Shown here: positions 1 to 53,654 of the stretch, in pieces
How positions within the stretch are numbered: the stretch's first letter is position 1
Layout of the letters: every line of letters begins with the position of its first letter
Notes under the pieces: model-generated
What the model was told of the DNA's origin: nothing
Seen by the model: only the letters and a program-made list of their open reading frames with translations
The model's database searches: none
Position numbers and translations under genes: made by a program
Assembly: GCA_017399405.1 (NCBI GenBank)
Contig: JAFQCT010000003.1
Coordinates: 1 to 53,654, forward strand
Source of the DNA: Clostridia bacterium
Lineage (GTDB): Bacteria > Bacillota > Clostridia > Oscillospirales > Acutalibacteraceae
Direction of reading: 5' to 3'
DNA: 53,654 nt

Positions 1-281
1 CAATTGCAAGATTGGTAATATACACACAGTGGCTCGGCTCGTGATGGTCTTGAACTAACATCCGTCCGATTTGTTCAAGAATTCCGTCTTTGCTTTTTAT
101 TGTCCATGTGGCTTCATCTGAATACCAAAGCAGTTTACCGTCGGGAATTTCGGTAGCCGCTTCCGAAATCAACTGAGCAGCTTTGTTCACATACATTGAG
201 TTAACGGCTTGTCTGCGACTACATCTGCCATTTGGTACATCAAGCCTCGGTCTGCCACGACCACGCTTTATTTCTTCCATT
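1..281 (-). CDS. Unknown basic protein, partial (C-terminus outside window)
   Basis: The reading frame opens with ATG at 281-279 behind a strong AAAGGAGG ribosome binding site and stays open to the window edge, so only the first 93 residues are seen. The N-terminus is basic with an AT-hook-like RGRGRPR run (residues 6-12), followed by a mixed stretch with no membrane segment. I do not recognise the family. Basic AT-hook-like N-termini are common in small proteins of Clostridia conjugative and transposable elements, and the neighbouring DNA (repeats, restriction genes, TnpV) fits such a setting. That assignment is inference from context. Function unknown. Confidence 0.6.
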
Positions 282-524
282 TACATTCCTCCTTTAAATG
301 TGTGTTTTGGGGTTGATTTTTGATGATTTTCTCCTCTATAACGGCTTTGATTTTGTCAGCAGGGTAATTTCATTAAGCAACAATAAAAAGCCTTGTTTTC
401 CGGAAATAATTTTTGCTTTCACCTATGTATTGGATATTTTTTTGGGGTTTTGGGGAAAATTTTTAGAAAAATATCTCTTGTCGATACAATAATCTGCGTT
501 CGCACAACCAAATGTTTTATATCC
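282..524. other. AT-rich intergenic DNA without a supported gene
   Basis: This stretch is very T-rich on the + strand. The one short open frame (298-492) has no ribosome binding site and a low-complexity translation. The segment 420-480 resembles the direct repeats that follow (ACCTATGTATTGGA, then a T/G-rich part, then GAAAAT) and may be a decayed first copy. No promoter or RNA is recognised. Confidence 0.5.
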
Positions 525-720
525 CCACTATATATTTCTGACTGATTTTCAAATTTAGCCAAAATTTTTTCTTCCACCTATATATCGGACGATTTTCTTG
601 ACTTTGAACGAAAAAATATCTTCTACCATATATTTCTGACTAATTTTGAAATTTGGCGAAAAATTTTTATCTCCCGCCATCTTATTGCACGATTTTCAGC
701 ATTTTGGACGAAAAAAGCAC
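525..720. repeat. Four degenerate ~50-bp direct repeats
   Basis: Four head-to-tail units are visible: about 525-574, 575-623, 624-674 and 675-720 (lengths 50, 49, 51, 46). Each begins near a (C/T)(A/G)CC box followed by ATATATTT/C-like DNA, then GAC(T/G)(A/G)ATTTTC, then a TTT-G-CGAAAAA block ending in a T/C-rich run. The units are diverged, so this is an old tandem array and not a fresh expansion. There are no unique spacers between units, so it is not CRISPR. Role unknown. Confidence 0.6.
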
Positions 721-777
721 CGTACGAATTCGAATGGACATAGTTATCCCACATCCAATCGACTTTCGTTACGGTGC
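717..777. repeat. Inverted repeat (GCACCGTACGAA / TTCGTTACGGTGC)
   Basis: Arms at 717-728 and 765-777 are complementary except for one unpaired base, with about 36 bases between them. The repeat starts at the end of the last 50-bp direct repeat. No T-run follows, so it is not a convincing terminator. It could be a remnant of an element end or a structured RNA segment. Confidence 0.45.
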
Positions 778-975
778 TTGGTGGTTTTTCAGCTCTGAGA
801 ACAGAGTCCTGCCCCGCTTACTCGATTCAGAAAGTGGGTTCTTTCGTCTCGGCAACACTAATATGTAGGTTCTTGCTGTGTTGCTATTTTGAAAGATATG
901 TACATTCGACTTCATACGGCGCTCGGAAGATTTTCAGCCTGCAAAGGTCCTGCTCTGCTTGCACGATTTAAAGTC
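771..975. repeat. Two imperfect copies of a ~55-64-bp segment
   Basis: The segment at about 771-834 and the one at about 920-975 share, in order: (T/C)TTGG-or-CTCGG, GATTTTCAGC or GTTTTTCAGC, a G/A-rich linker, TCCTGC, CGCTT or TGCTT, CGATT and AAAG. They differ by a small gap in the middle. Neither copy lies in a convincing reading frame on either strand. Together with the upstream repeats they fill the gap before the restriction-modification operon, suggesting a decayed element. Confidence 0.45.
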
Positions 976-1105
976 GTTTTATTAAATTGTAGTTATGATT
1001 ATAGAACGAATGTTCTCTTTTGTCAATAGTTTTTAAAAAAGTTGGTGTTTTCAGTCCTCTTTATGGGACTCGTTGTATTGAGCATATCGATTATGTTGTT
1101 TTTTA

Positions 1106-1134
1106 TTGACAAAACGGATTGTTCAGTTTATAAT
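1106..1134 (+). promoter_or_regulatory. Sigma-A promoter of the restriction-modification operon
   Basis: TTGACA (1106-1111), a 17-base spacer and TATAAT (1129-1134) give a full consensus promoter about 40 bases before the start of the XRE regulator gene. Confidence 0.85.
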
Positions 1135-1175
1135 AGTCTGTAAGCTAACTAACTAACAAAAAGGAGGTGGTTTAT

Positions 1176-1583
1176 TTGTCCGAAAATACAGTTGAATATT
1201 CACTTGACGAGTTAGAACTTTACTATACCAAATTTGAATTTGGCAAGTACTTAAGAAACATTAGACAAGCAAAGAAAATGTCAATAAGAGAGTTATCAAA
1301 AAAGGTTAGTAAGACTGCAACTTATTTAAGTGATATTGAAAATGGAAACAACAAACCACCAGACAAGGAACTTTTAGAAAAAATAATTAAGGAACTAAAT
1401 CTTGAAGAACACCCAAAATTAAAAAATAATTTATTTGATTTAGCTGCTATTGAAAGAAATGATATTCCAGCAGATATTAAGGAGTATCTTATGCAAAACA
1501 GAAAACTGTTAGATATGATTCGCATTGCAAAAGAGAAACCTAACAGTAAAGAACTATGGCAAGAGCTTGCAAAAGCATTATAA
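1176..1583 (+). CDS. XRE-family DNA-binding regulator of the RM operon
   Basis: A 135-residue protein with an N-terminal Cro/C1-type helix-turn-helix (residues about 25-80: LRNIRQAKKMSIRELSKK, then TATYLSDIENG) and a helical C-terminal tail. The start chosen is TTG at 1176, 7 bases after AAGGAGGT (1161-1168). An in-frame GTG at 1167 overlaps the ribosome binding site and is unlikely. It is the first gene of a + strand operon, 19 bases before the fused methyltransferase. By position it resembles a controller protein that delays or limits restriction expression, or the regulator of a defense operon. That role is inference; no operator palindrome was found. Confidence 0.85.
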   Translation: MSENTVEYSLDELELYYTKFEFGKYLRNIRQAKKMSIRELSKKVSKTATYLSDIENGNNKPPDKELLEKIIKELNLEEHPKLKNNLFDLAAIERNDIPADIKEYLMQNRKLLDMIRIAKEKPNSKELWQELAKAL

Positions 1584-1602
1584 GTATATGGAGGAATAAA
1601 CA

Positions 1603-3624
1603 ATGGCTGATACAAAAGTAATAGTAATACCTGATGGTAAAATATGTGATTATATTGATGGTAAATTCAGAAATGATACTCCTGAAGAATATGTAAGACA
1701 AACAATTGAAAAACGACTTGTAAACGAGCACAAATATTTACTTAAACAAATAAAAATTGAATATACATTGCAGCTTGGCTCACGTAAACCTCGTGCAGAT
1801 ATTGTTGTTTTTGATAAGGATTGTGAAAACCAAACTCAAGAAAATGTTAAATTAATTATTGAGTGTAAAAAAGAATCAGTTGAAGCTCGTAATGCTAAGG
1901 ATGGTGTAGAACAATTAAAATCTTATATGTCTGCTTGTCCTAACTGTGAATGGGGTATGTGGACAAATGGTAAACAGAAAGAAGTCTTTCGTAAGTTTGT
2001 TAATGACAAAGGGCAAATAAACTTTATGGACTATAACGATATTCCCTCAGCAGATGGCAGTTTGGATGATATCAACCGTCCTAAAAGAACATCTTTGAAA
2101 AATGCTTACGATGATAATCTGTTGTTTGTTTTTAAAACTTGCCATAACCATATTCATGTGAACGATGGTTTACAAAAACAACCTGCTTTTTTTGAGTTGT
2201 TAAAGGTTATTTTTTGTAAAATCGAGGATGAACGTAACATTCCAAATCCTCTTGATTTTTACACTACATCCGAAGAGCGTTCAAATCCTGACGGACAGCT
2301 CACTGTCAAAAAACGTATCTCAAAAATATTTGAAAGAGTAAAGAAAAAACACGGCAAGATTTTTGATTCTAACGATGAAATCAAACTTGCACCTCGCAGT
2401 TTAGCTTATATAGTCAGCGAGCTTCAAAAATATAGCCTTCTCAACACAAATATCGACATTAAGGGTAAAGCATACGAGGAAATAGTTGGTGCTAACCTTC
2501 GTGGCGATAGAGGTGAGTTCTTCACCCCTAGAAATGTCATGAAGATGGTTGTTGAAATGATTAACCCGAAAATGGATGAAAGGGTGCTTGACAGTTCCTG
2601 CGGTACGGGCGGATTCTTAGTAACAGCAATGACACACGTGATTGCTGACCTTGAAAGAGAGTTTGCGGCACAAATAGGATGCGAGCGAAAAGATTGGGAC
2701 GGCGATTCAATCAGGGCATTTAACGACCGTATATCAGATATGGCATCACACTATTATTTTGGTTTTGATATTAACCCCGACCTTGTTAAAGCAACAAAAA
2801 TGAATATGGTTATGAACAATGACGGCAGTGGGAATATTCTTCAAACCAATTCACTTTTACCGCCCCATGAATGGACGGATGAATTCCGTGTAAAATTAGC
2901 AGAGGCACTCGGCATAGAAAAAAGCGAGTTAAGAAACCATAACACTATTGCATACTTTGACGTTATTGTTACAAACCCACCTTTCGGCAGTAAAATTCCT
3001 GTTAAGGATAAAAATATTTTGGAGCAGTTTGAGCTGGCTCATATTTGGGAAAACAACAAAAAAACAGGTGTTTGGACTATGACTGATCGTTTGCAGTCTT
3101 CTGTTCCACCTGAAATTCTTTTTATTGAACGTTGTACACAGTTGCTTGTTGAGGGTGGTAGAATGGGAATAGTTCTTCCTGATTCTATTCTTGGTTCTCC
3201 CGGACTTGGTTATATCCGTGAATGGTTAATAAAGAACCATCGTATTGTTGGAAGCATAGATTTGCATGTTGATACATTTCAACCTCGAAATGGTACACAA
3301 ACTTCTGTTCTTTTCTTGCAAAAGAAAACTCAGGAACAGAAAGATGCAGAAGAAAAATCAGGCACAATGGCTGACTATAATATCTTTATGGCTATGGTTG
3401 AAAAAGTTGGTCATGATAAACGAGGAAATCCTGTTTTTAAGAGAGATAAAGAGGGTAATGAAATACTTGTTCCTGATACCAACAGCATCTTAGTCCTTGG
3501 TGAAACAGGAGAAGGGGAACGTACTGTATCTCATCAGCAAAAAAGAAAAGTGGAAGATGATCAGACCCCTGATGTTCCAGCAATCTTTACAGAATGGAAG
3601 AAACAGGAGGGATTAGCGTGGTGA
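1603..3624 (+). CDS. Fused PD-(D/E)xK nuclease / N6-adenine methyltransferase (type I/IIB-like RM subunit)
   Basis: A 673-residue protein. Residues 1-150 resemble the HSDR_N_2 (type I restriction R-subunit N-terminal) domain, with the nuclease signature D66...E87-x-K89 (PRADIVVFD, then LIIECKK). Residues about 270-560 are an HsdM-type methylase: GEFFTPR (304-310), SAM motif I LDSSCGTGGF (about 329-338) and catalytic NPPFG (458-462). This merges cutting and methylating activities in one chain, as in the BcgI (type IIB) RM subunit. No separate hsdR gene is in the window. The stop overlaps the specificity-subunit start (GTGGTGA), indicating translational coupling. Likely a self-contained restriction-modification enzyme acting with the next gene. 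Whether it cleaves, and where, is not shown by sequence. Confidence 0.85.
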   Translation: MADTKVIVIPDGKICDYIDGKFRNDTPEEYVRQTIEKRLVNEHKYLLKQIKIEYTLQLGSRKPRADIVVFDKDCENQTQENVKLIIECKKESVEARNAKDGVEQLKSYMSACPNCEWGMWTNGKQKEVFRKFVNDKGQINFMDYNDIPSADGSLDDINRPKRTSLKNAYDDNLLFVFKTCHNHIHVNDGLQKQPAFFELLKVIFCKIEDERNIPNPLDFYTTSEERSNPDGQLTVKKRISKIFERVKKKHGKIFDSNDEIKLAPRSLAYIVSELQKYSLLNTNIDIKGKAYEEIVGANLRGDRGEFFTPRNVMKMVVEMINPKMDERVLDSSCGTGGFLVTAMTHVIADLEREFAAQIGCERKDWDGDSIRAFNDRISDMASHYYFGFDINPDLVKATKMNMVMNNDGSGNILQTNSLLPPHEWTDEFRVKLAEALGIEKSELRNHNTIAYFDVIVTNPPFGSKIPVKDKNILEQFELAHIWENNKKTGVWTMTDRLQSSVPPEILFIERCTQLLVEGGRMGIVLPDSILGSPGLGYIREWLIKNHRIVGSIDLHVDTFQPRNGTQTSVLFLQKKTQEQKDAEEKSGTMADYNIFMAMVEKVGHDKRGNPVFKRDKEGNEILVPDTNSILVLGETGEGERTVSHQQKRKVEDDQTPDVPAIFTEWKKQEGLAW

Positions 3625-5099
3625 ATAGTAATTTAGCACATAGCCTTAGTTTTGATGGTATTGCTGAGACTAAGATTGACGAAGTTCCCGTAAAATGGTG
3701 TTCTGTATCCCTTTCTGAAATAATAGCAGCAGGAAAACGAATCGATGCAACAACCTTCGATATGGAACTCAAACACGCTAAAAGTGTACTTGAAAAGCTT
3801 GATGTCAAATGCATACCCGTTTCGGGTGAAAACGGTCTTTGTAATGCTTATAGGCCTGGAATTTGCAAAAGAATTTTTGTCGAAAAAAGTGATGATTCTA
3901 TAGAAATGCTTACTCCCTCACAGATAACAGACCTTTACCCTAAAGCAGAAAAATTTTTATCAACTAATATGGCTGACGATATCGCTAATTGGTTTGTAAA
4001 AAAAGGAGAAATACTTTTAACTTGTTCTGGAACTATTGGTAATTTGTCTTATGTTTCAAAGACTTTAAGCGGAAAATGTGTTTCTCAAAATCTCATCCGA
4101 TTAGTACCCAAAGATAATACAATAAGTGGGTATATATACACTTTTCTAAAAAGCAAATTTGGTCAATTATTCTTAACGAGAAACAATTACGGTGCAGTAA
4201 TACAACATATTGATCCGGAGCATCTTGAACAAATATTAATTCCAGATGCAAACAAAGAAACAAAAGAGAAAATTCACAATTTAATCATGAAATCTTTTGA
4301 GCTACGTGATGAATCAAATACATTGATTGACGAAGCAACTTGTTTACTTGTTGAAGAACTAAAATTACCTGCTATTGATGAATTTGAGCAAAACAATATA
4401 AAAAACAAAGCAAATATAAATGCATTTAATGTTAAGTTAAGTGATATGGTTGGACGTGCAGATGCATCATATCATTTACCTATTGTTGATTCAATTGTTG
4501 AACATTTGAAAAAGCATTCTGCCGAAGTGATCACCGTTGGTGATAAAAGAATCAGTAAAAGTGTTATTTTACCCGGAAGGTTTAAAAGAATTTACGTAGA
4601 TGAAGGCTATGGAAGGATTTTTATCGGAGGAAAACAACTTGGTGAACTCGACCCTTCTAATAAAAAATATTTATCGTTAGTTCATCACGGTGCAAGAATT
4701 ACTCAACAACTTGAATTACATGAAAATATGACATTGATTACTTGTAGTGGAACAATAGGCAAAGTCGCAATGGTAGGAAAACAATGGGAAAATTGGACTG
4801 CAAATCAGCACATAATTCGTATTGTTCCAGCAAATGACGATATTGCTGGATATATAAATGTATTTTTATCCTCAGAATACGGATATCAATTAATTAATCG
4901 CTTTACTTATGGTTCAGTAGTTGATGAAATAGATGATAAGCATGTTAGTCAAATCCATATTCCTTTGCTAAAAAACCAATCCGTTCAAACAAAAATCAAT
5001 TCTCTCGCACTTGAAGCCAACGAAAAACGTTACGAGGCATACCTTTTGGAACAAGAGGCATTAAAAATTATGGACGATGAAGTAATTTTCGCAAAATGA
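3618..5099 (+). CDS. Restriction-modification specificity subunit (HsdS-like, two TRDs)
   Basis: About 493 residues with an evident internal duplication. Each half has L(L/I)TCSGTIG, a (Q/H)N/H-I-R-(L/I)VP segment, then GYI..FL.S..G...I.R..YG.V...ID..H..QI.IP. These are two target-recognition domains separated by helical spacers, the plan for subunits that read a bipartite DNA site. I choose GTG at 3618 (or adjacent GTG 3621) because AGGAGG at 3605-3610 gives normal spacing. An upstream ATG at 3594 would put the start before that site. The start overlaps the stop of the methyltransferase gene. It should dictate the sequence read by the fused nuclease-methylase. Confidence 0.85.
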   Translation: MVNSNLAHSLSFDGIAETKIDEVPVKWCSVSLSEIIAAGKRIDATTFDMELKHAKSVLEKLDVKCIPVSGENGLCNAYRPGICKRIFVEKSDDSIEMLTPSQITDLYPKAEKFLSTNMADDIANWFVKKGEILLTCSGTIGNLSYVSKTLSGKCVSQNLIRLVPKDNTISGYIYTFLKSKFGQLFLTRNNYGAVIQHIDPEHLEQILIPDANKETKEKIHNLIMKSFELRDESNTLIDEATCLLVEELKLPAIDEFEQNNIKNKANINAFNVKLSDMVGRADASYHLPIVDSIVEHLKKHSAEVITVGDKRISKSVILPGRFKRIYVDEGYGRIFIGGKQLGELDPSNKKYLSLVHHGARITQQLELHENMTLITCSGTIGKVAMVGKQWENWTANQHIIRIVPANDDIAGYINVFLSSEYGYQLINRFTYGSVVDEIDDKHVSQIHIPLLKNQSVQTKINSLALEANEKRYEAYLLEQEALKIMDDEVIFAK

Positions 5100-5109
5100 G
5101 GTGAGGAAC

Positions 5110-5889
5110 ATGTCAAATTATAAGGATTGGATTGATGCAGTAGATATTAAAGTCGATTATTTCTCTGCATTTATGAAAGCGTGGATTGCATTTAATTCAT
5201 GGTATGAGAGCGGAGAGGTCCCAGGTAGAACAGATAAAGATCATATTGAGCATATTTCAGAACATACCAATAGGTTTAAAACATATGTTATGAATTTGAT
5301 TAATGCAGATAATTCTGAAGGTATTTCTTATCGCGATAGTATTGCAAATCTTCATGAAGCCTTGCTTAGCGCTGCTATCACAACACAAGAGTATATTGGT
5401 GTTCGTCAAACAGTTTCATTTGCTGAAATAGCTTCAAAAAATGCTAATGCCCATTCCAAAATTGATTATTATGCAAACAGCTATGAATGTACGCGTTCAC
5501 GAGGAAAACTTACAACTTGTGTTTCAGTAAAACGAAGTGGTAGAATAATTTTCAATTTTGAACAAGATGAGTATAATAAAGATGAATTGCAGGCTCAATC
5601 GGATTTCGTAAATTTATCAATTACCCAAAAAGAATATTGTTTGCGTTGCTATGATGAGTTGCGTCCATACATATGCGAATCCGTTTTAGACACAAGCGAA
5701 ACCGCTAAGAAAATAGGCTCATATGGATTTGTTAATGATGCTAATAAAATAAGCAAGGCGATAGTTATTGTTTTATATATGCTTAGGTGTTGTTTAGCTC
5801 ATGGTGACATATCTCCAGACGAGTCTGCAAATAAGGTATATAAATACGCATACGAGGTTCTTGTTGCACCCTTAAAAAAATTGAGATAA
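5110..5889 (+). CDS. HEPN-like protein of the RM operon (putative RNase/abortive-infection partner)
   Basis: 259 residues, no membrane segment. The N-terminus has WIAFNSWY (residues 25-32), like the WIAFNALY-type motif of several Apea/MAE-like HEPN families. The C-terminus has R226-x4-H231 (RCCLAH), matching the R-x4-6-H active-site signature of HEPN ribonucleases, inside a predicted helix followed by GD. I choose ATG 5110 after GAGGTGAGG. The gene begins 10 bases after the specificity-subunit stop and ends the operon. HEPN domains are often toxins or effectors in defense systems. The link is inference from the motif and context; overall similarity to a named family was not tested. Confidence 0.6.
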   Translation: MSNYKDWIDAVDIKVDYFSAFMKAWIAFNSWYESGEVPGRTDKDHIEHISEHTNRFKTYVMNLINADNSEGISYRDSIANLHEALLSAAITTQEYIGVRQTVSFAEIASKNANAHSKIDYYANSYECTRSRGKLTTCVSVKRSGRIIFNFEQDEYNKDELQAQSDFVNLSITQKEYCLRCYDELRPYICESVLDTSETAKKIGSYGFVNDANKISKAIVIVLYMLRCCLAHGDISPDESANKVYKYAYEVLVAPLKKLR

Positions 5890-5912
5890 TCTAATGATGA
5901 TAAATCATACTA

Positions 5913-5949
5913 TAAGAAGATGCACGGGATAAAACCGTGCATCTTCTTA
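5913..5949. terminator. Bidirectional terminator
   Basis: Perfect 15-base arms (5913-5927 and 5935-5949) with a 7-base loop lie between the convergent HEPN-like gene and tnpV-like gene. The right arm includes the stop codon of the minus-strand gene. Confidence 0.85.
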
Positions 5950-6303
5950 CGTGAATATAAGTTTTTGTTCTACTATTTTATTTGCACAACGATGGATGTT
6001 GTTCGCTAGTTGTACCCATTCAAGCTGATTTTCTTCTTTCAGTTGCTCGGTTACGCCTTCTGCCTCTTTCATCTGCGCAACAAGAGTATCAAACATAGCT
6101 CGTGCTTGCTTTTCTATTTCTGCACAGTGCTGATATAGCTTACCTTGGGTAAGTAGTGTTGTAAACAGCACTTTATTATGTTTTTGAAGATAGTCTTTAT
6201 GTAACATTCCCCATTTGCCCAGTCTAATGTTGGTTTCTTCTGGTGGGAGTGTGAGATTAGGTATCATATAATCTGCGACTTGTCTGTATGTAATGTTTGC
6301 CAT
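5947..6303 (-). CDS. TnpV-family transposon protein
   Basis: 118 residues, matching the TnpV family of Tn4451/Tn4453-like clostridial elements: TYRQVADYMIPNL near the start, then LGKWGMLHKDYL, LLTQGKLYQHCAEIEKQA and a coiled-coil-prone acidic C-terminal half. The molecular role of TnpV is not well defined, but it marks mobilisable elements that move with large serine recombinases. No recombinase gene is in the window. It is the last gene of a three-gene minus-strand unit (6757 to 5947), 6 bases after the DUF6809-type gene. Confidence 0.85.
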   Translation of the reverse strand: MANITYRQVADYMIPNLTLPPEETNIRLGKWGMLHKDYLQKHNKVLFTTLLTQGKLYQHCAEIEKQARAMFDTLVAQMKEAEGVTEQLKEENQLEWVQLANNIHRCANKIVEQKLIFT

Positions 6304-6309
6304 AATTTT

Positions 6310-6588
6310 TTATCCTTTCTGATTTGAAATAAAAGTGTCGTATGTAAATCTTGCACCGAGTCTGAATCCTGCTATAAAGCTGTCAGCATTACTTACTGTT
6401 GAAAATTCAATGTAAGCACTGACATAATTTTGAAACAGCTCCTTATCCTCAGCGTTCAATCTTGCAGCAAATTGTTCTTCTTTATCTGCAAGGCTACTCA
6501 GTTTCTTTTTGAGTTTAGGTGTTAGCTCAGAATTAACTTCTTGTGGCTCAATGTTACCGTAATAGAAATCCTCTATGATATTAGACAT
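6310..6588 (-). CDS. DUF6809-like small protein of mobile elements
   Basis: 92 residues starting MSNIIEDFYYGNI, a signature I associate with the DUF6809 family of short proteins found beside transposon and conjugative genes in Clostridia. The rest is helical and charged, ending in a F.AGFRLGARFTYD-type segment. Start ATG 6588 follows GTGGTGAT. It lies between a 51-residue ORF and tnpV-like gene on the same strand. Biochemical function unknown. Confidence 0.75.
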   Translation of the reverse strand: MSNIIEDFYYGNIEPQEVNSELTPKLKKKLSSLADKEEQFAARLNAEDKELFQNYVSAYIEFSTVSNADSFIAGFRLGARFTYDTFISNQKG

Positions 6589-6601
6589 AATATCACCACT
6601 T

Positions 6602-6757
6602 TCAAAATCCGCTTTTATCGATGATTTTCAACAACAGTTCATCAACATCTTCAGTAGGTAAATCTTCTGCCAAAAGCATATTGCGGAACTCATTCATGCC
6701 ATTGATAAGCAAATTACACTCAAAATCAGTGAACTTAATTTTTGTCTTTCTTTCCAT
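6602..6757 (-). CDS. Small mobile-element protein, 51 aa
   Basis: The start ATG (6757-6755) is preceded by AGGAGG at good spacing, and the frame runs 51 codons to TGA at 6602. The product is MERKTKIKFTDFECNLLING... with an acidic helical C-terminal half. It is the first gene of the DUF6809/TnpV unit, 13 bases upstream of the DUF6809-like start. Short ORFs of this type commonly precede DUF6809 genes. No function can be given. Confidence 0.65.
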   Translation of the reverse strand: MERKTKIKFTDFECNLLINGMNEFRNMLLAEDLPTEDVDELLLKIIDKSGF

Positions 6758-6891
6758 AACAAAACCTCCTGTTGCTTGGTAATTACATTTTACCTTATAA
6801 CAAGAGGTTAGTCGAATGTACGGATTTATTTTTGGAAGCCGCTACCGAAATTATTATTGCTAAGTACCGATACTGAATATCATATATAAAC

Positions 6892-6930
6892 AAAAAATCC
6901 GAAACCGTCGCCGATTGGCAATAGTTTCGG
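6892..6930 (-). terminator. Terminator of ssrA
   Basis: Read on the minus strand, a hairpin with 10-base arms (AATCCGAAAC/GTTTCGGATT) ends in TTTTTTGTTT, 12 bases beyond the CCA end of tmRNA. It marks the border between core DNA and the island. Confidence 0.85.
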
Positions 6931-6942
6931 ATTATTTGCTTT

Positions 6943-7296
6943 TGGTGGAGATGGTGGTAATCGAAACCACGTCCGAAAATCTATTCCTGAAACTTTCTAC
7001 GAGTGTAGTTTATCTATTGTCATTCCCTACGGGACAGCCGACAAACAGGCATTCCTTTCAGTAGCCCTGTGATGTGTGACGGACTACAAGGCGGTTATCC
7101 GTTCACATTTACTGCTAAATGACACTCCGTACCGGGCCGCAGTTCTCCCGGGGGGAATGCTCGCTGCTAATTAAGCAGCAAGAAGTACTTTTTCGTTTTT
7201 GTCGTTTATTTTTGATAAACCGTCCGTTTTATAGTGGTCAGACTCCACTACTCGCTTATCGCAGTTCAAAATCCCCGTCGAAATCCTTTCATCCCC
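6943..7296 (-). ncRNA. ssrA: tmRNA (transfer-messenger RNA)
   Basis: On the minus strand the RNA begins GGGGATGAAAGGATTTCGACGG and ends in CATCTCCACCA. The 5' GGGGAUG pairs with 3' CAUCUCC to form the acceptor stem and CCA is encoded. The internal tag reading frame ends NDKNEKVLLAA followed by TAA TTA, and the pseudoknot-rich middle is typical. The length is about 354 nt. It frees ribosomes stalled on broken mRNA, with SmpB. The mature 5' end lies 3 bases after the stop codon of the gene at 7300-7917, so its promoter must overlap that gene or it is processed from a common transcript. The 3' side abuts the mobile island. Confidence 0.95.
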
Positions 7297-7299
7297 GTA

Positions 7300-7917
7300 T
7301 TATTGTTTGTTATAGTATGACAATGAAGCGATGAAATATGTACGGATATATCCTGCCTTTGCAACTACAACAAATTCATTTGTTGCTGTGTTAAAATAGG
7401 CTGTGTCACCATCTTTTTTCTGAGTTTTGGAAATAACGGATTTATTGCCGATAATATAATTTGCTTTGAAAAGATATTCTTCCATATCTCCACAGCCTGT
7501 TTCTTTTCCGTGCTTTGCATAATGCTCAGCCATAGATTTGGTATCATAAAAAGTGTGCTTATAAGGTGAAGTGTCAAATTCTTGAATTTCAACTGTATTT
7601 TTGACAGTGGACAGAAGAACTATTGCAACAACACCCAATAAATCAATAAAAAATACCGGAAGTGTTAATGAACCGTAATTTGTTATGCAGATTGCATTGA
7701 TAAAGATTAAGAATGTAATAATTGAAGATAAAAATGTAGAACGATTTTTGATTGGAGTTTGCAGATTGTACTTTTTAAACTCTTGATTGCCTCGTTTGTT
7801 TTTATCCCGACAAGATTTGCATCTTTTTGGCAAGTTAAGGCTTTTGGATTTATAAAAATCAATTTCGGAGTCTGAAAGATTAAATTCTCTGCCACATTGA
7901 ATGCATCTTTGCTTCAT
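7300..7917 (-). CDS. Zinc-ribbon membrane protein with possible BECR-type C-terminal domain
   Basis: 205 residues. The N-terminus has a CxxC...CxxC zinc ribbon (CIQCGREF, then CKSCRDKN, residues 5-39). Two hydrophobic helices follow (about 65-85 and 88-105). The last ~85 residues (EHYAKHGKE, EEYLFKA, DGDTAYFN, TNEFVVV, GYIRTYF) resemble C-terminal domains of polymorphic toxins and phage proteins with a Barnase/EndoU/ColicinE5-RelE (BECR) fold. That resemblance is from memory and moderate. The start lies 1 base after the smpB stop and the stop lies 3 bases before tmRNA, so all three look co-transcribed. It could be an RNase-like or RNA-binding membrane protein; no immunity gene is seen. Confidence 0.6.
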   Translation of the reverse strand: MKQRCIQCGREFNLSDSEIDFYKSKSLNLPKRCKSCRDKNKRGNQEFKKYNLQTPIKNRSTFLSSIITFLIFINAICITNYGSLTLPVFFIDLLGVVAIVLLSTVKNTVEIQEFDTSPYKHTFYDTKSMAEHYAKHGKETGCGDMEEYLFKANYIIGNKSVISKTQKKDGDTAYFNTATNEFVVVAKAGYIRTYFIASLSYYNKQ

Positions 7918-7918
7918 T

Positions 7919-8386
7919 TTATCGCATCCTTTCCTTCATAGAACGCTCAATGTTACGCTCAGCATCTTTTTTAGCGGCAACATCTCGCTTGTCGTAAAGT
8001 TTTTTACCTTTACAAAGACCCACTTGCACCTTTGCTCTGCCTTTTTTGAAGTAAATTGAGATAGGAATGAGAGTTAAACCCTCTTGTTTGGTAGTGCCGA
8101 GTAGTCGCATAATCTCTTTTTTGTGCATTAAGAGTTTGCGGACTCTCATTGGGTCACGGTTAAAAATGTTACCGTGGTCATAAGGACTAATGTGCATACC
8201 GTTGACGAAAAGTTCACCGTCAACAATACTGCACCAAGCATCTTTAAGATTACATTTGCCTTGTCTTAAAGACTTAACCTCAGTACCAACAAGTTCAATA
8301 CCTGCTTCAAAACTCTCAATTACGAAATAATCGTGGAGAGCTTTTTTGTTTTGTGCAATTGTAGTGTTAGTGTTTTTCTCTGCCAT
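7919..8386 (-). CDS. smpB: SsrA-binding protein SmpB
   Basis: 155 residues, the usual length. It opens with NKKALHDYFVIESFEAGIELVGTEVKSLR and carries the family's GxxLxPxxxYFKxGRAKVQVGLCKGKKLYDKR block and a basic C-terminal tail that enters the decoding centre. It delivers alanyl-tmRNA to stalled ribosomes. The start ATG 8386 has a GGAGAAAA ribosome binding site. The gene lies upstream of tmRNA on the same strand, separated only by the zinc-ribbon gene. Confidence 0.97.
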   Translation of the reverse strand: MAEKNTNTTIAQNKKALHDYFVIESFEAGIELVGTEVKSLRQGKCNLKDAWCSIVDGELFVNGMHISPYDHGNIFNRDPMRVRKLLMHKKEIMRLLGTTKQEGLTLIPISIYFKKGRAKVQVGLCKGKKLYDKRDVAAKKDAERNIERSMKERMR

Positions 8387-8408
8387 GATTATTTTCTCCG
8401 AAAATTAC

Positions 8409-8432
8409 GGACGATTCGTGAATCGCCCCTAC
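8409..8432. repeat. GC-rich palindromic element ending CCCCTAC
   Basis: An imperfect palindrome GGACGATTC/GAATCGCCC followed by CCTAC lies in the recR-smpB gap. A related element ending CCCCTAC occurs at 20280-20305. It looks like a dispersed repeat. Confidence 0.5.
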
Positions 8433-8433
8433 A

Positions 8434-9027
8434 TTATAACAAACTTCTGCCTTGAAGTGCTCTGGAAAGTGTTACCTCGTCTGCATATTCAAGGTCGCTA
8501 CCAACAGGAATACCATAAGCGAGTCTGCTGACTTTTATGCCCATTGGTTTTAAGAGTCGAGCAATATACATTGCGGTTGCTTCACCCTCGGCAGTAGGAT
8601 TTGTAGCCATAATAACCTCGTTTACAGAGTCATCAGCCATTCTGCTTATTAACTCTTTAATACGAATGTTATCAGGCCCTACACCATTCATTGGGGAGAT
8701 TACTCCGTGCAACACATGGTATGTGCCTTTATATTCGTGAGTCCGTTCAAATGCTGTAACATCGCGAGGGTTTTCGACCACGCAGATAATAGAATTATCG
8801 CGTTTAGGATTGCTACAAATTCCGCATTTTTCACCCTCAGTAAGATTACAACAAATATTGCAGGTATGTATATTAGTATGTGCATTATTTATGGCATCTA
8901 CTAAACTTTTTGTTTCACTATCATCAAGACCAAGAATATAATATGCCATTCTCTCCGCCGATTTCACACCGACAGAGGGCATTTTACGAAATTCTTCAAT
9001 CAGTTTTTCAAGTGATACGATTGCCAT
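8434..9027 (-). CDS. recR: Recombination mediator RecR
   Basis: 197 residues, full length. It has an N-terminal helix-hairpin-helix (FRKMPSVGVKSAERMAYYIL), a four-cysteine zinc finger (CNICCNL...CGIC), and a Toprim domain (IICVVENPRD, then NPTAEGEATAMY). It loads RecA at gaps with RecF/RecO. It is 25 bases downstream of the YbaB gene in the conserved dnaX-ybaB-recR arrangement and so probably shares its transcript. Confidence 0.97.
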   Translation of the reverse strand: MAIVSLEKLIEEFRKMPSVGVKSAERMAYYILGLDDSETKSLVDAINNAHTNIHTCNICCNLTEGEKCGICSNPKRDNSIICVVENPRDVTAFERTHEYKGTYHVLHGVISPMNGVGPDNIRIKELISRMADDSVNEVIMATNPTAEGEATAMYIARLLKPMGIKVSRLAYGIPVGSDLEYADEVTLSRALQGRSLL

Positions 9028-9052
9028 AATGCCAATACCCCGATTTGATAAA

Positions 9053-9388
9053 TTAGAAGCCGAGACCTGGAATATTCATTCCACCTGTGATTTTGCCCAT
9101 TTCTCTTTCTAATGTTTCATCTGCTTTTCTCATTGCTTCGTTAACTGCTGCAACAAGTAAATCTTCAAGCATTTCAACATCTTCAGGGTCAACAACATCT
9201 GGCTGGATTTTAACTGAAACTACCTGATGTGAGCCATTAACTGTTACATCAATTGCTCCGCCACCTGCACTTGAACTATATTCTGCTTCTTCGCACTCTT
9301 TCTGTACGCGAGCCATATCGTCCTGCATTTGCTGAAGGCGTTTCATCATATTAGCCTGACCGCCCTGATTTGGAATTCTTGCTTTCAT
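9053..9388 (-). CDS. ybaB: YbaB/EbfC nucleoid-associated protein
   Basis: 111 residues with the family core: a coiled-coil N-terminal helix (MMKRLQQMQDDMARVQKE), then VTVNGSHQVVSVKIQPDVVDPEDVEMLEDLLVAA written here only in part, and a C-terminal MGKITGGMNIPGLGF tail. The protein is a small dimeric DNA-binding protein. It starts 3 bases after dnaX, indicating one operon with dnaX and recR. Confidence 0.96.
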   Translation of the reverse strand: MKARIPNQGGQANMMKRLQQMQDDMARVQKECEEAEYSSSAGGGAIDVTVNGSHQVVSVKIQPDVVDPEDVEMLEDLLVAAVNEAMRKADETLEREMGKITGGMNIPGLGF

Positions 9389-9391
9389 TTG

Positions 9392-11035
9392 TTATTCCTC
9401 CTTAATTTTTACACCAAGACTTTTTGCCTTTGCAACAAGGTCAGAAAGTGGGTTTTTTGGTGCTTCTTCTTGCTTGTTGTTATAAACAGCAAGAGTATAT
9501 GTTTTGCCTGTTACTTCTGCAACAGCTTCTCTTATGATTTTTGAATAGTCACCTGTTTTAAGATAAAGTTCAAGAACGGGTGAGCCTTTAATAAGCAAAT
9601 ATTTATTCTGATGAATAAATGCACTTGAACCTGTAAGCATTGCAATAAGACTTGGGTCTTTTGCAAAAAGTTTTTCTGTAACTTCCGGCCAAATGTCAAA
9701 TGGAACTGTACCTGTATTTTCGGGAACAATAGTTTTTTCTTCCTTTACAGGTTGAGGTTCTGGTTTTGGCTCTTCTTTCACTGTTTCTTCAACGCTTGGT
9801 TGAGTAGGTGCAGGTGTTGGTTCTGCTTTTGGCTCGGGAGTTATTTCCGATTTTACAGGAGCAGGAGTTTGAGCCTTAACCGTAACTTTGCCTGATGCAA
9901 TTGCACTTTCAAGCTCACTTATTCTGCGAAGAAGTGCGTTTATATCACTATCAAGTGATGGTGCGCAAAGACGAATAATGCAAAGTTCTGCACTTGTTCT
10001 GCGGTTTGCACCTTGTTTCATAGTTGATGCAGACGCAGTAAGAATGTCAATACAAGACATAATAGTCGCAAGAGTTGTTTTTGCACTTTGTTCACGGATA
10101 ACATCAATTTCACCTTGTGAACAGATAATCATATCTTCAAAATTCTTAACAGCCTTTGAAACCATAAGATTTCTGAAATGGCTTGTAAGCTCAGTAATAA
10201 GACGCTCCATATCGCAAGAGTCATTATAAAGTTTGTCAATAACCTCAAGTGCTTTTGCAGAGTCTTTTTCTAAAATACAATCGCAAAGTTCAAAAATATA
10301 TTCACGACCTGCAAGACCTGCACTGCTTGCTACTGCTGCAGAGTCGATTACGCCCTCGTAAGAGGAACAGCGGTCAAGAAGCGAGAGTGCGTCACGCATA
10401 GCACCGTCTGCAATACGGGCAATAAGCATAGCACCGTCATCTGCAAGTTGAAGACTTTCTTTTTGTGCAACCTCTTTAAGTCTTACAGCCATATCTTCAG
10501 GTGGAATACGCTTAAAGTCAAAACGCTGACAACGAGAAAGAATAGTTGACGGCAATTTATGAACTTCAGTTGTTGCAAGAATGAAAATTACATGAGCAGG
10601 TGGTTCTTCAAGAGTTTTAAGAAGTGCGTTGAAAGCACCAATTGAGAGCATATGAACTTCGTCAATAATATAAACTCTGTACTTTGCGTTTGCAGGTGTA
10701 AAGTTTGCTTCTTCACGCAAATCGCGGATATTATCAACACCGTTGTTTGATGCAGCATCAATTTCAATAATATCAAGAATAGAACCGTTGTCGATACCCT
10801 TACAGATTTCACATTCATTACAAGGGTTTCCGTTGTGAGAATCTAAACAGTTGACTGCTTTAGCAAGGATTTTTGCACAGGAGGTTTTGCCGGTGCCACG
10901 AGACCCTGTAAAAAGGTAAGCGTGACTTGTTTTGCCGGATTTCACAGCATTCTCAAGTGTAGTTGTAATGTGCTGTTGGCCTACAACATCAGTAAATGTA
11001 GATGGTCTGTATTTACGATAAAAAGCACGATACAT
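9392..11035 (-). CDS. dnaX: DNA polymerase III subunit gamma/tau
   Basis: 547 residues. The AAA+ clamp-loader core has Walker A GSRGTGKTS (about 43-51), a zinc module (CLDSHNGNPCNECEIC), Walker B VYIIDEVHML and sensor 1/SRC box ILSRCQRFDF. A proline/glutamate-rich linker (about 375-440) leads to a tau-like C-terminal domain that would contact the polymerase. It is the ATPase of the clamp-loader complex at the replication fork. It lies just downstream of the SRP RNA gene and likely uses its promoter. No programmed frameshift signal was identified. Confidence 0.97.
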   Translation of the reverse strand: MYRAFYRKYRPSTFTDVVGQQHITTTLENAVKSGKTSHAYLFTGSRGTGKTSCAKILAKAVNCLDSHNGNPCNECEICKGIDNGSILDIIEIDAASNNGVDNIRDLREEANFTPANAKYRVYIIDEVHMLSIGAFNALLKTLEEPPAHVIFILATTEVHKLPSTILSRCQRFDFKRIPPEDMAVRLKEVAQKESLQLADDGAMLIARIADGAMRDALSLLDRCSSYEGVIDSAAVASSAGLAGREYIFELCDCILEKDSAKALEVIDKLYNDSCDMERLITELTSHFRNLMVSKAVKNFEDMIICSQGEIDVIREQSAKTTLATIMSCIDILTASASTMKQGANRRTSAELCIIRLCAPSLDSDINALLRRISELESAIASGKVTVKAQTPAPVKSEITPEPKAEPTPAPTQPSVEETVKEEPKPEPQPVKEEKTIVPENTGTVPFDIWPEVTEKLFAKDPSLIAMLTGSSAFIHQNKYLLIKGSPVLELYLKTGDYSKIIREAVAEVTGKTYTLAVYNNKQEEAPKNPLSDLVAKAKSLGVKIKEE

Positions 11036-11060
11036 CGTTTTTCCTCCTTGCTAAAAAATG

Positions 11061-11200
11061 TGCCTTAACTCAGTCATGTGTCGTGCAGGCAGACTGTGGC
11101 GCCCGGTGCAAACCGCTTAATGCTGCTCGGTTCCCCGCCTGACATGGTTCACAGCGCCCCGCCGCACAGGACCCACACGGCACACGACTGAATTAAGGCA
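11061..11200 (-). ncRNA. ffs: Signal recognition particle RNA (small bacterial type)
   Basis: The minus-strand RNA folds on itself: the 5' GCCTTAATTCAGTCGTGTGCCGTG and 3' region CATGACTGAGTTAAGGC pair end to end, and the apex holds the conserved helix 8 loop TGTCAGGCGGGGAACCGAGCAGCA. It binds Ffh to target membrane proteins. At about 140 nt it appears to lack a long Alu domain. Position upstream of dnaX is typical for Firmicutes. Ends are judged from pairing, so they are approximate. Confidence 0.93.
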
Positions 11201-11218
11201 TCTTTATCTAGTCAAATA

Positions 11219-11247
11219 ATTATACTATATATGTGTGAGAATTTCAA
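11219..11247 (-). promoter_or_regulatory. Promoter of SRP RNA / dnaX
   Basis: On the minus strand TTGAAA (11247-11242), 17 bases, TATAAT (11224-11219), placing the start near the 5' end of the SRP RNA. Confidence 0.85.
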
Positions 11248-11333
11248 GAGGAAAATCAATACTATTTTTGTTGTAGTTGTAATAGTTTTATGATAAAATA
11301 TAATAGTACAATTGTATTTGGAGGACAAATAGG

Positions 11334-12929
11334 ATGTTTAACATAATTCCTCAACCTATAAGTGTAATTTTTAATACAGATAAAAAAGGCTTTACACTTC
11401 ATTCAGGCACAACAATTTCGCCATATCCCTTTGCAAAAGATTTGATTTCGTTTGCACGAAAAGTTTTCAACAAAAAAATCATTATGCACGAAGACACAGG
11501 TGAAGAAAGGTCAATTATCTTAAAGATTGACAATGTTGTTGAAAATGACGAGGGTTATACAATTAAATGCGAAGACCGTCGCGTTTATATCAACGCAAAA
11601 ACTGAAACGGGACTTTTTTACGGATTACAAACTCTTAAACAGATGCTTTTGCAGACAAACGGTAAAATTCCATATACAGAAATTGTGGATTACCCTCGCT
11701 TTTCATATCGTGGTTATATGCTTGACTGCGGTCGCTATTTTTACCCCGTTGAAGATATTAAGCGAATTGTGGATTTAATGGCTTTGCATAAACTAAATGT
11801 GTTGCATTGGCATTTGACAGAAGACCAAGGTTGGCGAGTTCAGATAAAAAAATATCCGTTACTCACCGAAAAAGGCTCAACGCGAAGTCACACAAATTTT
11901 AATCACAAGCCACACGGTGGTTATTATACACAAGATGAAATAAAAAAAATTGTCGCATATTGTCACGCGAAAAAAATTAAGGTTATTCCTGAATTTGACA
12001 TACCGGGTCATATGGTTGCTGCTATTGCTTGTTACCCGGAACTTTCTTGTTTTGGTCGAAATCTTGAAGTTGCAACTCATTGGGGTGTTAAACACGATAT
12101 TCTTTGTGCAGGCAAAGAGTCGTCATATCAGTTCGTTTTCGATGTGCTTGACGAGTTAATTGAATTGTTCCCTGATAAGATTATTCATATCGGTGGTGAC
12201 GAAGCAGTTAAAATGCGTTGGGAACTTTGCTCCGATTGTCAGAAAGCCATTAAAGAAAACGGACTTCGTGATGAAAATGATTTGCAGATGTTCTTTATGA
12301 CAAAAGTAAATGATTATCTTAAATCAAAGGGCTATTCTTCAGTAATGTGGAATTACGATAAAATTGAAAATGCTGACAGATTAGATGCAGATATTGCTTG
12401 GACAGTCTGCGGAATGGGTGATGACAAAGATTTAGTTAAAAACGAACTAAAGCGTGGAAGAAAACTTATAAATACAAATTGTTATCCATATTATTTCGAT
12501 TTTCCGTATGGTTGGAATACTCTTAAAATGGTTTGTGAAGACGATGGTGCATTAACTGACAAGGACGAAGAAACTTGGGGCATTGAAGCACAGATGTGGA
12601 CAGAATATGTGCCAAATATGAAAAAACTTGAGTTTCTCACTTTCCCACGACTTGGTGCTATGGCTGAAAATGCGTGGGCAGAAAAAGGATATCCGTCATT
12701 TACTACATTTTTACACAAAGCAAAGGACTATTATAATTTGCTTGATGTTTATAAAGTCAGATACGCGAAAATCAAAAAAGCGTGTCCGTCATTTATATAT
12801 AAACACGCATCATCATTGTGGTTCAAACGCAGAGTACTGCATTGGCAAGGGTTACACAATTTATTTGATGATGCAAAGGCTAAAAAAGAGGCGGAAAAAT
12901 ACTCACAAAAAGCAAGTGTTAATTTTTAA
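11334..12929 (+). CDS. Beta-N-acetylhexosaminidase, GH20 family
   Basis: 531 residues. An N-terminal alpha/beta domain precedes the GH20 TIM barrel: YRGYMLDCGRYF (126-136), LNVLHWHLTEDQGWR (154-168), PEFDIPGH (219-226) and the catalytic pair D289-E290 in HIGGDEAVK. It removes terminal N-acetylglucosamine or N-acetylgalactosamine from glycans by substrate-assisted catalysis. No signal peptide is present, so it probably acts inside the cell on imported oligosaccharides. Start ATG 11334 has GGAGGA upstream, and a TATAAT at 11299-11304 is the likely -10. Glycerol kinase follows 55 bases downstream. Confidence 0.93.
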   Translation: MFNIIPQPISVIFNTDKKGFTLHSGTTISPYPFAKDLISFARKVFNKKIIMHEDTGEERSIILKIDNVVENDEGYTIKCEDRRVYINAKTETGLFYGLQTLKQMLLQTNGKIPYTEIVDYPRFSYRGYMLDCGRYFYPVEDIKRIVDLMALHKLNVLHWHLTEDQGWRVQIKKYPLLTEKGSTRSHTNFNHKPHGGYYTQDEIKKIVAYCHAKKIKVIPEFDIPGHMVAAIACYPELSCFGRNLEVATHWGVKHDILCAGKESSYQFVFDVLDELIELFPDKIIHIGGDEAVKMRWELCSDCQKAIKENGLRDENDLQMFFMTKVNDYLKSKGYSSVMWNYDKIENADRLDADIAWTVCGMGDDKDLVKNELKRGRKLINTNCYPYYFDFPYGWNTLKMVCEDDGALTDKDEETWGIEAQMWTEYVPNMKKLEFLTFPRLGAMAENAWAEKGYPSFTTFLHKAKDYYNLLDVYKVRYAKIKKACPSFIYKHASSLWFKRRVLHWQGLHNLFDDAKAKKEAEKYSQKASVNF

Positions 12930-12984
12930 CTAAAATTCGGGGATTAGTTAAAAAATATCTATTATAAATTTGAGGTGTTATATT

Positions 12985-14493
12985 ATGAAAAAATATGTAT
13001 TGGCATTAGACCAGGGAACAACAAGTTCGCGTGCTATTCTTTTTGATAAAAAAGGTAACATTTGTTATAAGGCACAGCACGAGTTCACACAGATTTATCC
13101 GCATACGGGTTGGGTTGAACATAATCCTATGGAAATCCTTTTTTCACAACTTCAATCTGTTATGGAAGTAATGGCGGCAAGTAAAGCAACTGCAAATGAT
13201 ATTGCTTCAATCGGTATTACAAATCAGCGTGAAACCACAATTGTGTGGGATAAGTCTACTGGTAAACCTATTTACAATGCAATTGTTTGGCAGTGCAGAA
13301 GAACTGCTGATATGTGCGAAAAAATCAAAGAAGATGCAGAACTTACACAGTACATAAAAGACCATACAGGTCTTGTTGTTGACGCATATTTCTCCGCTAC
13401 AAAAATCAAGTGGATTCTTGATAATGTTGAAGGTGCTCGCGAACTTGCTGAACAAGGTCAACTCCTTTTCGGCACAGTTGAAACATGGCTTATTTGGAAC
13501 TTGACAGGCGGTGCGGTACATATTACTGACTATTCAAACGCATCAAGAACAATGATTTTTGATGTTGATAAACTTTGTTGGGATGAATATCTTTGTGCAA
13601 AACTCGGTATTCCTATGGCTATGCTTCCAAAAGTTGAGCCATCAAGCAAGGTTTACGGCACAGTTGGTAAGAGCGTTATGGGTATTGAGGAGTTGGCAGG
13701 TGTGCCTATTTCAGGTGCAATCGGTGACCAGCCTGCAGCACTTTTTGGTCAGGGCTGTTTCGAAAAAGGTCAGGCAAAAAATACTTATGGCACAGGCTGT
13801 TTCTTGCTTATGAACACAGGCGACAAGCGTGTTGAATCAAAGAACAATCTTGTTACAGGTGTTGCTTGGGGTGTTGGTGACGAAGTAACTTACGCTATTG
13901 AGGGTTCTGCTTTTAATGCAGGCTCAGTTATCAAGTGGCTTCGTGATGATTTACAACTTATTCCGTCTGCTCGTCGTTGTGATGAGTTAGCAGAAAGTGT
14001 TCCAAATTCAAATGGTGTGTATTTTGTTCCGGCATTTACAGGTCTTGGTGCACCTTACTGGGATATGTATGCTCGTGGTACTATTGTAGGTCTTACCCGT
14101 GGTGCAAATGCGGCACATATTTGTCGTAGCGTTCTTGAAGCAATTGCATATCAGATGACAGACTTGCTTGAGGCTATGAAACAAGATTCAGATATCAATC
14201 TTTCTGAACTTCGTGTTGACGGTGGTGCATCTGTAAGCGATATTATGATGCAGATTCAGTCAGATATGATTAGAACAAATGTAAACAGACCAAAAATGGT
14301 TGAAACAACTGCAATTGGTGCGGCTTACCTTGCAGGTCTCGCAGTAGGATTCTGGAAAGATACTGCTGAAATCGAGAAAATCCGCGAAGTTGATAAGGTT
14401 TTCGAGCCACAAATGGATATTGAAAAACGCGAAAAGAGATATCGCGGTTGGCTTCGTGCAGTTGAGCGTTCAAGAGATTGGGTTGAACATTGA
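12985..14493 (+). CDS. glpK: Glycerol kinase
   Basis: 502 residues, standard length. FGGY-family landmarks: [13 protein letters not shown] at the N-terminus, NQRETT, W-x-C-RRTADMC, the [20 protein letters not shown]-type segment, [13 protein letters not shown] and the C-terminal [17 protein letters not shown]. It phosphorylates glycerol to sn-glycerol 3-phosphate with ATP. ATG 12985 is used because GAGGTG lies 7 bases upstream; an earlier TTG at 12970 overlaps that site. The next gene begins 5 bases after its stop. Confidence 0.97.
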
Positions 14494-14497
14494 AAAA

Positions 14498-14944
14498 ATG
14501 AGTAACGGACTTTATAATGGTAATAATAATTTTCCCACAATGACAAGGTCGGAATATGTTGACGAATATAATGACATAATAAAATATTATGAGCAATTAA
14601 GAGCGGAAGAAAAGAAATTTTTGCCGTTTTATATTGTTGTAACTTTGATAGCAGTCGCGTTTATAATCTATTGTATTTGCACTAAAAGTGTTATTGGTAT
14701 TTTTATTATGTGGTTATTTATGGCTCCATTTAGTTACCGTCACCGTCGTTTTCTTAGACATAGTGGTTTAACAATGAAGGAAATATCGAAAGGTGCTAGT
14801 TTGCTCTTTTTCTTTGCGTTTCCTTTAATAGGTTATGTTGTTCGCGCAAATCAACTCAATAATAAAGAGAAAGAACTTTTGCAAGAGTTAGAAGATAAAA
14901 AAGCGTTATGTATTTCAATCGGCACTTATGATGTTGAAAAGTAG
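14498..14944 (+). CDS. Unknown three-TM membrane protein (paralog family, copy 1)
   Basis: 148 residues from ATG 14498, five bases after the glpK stop; the ribosome binding site is weak, so coupling to glpK is likely. Hydrophobic helices at about 42-60, 63-80 and 100-115. The C-terminal tail ELLQELEDKKALCISIGTYD matches in pattern the tails of the next two proteins (L..LE..K..C...GTYD). Unlike them it lacks the N-terminal ISHLANRMFDENV box. Family not recognised. The shared tail suggests a common partner or sorting signal (inference). Confidence 0.7.
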   Translation: MSNGLYNGNNNFPTMTRSEYVDEYNDIIKYYEQLRAEEKKFLPFYIVVTLIAVAFIIYCICTKSVIGIFIMWLFMAPFSYRHRRFLRHSGLTMKEISKGASLLFFFAFPLIGYVVRANQLNNKEKELLQELEDKKALCISIGTYDVEK

Positions 14945-14951
14945 GTAGATT

Positions 14952-15560
14952 ATGGACGAAAAGTTAAGAATTGATGTTCTTGAAGCATCTGGTGATAAAG
15001 AAGATATTTCTCACCTTGCAAATCGAATGTTTGACGAGAATGTAGATAGTTTTGCCGAGGGTGAAACTATGAATCGTGATTATCTGCATCAGATTTATGG
15101 CGAAAGTATGGATTTCCTTAACAAAGATGTCCGTCTTACAAGAACAAAGTACTATGAGACGCGTGAAAAGGTTGAACAGAACTTTGAAAAAGAGACAAAT
15201 CGCTCAAAAATGTTATTGATAGTATCTTTAATAATACTAGCTGTTTGTATAGTGTCGGCATTTAGTTTATATACACAAGGCATTCGTTATTATGGCTTGT
15301 TTGCAGAAAACATGTGGGATGTAGCCTCAAGTACAGGATACTCTTATTCTGAATTGAAAGTTATGTGGCACATTTTTGGCTTGTCAATGATGGTGGGAAC
15401 TCTCTTTTTATTAGTAGGGGGAATTCAGCTCTATATGTTGGGCGTTGGTAGTATAAAACGCGTGAAGGAACTGAAAAAGGCAAGAGAAAAAGCGTTGCAA
15501 CATCTTGAAGAAGGCAAAAAAGAGTGCATGATAATGGGAACTTATGACGCAGGTAGGTGA
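14952..15560 (+). CDS. Unknown two-TM membrane protein (paralog family, copy 2)
   Basis: 202 residues. A soluble N-terminal part carries EDISHLANRMFDENV (residues 17-31), shared almost exactly with the next gene, then a tyrosine/arginine-rich segment, two membrane helices (about 87-109 and 140-165) and a basic helix ending in EKALQHLEEGKKECMIMGTYD. Start ATG 14952 has a GTAGGT-type site and lies 7 bases after the previous stop. No known domain is recognised. The operon position behind glpK says little about function. Confidence 0.75.
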   Translation: MDEKLRIDVLEASGDKEDISHLANRMFDENVDSFAEGETMNRDYLHQIYGESMDFLNKDVRLTRTKYYETREKVEQNFEKETNRSKMLLIVSLIILAVCIVSAFSLYTQGIRYYGLFAENMWDVASSTGYSYSELKVMWHIFGLSMMVGTLFLLVGGIQLYMLGVGSIKRVKELKKAREKALQHLEEGKKECMIMGTYDAGR

Positions 15561-15565
15561 GCAAT

Positions 15566-16099
15566 ATGGATGAAAAATTGAACAACCAAAGCGTTGAAAC
15601 AGAGGAAAAAGCTGATATTTCTCACCTTGCAAACAGAATGTTTGACGAGAATGTTGTTTGTGAAGAAGAAAAACCGTTCGGTCGCGAATATTTTGACGCT
15701 GTTCATTACGGGGAGTTAAAGCCTAACACAGACCATATTGTTATGACGCGGTCAATGTATAATAAAAGCGTTATAAAAATTGAAGAAAACACAAAGGCAG
15801 AAATTAAAGAGGCTAAAAAGTATATACCCATATATGTAATAATTGAAATACTGCTTTTTATTCTTACAGTTGCTATCAATACGGTATGCCATAACATTGG
15901 GTTGGAGCCACTCATAAGATTAAGTGGTGGGGTAAGTGCGGCAGCACTTATGATTTTGCCTGCTTTGATATATTTGTTCACAGCAGCTACTGTTAAAAGA
16001 ATTAAAAGGGCAAAAACAGCAAGAGAAAAAGCATTGCAACGACTTGAACAAACTAAACAGGAATGTATGATGATGGGCACTTATGATGCCTTAAAATAA
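15566..16099 (+). CDS. Unknown two-TM membrane protein (paralog family, copy 3)
   Basis: 177 residues from ATG 15566 (AGGTAGGTGAG upstream; an in-frame GTG at 15557 overlaps the previous stop and is less likely). Order: charged start, ADISHLANRMFDENV, MTRSMYNKS segment, membrane helices at about 86-106 and 117-140, then a basic helix ending EKALQRLEQTKQECMMMGTYD. It is the closest relative of copy 2 and the last gene of the glpK unit, followed by a strong terminator. Function unknown. Confidence 0.75.
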   Translation: MDEKLNNQSVETEEKADISHLANRMFDENVVCEEEKPFGREYFDAVHYGELKPNTDHIVMTRSMYNKSVIKIEENTKAEIKEAKKYIPIYVIIEILLFILTVAINTVCHNIGLEPLIRLSGGVSAAALMILPALIYLFTAATVKRIKRAKTAREKALQRLEQTKQECMMMGTYDALK

Positions 16100-16115
16100 T
16101 TTAATAAAAACCCAA

Positions 16116-16149
16116 AACCCCATCGGATTAACCGATGGGGTTCCTTTTT
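16116..16149 (+). terminator. Terminator of the glpK-membrane protein operon
   Basis: 11-base arms (16116-16126, 16132-16142) with a 5-base loop, followed by TTCCTTTTT. Confidence 0.9.
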
Positions 16150-16238
16150 CACTCGCCAATGTGACGAGATATAACCGTATTTAGTTTAATAAATAATATC
16201 AAAGAAAAGGCTAAAAGTCAAGGGGTTAAGAGATATAT

Positions 16239-17039
16239 CTAATTTTTCTGCATTCTTCTCCAATGAAACAAATACTGTTGAGCAATTCCTTCAGTGCCTT
16301 TTGTGCAAGCAGGGAGACCGTTAGGGTACATCTCTGCCATAATGCGTTTTACCCAAACATCAACAGGGAATGCGTCGATTTTATGAAATCCGTAAAGCAG
16401 AGTACATTCTGCAACTTTTGCACCAACGCCTTTGATTTTCTGTAATTCTTCACGACCATATTCAATAGGTTCGGTTTTGATTTTTGCAAAATCAATTTCA
16501 CCGTTTGCTACTTTCTGTGCTGCATCAATTATATATTTAGCTCGAAAACCTGCACGAAGTGGAGATAAATCCTCGACGGTGAGTTTTGAAAGTGTTTCAG
16601 CACTTGGAAAAGACTTTTTACCACTTTCACCTTCGCCAAATTCTTCACAAAGACGCTCAATAATGCCTTTTATTCTTGGAATATTGTTATTCTGTGAAAT
16701 GATAAATGAGCAAAGTGTCTCCCAAGGCTCTTGGTGTAAAATGCGTATACCATTATACTCTTTAACTGCTTGTTTTAAGTAGTTATCGTCGTATTTTGAT
16801 ACGATTTTGGTATAATCGCAGTCAAGGTCAAAATAGTTTTTCCAGATACTATTAAAATCTTCTTCTGTGCAATCATAGAAAATGAGTTCGGCTTCGGTTT
16901 GCTCAATTGTAATGTATTTTCCAAACGCAACACCATGCCATTTTGAGCCGTTACTCCGCCAGCGGAATGCTTGGCCACAGTCAAGACAAAGAGAAAGGTT
17001 AAAAGTTTTGGGTAATGGAATTGTAAAGCAATTTTTCAT
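16239..17039 (-). CDS. 8-oxoguanine DNA glycosylase (OGG1-type, HhH-GPD)
   Basis: 266 residues. The N-terminal OGG domain (DCGQAFRWR) is followed by the HhH-GPD fold: SFIISQNNNIPRIKGIIERL, then the hairpin LQKIKGVGAKVAECTLLYG with the catalytic lysine in GAKVA, and PVDVWVKR with the catalytic aspartate. It excises oxidised guanine and nicks the strand. The ATG at 17039 follows AAAGGA at normal spacing; a TTG at 17066 lacks a site. Standalone gene. Confidence 0.93.
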   Translation of the reverse strand: MKNCFTIPLPKTFNLSLCLDCGQAFRWRSNGSKWHGVAFGKYITIEQTEAELIFYDCTEEDFNSIWKNYFDLDCDYTKIVSKYDDNYLKQAVKEYNGIRILHQEPWETLCSFIISQNNNIPRIKGIIERLCEEFGEGESGKKSFPSAETLSKLTVEDLSPLRAGFRAKYIIDAAQKVANGEIDFAKIKTEPIEYGREELQKIKGVGAKVAECTLLYGFHKIDAFPVDVWVKRIMAEMYPNGLPACTKGTEGIAQQYLFHWRRMQKN

Positions 17040-17471
17040 AATAAAAATCCTTTGCAAAATAGACAAAATTTTATGAAAATTCTATCTAAAATCTATAATG
17101 TGAAATTGCACAAAAATTTTAGATAATTTATAACACAGGTATGTTCCATTTTGTATAAAATGTAAAGCAGTTACAACAAACTGTATTCGATAAATTTTTA
17201 ACAATCTTTTTTCAATAATGTCGAAAAATGGAAAAATCTGCTTAAAACTATTGATTTTCGGGGGAGTTATAAACATTTTCAACAGAGTTTTCAACAATTT
17301 TGTTGAAAAGTTCTTTATACTATTTGTATAATTTTTCTTGTAATAATTTTTGTTAAAAATCCCATATTGACAAATTTTTATGTGAAAAAGTTCACAAAAT
17401 ACAGTATAAAAATAACTAAAAATCCAACAATATTTGTGAATATAATAAAACTGAAGTGTGAGGATTTTTTT
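17040..17471. other. AT-rich intergenic region with inverted repeat
   Basis: No supported gene: the long minus frame here (17082-17510) is a low-complexity K/F/I/Y-rich translation without a ribosome binding site. An inverted repeat TTTTCAACA-ATTT-TGTTGAAAA (17288-17309) is preceded by a direct copy of TTTTCAACA at 17276-17284. A TATAAT at 17441-17446 is the likely -10 for the small gene that follows. Confidence 0.6.
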
Positions 17472-17735
17472 ATGGTCAAGGGAGTAAACCGACAAGTACT
17501 TGAAATTCACGAAACCGGGTGCGAATATTTTGAAAAAGCCTTGTTTTTTGTTCGACCTGAATTTTCGCAGGAAAGTGAAAGCAAATTAAAAGGCAAAGCT
17601 CTTAACAGTATTAAAAACTCAACAGGAATACCAAAAACCCGTAAGCAAAAAATCAAAAGTAAAATGTTTTTTGTAGTAGAATTATTGGCATCTGCAGGGG
17701 CAGGGGCAGTAATAACTGCGTTGATTATAAAATAA
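17472..17735 (+). CDS. Small single-TM protein of unknown function
   Basis: 87 residues from ATG 17472 with GAGGA upstream. The N-terminal half (QVLEIHETGCEYFEKALFFV) has mixed charge, the middle is lysine-rich, and the C-terminus is one membrane helix (FFVVELLASAGAGAVITALI) with alanine/glycine packing and a lysine at the end. The layout suggests a tail-anchored protein with its N-terminus inside the cell. It overlaps the 3' end of the convergent M24 peptidase gene by 11 bases. Family not recognised. Confidence 0.7.
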   Translation: MVKGVNRQVLEIHETGCEYFEKALFFVRPEFSQESESKLKGKALNSIKNSTGIPKTRKQKIKSKMFFVVELLASAGAGAVITALIIK

Positions 17736-18792
17736 TCAAATCTTTTTTTGCGTTTGTTAAGTTCCTACAACCGTTTTCTGTTATAAGTGCCATATCTTCA
17801 ATTCTTACGCCAAATTTTTCAGGAATATAAATGCCGGGCTCAACGGTTACAATGTTACCGACTTGTAAAACACTATCAGACGCAGGGGAAAGATTAGGGA
17901 ATTCGTGAATTTCTACGCCTACACCGTGGCCTGTTGAATGGGTAAAAAATTGTCCTAAACCTGCGTTTCTGATAACTGAACGGGCAAACTCGTCACCATC
18001 TTTACAACTAATACCCGCTTTGATATTATCAAGGCAGTTTTGTTGTGCTTTAAGCACAGTATCATATACATTTTTCATTTCGTCAGTTGCAAATCCAATA
18101 GCAACTGTTCTTGTCATATCACTGTGATATCCATTTATAATTGTGCCGAAGTCCATAGTGATAAAATCACCGTTTTCGATTTTTTTGTTGCTTGGCACAC
18201 CGTGTGGCATTGATGAATTTGCACCACTTACTGCAATTGTTTCAAAAGAAAGTCCCTCACCACCGTGGCGGAGCATATAGAAATCTAATTCAAGTGCAAT
18301 TTCTTTCTCGGTAACACCGACTTTAATGAAATTAAGTATATGGTTAAAAGCATCTTCGGCAATTCGTTGAGCTTTTATAATATTTTCAACTTCAATTTCG
18401 GTTTTAACTGAACGGAGCGTATTGATAATAGTATCAAGAGTAGTGTCAGTTGATACAGGGATTTTCTTAAGCACACCTTTAAGTGAATTGTATGTAGAAA
18501 CTGTCATTCTTGTTGATTCAACAAGCAACCTGTTACAGTTCATTTCTTTAAGAATTTCTGCAATCTGTGGATATGTTTTGCCGAGCAACTTAACTTCGCA
18601 GTTGCTAATTTGCTTTTCTGCGGCTTCAATGTATCTGCCATCAGTAATAAATACTGCACGATTTTCTGATGCAATCAAAAATCCGTCAGAAGACTCAAAC
18701 CCCGTAAAGTATTTTCTGTTTTCAGGTGAAATTATCAAAGCACAAGTGTTTTGTGCTTGTTTGCGTAATAGCTTTTGTAAATCTTTAATCAT
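17725..18792 (-). CDS. M24 family Xaa-Pro aminopeptidase/dipeptidase
   Basis: 355 residues. An N-terminal creatinase-like domain precedes the pita-bread catalytic domain with all five metal ligands: MDFGTIINGYHSDMTRT (two Asp), HSTGHGVGVEIHE (His), TVEPGIYIP (Glu) and RIEDMALI (Glu). It removes N-terminal residues ahead of proline or splits X-Pro dipeptides in the cytoplasm. The ATG at 18792 overlaps the YqeG stop by 8 bases, giving translational coupling; an upstream in-frame start lies inside yqeG. Confidence 0.92.
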   Translation of the reverse strand: MIKDLQKLLRKQAQNTCALIISPENRKYFTGFESSDGFLIASENRAVFITDGRYIEAAEKQISNCEVKLLGKTYPQIAEILKEMNCNRLLVESTRMTVSTYNSLKGVLKKIPVSTDTTLDTIINTLRSVKTEIEVENIIKAQRIAEDAFNHILNFIKVGVTEKEIALELDFYMLRHGGEGLSFETIAVSGANSSMPHGVPSNKKIENGDFITMDFGTIINGYHSDMTRTVAIGFATDEMKNVYDTVLKAQQNCLDNIKAGISCKDGDEFARSVIRNAGLGQFFTHSTGHGVGVEIHEFPNLSPASDSVLQVGNIVTVEPGIYIPEKFGVRIEDMALITENGCRNLTNAKKDLIIL

Positions 18793-19303
18793 AGTAACCA
18801 AATCCGTGTAATTTTTCAAAATCTTTTATAACGGGAGTTTCTTTTGCTCTTCGTCTTTCATAAAATTTCTTAAATCGAGTTTCACCTTCAAGTGGTTCAA
18901 CGCGGATTGCAATAGCACCGCAATCGTTTGCTGCCATAACATCTGCAAAAAGCTGGTCGCCCACCATTGCCAATTCGTGAATTTTAACATTCATCATTTG
19001 TGCCGCTTTAATAAGTTTGTGTGATTTCGGTTTTCTTGCCATACAGATATATGGAATACCTAATTTTTTTGCAACATTTTTAGGGCGTCTTGGCATAGCA
19101 TTTGACAAAATCATAACTTTAATGCCTGCATTCTGTACTTTTGCAAGCCAATCTTCAAGACCTGTTATACAATTTTGCTTACCGTCGTTGCAGATTGTGT
19201 TGTCGATATCAAGGGCAACTGCTTTTGCTTCCATCTTATGTAAATCTTCAACGGTAATGTCAAGAACACTTTTGTAGCGGTATTTTGGCATAGGTGAAAC
19301 CAT
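18785..19303 (-). CDS. YqeG family HAD-IIIA phosphatase
   Basis: 172 residues with HAD motifs: ALDIDNTIC (motif I, D-x-D), ILSNAMPRR (motif II), KPKSHK (motif III lysine) and MVGDQLFADVMAAN (motif IV). YqeG proteins are phosphatases with phosphatidylglycerophosphate phosphatase activity reported in some relatives; the substrate here is not shown by sequence. First gene of a pair with the M24 peptidase. Confidence 0.92.
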   Translation of the reverse strand: MVSPMPKYRYKSVLDITVEDLHKMEAKAVALDIDNTICNDGKQNCITGLEDWLAKVQNAGIKVMILSNAMPRRPKNVAKKLGIPYICMARKPKSHKLIKAAQMMNVKIHELAMVGDQLFADVMAANDCGAIAIRVEPLEGETRFKKFYERRRAKETPVIKDFEKLHGFGYYD

Positions 19304-19324
19304 AATAAAACTCCTTGTTGAATA

Positions 19325-19363
19325 AGTAAAAAAATAGTGGGCAATCCGTCAATGGATGCCCAC
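19325..19363 (-). terminator. Terminator downstream of rpsU
   Basis: On the minus strand, GTGGGCATCC / GGATTGCCCAC with a one-base bulge is followed by TATTTTTTTAC. It separates rpsU from yqeG. Confidence 0.85.
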
Positions 19364-19398
19364 TTGCGTTTTGAAACATAACGACGCAAAGCCCAAGC

Positions 19399-19575
19399 TT
19401 ATTTGAACTTACGCTTACGTGCAGCCTCAGACTTCTTCTTTCTTTTTACAGAAGGCTTTTCGTAATGCTCTCTTTTTCTAACTTCCTGAATGACACCGTC
19501 ACGAGAAGTCTGTCTCTTAAATCTTCTGAGAGCGCTTTCCAAGGACTCGTTTTCTTTAACTTTTACCTGACTCAT
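19399..19575 (-). CDS. rpsU: 30S ribosomal protein S21
   Basis: 58 residues: [19 protein letters not shown] at the start, then KRQTSRDG and an extended lysine/arginine-rich C-terminal helix, all typical of Firmicutes S21. GGGAGGG precedes ATG 19575. The protein sits near the 3' end of 16S rRNA and assists initiation. Single-gene unit with its own promoter and terminator. Confidence 0.97.
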
Positions 19576-19611
19576 TAAAAATCCCTCCCTTTACATTGGG
19601 ATACATTGTGT

Positions 19612-19641
19612 ATTATACAACACCAAATATAAACTTGTCAA
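19612..19641 (-). promoter_or_regulatory. Promoter of rpsU
   Basis: Minus strand TTGACA (19641-19636), 18 bases, TATAAT (19617-19612), about 35 bases before the rpsU start. Confidence 0.85.
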
Positions 19642-19721
19642 CATTTTTTTGGCATATTTTTTGCAAAGCGTCCTTGCCTTCGGCTCGTGCTATTTTTTGT
19701 CAATAAAAATTTTATAAAAAA

Positions 19722-19745
19722 TCGCCGAAGATAAAATCTTCGACG
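19722..19745. other. Hairpin with flanking T-runs in the rpsU-XRE gap
   Basis: Arms CGCCGAAGAT/ATCTTCGACG (one mismatch) with T-runs on both outer sides, so it could stop transcription either way. It lies between two divergent genes, where there is no obvious transcript to end. It may insulate the two promoters. The rest of 19642-19860 shows no gene. Confidence 0.45.
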
Positions 19746-19867
19746 GTTTTTACTTAACCCCTTTATTTTGTAAAAAACTGTAGTTTAACTTTCTACAGAA
19801 GAATAAGTTGTTTAGAGTTAAGATTTAATTTTTACTTTGCATAGTTGTATTATACATCAATGTCATT

Positions 19868-19888
19868 ATATCTAATTTAATTAGATAT
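19868..19888. promoter_or_regulatory. Perfect 21-bp palindrome, likely operator of the XRE regulator
   Basis: ATATCTAAT-TTA-ATTAGATAT is symmetric over 10 bases on each side. Single half-sites (ATTAGA) recur at 19911-19916 and 19944-19949, closer to the gene. The placement 80 bases before the XRE start suggests self-control. Confidence 0.6.
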
Positions 19889-19966
19889 GTCAAGAATAAA
19901 ATATGAACAGATTAGATAAAAAATCAAATACTATATAGTACAATTAGACAAAAGGTAGGTGAGCAA

Positions 19967-20275
19967 ATGGAAAAGAAAGATTTTAGCTTGAGATTAGCAA
20001 CTTTGAGAGAACAAAAGGGTGTTTCTGCAAGAGAAATGAGTTTGTCAATTGGTCAATGTGAAAGTTATATTAACGGAGTAGAAAATGGAGTCAGTTTTCC
20101 CTCAATGTCCGTATTCTTTTACATTTGCGATTATTTAGGAATCACACCACAAGAATTTTTTGAAACAGAAATGAAAAATCCTGCAAAAACAAAAGAGTTG
20201 ATTGATGCGGTTAAAGGTTTAAGTACAGAACAACTTGATAATCTGATTGTGCTTGCAAAAGGGTTGAAAAAATGA
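19967..20275 (+). CDS. XRE-family transcriptional regulator
   Basis: 102 residues. A Cro/C1-type helix-turn-helix occupies residues 8-66 (LATLREQKGVSAREMSLSIG, then SYINGVENG and FFYICDYLGITPQEFF), followed by a short helical tail ending LSTEQLDNLIVLAKGLKK. Start ATG 19967 follows GGTAGGTGAG. It is monocistronic, with a palindromic operator candidate upstream and a strong terminator downstream. Small regulators of this form are common in Oscillospiraceae. The target genes are unknown. Confidence 0.88.
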   Translation: MEKKDFSLRLATLREQKGVSAREMSLSIGQCESYINGVENGVSFPSMSVFFYICDYLGITPQEFFETEMKNPAKTKELIDAVKGLSTEQLDNLIVLAKGLKK

Positions 20276-20279
20276 TAAC

Positions 20280-20305
20280 GGGACGATGTGGGCATCGTCC
20301 CCTAC
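20280..20305. repeat. GC-rich palindromic element ending CCCCTAC
   Basis: Perfect 9-base arms GGGACGATG/CATCGTCCC with a 4-base loop, then CCTAC, directly after the XRE stop codon. Same style as 8409-8432. Confidence 0.55.
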
Positions 20306-20312
20306 AAAAATT

Positions 20313-20346
20313 AAACGGAGAGTTTAGCGACTCTCCGTTTTTTGTT
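20313..20346. terminator. Terminator between XRE gene and PHP-domain gene
   Basis: 11-base arms AAACGGAGAGT/ACTCTCCGTTT (20313-20323, 20330-20340) followed by TTTTTTG on + and a shorter T-run on minus. It serves the convergent genes. Confidence 0.88.
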
Positions 20347-21621
20347 TTATATTTTCTTTGTAAGCTTTCCGTAGATTACGCCAAGTTTCTTTGAGTAGAA
20401 TTTGCGTTTTTTCTTTTGCTCTTCAGTCATATTTTCTTGAAGAATCGGCTTTTTGAGGCTTTCCATATTGCCGTCATCAAGCACAAATGCTTGAGTTAAG
20501 CAGATACCACCTTTACCTTTAAGTTGTGCTCTAACATAGCAACTGATTTTGTCGCTATAATCTGCAAGGTTGATTGTGGTTGCCATTTCACCGTCGGCGT
20601 CAATAGTTTCTGTTTTAATTGTTTCACCGTCTGCAATCCAATCAATTTCTTTGCAGTTAATACCTGTAAGTGTGATTGTATCATTTTCATTATCAACTTG
20701 GATTTTTGTAACTCTTGGGCAAGGTCCAACGCCTTTGAAATCTTCGCCCAATTCGTTTTTAGCGTAACGGGCAATTGAGAAGAATGTGCCTGTTTCCATA
20801 GCGTTGCGGAGCGTGTCAAGGGAATATTCGGGAAGAATAAAGTCCATAAACGCTGTGTCAATCTGGTCAACCTGATGAGCATCACTATTTGAGAAGCCAA
20901 ACACTTTGCGACCATAAGGAGTGAGCAACTTCAAAAGTTCATCCCATAAAATGCGGTCACTACGGTTAGGGATATCATACATATTAAGAACTTCAATACC
21001 CATACAAGAAGGGAACTTCATAATAAGATTTGCAAAGAATGCAATATTCTTCGGGTCCTTTGCACAATCGGGGTTTTTCTTTGCCTGCAACAAGTCGGTT
21101 GGGTGGTTAATGTGAGAAATACCGCCACTCTTTTCAATAAGTGCCATTGGGATTTCATAGTCGTATTCAAGACCTTGCACACCCTCATAAGCGTTGTCTG
21201 TGAAATAACCGTTTACATGGTTTTTCATAACCGTAAACATATTGCACTCAATAGCATTAGGCACATCCTCAAGTCCGCGTGTCTTTGTTCTTGTGTTGTT
21301 TTTTGTTTTATATGTACCTGCTTTAATTCCTTTATACTGTTCTTCAGTTAAGTAACTGCGTTTACCGTGCCAAAGATATTGGAAATTAAAGAATGGAATG
21401 TGAGTTGGCTCTTCATTCCAATATTTACCTAAAATTCCGTGCTCTGCAAAGGCAACAATGTCAAAATCGTTATCATAAAAGCCTTTAATCATATCTGTCA
21501 TAGTGTCATTTGCATCACTATAAGTTGAGTGTGTATGCAAGTTTGTTTTGTAGTGATGTTCCATATCTCCGAGCAAATCGGTTACACTTTCATAAGGATT
21601 TGTAATTTTATACTTTGCCAT
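20347..21621 (-). CDS. PHP-domain metal-dependent phosphoesterase-like protein
   Basis: 424 residues. The PHP signature NLHTHSTYSDA (27-37), AFAEHG, a GGISHINHP segment and GFSNSDAH supply the metal-binding His/Asp set of the polymerase and histidinol phosphatase fold. The last ~120 residues form a beta-rich domain (KIQVDNENDTITLTG) seen after PHP in proteins with sugar- or phosphate-related roles. The substrate is unknown. It lies 9 bases after the D-2-hydroxyacid dehydrogenase gene on the same strand. Confidence 0.83.
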   Translation of the reverse strand: MAKYKITNPYESVTDLLGDMEHHYKTNLHTHSTYSDANDTMTDMIKGFYDNDFDIVAFAEHGILGKYWNEEPTHIPFFNFQYLWHGKRSYLTEEQYKGIKAGTYKTKNNTRTKTRGLEDVPNAIECNMFTVMKNHVNGYFTDNAYEGVQGLEYDYEIPMALIEKSGGISHINHPTDLLQAKKNPDCAKDPKNIAFFANLIMKFPSCMGIEVLNMYDIPNRSDRILWDELLKLLTPYGRKVFGFSNSDAHQVDQIDTAFMDFILPEYSLDTLRNAMETGTFFSIARYAKNELGEDFKGVGPCPRVTKIQVDNENDTITLTGINCKEIDWIADGETIKTETIDADGEMATTINLADYSDKISCYVRAQLKGKGGICLTQAFVLDDGNMESLKKPILQENMTEEQKKKRKFYSKKLGVIYGKLTKKI

Positions 21622-21630
21622 AATATTACC

Positions 21631-22590
21631 TCACTTGTTTACTACATTCTGTGGATTGCCATTAAGATATGCAGTAATATTTTCTTTAAGAATATTCATA
21701 AGTCGTTCTCTTGTTTCAAATCCTGCCCACGCAATGTGTGGAGTTATGAAACAATTTTTTGCGGTTAATAGAGGGTTGTCTGCTTTTGGCGGTTCAACAG
21801 TTAAAACATCAAGCCCTGCACCGCGGAGTTTGCCACTATTTAAGGCGTCTGCTAAATCTTTATCGTTTACAACAGGTCCACGACTTGTGTTTATAATGAT
21901 TGCACCGTTTTTGCACTTGTCAATAAAATCTTTATTTACAAGACCCGTTGTTTTTTCTGTGAGCGGACAATGGAATGAAATAATATCACTCACATTAGCA
22001 AGAGTTTCCATATCAACCCACTTGAAGTTTTTGCGGTGACTCTGGTCTGTTTCGTGACCTGAAACTGCAACCACATTCATTTTGAACGCTTCGGCAATAT
22101 CTGCAACTGCCTGACCAATTTGCCCAAAACCTACAATACCTAATGTTTTACCGCATAATTCTGTCAGCGGTGTTTTCCAATAACAGAAATCGGGGCAATT
22201 AGTCCATTCACCATTTTTTACACTTTCGCTGTGAATACCTACTGCATTGGTAATTTCTAAAATCAGTGAAAAAGTAAGTTGTGCAACTGTGTTTGTTGAG
22301 TATGCAGGAATGTTTGAAACGGGGATTCCACGACTCTTTGCACAATCGCAATCGACAATGTTATAACCGGTCGAGAGCAGGGCAATATATTTAAGATTAG
22401 GCAATTTTTCAAGAGTTTCAGCGGTAAGGGGAGTTTTGTTTGTTAAAATAATCTCTGCACCCTCACATCTTTCTAAAATCTTTTCTTGTGGTGTGCGGTG
22501 GTAAATTTTGCACTCGCCAAGTTTTTCGAGCCACTCCCAAGATAAATCACCAGGATTTAATGCGTAGGAGTCAAGCACTACGATTTTCAA
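21631..22590 (-). CDS. D-2-hydroxyacid dehydrogenase (glycerate/hydroxypyruvate type)
   Basis: About 319 residues. The NAD-binding Rossmann motif GIVGFGQIG follows an N-terminal half typical of the family. The catalytic set is present: R in NTSRGP, E in TVEPP and H in PHIAWA. These proteins reduce hydroxypyruvate or other 2-keto acids with NADH. I favour TTG 22590 since AAGG lies about 10 bases upstream; GTG 22599 is possible but is too close to that site. Precedes the PHP gene in a two-gene unit. Confidence 0.88.
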   Translation of the reverse strand: MKIVVLDSYALNPGDLSWEWLEKLGECKIYHRTPQEKILERCEGAEIILTNKTPLTAETLEKLPNLKYIALLSTGYNIVDCDCAKSRGIPVSNIPAYSTNTVAQLTFSLILEITNAVGIHSESVKNGEWTNCPDFCYWKTPLTELCGKTLGIVGFGQIGQAVADIAEAFKMNVVAVSGHETDQSHRKNFKWVDMETLANVSDIISFHCPLTEKTTGLVNKDFIDKCKNGAIIINTSRGPVVNDKDLADALNSGKLRGAGLDVLTVEPPKADNPLLTAKNCFITPHIAWAGFETRERLMNILKENITAYLNGNPQNVVNK

Positions 22591-22661
22591 TACAATCACG
22601 CCTTAATGGTAATTTAATGTATATATTTTACCATATATTACTTAATATAACAATAAAAATA

Positions 22662-22690
22662 TTGACCTTTTAACTGAAATATTATAAAAT
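22662..22690 (+). promoter_or_regulatory. Promoter of the TVP38-galK unit
   Basis: TTGACC (22662-22667), 17 bases, TAAAAT (22685-22690). A TATAAT at 22691-22696 lies at a less favourable spacing. Confidence 0.55.
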
Positions 22691-22726
22691 TATAATGTAT
22701 ATTTATGTTCAAGAAAGGGGATGCAA

Positions 22727-23473
22727 ATGGAAAAACGCAATCTTGACAGAAAAGGTGCTATGAATCTCAGTGCAATCGGCTTTTTTGCAGTGGCAATATT
22801 GCTTACAATAATCACTATGATTATGAGTACTCAGGTTGCCGAAGGTGGCTGGGCAGAGTTTTTGCGGGCATTAAGCAAGTTGCAGGATTTTATACAGTCA
22901 CTTGAAAACAACTGGCTTATTGGTCTTGCAATATTGGCTGTTTATGCACTTAAATCCGTTGCACCGATACCATTCCCTTTTATTATGATTATGACAGGTG
23001 TTATGTTTGAGCCTGCAACTGCATTACTTTTGAATATTGTGGGATTTTCAATAACCCTTTCAATAGTATATTGGTATGGCAGACGACTTGACGAGGGCGT
23101 TGCATTACGCAAACTTAAAAAATATGAAAATGTCAGCGAAATGTTGAAACACGCAGGTAAAACAAAACTTGGCGTGCTGTTTCTTATTAGGCTTATACCG
23201 TCAGTCCCTATAAATATGGCAAGTCAGTTTTATGGCGGAATTAAATTCCCTTATGGTAAATTTATGATTGCATCAATTGCGGGGTATTTTATTAAACTCT
23301 GGACATATTCCGTAATCGGTGGCAATATTGCACAACCTTTTACTTGGCACTTTATGGCACCCGTAATAATTCTTTTAATTGTTTCGGGAGTTGCAGTTTT
23401 AATAACAAATATAGCATTGGAAAAACGAAAAGGAGAAAATAAAAATGGCACAACTGAATGTATTGAAGAATGA
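22727..23473 (+). CDS. TVP38/TMEM64 (DedA-like SNARE-associated) membrane protein
   Basis: 248 residues from ATG 22727, six bases after AAGAAAGGGG. Five to six membrane helices, with the family signature in the centre (PIPFPFIMIMTGVMFEP, then RLIPSVPINMASQFYGG and PYGKFMIAS). Family members act in lipid scrambling or membrane homeostasis; the specific substrate here is unknown. The 3' end overlaps galK by 29 bases, so the two are probably co-translated. Confidence 0.88.
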   Translation: MEKRNLDRKGAMNLSAIGFFAVAILLTIITMIMSTQVAEGGWAEFLRALSKLQDFIQSLENNWLIGLAILAVYALKSVAPIPFPFIMIMTGVMFEPATALLLNIVGFSITLSIVYWYGRRLDEGVALRKLKKYENVSEMLKHAGKTKLGVLFLIRLIPSVPINMASQFYGGIKFPYGKFMIASIAGYFIKLWTYSVIGGNIAQPFTWHFMAPVIILLIVSGVAVLITNIALEKRKGENKNGTTECIEE

Positions 23474-24725
23474 AATCTTAAATGGTGCATATGATGAAAG
23501 ATTTAAGAGAGTATATGTAACAGACGAAGCTGTAAAAGAACAGCACGAAAGATATGTATCTCTTGCAAACGATTTTGCAGAGATTTTTAGTGAGGACCGT
23601 GATGTTCGTCTTTTCTCAGCCCCCGGCAGAACTGAAGTTGGTGGTAACCACACAGACCATAATCACGGTAGAGTTCTTGCTGCAAGTATTAACCTTGATG
23701 CTATTGCAGTTGCATCAAAAAATGACGAAAATATTGTACGCGTAAAGTCACGCGGTTATAATATGGATGTTTGTGATATTACAGACCTTGAAATCAAGGA
23801 AGATGAAAAAGGTCACTCACCAGCACTTGTTCGCGGTATGTGTGCAGGCTTCCTTAAATATGGTTATAAAATCGGTGGCTTTGACGCAGTAACAATGTCA
23901 AGCGTGCTTTCAGGCTCAGGTCTTTCCAGTTCAGCGGCTTATGAAGTTCTTGTTGGTACAATGCTCAACTACCTTTATAATGACGGTAAAGTTGACGCAA
24001 TCACAATCGCAAAAATTGCACAGTATGCTGAAAATGTTTACTTTGACAAACCTTGCGGACTTATGGACCAGATGGCTTGTTCAGTTGGTAGTTTTGTAAC
24101 TATCGATTTCAATAATCCTGCTGAACCAATTGTAAATGAAGTTAAATATGATTTTGCATCTTCAGGCCATTCACTTTGTATTGTTGATACAAAGGGTAGC
24201 CACTCAGATTTAACTGACGATTACGCTGCAATTCGTAGCGAAATGGAAGGCGTTGCAGGTTGCTTTGGTAAAAAAGTTCTTCGTGAAGTTTCAGAAGATG
24301 AATTTAAGAAGAATATTCCTATGATTCGCGAAAAGGTTGGCGACAGAGCGGTTATTCGTGCTATGCACTTCTTTGCAGATAACGACAGAGTGTTAAAAGA
24401 AGTTGATGCACTTAAAAATGGCGATTTTGAAACATTTAAGTCTTACATACTTGAAAGTGGTGACTCATCATACAAGTATAATCAGAATGTATTTTCTGTT
24501 AAAAAACCACTTGAACAGCCAGTTTCATTAGCACTTGCACTTTCAGAGAGCATTCTTAAAGGAAAAGGTGCATGGCGTGTTCACGGCGGTGGCTTTGCAG
24601 GTACAATTCAGGCATTCGTTCCAAACGAAATCCTTGCAGATTACAAAAATGCAATGGAAAGTATTTTTGGAAATGACAGTTGCTATGTCCTTATCATTCG
24701 CCCAGTAGGCGGCACTGAAATCTAA
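23445..24725 (+). CDS. galK: Galactokinase (GHMP kinase)
   Basis: 426 residues. GalK signature GRTEVGGNHTDHNHG (sugar-binding) at about 63-77, the GHMP ATP loop SSVLSGSGLSSSAA, PCGLMDQMACSVG, and the C-terminal GGGFAGTIQAFV. It makes galactose 1-phosphate in the Leloir pathway. AAGGAGAA precedes the ATG, which lies inside the end of the previous gene. galT and galE are not in the window. Confidence 0.95.
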   Translation: MAQLNVLKNEILNGAYDERFKRVYVTDEAVKEQHERYVSLANDFAEIFSEDRDVRLFSAPGRTEVGGNHTDHNHGRVLAASINLDAIAVASKNDENIVRVKSRGYNMDVCDITDLEIKEDEKGHSPALVRGMCAGFLKYGYKIGGFDAVTMSSVLSGSGLSSSAAYEVLVGTMLNYLYNDGKVDAITIAKIAQYAENVYFDKPCGLMDQMACSVGSFVTIDFNNPAEPIVNEVKYDFASSGHSLCIVDTKGSHSDLTDDYAAIRSEMEGVAGCFGKKVLREVSEDEFKKNIPMIREKVGDRAVIRAMHFFADNDRVLKEVDALKNGDFETFKSYILESGDSSYKYNQNVFSVKKPLEQPVSLALALSESILKGKGAWRVHGGGFAGTIQAFVPNEILADYKNAMESIFGNDSCYVLIIRPVGGTEI

Positions 24726-24824
24726 TCTTGTTGGTATATTTTCCGTAATACTGCGTTGTGCCATCTTGAAATATCCGCATATTCCTGCGATGCCACGCCT
24801 TGTCTTACGAAAAATCTACTCAAC
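24726..24824 (-). repeat. Possible dispersed coding-like fragment in galK-M42 gap
   Basis: On the minus strand this gap keeps an open frame reading FFVRQGVASQEYADISRW-type residues without a start or ribosome binding site. I have the impression that similar fragments recur between genes in related Clostridia, which would make it a dispersed repeat. This needs a genome search. Confidence 0.3.
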
Positions 24825-24887
24825 AATATTAAAAGTTTAATATTTATAGAGTTTGCAAAAACAAAAAGAATTTTAAGGTTGATATAA

Positions 24888-25880
24888 ATGAAAACTATTG
24901 AACTTTTAGAAAAATTAACTTCTCCCGCAGGTGTTGCGGGGGAAGAAATTGGCTCCTTTGAAGCACTCAAGGGGCTTTTTTCACTGTATGGTGATGTTTC
25001 TTGTGACGAAATAGGCAACATTATCATTCATAAAAATGGTAAAGGTAAGCACATTTTACTTGATGCTCATCTTGATACTATCGGTTTTGTTGTAACGGGT
25101 ATTACTGATGATGGCTTTGTGCGACTTACTAAAGTTGGCGGAGTTGATATGCGAACAGTTGAGGGTATGGAACTCACTATTCACGGTAAAAAAGATGTTT
25201 ACGGTGTGGTTTGTACTGTTCCACCTCATCTTTCAAATGGTGAAAGTAAAGTTTCAACTGATGGTACTTGTGTTGCGGATATCGGTATGAGTAAAGAGGA
25301 TGCAGAAAAAATCGTTGAAATTGGCGACAAAGCAAGTTTTAGAGCATCTTTTGAAAAGTTAGGCGAAAACAGAGTTTCTGCCACATATATTGACGACCGT
25401 GGTGGAATTGCAGTACTTCTTAAAGCACTTGAATACACAAAAACTGAAAATGAAATCACGCTTGTTTGCTCTGCTCAGGAAGAAACGGGTGGCACAGGTG
25501 CTACTTGTGCATCCTTTAATGTGAATGCAGATTTGTCACTTTCAGTTGATGTAAGTTTTGCTTGTACTCCTGACAGTAATGCAAAAGACTGTGGTAAAAT
25601 GAATGGTGGTGCTATGATTGGGTATTCACCAATTCTTTGTCGTGAATATTCTGATTTGCTTGTAGATATTGCAAAAGAGAAGAATATTCCTTATCAAAAA
25701 GAAATTATGAACGGAAAAACAGGTACAAACGCAGACCATATTACCATTTCTAAGGGTGGAGTGCCATCTGCACTTGTGTCACTTCCTCAAAGATATATGC
25801 ACACGCCTGTTGAGGTGGTTGACATTCGTGATATTGAAAATTGTGCGAAACTTATTGCAGAGTTTTTAGAAAGGGTGTGA
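24888..25880 (+). CDS. M42 family metallo-aminopeptidase (copy 1)
   Basis: 330 residues. It carries the co-catalytic metal set of M42: DAHLDTIGF (His, Asp), IDDRGG (bridging Asp), QEETGGTGA (catalytic Glu pair), SVDVSF (Asp) and a late His in LPQRYMHTP. These enzymes form large self-compartmentalised particles that trim short peptides. AAGGTTG precedes the ATG. It starts an operon with a second M42 gene 4 bases downstream. A perfect inverted repeat AATATTAAA-AG-TTTAATATT at 24825-24844 may be its operator. Confidence 0.92.
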   Translation: MKTIELLEKLTSPAGVAGEEIGSFEALKGLFSLYGDVSCDEIGNIIIHKNGKGKHILLDAHLDTIGFVVTGITDDGFVRLTKVGGVDMRTVEGMELTIHGKKDVYGVVCTVPPHLSNGESKVSTDGTCVADIGMSKEDAEKIVEIGDKASFRASFEKLGENRVSATYIDDRGGIAVLLKALEYTKTENEITLVCSAQEETGGTGATCASFNVNADLSLSVDVSFACTPDSNAKDCGKMNGGAMIGYSPILCREYSDLLVDIAKEKNIPYQKEIMNGKTGTNADHITISKGGVPSALVSLPQRYMHTPVEVVDIRDIENCAKLIAEFLERV

Positions 25881-25884
25881 GATT

Positions 25885-26901
25885 GTGAACTTTGAACTTT
25901 TGAAAGATTTGTGTATGTTAAATGGCACATCCGGTGACGAAAAAAATGTGCGAGATTTCATAATTTCACACTTACCTGAAGATTGTGATTATACTGTTGA
26001 CCCGTTAGGCAATCTTATCGTCAATAAAAAAGGCGAAACAGAGCCAAAAAACAAAGTTGCACTCTTTGCACACATGGATGAGGTTGGTTTTATCGTCACA
26101 TATATTACTGATGATGGATTTGTAAATGTTGCAAGTGTGGGTGGAATTGACAACTCTGCACTCTTTGGTAAAAAATTAACTATAAATGGTCAAGTTGGTG
26201 TTGCGGGAGCAAAAGCAATTCACCAATGCAGTAGTGATGAGGCAAAGAAAATCCCTGAAATTACAGATGTTTCTGTGGATTTTGGGCTTGAAAGCAGAGA
26301 AGAAGCAGAAAAATATATTTCTCTTGGTGATTTTGGTTATTTCAAATCAGATTTTGTTGAGTTTGGCAACGATATGATTAAGTCAAAGGCACTCGATGAC
26401 CGTCTTGGTTGTGCTGTTATGCTTGAACTTTTACAAGAGAAGTCAAAAATTAACTATACTTGTGTTTTTACTGTGCAAGAAGAAATCGGCACTCGCGGTG
26501 CTACCGTTTCTGCATACACGGTTAATCCCGATTATGCCATTGTGATTGAAACAACGACAGCATCAGATATTCCTGATACACCTGAAAACAAAAAAGTTTG
26601 CAAGGTGGGTAAAGGTGCAGTAGTTTCTTTTATGGACAGAGGCACAATTTATAATAAAGATTTATATAAAAAGGCACGCGAAATTGCAGATAAAAATGGT
26701 ATTGCAAATCAAACCAAAACCGTTGTAGCAGGCGGAAATGACGCATCTGCAATTCATAAATCTGCAGGTGGAATAAAAACTATTGCTGTGTCACTTCCTT
26801 GCAGATATATTCATTCATCTGCAAGCGTAGGCAGTAAAGCAGATATGGAAAGTGTAAAATCCCTTGTAAACGCACTTTTAGAGGAGTTCGCGAATGGTTA
26901 A
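25885..26901 (+). CDS. M42 family metallo-aminopeptidase (copy 2)
   Basis: 338 residues, homologous to the previous gene but clearly diverged. Ligands: FAHMDEVGF, LDDRLGCA, VQEEIGTRGA, VIETTTASD (Glu at the place where copy 1 has Asp) and LPCRYIHSSA. The Glu/Asp exchange is one of the positions that differ among M42 metal sites and may alter specificity (inference). The start at 25885 is GTG/ATG-type close behind GGTGTGAGA. The 3' end overlaps the GNAT gene by 8 bases. Confidence 0.92.
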   Translation: MNFELLKDLCMLNGTSGDEKNVRDFIISHLPEDCDYTVDPLGNLIVNKKGETEPKNKVALFAHMDEVGFIVTYITDDGFVNVASVGGIDNSALFGKKLTINGQVGVAGAKAIHQCSSDEAKKIPEITDVSVDFGLESREEAEKYISLGDFGYFKSDFVEFGNDMIKSKALDDRLGCAVMLELLQEKSKINYTCVFTVQEEIGTRGATVSAYTVNPDYAIVIETTTASDIPDTPENKKVCKVGKGAVVSFMDRGTIYNKDLYKKAREIADKNGIANQTKTVVAGGNDASAIHKSAGGIKTIAVSLPCRYIHSSASVGSKADMESVKSLVNALLEEFANG

Positions 26902-27589
26902 ATCAATAAACTTTCTTGATAAGTTAATTTTTAACTATTTAGGAAAAGAGAACACTGCAATACTTCTTTCGCAAACGGGATTTTTTATAGATTGCGAGTT
27001 AAATGATGGTGTTTTGTGGGCACAATTCAACGACGACAATCAAATTACTGCGGTAATTTCAGGGGACAATAAAAAGTGCGTTGCTTTTGCAAGCGAAAAT
27101 GCCGATTTTGAAGAACTTTCATTTGTGATTAACGGAACAGTTTTATCTTCGGACAAACTACCTTACAAGCAAATAGACAAAAAATATCTAATGCATATTT
27201 CATTAGACAAAATCGTTGCCGATAAAGGTATAAAATATACCCAATATGGCAAAATCGAAAGGTTAAATGACAAACTCACGCCCGAAAATACAACTATCAA
27301 AAAGTTTTTGCATTTGAAAGGTTGTTGTGAGGGAGCGGTTATTGAAAAGGGATTACATACAATAAGCGGTGGGTTTATCTCTTTCAATAAAGATTTAGCA
27401 TTTATTTCTGATGTTTTTGTAAAAGAAAAGAACAGAGGACAGGGGTATGGAAAAACGATAGTTAAAAAATTACTAACGCTTTCTCCAAGAAAAGATGTTT
27501 ATTTAATCTCCCGAGATTATAATGTGAAATTTTATGAAAAACTCGGCTTCAAAGTCGTAAAAAATATATACGAATACAAAACAAATTAA
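26894..27589 (+). CDS. GNAT-family N-acetyltransferase
   Basis: 231 residues. The C-terminal ~90 residues are a GNAT domain: ISDVFVKEKNRGQGYGKTIVKKLL contains the RGQGYG acetyl-CoA loop, and FYEKLGFKVV the final strand. The N-terminal ~135 residues are a less conserved domain. The acceptor is unknown. It overlaps the M42 gene by 8 bases and ends 19 bases before the next gene. Confidence 0.85.
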   Translation: MVKSINFLDKLIFNYLGKENTAILLSQTGFFIDCELNDGVLWAQFNDDNQITAVISGDNKKCVAFASENADFEELSFVINGTVLSSDKLPYKQIDKKYLMHISLDKIVADKGIKYTQYGKIERLNDKLTPENTTIKKFLHLKGCCEGAVIEKGLHTISGGFISFNKDLAFISDVFVKEKNRGQGYGKTIVKKLLTLSPRKDVYLISRDYNVKFYEKLGFKVVKNIYEYKTN

Positions 27590-27608
27590 ACATAAAAGGA
27601 AAATTAAA

Positions 27609-28880
27609 ATGTTTTTTGAAATCAGTGACAGAATTAAAAAATTATCAAAGGTAGCACTAGAAAAGGCGAGTCCCGTTTTTAAGGGGATTGACGAGTTGAC
27701 TGAATACAATCAACAAAAAGTTCTTTCTGCATTTATCAGAAACCGCGTTGATGAAACAGATTTTAACAACTCAACAGGCTATGGTTACGGTGACAAGGGC
27801 AGAGAAAAACTTGATGTGCTTACTGCTGATATTTTTGGTGCAGAAAGTGCAATAATCCGTGCAGGTGCATTGGCAAGTGGTACACATACTCTTGCAGTAT
27901 GTCTTTATGGTGTTTTGCGACCAAACGATGTTATGCTTTGTGTAAGCGGTACTCCTTATGACACGCTTCATTCGACAATCGGTCTTGGCGGTAAGAATAT
28001 GGGTGACGGTACTCTCGCAGATTTCGGAGTTCATTATCAACAAATCGATTTAACAGAAAACGACGAGCTTGATTACGATGCAATTGAGGAATGTGCAAGT
28101 GATAAGGCGGTTAGAATGGTCTATATTCAGCGTTCACGCGGTTATTCTTTAAGACATACAATTTCTGTTGATGAAATTGAAAAGGTCTGTGAAATCGTGC
28201 ATAGAGTTAATAAAAGAGCAATTGTAATGGTTGATAACTGTTATGGTGAGTTTACCGAGAAAAAAGAGCCAACAGAGGTTGGTGCTGACTTAATGGCGGG
28301 TTCACTTATTAAAAACGCAGGTGGTGGAATTGCTGCTTGCGGTGGATATATTGCAGGTAGAAAAGATTTGGTTGACCTTTGCGGTTATCGTCTTACTACC
28401 CCGGGTTTGGGCACAGAGGTTGGTGCTACATTAGGGCAGAACAGAAGTATATTTATGGGACTTTTCAACGCTCCGCATGTTGTTGGTGAGGCACTTAAAA
28501 CAGCAGTTTTTGCCGCATCTGTTTATACTGAACTTGGATTTAAGGTGACACCAACAGTAGAAGAAACTCGTCACGACATTATTCAAGCAATTTGTTTAGA
28601 AAATGCTGAAACCCTTGTGGCATTCTGCCAAGGGTTGCAGAAAGGTGCTCCTGTTGATTCCTATGTAACTCCTGAGCCTTGGGATATGCCGGGTTACGAT
28701 AATCAAGTTATTATGTCAGCGGGTGCGTTCACAAACGGTTCGTCAATTGAACTTTCGGCAGATGCACCACTTCGCGAACCATTTGCAGTATGGATGCAAG
28801 GTGGACTTAATTTCCATAGTGGAAAAATTGGCGTAATGTTAGCCACTGAAGAACTTTTGAAAAGAGGTCTTATAAAATGA
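27609..28880 (+). CDS. Methionine gamma-lyase-like PLP enzyme (aluminium-resistance family)
   Basis: 423 residues of the Met_gamma_lyase family (PF06838 type). Landmarks: NSTGYGYGDKGREKLD, RAGALASGTHTLAV, VMVDNCYGEF with the PLP aspartate and MAGSLIKNAGGG with the likely PLP lysine. Family members are annotated as cystathionine/methionine lyase-like, but the physiological substrate is unclear. The start has AAAAGGAAA upstream. The stop overlaps the start of the phosphohexomutase by 4 bases. Confidence 0.88.
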   Translation: MFFEISDRIKKLSKVALEKASPVFKGIDELTEYNQQKVLSAFIRNRVDETDFNNSTGYGYGDKGREKLDVLTADIFGAESAIIRAGALASGTHTLAVCLYGVLRPNDVMLCVSGTPYDTLHSTIGLGGKNMGDGTLADFGVHYQQIDLTENDELDYDAIEECASDKAVRMVYIQRSRGYSLRHTISVDEIEKVCEIVHRVNKRAIVMVDNCYGEFTEKKEPTEVGADLMAGSLIKNAGGGIAACGGYIAGRKDLVDLCGYRLTTPGLGTEVGATLGQNRSIFMGLFNAPHVVGEALKTAVFAASVYTELGFKVTPTVEETRHDIIQAICLENAETLVAFCQGLQKGAPVDSYVTPEPWDMPGYDNQVIMSAGAFTNGSSIELSADAPLREPFAVWMQGGLNFHSGKIGVMLATEELLKRGLIK

Positions 28881-30400
28881 AACTAATGCATCTTAAAAGT
28901 GGTACTGATGTGCGTGGTGTTGCAGTTGCAACAGAAAAATACCCCGAAATTCAGTTGACAGATGATGTTGTAAAATACATTTCAAAAGCGTTCATTAAAT
29001 TTTTAAGTGACAAAACAGGTAAAGCATATAACGATTTGCTTGTATCTGTTGGTCACGATTCACGAATTTCAGCGGACAGAATAAGAAACGCAGTAATTGA
29101 AGCGGTTGGTGAAATGGGTGTAAATATTCTCAACTGCTCATACTGTTCAACTCCTGCTATGTTTATGACAACTGTTACAAGAGAATGTGACGGTGCAATA
29201 CAGATTACTGCAAGTCATCATCCGTTTGACAGAAATGGTCTTAAATTCTTTACCCGTGATGGCGGACTTTCAGGTGATGAACTTAAATCAATTCTTGCAG
29301 CTGCAGAAAATGAGCCAAAGGACAAAGCAGAGAAAAACGGGACAATTACTGAAATCGATTATATTTCTGAATACGCAGAAATTTTGCGTAATATGATTAA
29401 AAAAGGCGTTAATGCGGAAGACTATGACAAACCATTGAAAAACTTCAAAATCGCAGTTGATGCAGGTAATGGTGTTGGCGGTTTTTATGCTACAAAAGTT
29501 TTAGCACCACTTGGGGCAGATGTTAGTGCAAGTCAGTTTTTAGAGCCTGACGGAATGTTCCCAAATCATATTCCTAACCCTGAAAATAAAGTTGCTATGG
29601 AGTATATCCGTAATGCTACAATCAATAATAATTGTGATTTAGGTGTGATTTTTGATACCGATGTTGACCGTGCATCTTGTGTTGACGAAAAAGGTGATGA
29701 AATCAACCGAAATTCAATTGTAGCATTGGCGTCAGTAATTGCACTTGAAAATAACGCGGGTGGTAGTATTGTTACAGACTCCGTTACAAGTGATGGTCTT
29801 CGCGAATTTATTGAAGATACCTTAGGTGGCAAGCACATTCGCTTTAAGCGTGGTTACAAGAATGTTATTGATGAGGCAATTCGCAGAACAAGTCTTGGTG
29901 AGAACACTCCACTTGCTATTGAAACATCAGGGCACGCGGCATTCAAAGAAAATTATTATCTTGATGACGGTGCTTATCTTATCACCAAAATCATTATTAA
30001 AGCAGCGGTTTTGCGTCAAGAGGGTAAGAAGATTGGCGACTGCATAAAATCTCTTAAAAAGCCTCTTGAAGAAAAAGAGTTGCGTTTTAATATAACAGCA
30101 GAGAATTTCCGTGAAATCGGTGAAAAACTTATTGAAGAAATTAAGGCATTTGCAGAAGAAGACGCAGATATGATTTTAGCACCTGATAATTACGAGGGTG
30201 TACGAGTGTCTTTTGCAGACGAAACTCGAAAAGGTTGGTTTTTACTTCGACTTTCTGTTCACGACCCTGTTATGCCTTTCAATACTGAAAGTGAAGTTGA
30301 GGGCGGATGTGTTGAAATTTGCAAAGTGTTCTATGATTTAGTTAAAAATGTAAAGGATATAGACTTTACACCGATTAAAGATTTCATAAAATTGCAATAA
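28877..30400 (+). CDS. Phosphomannomutase/phosphoglucomutase family protein
   Basis: 507 residues, alpha-D-phosphohexomutase fold. The phosphoserine loop is ITASHHPFDRNGLKFF; the metal loop reads DTDVDRA, a variant of the usual DGDxDR; the sugar-binding loop is ETSGHAAFKENYYLDDG. It would interconvert hexose 1- and 6-phosphates for cell-wall or exopolysaccharide precursors. Overlaps the previous gene by 4 bases (ATGA), so translation is coupled. Last gene of the M42 operon. Confidence 0.87.
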   Translation: MKLMHLKSGTDVRGVAVATEKYPEIQLTDDVVKYISKAFIKFLSDKTGKAYNDLLVSVGHDSRISADRIRNAVIEAVGEMGVNILNCSYCSTPAMFMTTVTRECDGAIQITASHHPFDRNGLKFFTRDGGLSGDELKSILAAAENEPKDKAEKNGTITEIDYISEYAEILRNMIKKGVNAEDYDKPLKNFKIAVDAGNGVGGFYATKVLAPLGADVSASQFLEPDGMFPNHIPNPENKVAMEYIRNATINNNCDLGVIFDTDVDRASCVDEKGDEINRNSIVALASVIALENNAGGSIVTDSVTSDGLREFIEDTLGGKHIRFKRGYKNVIDEAIRRTSLGENTPLAIETSGHAAFKENYYLDDGAYLITKIIIKAAVLRQEGKKIGDCIKSLKKPLEEKELRFNITAENFREIGEKLIEEIKAFAEEDADMILAPDNYEGVRVSFADETRKGWFLLRLSVHDPVMPFNTESEVEGGCVEICKVFYDLVKNVKDIDFTPIKDFIKLQ

Positions 30401-30405
30401 AATTA

Positions 30406-30434
30406 TTGACAAAAGCGTCAAAAAATTTTAGTAT
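30406..30434 (+). promoter_or_regulatory. Promoter of acpP
   Basis: TTGACA (30406-30411), 17 bases, TAGTAT (30429-30434), about 37 bases before the acpP start. Confidence 0.55.
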
Positions 30435-30470
30435 ATATGGTGTAAATATTTTTCATAGGAGGTGTTATGA

Positions 30471-30695
30471 ATGGTATTTGAAAAAGTTCGTGAAATTATT
30501 TGTGACCAGCTCGAATTAGAAGAAGATGTTGTTACTATGGACGCTATTCTTCTCGAGGACCTTGGTGCAGACAGCATTGATTTGGCTGACCTTGTTATGA
30601 CTTTCGAAGATGAGTTTGATATGGAAATCTCTGACGAAGCTCTTGAAAATATTAAAACAGTTTCTGATATTGTTAAATTTATTGAAGAATACTAA
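30471..30695 (+). CDS. acpP: Acyl carrier protein
   Basis: 74 residues. Acidic four-helix carrier with the phosphopantetheine serine in GADSIDLADLV. It carries growing acyl chains in fatty-acid synthesis. ATG 30471 is 8 bases after AGGAGG; an ATG five bases earlier is out of frame. It stands alone with no fab genes beside it, so it could be the housekeeping ACP or a second, specialised one. Confidence 0.9.
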   Translation: MVFEKVREIICDQLELEEDVVTMDAILLEDLGADSIDLADLVMTFEDEFDMEISDEALENIKTVSDIVKFIEEY

Positions 30696-30725
30696 TTGAT
30701 TATTAATTTTATTGATTATAAATTG

Positions 30726-30744
30726 CAGGGACTATAAGTCCCTG
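30726..30744 (+). terminator. Hairpin between acpP and proS
   Basis: Arms CAGGGACT/AGTCCCTG with a 3-base loop, followed by TAACTTTTAG. The T-run is poor, so it is at best a partial terminator. Confidence 0.5.
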
Positions 30745-30771
30745 TAACTTTTAGATAAGGAAGAATGAAAA

Positions 30772-32208
30772 ATGGCTGAACAAAAAAAGATGGTTGAGGA
30801 AATTACCTCAATGGATGTAGACTTTGCCAAGTGGTATACCGATGTTGTTAAAAAAGCAGAATTGGTTGAATATACAAGCGTAAAAGGTTGTATGGTTATT
30901 CGACCTTACGGTTATGCAATTTGGGAAAACATTCAGAAAACACTTGACGGAATGTTCAAAGAAACAGGGCACGAAAATGTTTGTATGCCTATGTTTATTC
31001 CGGAAAGTCTCTTAAATAAAGAAAAGGACCATGTTGAAGGTTTTGCACCTGAAGTTGCTTGGGTAACTCATGGTGGTAGCGAAAAACTTGAAGAGCGTCT
31101 TTGTGTTCGACCTACTTCTGAAACACTTTTCTGTGAACACTACGCAAATATTATTCAGTCTTACCGCGACTTGCCAAAACTCTATAACCAATGGGTTTCA
31201 GTTGTTCGTTGGGAAAAGACTACAAGACCTTTCTTAAGAACAAGAGAATTCTTATGGCAAGAAGGTCATACAATCCACGCAACAGCAGAAGAGGCACAGG
31301 AAGAAACAATCAGAATGCTTAATGTGTATGCAGACTTCTGTGAAAACTACCTTGCAATGCCTGTTGTTAAAGGTGTAAAGACAGAAAAAGAACGCTTTGC
31401 AGGTGCAGAAGATACATATACAATCGAAGCACTTATGCACGATGGTAAAGCATTACAGTCTGCAACAAGCCACTATTTTGGTGACGGATTTGCAAAAGCG
31501 TTTGAAATTCAGTTCCAAGACAAAGACAACAAGTTAAAGCACCCGTTCCAGACATCATGGGGTTGTACAACTCGTCTTATCGGTGCAATTATTATGACTC
31601 ACGGTGATGATAATGGTCTTGTTTTACCACCAAAAATCGCACCAATTCAAGTAGTTGTTGTTCCTGTTGCATCTCATAAACCGGGCGTTAAAGAAAAGGC
31701 AACTGAGGTTTATGAAAATCTTAAGAAGATTTGCAGAGCAAAAATTGACCTTTCAGACAACTCACCGGGTTGGAAATACGCTGAGTATGAAATGAAAGGT
31801 GTTCCACTTCGTCTTGAACTTGGTCCTCGCGACATTGAGAATAATCAGTGTGTAATCGTTCGCCGTGATACAAGAGAGAAGTATTTTGTATCTCTTGATG
31901 AACTTGAAACAAAGATTCCTGAACTTATTCAGTTAGTTCATGACGGTCTTTATAATGCAGCACTTGAGCGTAGAAACAATATGACTTATGTTGCAAACAA
32001 TATGGACGAAATGATTGACATTGCTGAAAACAAACCTGGTTTTATTAAGGCAATGTGGTGTGGTGACCGTGAATGTGAAGATGCTCTTAAAGAGCAAGCA
32101 GGTGTTTCATCTCGCTGTATTCCATTCGTTCAGGAGAAAATTGGTGGCACTTGTGTTTGCTGTGGCAAACCTGCTGACAAAATACTCTATTGGGGTAAAG
32201 CATATTAA
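30772..32208 (+). CDS. proS: Prolyl-tRNA synthetase (ProS type 3)
   Basis: 478 residues. Class II motifs: motif 2 [21 protein letters not shown]-type segment (about 160-175), RPTSETLF earlier, and motif 3 in LGPRD... region. Its short length, missing insertion domain and C-terminal CGDRECE/CVCCG zinc-like domain place it in the archaeal/eukaryote-like type 3 group found in many Clostridia. It charges tRNA-Pro. AAGGAAG precedes the ATG. Confidence 0.95.
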
Positions 32209-32246
32209 TTCGTAATGTTGAATTCGTAATTCATAATTAAAAAACA

Positions 32247-32280
32247 AAGGACTCAACTAGTTTGTTGAGTCCTTGTTTTT
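32247..32280. terminator. Bidirectional terminator (AAGGACTCAAC type, copy 1)
   Basis: 11-base perfect arms (32247-32257, 32264-32274) and GTTTTT after. The stem is identical to that at 33031-33058. Confidence 0.88.
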
Positions 32281-32679
32281 GCTTTTTGCATTGTATTTTT
32301 CAAAGTAAACTGCTGTTTGAAGCTCGGCAGTTGCAAGAATGCTGTCACAAAGTAATTTTGAGATTTCATAATTCAAATAACAATCGTCATAATCATCCTC
32401 TTTCATTTGTCGAAAATGCTCTTTTGCGAGCTTACATTCGTATATTATTTTATAATGTTCGTTTTCGGTCGGTGGAGATGAGAGGTTTAGTTGCTTGTAG
32501 TTGATAGGATTAGGTGAATCGTTATCGATAATCAAATAATTTTCGTTGCTGTTCAAAGGGAAACTTTCAATATAAGTTAACAATGTTTTCAAATAGTGAC
32601 ATTCATTAATATAAAAAATTATTGAATCGTCTTCCCAACTGATTTGTTTATATAATTCATACCTCATAAGTTCACCCAT
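32257..32679 (-). CDS. Unknown acidic protein, 140 aa, divergent partner of XRE gene
   Basis: 140 residues, soluble, rich in Asp/Glu/Tyr, with no motif I recognise. An N-terminal segment (YELYKQISWEDDSIIFYIN) is strand-like; the rest is helical. Two starts are possible: ATG 32679, or ATG 32667 with GGGTGA five bases upstream, which I consider as likely. Its promoter (32703-32731) faces away from the XRE gene, and an 8-bp inverted repeat overlaps its transcription start. This gene and the XRE gene form a small switch-like module. Confidence 0.6.
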   Translation of the reverse strand: MGELMRYELYKQISWEDDSIIFYINECHYLKTLLTYIESFPLNSNENYLIIDNDSPNPINYKQLNLSSPPTENEHYKIIYECKLAKEHFRQMKEDDYDDCYLNYEISKLLCDSILATAELQTAVYFEKYNAKSKNKDSTN

Positions 32680-32698
32680 AATTCTTTTTTAGAATTAT
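32678..32698. promoter_or_regulatory. Operator candidate O1
   Basis: ATAATTCT-TTTTT-AGAATTAT: perfect 8-base arms, 5-base centre, placed at the transcription start of the minus gene. Confidence 0.6.
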
Positions 32699-32702
32699 TT
32701 AT

Positions 32703-32731
32703 ATAATAAATCTTTTACGGAATTAAGTCAA
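32703..32731 (-). promoter_or_regulatory. Promoter of the 140-aa protein gene
   Basis: Minus strand TTGACT (32731-32726), 17 bases, TATTAT (32708-32703). Confidence 0.75.
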
Positions 32732-32745
32732 TAGCAAAACTGCAT

Positions 32746-32766
32746 ATAATTCTTACATAGAATAAA
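32746..32766. promoter_or_regulatory. Operator candidate O2
   Basis: ATAATTCT-TACAT-AGAATAAA repeats the O1 layout with two mismatches and overlaps a TATAAT (32745-32750) that could serve the XRE gene. Confidence 0.5.
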
Positions 32767-32784
32767 AATGCAGGGTGTGATTTT

Positions 32785-33024
32785 ATGAAACCTCGTAAAA
32801 AATATGGCGATTTGAATATGGTTGGCAAGAAAATAGAAGCATTGAGAAATGAAAAGAAAATCAAACAAAAGGATTTTATTTCAAAAATGCAGACAATGGG
32901 TTGTGATATAAATCCAACAAGTTACTCAAAACTTGAAGGTCAGGTAAGAATTGCAACGGATAAAGAAATATATGTTGCGGCAAAAATTCTTGGTGTAAGT
33001 GTAAACGAATTGTTTGAAGATTAA
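32785..33024 (+). CDS. XRE-family regulator, 79 aa
   Basis: 79 residues with one Cro/C1 helix-turn-helix (VGKKIEALRNEKKIKQKDFI, then NPTSYSKLEGQ and AAKILGVSVNELFED). AGGGTGTGA lies before ATG 32785. It is divergent from the 140-aa protein gene and shares operator-like repeats with it, so it probably represses both. The compact two-gene layout resembles regulator-effector modules of mobile DNA. That is inference. Confidence 0.87.
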   Translation: MKPRKKYGDLNMVGKKIEALRNEKKIKQKDFISKMQTMGCDINPTSYSKLEGQVRIATDKEIYVAAKILGVSVNELFED

Positions 33025-33030
33025 ATAAAA

Positions 33031-33064
33031 AAGGACTCAACTATTCTGTTGAGTCCTTGTTTTT
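33031..33064. terminator. Bidirectional terminator (AAGGACTCAAC type, copy 2)
   Basis: Arms 33031-33041 and 33048-33058, then GTTTTT. Stem identical to copy 1; only the 6-base loop differs. Confidence 0.88.
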
Positions 33065-34343
33065 ATTCATTTGCGATTTTGAATGCTTCTTCTGTTGCGA
33101 GGGCAAGTTTTGTAACTATGTCCTTTTTCTTTGTCATACAGTAGAATGAATCATTTGTAGTTGAAATTTCAAAACAATCGGCACCTTCAAGTTGATTAAA
33201 TCCATACTCAATATGCAAACTGTAAAGACCTTTTGTTGGTCGCGCTATTCTATAATCGTGACCGTTATAGTGTCCCTCAATTACAAAACCATTTTCTAAA
33301 TCGTGAGTAACCACACCTTTGCCCAAAGGCACATAGTCATTCACATTCGGTTGGGAAACAATTTCAACTTCTTCTTTGTAACTGTATTTGCCTTGCAAAA
33401 GTTCATTTCGTACATTTTCTCGTTCCCATTTATACCAATCAGGGATATGCGAAAACTCTGTTTCGCCATTTAAGGCTTTAAGTTCGCCCAATGTAGTCAT
33501 TTCCCACTTTTTACCACATTCTTCGCAGAAAAGGTGAATACCTTTTGTGTTCATTTTGTGTTCTGTATTACAAGCGGGGCATTGATAAAGTACTTTGTGA
33601 AGCCCCTCTGCACGCTTTTTGTGTTTGATAATAATGTTATTATCCTTTTGCCACTTAAAATCATCATAGGTCATTTCTTCACGGATAACCGCGTTGATTT
33701 CATCAACAGTCATACTTTCAACTTGTTCAGCAGTTAATACTTGCTTTACTGTTGCATTAAAAGGTGATTTTCTGTAAGTGTAATCTGCCCAGAACGGTAA
33801 ATTCAAGTAGTTTCCGTGATTAAGCATAACTACAAGTGGCACGCCATTCTTTTTAACAAGTTTGCCGATAGCATCAGGCAAAACGGATTGTGTTCCGTCA
33901 GGGGTATATCTTGCTTCGGGATACATACAGAATACATCGCCATACTCTTTAAGAACCTTTTTACAAGAACGAACAAGTGCAGTATCAGTAGTAAACTTGT
34001 GAGTACAGATACAACCTGCTTTTTCCATAATTTTAGGGAAAAGGTGGAACACATTAAACGCTGCAACCACATTAACTTTGTGTGGATATGTTGCTCTGAA
34101 AAGCATAGCAAAATCCATAAACTGCATATGATTTGCAAGTAAAATGTATGGTGGCTTTAAGCCATCCATATTGATTTTTTCGATTTTATAACCTGCTCTG
34201 ACAAGAGACAAAATTGCAGAAGAAAGTCTGTAAGCACCTTTTGTAATTTTGTCAGGTTGCTTGGCAGGAACTTTACCCACAGCAGAACGCTCAATTCCAT
34301 CCGGGTAAACTATTTCTGTTAAAAAATCTCTTGAGTTGTTCAT
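33063..34343 (-). CDS. PlsC-like acyltransferase with zinc ribbon (copy 2)
   Basis: 426 residues. The acyltransferase core has the H-x4-D motif in LLANHMQFMDFAM and a MYPEARY block matching the PEGTR site. A Cys4 zinc ribbon follows (CPACNTEHKMNTKG, then CEECGKKW, about residues 255-285) and a C-terminal domain with HYNGHDYRIARPTKGLYSLH. The zinc ribbon after PlsC is unusual. It may acylate glycerol phosphates or a related acceptor at the membrane; substrate unknown. AAGGTGA precedes the ATG, 11 bases after its paralog. Confidence 0.82.
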   Translation of the reverse strand: MNNSRDFLTEIVYPDGIERSAVGKVPAKQPDKITKGAYRLSSAILSLVRAGYKIEKINMDGLKPPYILLANHMQFMDFAMLFRATYPHKVNVVAAFNVFHLFPKIMEKAGCICTHKFTTDTALVRSCKKVLKEYGDVFCMYPEARYTPDGTQSVLPDAIGKLVKKNGVPLVVMLNHGNYLNLPFWADYTYRKSPFNATVKQVLTAEQVESMTVDEINAVIREEMTYDDFKWQKDNNIIIKHKKRAEGLHKVLYQCPACNTEHKMNTKGIHLFCEECGKKWEMTTLGELKALNGETEFSHIPDWYKWERENVRNELLQGKYSYKEEVEIVSQPNVNDYVPLGKGVVTHDLENGFVIEGHYNGHDYRIARPTKGLYSLHIEYGFNQLEGADCFEISTTNDSFYCMTKKKDIVTKLALATEEAFKIANE

Positions 34344-34354
34344 AATTTGTCACC

Positions 34355-35653
34355 TTATTCAGCTTTTTTGCTGACAGTTGGCATAGTTGCAATTTTATAC
34401 GCTTCTTCAGTTGCAAGCATAAGTTTTGTAACAACATCTTTTTGTCTTGGAATGCAATAGAAAGAGTTGTCTTTAACCGAAACATCAAAACAATCAACTT
34501 TGCCAAGTTTTTTGAATGCAAATTCGTTATGTAATGTATAAAGGGTTTTTGTCTGTCTTTGAATTCTGTAATCGTGACCATTATAGTGGCCTTCAATTAT
34601 AAATCCGTTCTGGAAATCGTGTGTAACCTTTGCTTCGCCTATAGGAATATATTCAAGACCGGGCATTGAATATACAGGTAAAGTTTCTTCATAATAATAT
34701 GTACCGTCAAGAATTTCTTGGCGTACGCATTCACGCTCCCACTCATACCAGTCAGGAATATGCGAAAACTCAGTTTCACCCTCAAGTGCTTTAAGTTCGC
34801 CAAGTTCGGTGTACTCCCAAACCTTGCCACATTCTTCGCAAGTAAGGTGTATGCCTTTACCTACTGTTTTGCCCTCTGCCATACAGTGTGGGCATTTGTA
34901 AAGGACTTTATTAAGACCATCTGCACGGAAATCTTCAGTAATTTTAATATTGTTTTCTTTCTGCCAAGCGTGGTCATCATAATACATTTCTTCACGGATT
35001 ACTTCGTTGATTTCGTCAGCGGTCATTTCTTCAATCTGCTCAACTGTGAGGACTTGCTTCATAGTTGAATAGAACGGAACTTTTCTGTATTGACGGAAAT
35101 CCCAGAATGGTGCATTAAGGTAGTGACCGTGATTAAGAAGTATTACAACAGGAACTTTGTTTTTCTTAACAAGTTTGCCCACAACATCGGGGATAATCGC
35201 AGTTGTACCAACATTTGAGTAACGAGCCTCAGGATACATACAAAGAACATCACCATATTCATGAAGCACTTTATGGCAAGCACGGACAAGGCTTAAATCG
35301 GTTGTGTATTTTCTGTGGCAAGCACAACCTAATTCTGTCATAACCTTTTCAAAACCTATGAATCCGTCAAGAGTAGCAATATTATTGATTTTATGTGGGT
35401 GTAACGCCTTGTAACATGTGAAGAAATCTACAAATTGATTGTGATTGCAAAGCACAATGAAAGGTGGTTTAAGGTTTTCAACATCGCCAATTTTCTCAAG
35501 TTTAGTGCCACCGCGGACAATAAATTTAAGAATAAAGCGTGAAATATTATATACAAGCCCCGCATAAAAGTCGTTTTGTCTTTTAGGCATAATAGGGGGT
35601 ACAGTTATTTTTTTATCTTCGGGATATACGATATAATCCAAAATCTCATTCAT
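34355..35653 (-). CDS. PlsC-like acyltransferase with zinc ribbon (copy 1)
   Basis: 432 residues from ATG 35653 (GGGTGA upstream; a longer frame to 35713 lacks a ribosome binding site). Same order as copy 2: VLCNHNQFVDFF (H-x4-D), MYPEARY, zinc ribbon CPHCMAEGK...CEECGKVW, C-terminal HYNGHDYRIQRQTKTLYTLH. The two proteins are tandem paralogs, identical in plan and diverged in sequence, so an old duplication retained for separate roles. Follows the pseudouridine synthase gene on the same strand. Confidence 0.82.
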   Translation of the reverse strand: MNEILDYIVYPEDKKITVPPIMPKRQNDFYAGLVYNISRFILKFIVRGGTKLEKIGDVENLKPPFIVLCNHNQFVDFFTCYKALHPHKINNIATLDGFIGFEKVMTELGCACHRKYTTDLSLVRACHKVLHEYGDVLCMYPEARYSNVGTTAIIPDVVGKLVKKNKVPVVILLNHGHYLNAPFWDFRQYRKVPFYSTMKQVLTVEQIEEMTADEINEVIREEMYYDDHAWQKENNIKITEDFRADGLNKVLYKCPHCMAEGKTVGKGIHLTCEECGKVWEYTELGELKALEGETEFSHIPDWYEWERECVRQEILDGTYYYEETLPVYSMPGLEYIPIGEAKVTHDFQNGFIIEGHYNGHDYRIQRQTKTLYTLHNEFAFKKLGKVDCFDVSVKDNSFYCIPRQKDVVTKLMLATEEAYKIATMPTVSKKAE

Positions 35654-35719
35654 AAAATCACCCGTTTGTAACCAATTTGTAACTATTTTACCATAATGTC
35701 CAAAAAATATCAAGTGGAG

Positions 35720-36604
35720 TTATTTGGCAACGAATTGTGCAATATCTTCTGGCAAGTCGCTTTCAATTTCAATTAACTCTTTTGTGATTGGGTGTGTAAA
35801 TCTGCAGTAACAACAATGAAGTGCCTGACGGGAAATATCGTCACGGGGAGTACCATACATTGTGTCACCCACAAGTGGAGTGCCAAGTGAAGAAAAATGC
35901 ACACGAATCTGATGTGTTCTGCCTGTAAGCAAGTGGATACGCAAAAGTGTGCGTCCGTTGTGGTGCGAGATTGCTTTCCAGTTTGTAATTGCAACTTCGC
36001 CACGCTCGTCAACTGTGCGGTAAGTCTTTATTGGGTCAGGACGATAAATAGGACGGTCAATTACACCTTCACCCTCATAAACACCCTCGCAAACCGCCAT
36101 ATATTCTTTATAAATCTTTCCGTTAAGCACACCTGCAATAAATCTGTTAAGGGCACAGACGATAATTCCTGAAGTGCCACGGTCAAGACGACCTATTGAA
36201 CGAAAAACTGCAGATTTGCCCTGACTTTCAAGGTGATATGCTACTGCATTTGCTACTGTGTCGCCCTGATGATTGTGTGATGGGTGCAATGGGAGTCCTG
36301 CAGGTTTGTCGATTATGAGAATATCGTCATCTTCATATAAAACTTTCAATTTATAATCGAGAGGTGCCACAGCCTTTACTTTTTCTTCTTTATCGGCAGG
36401 CACGGTAATTGATAAAACATCTCCCGTTTTCAGCAAATCAATAGTTCTTGCGTGAACACCGTTAATCATAATGCCTTCAGGGTCGTGCTTAAGTTTTGGA
36501 ATAAGACGAGCCGAAACCTTTGCCTTGTTACGCAAAAAGTCAAAGACCTGTTTGCCGTCATACTTTTCTTCAATTGTGAAATCTATGCGTCTTTTAGTGT
36601 TCAT
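35720..36604 (-). CDS. RluA-family pseudouridine synthase
   Basis: 294 residues. An N-terminal S4-like RNA-binding segment (VFDFLRNKAKVSARLI) precedes the catalytic domain with SIGRLDRGTSGIIV (catalytic Asp in RLDRGTSG) and the LLTGRTHQIRVHF box. It isomerises uridine in 23S rRNA or tRNA; the exact site is unknown. A good site AAGGGA lies upstream of ATG 36604, and the downstream genes on this strand are the acyltransferases. Confidence 0.93.
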   Translation of the reverse strand: MNTKRRIDFTIEEKYDGKQVFDFLRNKAKVSARLIPKLKHDPEGIMINGVHARTIDLLKTGDVLSITVPADKEEKVKAVAPLDYKLKVLYEDDDILIIDKPAGLPLHPSHNHQGDTVANAVAYHLESQGKSAVFRSIGRLDRGTSGIIVCALNRFIAGVLNGKIYKEYMAVCEGVYEGEGVIDRPIYRPDPIKTYRTVDERGEVAITNWKAISHHNGRTLLRIHLLTGRTHQIRVHFSSLGTPLVGDTMYGTPRDDISRQALHCCYCRFTHPITKELIEIESDLPEDIAQFVAK

Positions 36605-36684
36605 AAAAATCCCTTTTGATACATATTTTTGATATATTTATTGTATTCTAAAACAGTAAAAAAGGCAAGGGGAAATCATTTTAA

Positions 36685-36714
36685 TTGACACAACGCGTGC
36701 TTTTGTGATAAACT
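36685..36714 (+). promoter_or_regulatory. Promoter of the three-module acyl enzyme
   Basis: TTGACA (36685-36690), then an extended -10 TG-n-TAAACT (36706-36714) after an 18-base spacer. Confidence 0.55.
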
Positions 36715-36738
36715 TTTTGTGTATATTTTGAAAGGGAA

Positions 36739-36755
36739 GAATATTTTTAATATTC
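36739..36755 (+). promoter_or_regulatory. Small hairpin between ribosome binding site and start codon
   Basis: GAATATT-TTT-AATATTC lies between AAAGGGAA (36731-36738) and ATG 36766. Unfolded, the spacing is about 27 bases; folded, it is about 10, close to normal. Confidence 0.45.
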
Positions 36756-36765
36756 CAAAAAAACT

Positions 36766-39312
36766 ATGAATATTTTTGATACAGTTTATGAAATAAACGC
36801 GAAGCACCCTCACAAGCGAGCTATGTCAATCGGTCTTGATAACGGTGGCAAGCGTGTTTATACTTACGGACAAGTGTTTGAAAAAGTTGAAAAGTACGCA
36901 GAGGCACTTGTGAATGCAGGCGTCAAGGCGGGGGACAGAATCGCTTTTGTTGCAGAAAGTTGTCCTGAATGGACTATTGCGTTTCTTGCATCTTGCAAAA
37001 TCCGTTGTACTGCGGCACTTATTGACGCTTCACTTGCAGGCGATGATTTAGACGAATTTATTACTCGTTCAGATGTGCGTGCAGCGTTCATTTCACAAAC
37101 TGCACACGAAAAATTAGGTGATGTTGCTAAATACAAATTCCCATTTTTTAATGTGCTTGACTGCTCACTTTTTGAGGACTCTGCAAAGGTTGTTTCGGCT
37201 GATTTGCCCGAAAGTACCGATACAGACGAAAATGTTGCTTGTATTATTTTCTCGTCAGGTACAACTCGCAAGGCAGCGGGGATTATGCACTACCACGAGA
37301 GCCTTATCAAGACAACTCAAATGACATTAAAAGTGCAGAAAATTACTGAAGATGCACGATTTCTTGCAATTCTTCCAAACAGCCATATTTACGGTGTGAT
37401 TTGTCTTGTTTTAGGCCCTGCACTTTCAGGTTCCGATGTGCATTATATTGAAACTATTGCTGCTGAGGCAATTCTTGGGGCATTCTCGGAGTATCATCCA
37501 ACAGTTTTACCAGCAGTGCCAAAGGTTTATGAACTTTTCAGAACAGCAGTGCTTCGTAAAATTAACTCAAAGCCTGCTACAAGGATTATGTTCGAAAAAT
37601 TCTTCCCGATTTGCCTTAAAGCAAGAAGAAAGAACGGTTCGTTACTTGGCAAAAAACTCTTTAAGAGTATTCACGAGGGCTTTGGCGGTTCACTCCAATT
37701 CCTTTGCTCTGCAGGTGCTCCGTTAAGTCAAGAGGTTGCCGATTTCTATTACGGTACAGGTTTTAATCTTCTTATTACATACGGTGCAAGCGAAACAAAT
37801 ATTCCTACAATCGGTAATGTTGAGGGGGATATTCATACCGACTCTTGCGGTAAACCATACCCTGACATTCAGGTTGATTTCACTGATGATGGCGAGTTGC
37901 TTATTAAGTCGCCATATATGATGAAAGGTTATTTTCGTGACGAAGAAGCCACAAAAGAGGCATTTACTGAAGACGGTTGGTTTAAGACCGGTGACCTTAC
38001 AGTACGCGATAGCGAGGGTAACATTAAAATTGTTGGTCGTTCAAAAGAAAATATTGTTCTTTCAACGGGTAAAAAGGTCACTCCTGACGATTTAGAGGCT
38101 AAATATACAGGTCTTGAGGGTGTTAAAGAACTTGTAATTTGCGGTGTTCCCGCTGAAAACAAAGACCACGATGAAATCCACGCCTTTATTGTTGCCGAAG
38201 CACAGGAATTACGCGAAAAAATTGAAGAGCAAATTCGCGAAAAGGGTGCAGTTGTTGCACAGAATATGCGAATTTTCAAAACTCACTTTATAAATGAAAT
38301 ACCAAGAACCTCTTTGCAAAAAGCAAAAAGATATCTTCTTAAAAAGCAAGCAATTGAGGAGCGTAACGGAGAAGTGAAAGTTGAAGAAACTCCTATAGAA
38401 AATATGGACTTACTTTCACAAGTTATTCGTATAATTGCCAATATTTCAGGTGCACCGGTATCACAAATCAATGAAGATACAAAGATTTTTACAGACCTCT
38501 CCTTTGACTCGTTAAGTTCAGTTGACTTGGCTATGGAAATTGAAAGCGTATATAATGTAAATGTTGAAAGTGCTTATTCAAAAACTATGACAGTTAAAGA
38601 TTTGGTTGTTGCTATTGAAAAGGGTGAAACAACTGAAACTGAAACAACAGATACGGGCATTTACCCACAAGAAAAGACAGATGCTGATTACAAGACATAC
38701 GCAAAGTTTAGAGACTTTGCAAAATCTTGCTATAATATCAATATTAAAAATGCAGAGAATATGCCAACAGATAAGGGCTTTATTATCTGTGCAAACCATG
38801 TTTCAAAAATCGACTATCTTTTTGTTTCAATGGCATTTACAAAAGAGCGATTTATGAAACTTTGCTGTATGGCGAAAAAAGAACTTTTCCGTAACGATGC
38901 GTTCAGCAAAAAACTCATTAAGGCTACGGGCATGGTGCCAGTTGACCGTGGCGGAATGAATATGAACACAATGAACAGTCTTAAAGCAAAACTTAAAGAA
39001 GGTTGGTGTGTGCTTATTCACCCTGAAGGCACAAGAAGTGCAGATGGTATTTTCCGTGAAATCAAGAGCGGTGCATCGGTACTTGCTATTGATGCAGGGG
39101 TTCCTGTTGTTCCCGTTTACATTAACGGTGCATACGAGTTGTTCCCTAAAGGCAAAAAGATGATGAAGTTCTATGACACAAAGAACAAGAAAAAATTCAA
39201 TGTTGATGTTGTGTTTGGCGAAGTGATTTCATCTGACGGAAAAACAACTGAAGAATTGACAAGCGAAATTCAGGAAGCAATCTTAAAATTGCAGAATGAA
39301 TGCCGAAAATAA
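36766..39312 (+). CDS. Three-module acyl-activating enzyme - ACP - PlsC acyltransferase
   Basis: 848 residues with three domains in order. Residues 1-530: AMP-binding adenylation domain with ATP loop IIFSSGTTRKAAG (160-172), YGASETN (339-345), GWFKTGD (404-410) and the C-terminal lysine region SLQKAKRYL. Residues about 545-620: acyl carrier domain with attachment Ser582 in FDSLSSVDLA. Residues about 640-848: PlsC domain with H678-x4-D683 (CANHVSKID) and HPEGTRSADG. It could activate a fatty acid, hold it on its own carrier and pass it to a lysolipid or other acceptor, recalling Aas with an added ACP. The acceptor is unknown. Confidence 0.85.
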   Translation: MNIFDTVYEINAKHPHKRAMSIGLDNGGKRVYTYGQVFEKVEKYAEALVNAGVKAGDRIAFVAESCPEWTIAFLASCKIRCTAALIDASLAGDDLDEFITRSDVRAAFISQTAHEKLGDVAKYKFPFFNVLDCSLFEDSAKVVSADLPESTDTDENVACIIFSSGTTRKAAGIMHYHESLIKTTQMTLKVQKITEDARFLAILPNSHIYGVICLVLGPALSGSDVHYIETIAAEAILGAFSEYHPTVLPAVPKVYELFRTAVLRKINSKPATRIMFEKFFPICLKARRKNGSLLGKKLFKSIHEGFGGSLQFLCSAGAPLSQEVADFYYGTGFNLLITYGASETNIPTIGNVEGDIHTDSCGKPYPDIQVDFTDDGELLIKSPYMMKGYFRDEEATKEAFTEDGWFKTGDLTVRDSEGNIKIVGRSKENIVLSTGKKVTPDDLEAKYTGLEGVKELVICGVPAENKDHDEIHAFIVAEAQELREKIEEQIREKGAVVAQNMRIFKTHFINEIPRTSLQKAKRYLLKKQAIEERNGEVKVEETPIENMDLLSQVIRIIANISGAPVSQINEDTKIFTDLSFDSLSSVDLAMEIESVYNVNVESAYSKTMTVKDLVVAIEKGETTETETTDTGIYPQEKTDADYKTYAKFRDFAKSCYNINIKNAENMPTDKGFIICANHVSKIDYLFVSMAFTKERFMKLCCMAKKELFRNDAFSKKLIKATGMVPVDRGGMNMNTMNSLKAKLKEGWCVLIHPEGTRSADGIFREIKSGASVLAIDAGVPVVPVYINGAYELFPKGKKMMKFYDTKNKKKFNVDVVFGEVISSDGKTTEELTSEIQEAILKLQNECRK

Positions 39313-39321
39313 AATAAAAAC

Positions 39322-39350
39322 AAAAAGCTCGGTGAAAACCGAGTTTTTTG
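39322..39350 (+). terminator. Terminator (AAAAAGCTCGGT type, copy 1)
   Basis: Arms 39322-39333 and 39338-39349 (one G-U pair) with a GAAA loop; ends in TTTTTTG. Confidence 0.88.
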
Positions 39351-39444
39351 TTTGTGCAACTGTTGGTTGCTAAATTTTCAAGCGGGATTGGTGGATTTTA
39401 CGGTTTTTGTGTGCTAAAATGAAATCACAAAAGGAGGGGATTTA

Positions 39445-40212
39445 ATGAATCTCGGTGAAAGAATTTATGAATTAAGAAACCAAAAGAATTTGTCCCAAGG
39501 GGATTTGGCAGACAAACTTGATGTTTCCCGTCAATCTATATCAAAATGGGAAAACAATATGGCTGTTCCCGATTTGGACAAGTTAATGAAACTTTGTGAT
39601 GTTTTTGAAATCTCACTTGATGAACTTACAGGCAGAGAGAAATTTGAGAAAAGTGTAACTCCTGTATCATTGCAAAATCCAACAGTTGCACCGCATAGAA
39701 TATCTGCATATGTGCTTCTCGGTGTAACAATTCTTGGTGCAATTATTACTCTCGTTACCGCACCGCCAGCGATTTATTTATGTATTCCTTTATTGATTAG
39801 CACTATAATTTGTTTTAAGGTGAAAAAATACGCGTGGTTCTGGTGCATTTGGTCAGTGTATTTAGTTCTTGAATGCTATTTAGCATCAGGAATACGAGCC
39901 GACATAATGCATATTTCAAAGATTATTTTTCTTGTAATAATGACAATATTAAATATTGTTTGCATAAAAGATGTTCCTGCATTACCTAAAAACAAGAGAA
40001 TGATTATATTGATTATAAGCGAACTTGCAGTTTTATTAAGTCTTGGTGCAATAATATTAATGATTTATATGAATTACAATGTAAGCCATTACCATATAAA
40101 CGAGTGGATATACTGTCCTGTATATGTTATTTTAACAGCATCAATGGTCGTAAGCATATATCATATAATCGGATTTGTCCGTGAGGCAAAACGGAAGAAA
40201 GAAACAGTTTGA
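39445..40212 (+). CDS. HTH regulator fused to a multi-TM domain
   Basis: 255 residues. A Cro/C1 helix-turn-helix fills residues 1-62 (RIYELRNQKNLSQGDLADKL, SRQSISKWENN, KLCDVFEISLDEL). After a short linker come about six membrane helices (about 85-245) ending in a basic tail. A membrane-bound DNA-binding protein of this form probably links envelope state to transcription. AAAGGAGGGG precedes ATG 39445. Monocistronic and enclosed by two similar terminators. Confidence 0.85.
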   Translation: MNLGERIYELRNQKNLSQGDLADKLDVSRQSISKWENNMAVPDLDKLMKLCDVFEISLDELTGREKFEKSVTPVSLQNPTVAPHRISAYVLLGVTILGAIITLVTAPPAIYLCIPLLISTIICFKVKKYAWFWCIWSVYLVLECYLASGIRADIMHISKIIFLVIMTILNIVCIKDVPALPKNKRMIILIISELAVLLSLGAIILMIYMNYNVSHYHINEWIYCPVYVILTASMVVSIYHIIGFVREAKRKKETV

Positions 40213-40232
40213 TAAACTCAAATTTGCAAAAC

Positions 40233-40263
40233 AAAAAGCTCGGTTTTTACACCGAGCTTTTTC
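40233..40263. terminator. Bidirectional terminator (AAAAAGCTCGGT type, copy 2)
   Basis: Perfect 12-base arms (40233-40244, 40251-40262) with a 6-base loop. The left arm matches that of copy 1. It separates convergent genes. Confidence 0.9.
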
Positions 40264-40276
40264 TATGTGTATTAAA

Positions 40277-41083
40277 TTATTTTGCCAATGCACCGACTTC
40301 AAGCATAAATCCGCCAAGCTGTGCACCAAATTCAGGGCCGCCTTCCATAATGAGCTTACCTGCTTTTGTTGATTCAAGCATATCGTCTGTGCTTAAAAGA
40401 ATACCAAGTGCTGACTCAAGACAGTCGAAACGGAGTGTGAAGAAAGGCATTGCTCTCTTATACTCACCACGACCTGCTCTTGATTTACCTGCTTTGATAC
40501 GAATAAAAGCAGAAACTTCTGGGTGATTATCAACTGCAAAAGCGTAAACACGGTCAGGGCTCTTTGTAGTCCAATCCTTGATTTCAGGATGGCCTAACTT
40601 GTTAAGCTGACTGATACCGCTTGAAAGAAGATAGAAGAAGCACTTAACCATAAGTACCTGTGTTTCTTCATCTTTTGGAGCAGCAGTAGCACCTGTAAGT
40701 GCTGAAAGCTTAAGAAGTGTCATAAGCATTGCCTTGAAAGCACCAAAGCTCTTGAATACGCCTTTCATCTTAGGAAGAGTAGCTGGACCCATTTTACCCT
40801 TGAAGAAACCGTTCATTGCTTCAATAGTTTTGAACTCAAGTTCAACATCCGGTGCTTCGTGTGCAGAGTCAAGCTTTGTTTCCCATTCACCATCAGTAAT
40901 GATGAAATGAGTAGCATATTTTCCACCCGGAGCATCAGCGTCAAGTGCACTTACCTGAAGCACCGCGTTCATACCATCAAATTGTTTTTTAAGTGATGGT
41001 ACATCATTTGCGATAACCTTCAAGAGTGGCAATGCAGCATTGAAAAATATTTTTGATGCATAAAGTTCATTTTGTTCGTGCAT
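40277..41083 (-). CDS. SCP2-like lipid-binding protein (operon gene 5)
   Basis: 268 residues from ATG 41083 (AAAGAGAG upstream). The N-terminal half has an SCP2 sterol-carrier-like core: THFIITDGEWETKL, then APDVELEFKTIEAMNGFFKGKMG, the pattern of a strand pair followed by the x-L-x-G-K helix. The C-terminal half continues with a long helical and beta section. SCP2 domains bind fatty acyl or other hydrophobic ligands in a tunnel. No signal peptide. It closes a five-gene operon, 33 bases after the transketolase gene. The ligand is unknown. Confidence 0.68.
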   Translation of the reverse strand: MHEQNELYASKIFFNAALPLLKVIANDVPSLKKQFDGMNAVLQVSALDADAPGGKYATHFIITDGEWETKLDSAHEAPDVELEFKTIEAMNGFFKGKMGPATLPKMKGVFKSFGAFKAMLMTLLKLSALTGATAAPKDEETQVLMVKCFFYLLSSGISQLNKLGHPEIKDWTTKSPDRVYAFAVDNHPEVSAFIRIKAGKSRAGRGEYKRAMPFFTLRFDCLESALGILLSTDDMLESTKAGKLIMEGGPEFGAQLGGFMLEVGALAK

Positions 41084-41116
41084 ATTATCAACTCTCTTTC
41101 TGAACAATGAAGTAGA

Positions 41117-42124
41117 TTATACTTCGTCGTCCCAGTTATCGTCTTCTTCAAAGTCTGCGTTCATCATTTCGCGAACAGATGCAATAATACCGTTAGCGTC
41201 GATGCCTGCGTCAGCCATAATATCTTCTTGAAGACCAATCATTGCAAAGCTCTTATGACCAAGCATCTTGAATGCACAACCCTTACCGTACTGAGCCATA
41301 ACTTCAGCAACTGCTGAACCAAGACCGCCTGTTACAAGATGGTCTTCTACTGTTACGATTCTTCTTGTGTCAGAAATTGCCTTCTGAATTGCCTCAACAT
41401 CAATTGGGCTGATTGTGTGCATATTAAGAACGCGAACGCTGAGTCCGTCATTTTTCTTAAGGAAGTCAGCTGCCTGCTTTGCCTGGAATACGCAAGAACC
41501 GCAAGCAATAACTGTAATATCTGTACCTTCACAGATTTCAACAGCCTTACCAACCTCAAAGCCATAGTCCTGATTTTCATAAAGAACGCGGTCAAAACCA
41601 CGGTTAATACGAATATAGTAAGGACCAAAGTTATCATAAGCTGCGTTAACTGCGTTTGCTGTTTCAAAACCGTCAGCAGGAACGATAACTGTAAGGTTTG
41701 GCATTGCTCTTGTGATTGCAAGGTCAGTAATAGCGTGGTGAGTTGAACCTGCCTGACCGAATGATGTACCTGAGTGTGTAGCAATAATTTTTGCGTTTAC
41801 ATTCTGGTAGCAAATGTCTGTGTGAAGTTGGTCACAAGCACGCATTGATGTGAATGCAGAGAAACCTGAAAGGAAAGGAATCATACCTGCTCTTGCCATA
41901 CCTGCTGCAACACCAAACATATCTTGTTCTGCAATACCAACATTGATAACTCTTTCAGGACAAACCTTAAGAACATCACCAAGTTTTGTTGATTTTGCAA
42001 GGTCAGCTGTAATAGCAACAACCTTAGGGTCTTTCAAAATAATGTCGGCAAGTGCCTTACCGTAAATTTCTGCTGTAGAAAGTGCAGTCTGGTCAACTGC
42101 TGTATAAACAAATCCGCCTGCCAT
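41117..42124 (-). CDS. Transketolase-like protein, C-terminal half
   Basis: 335 residues covering the pyrimidine-binding and C-terminal domains of transketolase. It has NVGIAEQDMFGVAAGMA with the catalytic Glu that activates thiamine diphosphate, THSGTSFGQAGSTHHA, and a C-terminal Rossmann-like part (VTVEDHLVTGGLGSAVAE). It would form a heterotetramer with the N-terminal half coded 3 bases upstream. Split transketolases in such operons often act on special sugars and not in the housekeeping pentose pathway. The sugar substrate is unknown. Confidence 0.9.
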   Translation of the reverse strand: MAGGFVYTAVDQTALSTAEIYGKALADIILKDPKVVAITADLAKSTKLGDVLKVCPERVINVGIAEQDMFGVAAGMARAGMIPFLSGFSAFTSMRACDQLHTDICYQNVNAKIIATHSGTSFGQAGSTHHAITDLAITRAMPNLTVIVPADGFETANAVNAAYDNFGPYYIRINRGFDRVLYENQDYGFEVGKAVEICEGTDITVIACGSCVFQAKQAADFLKKNDGLSVRVLNMHTISPIDVEAIQKAISDTRRIVTVEDHLVTGGLGSAVAEVMAQYGKGCAFKMLGHKSFAMIGLQEDIMADAGIDANGIIASVREMMNADFEEDDNWDDEV

Positions 42125-42126
42125 AA

Positions 42127-43008
42127 TTATTTACCCTCCTTTTCTGCTCTTGCAACTCTTGCTGCATAGTCCTCGTCAAGTTCTTTGTTGAACTTTTCAA
42201 ACATTGCATCGTCAATTGCACCATAGTGCCATGTGTAGTCGCCTTCAATTGACTTGATACCTGCACCTTTCTTTGTATCCATAAGAATACATGTAGGATT
42301 CTGAGGTGTCTTTGCTCTTTCGATTGCAACATCAATAGCATCACAAAGTTCGCCAATGTTGTTACCGTCAACAACGATTGTGTTGAAACCGAAGGCTGTC
42401 ATCTTGTCAGCAAGTGGTTCAAGCTTCATAATGTCTTCTGTGTTACCGTCAATCATATTGTGGTTTCTATCGATAAATACGATACAGTTAGAAAGGTTGT
42501 AGTGATTCATTGTCATAAAACCTTCCCAGCATGAGCCTTCACCAAGCTCACCGTCACCAGTAACTACATATGTAAGGAAATCTTTGTTCATAAGTCTTGC
42601 TGCAAGTGCTGTACCTGCTGCGATTGATGGACCGTGACCGAGAGAACCTGTTGAAGCGTCAACGCCTACAACTTTGTTTGAGTCAAGGTGCATACCCATT
42701 TTTGAACCTGAAAGGTTAAATGATTTAAGCATTTCAACATCGTTGAATCCCTTGTCGCAAAGTACAGGAGCATAAGCGATTGCTGCGTGACCTTTTGAAA
42801 GAATAAATCTGTCACGGTCATCCCATTTTGGTTCGTCAACTTTAATGTTGAGATACTTGTGATAAAGAACTGTGAGAAGGTCCATAACACTCATACCGCC
42901 GCCAAAGTGTCCGCTACCTGCCCAAACTGTTGTCTGTACGCAAAGTTTACGGAGTTCAAGGGCTTTCTTTTCGAGCTGGAGCCATTCTGCTTTTGATAAA
43001 TTAGCCAT
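42127..43008 (-). CDS. Transketolase-like protein, N-terminal half
   Basis: 293 residues: thiamine diphosphate-binding domain with GSGHFGGGMSVMD, RFILSKGHAAIAYAP, the motif GDGELGEGSCWE and the distal Asn in IDRNHNM (metal and diphosphate site). It pairs with the C-terminal half directly downstream. GAGGGAAAATT precedes ATG 43008. A GC-rich hairpin at 43039-43058 lies just upstream, within the operon. Transfers two-carbon ketol units between sugar phosphates or related aldehydes. Confidence 0.9.
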   Translation of the reverse strand: MANLSKAEWLQLEKKALELRKLCVQTTVWAGSGHFGGGMSVMDLLTVLYHKYLNIKVDEPKWDDRDRFILSKGHAAIAYAPVLCDKGFNDVEMLKSFNLSGSKMGMHLDSNKVVGVDASTGSLGHGPSIAAGTALAARLMNKDFLTYVVTGDGELGEGSCWEGFMTMNHYNLSNCIVFIDRNHNMIDGNTEDIMKLEPLADKMTAFGFNTIVVDGNNIGELCDAIDVAIERAKTPQNPTCILMDTKKGAGIKSIEGDYTWHYGAIDDAMFEKFNKELDEDYAARVARAEKEGK

Positions 43009-43038
43009 AATTTTCCCTCCAAGAAAATTTTTATTAGA

Positions 43039-43058
43039 AGCGGGGTCCCCGCCCCGCT
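43039..43058 (-). repeat. GC-rich palindrome inside the operon
   Basis: AGCGGGG/CCCCGCT arms with a 6-base centre lie between the aminotransferase and transketolase genes. It lacks a clean T-run and may act as a partial terminator, an mRNA processing block, or be a dispersed repeat. Confidence 0.5.
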
Positions 43059-43071
43059 ATAATTTGTTTGA

Positions 43072-44340
43072 TTAGCCTCTTAATTCTGGGTGATTCTTTG
43101 CAACTACTGAGAATGCGTCTTCAGCAATTTCAATAGACTTCTTAATATCTTCTTCTGTAAGAGAAGCGTTAATGAAGTGGTTGTGGTGAGATGTGATAAA
43201 CAAACCACGGTTTACACATTCTGCAACCCACTCCTGATGAAGCATAAGGTTATCATCGTTAGCAATTCTCAAGTAGAAGAGTGCAGGTTCACCTGAAACA
43301 CGAAGGTCAAAACCGTGTTCTGCACCAGCTGCTTTGAATCCGTCAGTAACCATTTTACCGAGTCTGCGGAACATTGTTGGTGTGTCAAGAGCTTTCATCT
43401 TGTTGATACAAGCAATACAAGCAGCAAAAGGAACAGCACTCATCCAGTAAGAACCTGTGTATGTAATACCTGAAACAGTTGCTTTCATATGTTCGCCACC
43501 GCAAAGTGCTGACATATTGTAACCGTTAGCAAGTGCTTTACAGAAACAAATAAGGTCTGCTTTGAAACCATAGAAGTGGTCAGAACCTGCAAGGTCAAGA
43601 CGGAAACCTGCACGAACATCGTCAATAATAAGAACAACACCGTGGTCGTCACACCATTTACGAACTGCCTGCCAGTATTCCTTTGAAGCAACTTCGTTAT
43701 CTTTGAAGTTACCGTGGTCATAAGGCTGTGCAATAAGACCTGCAATATCACCGTTGTTATCGTCATAAGCCTTTTGAAGAGCATCAAGGTCAAACCAAGG
43801 AACGATAACATTGTTTGCTACATCTTCAGGAGTAATGCCTGGGTAGTCAATTTTCTGTGCCCATGGGAAATCTCCGTGGTAGTAGTATTTTAAGAAAATA
43901 ATCTTTTTCTTATGTGTATGTGCTCTTGCTGCCATTGTTGCAAGAGTTGTTGTATCAGAACCGTTCTTGCAGAAGAATGCCCAGTCAGCACAAGCAACTG
44001 TATCAACAAGAGTTTCAGCACACTCAACCATAACCTTGCCCGGTGCAGTTGTGCAGTTACCGAGTTTAAGCTGTGCAAGGGCTGCAGCGTCAACATCAGG
44101 GTCGTTGTAACCTAAAACATTAGGACCGTAAGCACACATATAGTCAATGTATTTGTTACCGTCAACATCCCAGAAGTATGAACCCTGTGCTTTTTCTGAG
44201 AAAGATGGCCATCTGTTAACAGGAATCCACTGACCTTCAGCAGGACCTAAGTGACCGTAAATACCGCCTGGAATAACCTGTGATGCACGGTTAAACATTT
44301 CACGGCTTTTTGTAGTATCAAATGTTGGGAATTTACTCAT
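43072..44340 (-). CDS. Class III PLP aminotransferase (glutamate-1-semialdehyde aminomutase-like)
   Basis: 422 residues from ATG 44340 (AAGGAGG upstream; a longer frame overlaps the previous gene). Fold type I class III features: GNKYIDYMCAYGPNVLGY, CKNGSDTTTLATMAARA for the PLP phosphate, IIDDVRAGFR with D240, and Lys268 in FCKALANGYN as the Schiff-base lysine. Members interconvert amino and keto groups, often on semialdehydes or sugars. Heme genes are absent nearby, so a role in heme synthesis is unlikely. With split transketolase downstream it suggests an amino-sugar or amino-ketone route (inference). Confidence 0.85.
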   Translation of the reverse strand: MSKFPTFDTTKSREMFNRASQVIPGGIYGHLGPAEGQWIPVNRWPSFSEKAQGSYFWDVDGNKYIDYMCAYGPNVLGYNDPDVDAAALAQLKLGNCTTAPGKVMVECAETLVDTVACADWAFFCKNGSDTTTLATMAARAHTHKKKIIFLKYYYHGDFPWAQKIDYPGITPEDVANNVIVPWFDLDALQKAYDDNNGDIAGLIAQPYDHGNFKDNEVASKEYWQAVRKWCDDHGVVLIIDDVRAGFRLDLAGSDHFYGFKADLICFCKALANGYNMSALCGGEHMKATVSGITYTGSYWMSAVPFAACIACINKMKALDTPTMFRRLGKMVTDGFKAAGAEHGFDLRVSGEPALFYLRIANDDNLMLHQEWVAECVNRGLFITSHHNHFINASLTEEDIKKSIEIAEDAFSVVAKNHPELRG

Positions 44341-44353
44341 TTTTGCGTCCTCC

Positions 44354-45118
44354 TTATGCAAGATATAATGCAACTCTGTCAAGAATACGGTTTACATTGT
44401 CAACCATTGAGATAAGACCACGAATTGTGATGTTACCGTTACCAACATGGTCGATTGAGTTAACTGTACCTGCGAAAAGTGCATTTGCAAGAGGAATATC
44501 ACAGAATTCCATAATTGCACGAGGTTTGTCAGCTGCTTGCTTAATAGTAATCATATGATGGTCTTTAACACGGATTGTTGCATAAACTTCGTTTGTAATG
44601 CCAATCTGGATATCACCGTCAACAATGTTTGATGCACTGAATTTACCAATAGCATCCTGATTACCAATCTGTGAAAGAGCAACTGATACTGTGTAGAATG
44701 TGCAAAGAGTGTTGAGCTTGAAGAAGTCCATATCTTTAAGAGCTTCTTCAGATGGTCTCATAACTTCTGTAAGTCTGTCAGTAAGTGCTGTAAAGGTTTT
44801 AAGAAGGAAGTTAACCTTTGTAAGACCTTTTGTTGGGATTGGTGTTGCTTTGCCATCAATAATTGCGTTGAACTTGTCACAGTTAGCAACAGGAATTTTG
44901 ATGTCGCAATCAGCGTTTACGCCATCGTCCATACGGCAACCGTTTTTAGAGAATGTAAGTGTAGCACTTGGACCGTTCTTAACATCAAAAGCCACTGAAA
45001 TTGGTTTTTCAATAGTAGAAATAATTTCTTTTGCTTTGTCGTCAAGTTCGCAAAGATTTTCCAATGTGCCAAGCACTGCGTACATATTTATGTAAGCAAG
45101 TGTTCTTGAATCAGTCAT
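44354..45118 (-). CDS. SCP2-like lipid-binding protein (operon gene 1)
   Basis: 254 residues. A central SCP2-like core reads ISVAFDVKNGPSATLTFSKN, then DCDIKIPVANCDKFNAIIDGKA, followed by a long helical part and a second strand-rich section (IQIGITNEVYATIRVKDHH). It resembles the protein at the other end of the operon in plan, though not closely in sequence. It probably binds a hydrophobic ligand in the cytoplasm. AAGGAGG precedes ATG 45118, and a TATAAT-type -10 lies at 45173-45168 on the minus strand. First gene of the operon. Confidence 0.68.
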   Translation of the reverse strand: MTDSRTLAYINMYAVLGTLENLCELDDKAKEIISTIEKPISVAFDVKNGPSATLTFSKNGCRMDDGVNADCDIKIPVANCDKFNAIIDGKATPIPTKGLTKVNFLLKTFTALTDRLTEVMRPSEEALKDMDFFKLNTLCTFYTVSVALSQIGNQDAIGKFSASNIVDGDIQIGITNEVYATIRVKDHHMITIKQAADKPRAIMEFCDIPLANALFAGTVNSIDHVGNGNITIRGLISMVDNVNRILDRVALYLA

Positions 45119-45260
45119 TTTTCGTTCCTCCTTATATGGAAATTTTCGTATATCGTGACCGAAAACTATTATACATTATAAGAATACCAAAAAAATGCAG
45201 TTAAATCAAGGAAAAATACTGAAATTTTCACAAAAAGTTAATGATTTTTTAGAATATATG

Positions 45261-45269
45261 TGGTATAAT
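45261..45269 (+). promoter_or_regulatory. Extended -10 promoter of secA
   Basis: TGGTATAAT (TG-n-TATAAT) about 90 bases before the secA start, with no good -35. The leader 45270-45359 shows no known riboswitch. Confidence 0.7.
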
Positions 45270-45359
45270 CGTACTAATAAAATGGGTGGGTATGTTTAAT
45301 GAGTGCCCAATTCAACAAATAAAGTGATTTTGTTAATAATCTGAAAGGATAGATATAAA

Positions 45360-48086
45360 ATGTCCCTATTCAAAAAACTTTTTGGTGATTATTCTTCACG
45401 CGAGGTTAAAAGAATAATTCCAGTACAGAAAAAAGTGTTGGAACTTGAAGAAGAATACAAGAAATTAACTGACGCTGAACTTCAGGCAAAAACTCCTGAA
45501 TTCAAAGAGCGTCTTAAAAACGGAGAAACTCTTGACGATATTTTGCCTGAGGCTTTTGCAACCTGTCGTGAGGCTTCAGCCCGCGTTCTTAATATGCGTC
45601 ATTTCCCTGTGCAGATTATAGGTGGTATTGTTCTTCACCAAGGTCGAATTGCTGAAATGAGAACAGGTGAGGGTAAAACACTTGTGGCAACTCTTCCTGC
45701 ATATCTTAATGCACTTACAGGCAAAGGCGTGCATATTGTTACAGTCAACGATTACCTTGCTCGTCGTGACTCTGAATGGATGGGTAAACTTTACAGATTT
45801 TTAGGTCTTTCTGTTGGCCTTATCGTTCACGATTTAGACGGTGAACAAAGACGCGAGGCTTATGCTTGTGATATCACTTATGGTACAAATAACGAGATGG
45901 GCTTTGACTATCTTCGTGACAATATGGTAATTTACGCTGAACAAAGAGTACAGCGTGGCCACAACTTTGCAGTAGTTGACGAAGTTGACTCAATCCTTAT
46001 TGACGAGGCAAGAACACCCCTTATTATTTCAGGTATGGGTGACAAGTCAACAGACCTTTACAAAATTGCAAATGAGTTTGTAAAGCGTCTCAAAATGTGC
46101 AAGGTTAAAGAAATAGACTCAAAACAGGGTATTGAAAATATTGCAGGTGAAGATGACGACTTTATTGTTGACGAAAAAGCAAAAACAGCGTCACTTACAC
46201 AGAATGGTATCAAGAAAGCAGAAAAATTCTTTGGTCTTGAAAATCTTGCAGATGTTGAAAACCTTACAATTCAGCACCATATTGATATTGCTCTTAAAGC
46301 AATCGGTGTTATGAAGCGTGATGTTGACTATGTTGTAAAAGACGGTCAGGTATTGATTGTTGACGAGTTTACGGGCCGTATTATGATTGGTCGTCGTTAT
46401 TCTGACGGTCTTCATCAGGCAATTGAAGCAAAAGAAAATGTAAAAGTTGAGCGTGAATCAAAAACTCTTGCAACTATTACATTCCAGAACTATTTCCGTC
46501 TTTACTCTAAACTTTCAGGTATGACAGGTACTGCTATGACTGAAAGCACAGAATTTCAAGAAATTTATAGCCTTGATGTTATTGAAATTCCAACAAACAA
46601 GCCAATGATAAGAGTTGACGAAGATGATGTTCTTTATAAAACAGAAGTTTCAAAGTTCAAGGCAATTATTGAACAGATTTTAGAGTGCAACAAAAAAGGT
46701 CAGCCCGTTCTTGTTGGTACAACAAATATTGAAAAGAGCGAACTTTTAAGCAAGGCACTTCGTAAAGCGGGTATTCCACATAATGTGCTTAATGCTAAAT
46801 ATCACGATAAAGAGGCAGAAATTGTTGCACAGGCAGGTAAATTAGGTGCTGTAACAATTGCTACAAATATGGCAGGTCGTGGTACTGACATTATTTTGGG
46901 TGGTAACCCTGACTTTATGGCTCGTGCCGAAATGAGAAGAATGGATTATTCTGACGAACTTATTGCGGAGGCAACAGGTTTTGCAGAAACTGATAATACT
47001 GATATTCTTGAGGCAAGAAAAGTTTACCGTGACCTTGAAAACAAGTATAAAGAGCAACTTCGCGAGGAACAAGAAAAAGTACGCGAGGCAGGCGGCTTGT
47101 TTATTATAGGTACAGAGCGTCACGAATCTCGCCGAATTGATAACCAGTTACGCGGCCGTGCAGGTCGTCAGGGTGATAACGGTCAAAGTAAGTTCTTCTT
47201 ATCAGCAGAGGATGAACTTCTTCGTCTTTTCGCAGGTGACCGTTTCTACACAATTCTTGATACATTCAAGAGTATGGGTGACATTCCAGTTGAGGCAAAG
47301 ATTTTCACAAACACAATTGAAAGTGCACAGAAAAAGGTTGAAGGCAACCACTATGCTATGCGTCGTAATGTTATCCGTTTTGACGATGTTATGAACGAGC
47401 AGAGAAAGAAAGTTTATGACCAACGAAATCAGATTCTTGATGGTTATGACATTCATTCTGCAATCCTTAAAATGATTGAGGGTTATGTTGACGAAACCGT
47501 TGATTTCTATTGCCCTGTATCAAATGATGTTAAAGACTGGAACATTAACGGTCTTGTTAAAAAACTTCAATTCCTTGCAGACAAAGATATTGCAGGGGAA
47601 TACAATACAAATGCCGAATTCAAAGATTATTTCTATACAAAGGCAATGGAAATATATGATGGCAAGTATGCAGAATACGGCGAAAAGATAATGGCAGAGC
47701 TTGAAAGAAAAGTTCTTCTTCACAATGTTGATATGCGTTGGATGGACCACATTGACGCTATGGAAGAGCTTAAACGAGGAATTTATCTTCGTTCTTATGC
47801 TCAGCAAGACCCTGTTGTTGCATTCCGTATGGAAAGTTACGATATGTTTGACGAAATGAATGCTCTTATCCGTGAGGGTACAGTGGTTACACTTCTTACA
47901 TTCCGTCTTAAGAGTGAAGAAGACATTAAGCGTGAACAGGCAGCTAAAATTACCGCAACAAGTGGTGCTGATGACGGTAGTGATAAAAAGCGTCCCGTTA
48001 AAAAAGGCGAAAAAGTCGGCAGAAACGACCCTTGTCCTTGTGGTAGCGGTAAAAAATACAAAAAATGTTGCGGTAGGGAGGAATAA
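45360..48086 (+). CDS. secA: Protein translocase ATPase SecA
   Basis: 908 residues, full length. Walker [12 protein letters not shown], Walker B-like [17 protein letters not shown], the preprotein cross-linking and helical scaffold domains, [12 protein letters not shown] in the second nucleotide fold, and the C-terminal SEC-C zinc motif [13 protein letters not shown]. It drives preproteins through SecYEG. GAAAGGA precedes ATG 45360. Two unknown envelope-type genes follow at 2-base spacing and with overlap, forming an operon. Confidence 0.98.
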
Positions 48087-48088
48087 AG

Positions 48089-49588
48089 TTGAGCGATAAA
48101 AATAAACTTAATAATCAGTCAGGCGATTATCGTGAAGAGATGGAAGAACTTGCACGAATTTTCAAAGAAGAACTTGACAAGACAATAGAAGAATCTGAAA
48201 ATACTGAAACCGAAACAGAGTATGAGGTTGAGGGTTACGAAGTTACAATGGGTGAGAAAAAGCCTGTAGAAGAACTTACAGAAGATGAACTTTGTGAATG
48301 TTGTGGTGAAAGAGCAAGAGGTACTGAAAAAAATCCTGACAGTCCTTTCTGCTCAGAATGTGAGGCAATTCTTGAAAAGTATCCTTATGACTGGAAAGGG
48401 GTAACGACTGCAATAGTAACACTTTTTGTAACTCTTGCGGCGATTATCTGCTTTATTGTAAATGTGCCTGTTTTCTCTTATACAGTTGAGGGCGAAAAAG
48501 CCTTTAATGAGGGTAATCTTTTCACTGCAAATCAAAAATTCAACAAAGCACTTGAAGCAATTAGCGAAGAAGATGACGGTGCATTTTTGAATGTTTACGA
48601 AAAAAGGATTTTCTTGAATTATCGTATGCTTGATATGGATTCTGTACTTAGTGATACAGATAATTATTTTTCAGATTTTGCAAAGAAAATGCCAATGTAT
48701 AAAGATGTTGCAGAAATTGAAGAAGAAATTATGAAAATGCAAGCAACAGTTCTTGTAATTCAGGATGTACTTTCACAGTATGCCGATGTTTCTGATAACA
48801 ATTATAATGAAATAATCAATTCGCTTGATGCTCTTTCAGGTAAAAAAGTTTATGTAAAAGGTACTTCATATCATCTTGAGGGTGAAGAAGGCTTCACACC
48901 TACAGGCAAAGAAGATGTTTACATTTGTGATGATGCGTGGATTGAAATGTATAAGTATTCTGCAGCACAGTATCTTGAAAAAGATGGTAAAATTATTACA
49001 GAGTTCCTTTCAAGTGCGGCTGAAAAATCAGAGTATGTTGAAATTCTTGTAAATCCTTTACTTGCGGCAACTTATGTTGGTATTGGTGAATACGATAAGG
49101 CAGAGGCACTTTTGCCAACTATTAAAGAAGCAAACAAAGAAAATATAGACTATTATATGGTACAATCAATGCTTTATCGTTATCGTGATAAAGATTATCA
49201 AAAGGGTGTTGACACTTGTATTGATGGACTCAATATGCTTGCAAGTATTCCGGATTCAAGTGATATGATTGCACAGATAGGTTATATCCTTTCAATGCAA
49301 AAAACACTTAACTATATTATGCTTGAAGATTACAAGAGTGCTTATACATCAGCAGAAGAGTGCTATTCATATCAAGCAGAGACTTACGCAATTTCTGTTC
49401 AGGTAAGAGATATGTACGCAATGCTTGCTCTCAAAACAGGCGACACAGAAACATACAAAACACTTGAAGAAGAAATTGAAGAGTACGGCGACCTTGAATC
49501 AGGTTTCTCACAAGATGTAAAAGATTATAAAGATGGTAAAGTTACATTACAGGAATTAGCACAGAGTGGAGGTTATGATTTATTATGA
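48089..49588 (+). CDS. Zinc-ribbon / single-TM / helical-repeat protein of unknown function
   Basis: 499 residues from TTG 48089 (GGGAGG seven bases upstream), two bases after secA. An acidic N-terminus precedes a Cys4 zinc ribbon (CECCGERARG...CSEC, about 71-93), then one membrane helix (about 105-130) and a large helical region with TPR-like pairs (FNEGNLFTANQKFNKALEAI, then later YDKAEALLPTI and YKSAYTSAEECY). The bulk probably lies outside the membrane and binds proteins. Placement after secA hints at secretion or envelope work (inference). Family not recognised. Confidence 0.75.
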   Translation: MSDKNKLNNQSGDYREEMEELARIFKEELDKTIEESENTETETEYEVEGYEVTMGEKKPVEELTEDELCECCGERARGTEKNPDSPFCSECEAILEKYPYDWKGVTTAIVTLFVTLAAIICFIVNVPVFSYTVEGEKAFNEGNLFTANQKFNKALEAISEEDDGAFLNVYEKRIFLNYRMLDMDSVLSDTDNYFSDFAKKMPMYKDVAEIEEEIMKMQATVLVIQDVLSQYADVSDNNYNEIINSLDALSGKKVYVKGTSYHLEGEEGFTPTGKEDVYICDDAWIEMYKYSAAQYLEKDGKIITEFLSSAAEKSEYVEILVNPLLAATYVGIGEYDKAEALLPTIKEANKENIDYYMVQSMLYRYRDKDYQKGVDTCIDGLNMLASIPDSSDMIAQIGYILSMQKTLNYIMLEDYKSAYTSAEECYSYQAETYAISVQVRDMYAMLALKTGDTETYKTLEEEIEEYGDLESGFSQDVKDYKDGKVTLQELAQSGGYDLL

Positions 49589-50139
49589 GTATAATTTATA
49601 TAATTGTAAAAACATTAACACTTCCCGGTGCAATGCTCCACTCATTTTTTGAGCATATGAGTTGTCGTGCATCAAAAGTTCTTGTTGACGATGCAAGAGC
49701 AATTCAGTTTAATGAAATGCTCGGTCACATTGACCACGAACTTATAAAGAGAAAAGGTCCAAGTTTTGATGTTTGCTTTATTCCATTTTTCTTTAATTTT
49801 GTATTAGGATTTTTTACACTTTGCCACGGTGCTACAACAGTTATTTATCTTGGAAGATATAATAACTGGTTTTCATGGGTTTGCCTTTATCTTGGCATTT
49901 CAATCTTAACAAATTTATTCCCACAGATTGAAGATGTTATGATGCTTAAAGAAAACTTCTTCGGCAAAGGCAAAAATGTGATTTTAAAAATATTGGTTTC
50001 TCCATTTTATGCAATCTTCTTTGTAGGTGCAAGACTTGAAAAATGGGGCATCACACTTATTACTTCAATCCTTTTCGCATTTGCAACACCATATATTTTA
50101 GGAACGTTTATTCCTGCTGTATTTGAGTGGTTTAGATAA
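49585..50139 (+). CDS. Unknown membrane protein with EHxxCR motif
   Basis: 184 residues, starting inside the last codons of the previous gene (ATGA overlap). The N-terminal region has LPGAMLHSFFEHMSCRA and a later GHIDHEL, two His/Glu/Cys-rich patches that could bind metal. Four hydrophobic helices follow. The HxxxH-like patches recall zincin-like membrane peptidases, but a full HExxH is missing, so I do not assign this. Last gene of the secA operon. Confidence 0.7.
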   Translation: MSIIYIIVKTLTLPGAMLHSFFEHMSCRASKVLVDDARAIQFNEMLGHIDHELIKRKGPSFDVCFIPFFFNFVLGFFTLCHGATTVIYLGRYNNWFSWVCLYLGISILTNLFPQIEDVMMLKENFFGKGKNVILKILVSPFYAIFFVGARLEKWGITLITSILFAFATPYILGTFIPAVFEWFR

Positions 50140-50153
50140 TTAAGTATAAGAAA

Positions 50154-50180
50154 AACCCGACCGTTAAGATCGGGTTAATT
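50154..50180. terminator. Bidirectional terminator after the secA operon
   Basis: Arms AACCCGA/TCGGGTT (50154-50160, 50170-50176), then AATTTTTG; poly-A on the other side serves the convergent glycosidase gene. Confidence 0.85.
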
Positions 50181-50188
50181 TTTGTGTT

Positions 50189-51520
50189 TTATTGAGCATC
50201 TGTGCCTGTGAATCTTATAAGTTCAAGGTTTGGTGCATTTTCTGCATCGATTGCTTTGTTGTAATCATCACAGATATTGCCCCATTGAACTGACGATTTT
50301 TCAATAAGCACATTTTTAGCATTTCTAATGAAGAAACCACTGTTTTTATACTTTTCAACACCATACTGAAGACATGGTCTTAAATCATAAAGACCACAAT
50401 CCCATTTTGATGTTTTTGTCATTGTAACGCTTACATTTTCAAAGGTTACATCTTCAATCATATTTTCCTCTGTACCGTGAATAAGCACACCATTTTCACC
50501 TTTACAAGTGATATTGCGGAAACGAATATTTTTGATTTTACCCGATTTTGTGTTTTCGTCACGATTAAATGTTGTGATTACAATAGGCTCTGCTGTGCCC
50601 CACCAATCTGGGCAGAAACGACGAGTTTCTATAATACAGTTTGAGTATGTAACATTCTCAACATTACCACCATCGCGAATCTGAATTGAAAGACCGCGGT
50701 TGCTTCGTGAAATAATGCAGTTGTCAACGATTACATTACGAAAATCTCCAACGCCCTCTGTGCCGATTTTAATTGCTGCAGATGTTGAAATAAGCGTACA
50801 GTTTGCAATAATAATATTTTCGCAAGGACCATATTCAGCATTACCCTTTGATGTTTTAAGGCAGATACAATCATCTGCACATTCAACATGGCAACCAAGA
50901 ATTCTAACATTAGTACAATGGTCAGGGTCAATACCATCAGAGTTTGCAACATCAAGGTCATTGAGAATACGGATTTGAGAAATAAGCACATCGTCACAAC
51001 CTGCCGGGTGAAGAGTCCAGAAAGGTGCGTCAACGATTGTAACATCTTTGAATGTGATGTTATTGCTCTTTTCAATGTAAATTACTGTTGGGCGTGGGTA
51101 GAAATTGCCTGTTACATAATATTTATCTTTACGCTCAACAAAAGCGTGACCGTTGGCATCAATTGTGCCTTCACCTGAAATTGTGCATCCGTCAGCCTCA
51201 TAACCATAAATAAACACAAATGATGGTTTGCCTGTTACAGGGTTGCCAATAAGTGCAGTTTTCGGGTCATTTATCATATTACAAGGACGAATATAGCCCT
51301 CAATATTGTCAGTTGCTTTAAGGCGAGAGCCTTTCTGCAAGTGAAGTTCAACATTTTTCTTCATTCTGATTGAGTCAGAGTAATATGTTTTGCCACTTGT
51401 GAGCACAACTGTACCGCCACCGTTTTTTTCTGCCTTATCAATAGCAGACTGAATAGCAACACAGTCATTATTGACACCATTACCAATTGCACCAAAATCT
51501 TCGGGATAAAAATATAACAT
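50189..51520 (-). CDS. GH28-like polygalacturonase/pectate-lyase-fold glycosidase
   Basis: 443 residues from ATG 51520 (GGAGGT seven bases upstream). Right-handed beta-helix fold: DFGAIGNGVNNDCVAIQSAI at the start, then NSDGIDPDHC, DDCICLK and SIQIRDGG, which match the GH28 catalytic block (NTD, DD, RIK) in order. The usual G-H-G box is replaced by GTEGVGD, so specificity may differ from true polygalacturonases. No signal peptide, hence an intracellular enzyme on imported plant or host oligosaccharides. Single gene. Confidence 0.85.
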   Translation of the reverse strand: MLYFYPEDFGAIGNGVNNDCVAIQSAIDKAEKNGGGTVVLTSGKTYYSDSIRMKKNVELHLQKGSRLKATDNIEGYIRPCNMINDPKTALIGNPVTGKPSFVFIYGYEADGCTISGEGTIDANGHAFVERKDKYYVTGNFYPRPTVIYIEKSNNITFKDVTIVDAPFWTLHPAGCDDVLISQIRILNDLDVANSDGIDPDHCTNVRILGCHVECADDCICLKTSKGNAEYGPCENIIIANCTLISTSAAIKIGTEGVGDFRNVIVDNCIISRSNRGLSIQIRDGGNVENVTYSNCIIETRRFCPDWWGTAEPIVITTFNRDENTKSGKIKNIRFRNITCKGENGVLIHGTEENMIEDVTFENVSVTMTKTSKWDCGLYDLRPCLQYGVEKYKNSGFFIRNAKNVLIEKSSVQWGNICDDYNKAIDAENAPNLELIRFTGTDAQ

Positions 51521-51595
51521 AGCGTGGACCTCCACTTAAAATCTGCAAAAAGTATAGCACAAACAATACAAAAGAGCAATATGAAAGTAAAAAAA

Positions 51596-51620
51596 TAAGG
51601 ACGGTTTTCACCGTCCTTAA
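51596..51620 (-). terminator. Terminator of the HTH-membrane gene
   Basis: Perfect arms TAAGGACGGT/ACCGTCCTTA with a 4-base loop, followed on the minus strand by a T-run. Confidence 0.88.
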
Positions 51621-51625
51621 AAATT

Positions 51626-52642
51626 TTATAAACCAATGATTGAGTAGATTAGTCCGTAAACAACACTATCGCACATTGTAATAATTGGGAGAATTGTAAA
51701 AATCAGTTTTTCTTGATTTTCATCTTTTGGCTTAACTTTTACAGCAAGCCAGATTACAACAACAGGGAGAATGTTTGATAACAATGAAAATACCAAACTT
51801 AAAACAGAAAAATCGTTTACTATAATCATTTTTGCAATGTATGTTACTATAGTAATAGCAGTTGAAACTGTTACTAATTTTGCAAGAAAACTGAACTCTT
51901 TTAATTGTTTTTCTTCATCGTGAAAAGCAGCTACATTAAGAAGTCTTGCACAGAAATATGCTGCAAGAACAGAAACACCAAAACTCACAATTGATACAAG
52001 AGAAGTCATCATAAGTGCCTTATCCATTGATGTGGGGGCGGCACTATTTGGAACATTGTTAAGAACAATGGTTGTAATAAGACTAACGATTGTAAGCGGA
52101 ATACTTGCAGCAATAGCGGTCCAGGAGTAATAAAAGAACTTGTATTTTTCAATATTACCCTCAAAAGTTGTATGCTTTGTAATGTATTTAACAAAGAATA
52201 TTCCAAAAAAAACAATAACAACCGAGCCAAAAATGGAATCTAAAAAATTGAATATTGGACTTGTTTCGCTCAATGTTATATCATTATTTGACATTGCAGA
52301 GAAAAGAGATATAAACATTCTTATCATTGAATATAAGAATTGAGGAAGATTAGAAATTAATCCGGCAATAAACATTGCAACAAAAGATACAATCCCAAAA
52401 TAACGCATAGGGTTTTCAGGCGTCTTTTTCATTTTGCTTGTTTTTCCATGATTATAAGCAGGAATTGAGAAGTAATCTTCAGGCAAAGCGTAGTGCAAGA
52501 TGAGTCTTTGCCCTATTTCAGCAGGTACTGTGCCTGACTCTTCAATGGTGCGAAGTTCGTCTTCACTGATTTCAAGAATTGCTGCCAAATCTTTTAAGTA
52601 AAGTCCTTGTTCAGCACGAAAATCAACTAATGTCTTTGCCAT
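51626..52642 (-). CDS. HTH domain fused to a large multi-TM region
   Basis: 338 residues. The N-terminal ~65 residues form an XRE-like helix-turn-helix (VDFRAEQGLYLKDLAAILEI, then LRTIEESG). A short basic linker leads to six or seven membrane helices (about 80-335) with no transporter signature. It resembles in plan the gene at 39445, though the membrane parts are not alike. Promoter at 52672-52701. Its ligand and targets are unknown. Confidence 0.8.
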   Translation of the reverse strand: MAKTLVDFRAEQGLYLKDLAAILEISEDELRTIEESGTVPAEIGQRLILHYALPEDYFSIPAYNHGKTSKMKKTPENPMRYFGIVSFVAMFIAGLISNLPQFLYSMIRMFISLFSAMSNNDITLSETSPIFNFLDSIFGSVVIVFFGIFFVKYITKHTTFEGNIEKYKFFYYSWTAIAASIPLTIVSLITTIVLNNVPNSAAPTSMDKALMMTSLVSIVSFGVSVLAAYFCARLLNVAAFHDEEKQLKEFSFLAKLVTVSTAITIVTYIAKMIIVNDFSVLSLVFSLLSNILPVVVIWLAVKVKPKDENQEKLIFTILPIITMCDSVVYGLIYSIIGL

Positions 52643-52671
52643 AACAAACCCTCCTTATATGTTCTGATTTT

Positions 52672-52701
52672 AATATATCATATAAAGATAGATTCTGTCA
52701 A
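52672..52701 (-). promoter_or_regulatory. Promoter of the HTH-membrane gene
   Basis: Minus strand TTGACA (52701-52696), 18 bases, TATATT (52677-52672). Confidence 0.8.
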
Positions 52702-52704
52702 GAA

Positions 52705-52734
52705 AAAAGAGATGCTATGTTTAGCATCTCTTTT
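52705..52734 (-). terminator. Terminator of the ATP synthase operon
   Basis: Perfect 13-base arms AAAAGAGATGCTA/TAGCATCTCTTTT, 4-base loop, right after atpC. Confidence 0.9.
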
Positions 52735-52738
52735 AGGC

Positions 52739-53008
52739 TTATTCTATAATTTCTTCCACAACAACCGTAACTGTGTCATTATCAACTGTTGCAAAACCTT
52801 TTGTTGTGGTGGCAGAATACACGGTTTCACCATTAAGAAGAGCAGTCACATTACCTTTGTCAAGTGAAAAAAGTGCTTTTGCGTGACCTTTTCTTATACC
52901 ATAATTTCCACCGTTTTTACCTTTAGTGTCATCACTTATATTAAGGTGGACAGAATCACATTCAATAGGTGAGATTGAACCTTTAGGGGTAGCAATAATC
53001 AGTTGCAT
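52739..53008 (-). CDS. atpC: F1 ATP synthase subunit epsilon
   Basis: 89 residues from ATG 53008 (AGGGGTG upstream; an earlier frame overlaps atpD). The beta-sandwich core (MQLIIATPKGSISPIECDSVH, GIRKGHAKALFSL, GFATVDNDTVTVVV) is typical. At 89 residues it lacks the C-terminal helical hairpin that normally follows and that inhibits hydrolysis, so control of the enzyme may differ. It overlaps nothing and follows the atpD stop by about 11 bases. End of the F1Fo operon. Confidence 0.88.
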   Translation of the reverse strand: MQLIIATPKGSISPIECDSVHLNISDDTKGKNGGNYGIRKGHAKALFSLDKGNVTALLNGETVYSATTTKGFATVDNDTVTVVVEEIIE

Positions 53009-53019
53009 ATCAGCACCCC

Positions 53020-53654
<635 letters not shown>

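Follow-up and report, generated by a model that had tools for sequence, protein, structure and literature searches.

The five minus-strand genes at positions 40277 to 45118 of the window, i.e., the whole stretch of 53,654 nt analysed here, form an operon of gut Clostridia whose two enzymes, each accompanied by a lipid-carrier-like protein, probably break down or build lipids of the long-chain amino-alcohol type, e.g., sphingoid bases, along a hitherto undescribed route. The architecture of this five-gene operon is well supported. From 45118 down to 40277 the order is E-D-C-B-A, all on the minus strand. Gene E (44354..45118, 254 aa) encodes a predicted tandem SCP2-like protein and gene D (43072..44340, 422 aa from its ATG) a putative FumI-type class III PLP aminotransferase. 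Genes C (42127..43008, 293 aa) and B (41117..42124, 335 aa) provide the N-terminal, ThDP-binding half and the C-terminal half of a split transketolase, respectively, and gene A (40277..41107, 276 aa from TTG) encodes a second predicted tandem SCP2-like protein, a paralogue of E. A first-pass annotation of the window had reported five closely packed open frames on this strand as an undescribed unit; all five coordinates were confirmed, and our results support the latter view as well.

The gaps amount to 13 bases between E and the ATG of D, 63 between D and C, 2 between C and B, and 9 or 33 between B and A, for which an alternative ATG at 41083 would give 268 aa. The frame of D opens at a TTG (43072-44382), with ATG 44340 being the more likely start than TTG 44382. 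An AAGGAGG ribosome-binding site directly precedes the ATG of E. Further upstream lies a candidate promoter (TTAACT-18-TATAAT, 45175..45204, minus strand, 10/12 consensus matches), which is weak since the search yielded 13 sites where 12.6 are expected. The D-C gap holds an inverted repeat (43039..43058, no strand assigned) that is terminator-like on the plus strand only (5 such repeats found vs. 4.0 expected). No riboswitch was detected at gathering scores.

Gene order and strand were identical in all 37 five-gene loci compared, i.e., 12 of the 15 five-gene loci from genome contigs (without L027, L034 and L055) plus 25 others, where some of the 37 possibly represent one species present in two collections. 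Three of these loci belong to two other families, and their E proteins are 28-36% identical. Of 150 genomes of the family, 37 carry E, 36 carry A and 38 carry D (E<=1e-60), so the grouping is not due to chance. A profile search of 398 genomes of the phylum recovered E in 7, the window's own genome included, and a search of 296 genomes around Cryobacterium recovered it in 1, Cryobacterium itself; Cryobacterium arcticum SK-1 is a bearer of E-D. In G+C-rich loci, greedy gene calling picked some antisense frames, so that C, B and D are undercounted in the clusters; positions there were taken from tblastn. A wider operon including the gene at 36766-39312 was rejected: kin of that gene occur in 2/41 genome-contig loci, and no flanking family is common to more than 3 of 23 stretches. 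By their titles, many records of operon-bearing Clostridia come from herbivore guts.

The first-pass annotation took its reading to be refuted if the five genes did not stay together in related genomes, and this occurred in part. Within the family they do stay together, but in 25/41 genome-contig loci, mostly of other lineages, E-D stands without an adjoining transketolase, which is present in the other 16. The block thus divides into the sub-modules E-D and C-B-A, in each of which one enzyme stands with a separate SCP2 partner: E pairs with D, and A with the transketolase. The inverted repeat described above lies at their boundary, and the D-C gap is the widest of the four (median 75 vs. 2, 6 and 29 in the 37 five-gene loci). 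In one genome (G022), E-D and A-C-B reside on separate contigs. Of the genomes with no transketolase beside E-D, 14 were searched for A alone, and none has it, while all 36 A-bearing genomes also carry E; this would suit D acting first in the route and being of use by itself. The E-D-only loci we read share no constant neighbour, except for an SDR and a TetR-like gene in two Actinomycetota loci. TetR-like genes also adjoin A or E in loci L053, L054, L110, L112, L121 and L122, with a Pfam basis for L121 only.

The SCP2-like nature that the first-pass annotation ascribed to the two end proteins did not show in family searches: neither the Pfam SCP2 model (PF02036) nor any NCBIfam model matches E or A at E<=1, and PHROGs likewise gave nothing useful for naming them. 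The PF02036 model does match another gene of the same genome. The structure models of E and A, on the other hand, match SCP2 folds, with apparently two folds per protein, such that the predicted SCP2 assignment rests on structure and not on a Pfam match. SCP2 folds bind varied hydrophobic ligands, and in UbiJ (ubiquinone synthesis) and other SCP2-domain helpers the fold presents a hydrophobic substrate to an enzyme. By fold matches, UbiJ and the C-terminal domain of the alkylsulfatase SdsA1 resemble E and A; unlike these helpers, E and A are tandem, lack a Pfam SCP2 match and would serve an aminotransferase and a transketolase. We infer that E and A hold lipid as carriers.

For D, which matches Aminotran_3 (Pfam, 7.1e-37), the best solved relative in the PDB is FumI (6hbs, 2.7e-92, 38% identity), with 313 bits vs. 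145 for the next. Lys268 and Asp240, both named by the first-pass annotation, are near-invariant among D sequences (422-aa numbering). In addition, 66 D sequences (homologues of up to 380 aa or with stops were dropped beforehand) and FumI share the family-specific active-site residues H30, K125, N126, H209, R243, T295, S297, W299, H386, N387 and F389, all of which are lacking in the one comparison enzyme, the genome's second class III aminotransferase. A tree of 32 rows (L045_D and L080_D absent) sets D and FumI apart from that second enzyme with 100/100 support and long-branch warnings. Therein, FumI forms a clade separate from the main D clade, and the D proteins from L124-L126, the most distant loci, lie outside the latter, their branching relative to FumI being ambiguous. 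Row L089, used as comparison and outgroup, clusters with that second class III enzyme, which is aldolase-linked, and is not shown to be HemL. Judged by kinship and family-specific residues, D is a FumI-type aminotransferase. Glutamate-1-semialdehyde aminomutase (HemL) was rejected, given 194 bits vs. a cut-off of 398 (NF000818) and 180 vs. 527 (TIGR00713); the top NCBIfam row, GntE, also stays far under its cut-off (201 vs. 525 bits).

FumI, the aminopentol aminotransferase of Sphingopyxis sp. MTA144, has the class III PLP fold and the above residues in common with D. It works in a fumonisin degradation cluster; D has an adjoining SCP2 partner and, in 16/41 loci, a transketolase. According to the available text of the respective papers, hydrolysed fumonisin B1 loses its C2 amine to pyruvate through FumI (PMC2933618), and fumonisins resemble sphinganine (PMC9858248). 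This kinship does not fix the substrate of D, since plasmid relatives (14 records, 34-40% identical to D) sit in unlike contexts in the five records read.

That the transketolase is split into two chains, as the first-pass annotation had it, is borne out by Pfam matches over C and B (PF00456 8.8e-40, PF02779 1.1e-38, PF02780 9.2e-26), and the joined pair matches human transketolase with 2.2e-79. In human numbering, the catalytic, ThDP and ketol-recognising residues examined (H37, H77, H110, D155, N185, K244, H258, E366 and H416) are kept in 39/39 sequences, in 4/4 more distant copies and in the copy of G022. His110 and His258, which mark a ketol rather than a pyruvate donor, rule out a DXS-like, pyruvate-using enzyme; the genome's DXS-like protein has Phe and Tyr at these positions. 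We take Arg101, Arg318 and Asp424 to be residues that contact sugar-phosphate acceptors. All three are missing in 43/44 operon-type sequences, with Arg318 and Asp424 replaced by Ala in B, while the divergent G022 copy keeps one of the three, Arg318. Asn at 101 is also present in the DXS-like protein. Ser345, His416 and Arg474, presumably residues of the sugar-phosphate site, are kept. The genome's ordinary split transketolase pair retains Arg101, Arg318 and Asp424, and ordinary copies, all from one genus, retain Arg318 and Asp424 in 30/30. Thus, as far as its residues tell, C+B is transketolase-like but not an ordinary transketolase.

A housekeeping role of C+B is rejected given this second split pair with canonical residues; the only-copy outcome that the first-pass annotation named as refuting did not occur. 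The genome has three Transketolase_N matches, one of them reading as DXS. An ordinary-type copy is present in 35/37 same-genus genomes, and 34/37 also contain a further copy with some 40-44% identity to the ordinary type, confirmed as the operon's in two (G000 and G098). We assume E. coli Asp469 to be the equivalent of Asp424. Engineering of E. coli Asp469 led to acceptance of propanal and non-polar aldehydes, as stated in the accessible portions of PMC5073344 and PMC10787763. The split transketolase of Carboxydothermus hydrogenoformans (6yaj/6yak; PMC7661550, available text) has the same two-chain architecture; it keeps the Arg318 and Asp424 equivalents in our alignment, both lost in C+B, and differs from the operon enzyme in that the latter has its own SCP2 protein.

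Gene content, order, co-inheritance, SCP2 folds, FumI kinship and residue losses are computational observations; from them we infer substrate and direction, and with slightly less than even confidence we propose a two-step catabolic route acting on a sphingoid-type 2-amino-1,3-diol head. The substrate would be a long-chain 2-amino-1,3-diol lipid: sphinganine, phytosphingosine or another sphingoid base, or something closely analogous. In step 1 (D with E), a keto group would replace the C2 amine; the resulting 1,3-dihydroxy-2-keto lipid would have the head of a transketolase ketose. In step 2 (C+B with A), the C2-C3 bond would be cut to release a fatty aldehyde, and the two-carbon ketol unit would pass to an aldose (phosphate). 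The alkyl chain would be bound by E or A, each of which would offer the head group to its own enzyme. A point against the route is that transketolase normally makes 3S ketols, and natural sphingoid bases are 3R; the loss of Asp424 could relax this mismatch. Sphingosine-1-phosphate lyase, a PLP enzyme acting on the phosphate, cuts the same C2-C3 bond; the cut proposed here would instead be ThDP-dependent and follow deamination. SphBC of Pseudomonas aeruginosa also consumes sphingoid bases, but consists, in the available text of PMC11893366, of a periplasmic cytochrome and an oxidase and is thus unlike the operon enzymes.

A catabolic or detoxifying direction is the likelier one. The reverse, i.e., the transketolase adding a C2 ketol to a fatty aldehyde and D aminating the product to sphingoid bases without serine palmitoyltransferase, seems rather unlikely. 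Both reactions are reversible in principle, engineered transketolases are reported to carboligate non-polar aldehydes, and Flavonifractor plautii, also of the Clostridia, is reported to make phytosphingosine (PMC11914097, whose accessible text names no genes). Nevertheless, the frequency of E-D without transketolase, together with the absence of A from such genomes, would be odd if D were the last step. Moreover, the cassette lacks an acylating or head-group gene, and LuxC, which could supply the aldehyde, shows no link with E (2/37 E-positive vs. 8/113 E-negative genomes). Genes resembling ceramidase (PF04734) are, in contrast, found in 20/37 E-positive vs. 7/113 E-negative genomes (Fisher 1.5e-9, ignoring kinship), or in 14 vs. 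4 over the curated cut-off (5e-7, likewise ignoring kinship), and by genus in 18/30 vs. 6/105. As a sign of catabolism, this association is suggestive only: most matches are weak and partial, several lie beside apparent cell-wall recycling genes, and the window's own genome has no PF04734 match.

We further consider it unlikely that the operon acts on another hydrophobic amino-ketone or amino-alcohol, e.g., a host-derived, plant-derived or secondary lipid. The breadth of ligands of SCP2 folds and the varied contexts of the plasmid relatives of D would allow for it, and the transketolase changes say only that the acceptor or donor tail is no normal sugar phosphate. What speaks for a sphingoid base is that FumI, the closest relative of D found with a tested substrate, acts on a C2 amine beside a C3 hydroxyl, i.e., on precisely the unit that a transketolase could cut after deamination. 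Very improbable is a carbohydrate or amino-sugar route with SCP2-like proteins that are structural or scaffolding and bind no lipid, since it leaves two dedicated tandem SCP2 proteins unexplained. Class III aminotransferases and split transketolases do serve sugar pathways elsewhere, and the kept Ser345, His416 and Arg474 would suit a sugar phosphate. Yet among PDB enzymes FumI is a much nearer relative of D than those acting on sugars or semialdehydes (of the sugar aminotransferases, C-6' aminotransferase is best, at 100 bits), and the presumed acceptor contacts are lost. The amino-sugar option of the first-pass annotation was dropped on these grounds; its suggestion of a hydrophobic substrate is supported as probable.

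To our knowledge, no natural transketolase acts on lipids. Within the portions of the full-text literature covered, we found no paper that ties a transketolase to sphingoid bases, or to SCP2 and an aminotransferase in Clostridia. It is possible, if still doubtful, that Bacillota of the gut and the environment have a lipid-dedicated transketolase and split or assemble sphingoid bases at the C2-C3 bond via transamination and subsequent ThDP-dependent ketol transfer, with two tandem SCP2 shuttles, one per enzyme. If true, lipid head carbons would pass straight into the pentose phosphate pool, and the sphingoid-base route would need neither serine palmitoyltransferase nor sphingosine-1-phosphate lyase. 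Nature would have altered the very acceptor-pocket site that protein engineers altered by hand, and enzyme-specific SCP2 chaperones are a testable idea. Even with another substrate, a five-gene cassette that has retained one order in several families is an obvious target for study. The proposed route would bear on how gut bacteria use plant, host or bacterial sphingolipids and on their resistance to these antibacterial amines.

The five minus-strand frames proposed by the first-pass annotation are present in the sequence as it placed them (45118 to 40277, transcribed in the order E-D-C-B-A), and they form one unit. The tandem SCP2-like proteins E (254 aa) and A (268 aa from the ATG at 41083, 276 aa if a TTG start is used) are transcribed first and last, with the class III aminotransferase D (422 aa, counted from the ATG at 44340) and the split transketolase C (293 aa) and B (335 aa) between them. 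Upstream of the E start lies an AAGGAGG site as well as a candidate promoter (45204-45175), a type of site whose frequency is not above that in shuffled sequence; no Rfam element near the operon reaches its gathering score. The assembly comprises 1.96 Mb at 97.5% completeness. The nearest relatives of E (88-96% identity) are found in loci of Clostridia MAGs, and five of the six nearest loci have gut record titles (yak, sheep, water deer, roe deer, buffalo).

Searches of 150 family genomes detected E in 37, A in 36 and D (E-value ≤1e-60) in 38 of them. All 36 genomes with A also contain E, and for the only E genome without A (G077) the contig stops just past D. Gene order and strand are identical in all 37 five-gene loci compared, i.e., 12 of the 15 from the genome-contig search plus 22 and 3 from further searches, possibly with duplicates of one species in two collections. 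Since no flanking protein family is common to more than 3 of 23 stretches (20 family genomes with 15-19.5 kb each, the window and two stretches of genome G022), the cassette consists of exactly five genes. The same order recurs in two further families, with E identities to the window's copy of 36% (loci L121, L122), 28% (L124) and 24% (L126, where the contig ends within B).

Convergent with the operon, the window encodes a fused AMP-binding, acyl-carrier and acyltransferase protein (36766-39312, Pfam), kin of which adjoin the module in 2/41 loci of the genome-contig search (L017, L019). Two adjacent, mutually related acyltransferase-like proteins (33063-34343, 34355-35713), which fall into one protein cluster, carry a Cys stretch that by eye resembles a zinc ribbon. 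Elsewhere we find tmRNA and small SRP RNA genes (6943-7296 and 11080-11178, Rfam) and, judged by eye, methyltransferase and specificity genes of a Type I restriction-modification-like system (1603-5099).

In the genome-contig search, E and D are adjacent in 41/41 loci. Behind them lies a transketolase in 16 of these, and the full set of five, whole or partial, can be seen in 15. No transketolase was seen beside E-D in the other 25 loci, four of which stop at D or at most 0.8 kb after it. A whole-genome search for A, covering 17 of the 41 genomes, found it in 0/14 E-D-only genomes and in 3/3 with transketolase. In G022, E-D and C-B-A are located on separate contigs with different neighbours. 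Furthermore, the D-C gap is the widest in five-gene loci (median 75, the remaining medians being 2, 6 and 29). The E-D-only loci, the G022 split and the wide D-C gap argue that E goes with D and A with the transketolase. The outcome that the first-pass annotation named as a refutation, the five genes parting in related genomes, is seen in part: they keep together within the family, though not in all other lineages. In the window, a GC-rich inverted repeat (43039-43058) is located in the D-C gap, where the two sub-modules meet. Two Actinomycetota loci (L053 893-4520, L054 8462-12063) show a short-chain dehydrogenase (Pfam), a TetR-like gene, E and D in a row, with no transketolase adjoining E-D.

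The best solved relative of D is FumI (6hbs, 313 bits), compared to 145 bits for glutamate-semialdehyde aminomutases and 100 bits for sugar C-6' aminotransferases; as an aminomutase or GntE, D scores far below the cut-off of the respective models. According to PMC2933618, FumI deaminates hydrolysed fumonisin B1 at C2, with pyruvate as the acceptor of the amine. Across 66 D sequences, 66 positions are near-invariant. Among these, D and FumI have H30, K125, N126, H209, R243, T295, S297, W299, H386, N387 and F389 in common, which differ in the single enzyme used for comparison, a second class III enzyme of this genome. In a tree that carries a long-branch warning, D and FumI split from this enzyme with support 100/100; FumI and its plasmid kin form a clade (99/99), as do 20 D sequences (100/100), and the distant D copies of L124-L126 are placed in neither with certainty. 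Plasmid-borne relatives of D (14 records) show varied contexts in the five read, among them another aminotransferase-ThDP neighbourhood on an Agrobacterium plasmid (L064), i.e., a fused 2-oxoacid dehydrogenase alpha/beta gene one gene from the FumI-like aminotransferase. The second class III aminotransferase adjoins a tandem class II aldolase (L089 2626-5548, L107 4354-7085, L114 4245-7013; Pfam assignment for L107), directly upstream of E and divergent in L107 and L114, and away from the operon in the window's genome (L089).

All catalytic and ThDP residues tested are kept in the 39 operon transketolases (38 loci and the window; human numbering), while in all of them Arg101 is replaced by Asn, Asp424 by Ala, and Arg318 by Ala, Ser or Thr. 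Four copies from two other families show the same pattern (Gly or Ala at 318), and in the G022 copy position 101 is Asn, 318 is Arg and 424 is Ser, such that all three residues are lost in 43/44 operon-type sequences. By contrast, the genome's second split pair retains all three, ordinary copies show Arg318 and Asp424 in 30/30 (all from the window's genus, hence a single lineage), and both equivalents are present in the solved Carboxydothermus hydrogenoformans enzyme (printed alignment). Asp424 presumably corresponds to Asp469 of E. coli transketolase. According to PMC10787763 and PMC5073344, enzymes altered at the latter accept propanal as well as non-polar aldehydes, and altering His100 served to admit pyruvate. 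The operon enzyme retains His110 and His258, where the DXS-like protein of the genome has Phe and Tyr, so its donor should be a ketol rather than pyruvate; given the kept Ser345, His416 and Arg474, the other substrate may be a sugar phosphate.

D would probably strip the amine from a 2-amino-1,3-diol lipid, yielding a 1,3-dihydroxy-2-ketone. Such a ketone has the same head group as a ketose substrate of transketolase, such that C-B could remove the C1-C2 ketol and would probably free a fatty aldehyde, with the lipid chain presented to D by E and to the transketolase by A. The C3 configuration differs between ordinary transketolase products (3S) and natural sphingoid bases (3R); the Asp424 position, said to govern this preference, is changed in the operon enzyme, which may relax it.

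We favour a catabolic direction, because the D step is found alone while C-B-A, traced by A, is not found without E-D. Gene order agrees, and TetR-like genes adjoin six of the loci read (L053, L054, L110, L112, L121, L122); in L121 and L122 (f20), the TetR family gene directly 3' of A is a candidate regulator (Pfam for L121). Weak support comes from PF04734 ceramidase-family genes, which are enriched in E-positive genomes (20/37 vs. 7/113, p=1.5e-9, phylogeny ignored; 14 vs. 4 genomes above the curated cut-off, 5e-7; 18/30 vs. 6/105 by genus), with LuxC at 2/37 vs. 8/113. Only G040 has a near-full-length match; most others are weak and partial, and the neighbours of some look by eye like cell-wall recycling genes. 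PF04734 is absent from the genome of the window itself. The several ceramidase-like paralogues (~490-640 aa) of L160 and L161 adjoin genes that by eye resemble MurNAc-6-P etherase and NamZ; instead of ceramidases, these paralogues may be hydrolases of acylated amino sugars. The module-positive genome G102 has a cluster of GH30 hydrolase, MCRA-family and ceramidase-like genes (L159 7685-16686, Pfam).

Searches of open-access literature, judged by titles and abstract starts, revealed no paper on this system, whether pairing transketolase with sphingoid bases, combining SCP2, transketolase and an aminotransferase from Clostridia, or dealing with another route for sphingolipids in Clostridia of the gut. 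The component enzyme families are already known; as far as our searches reach, there is no description of them combined, of tandem SCP2 partners dedicated to one enzyme each, or of an acceptor-pocket change fixed in nature.
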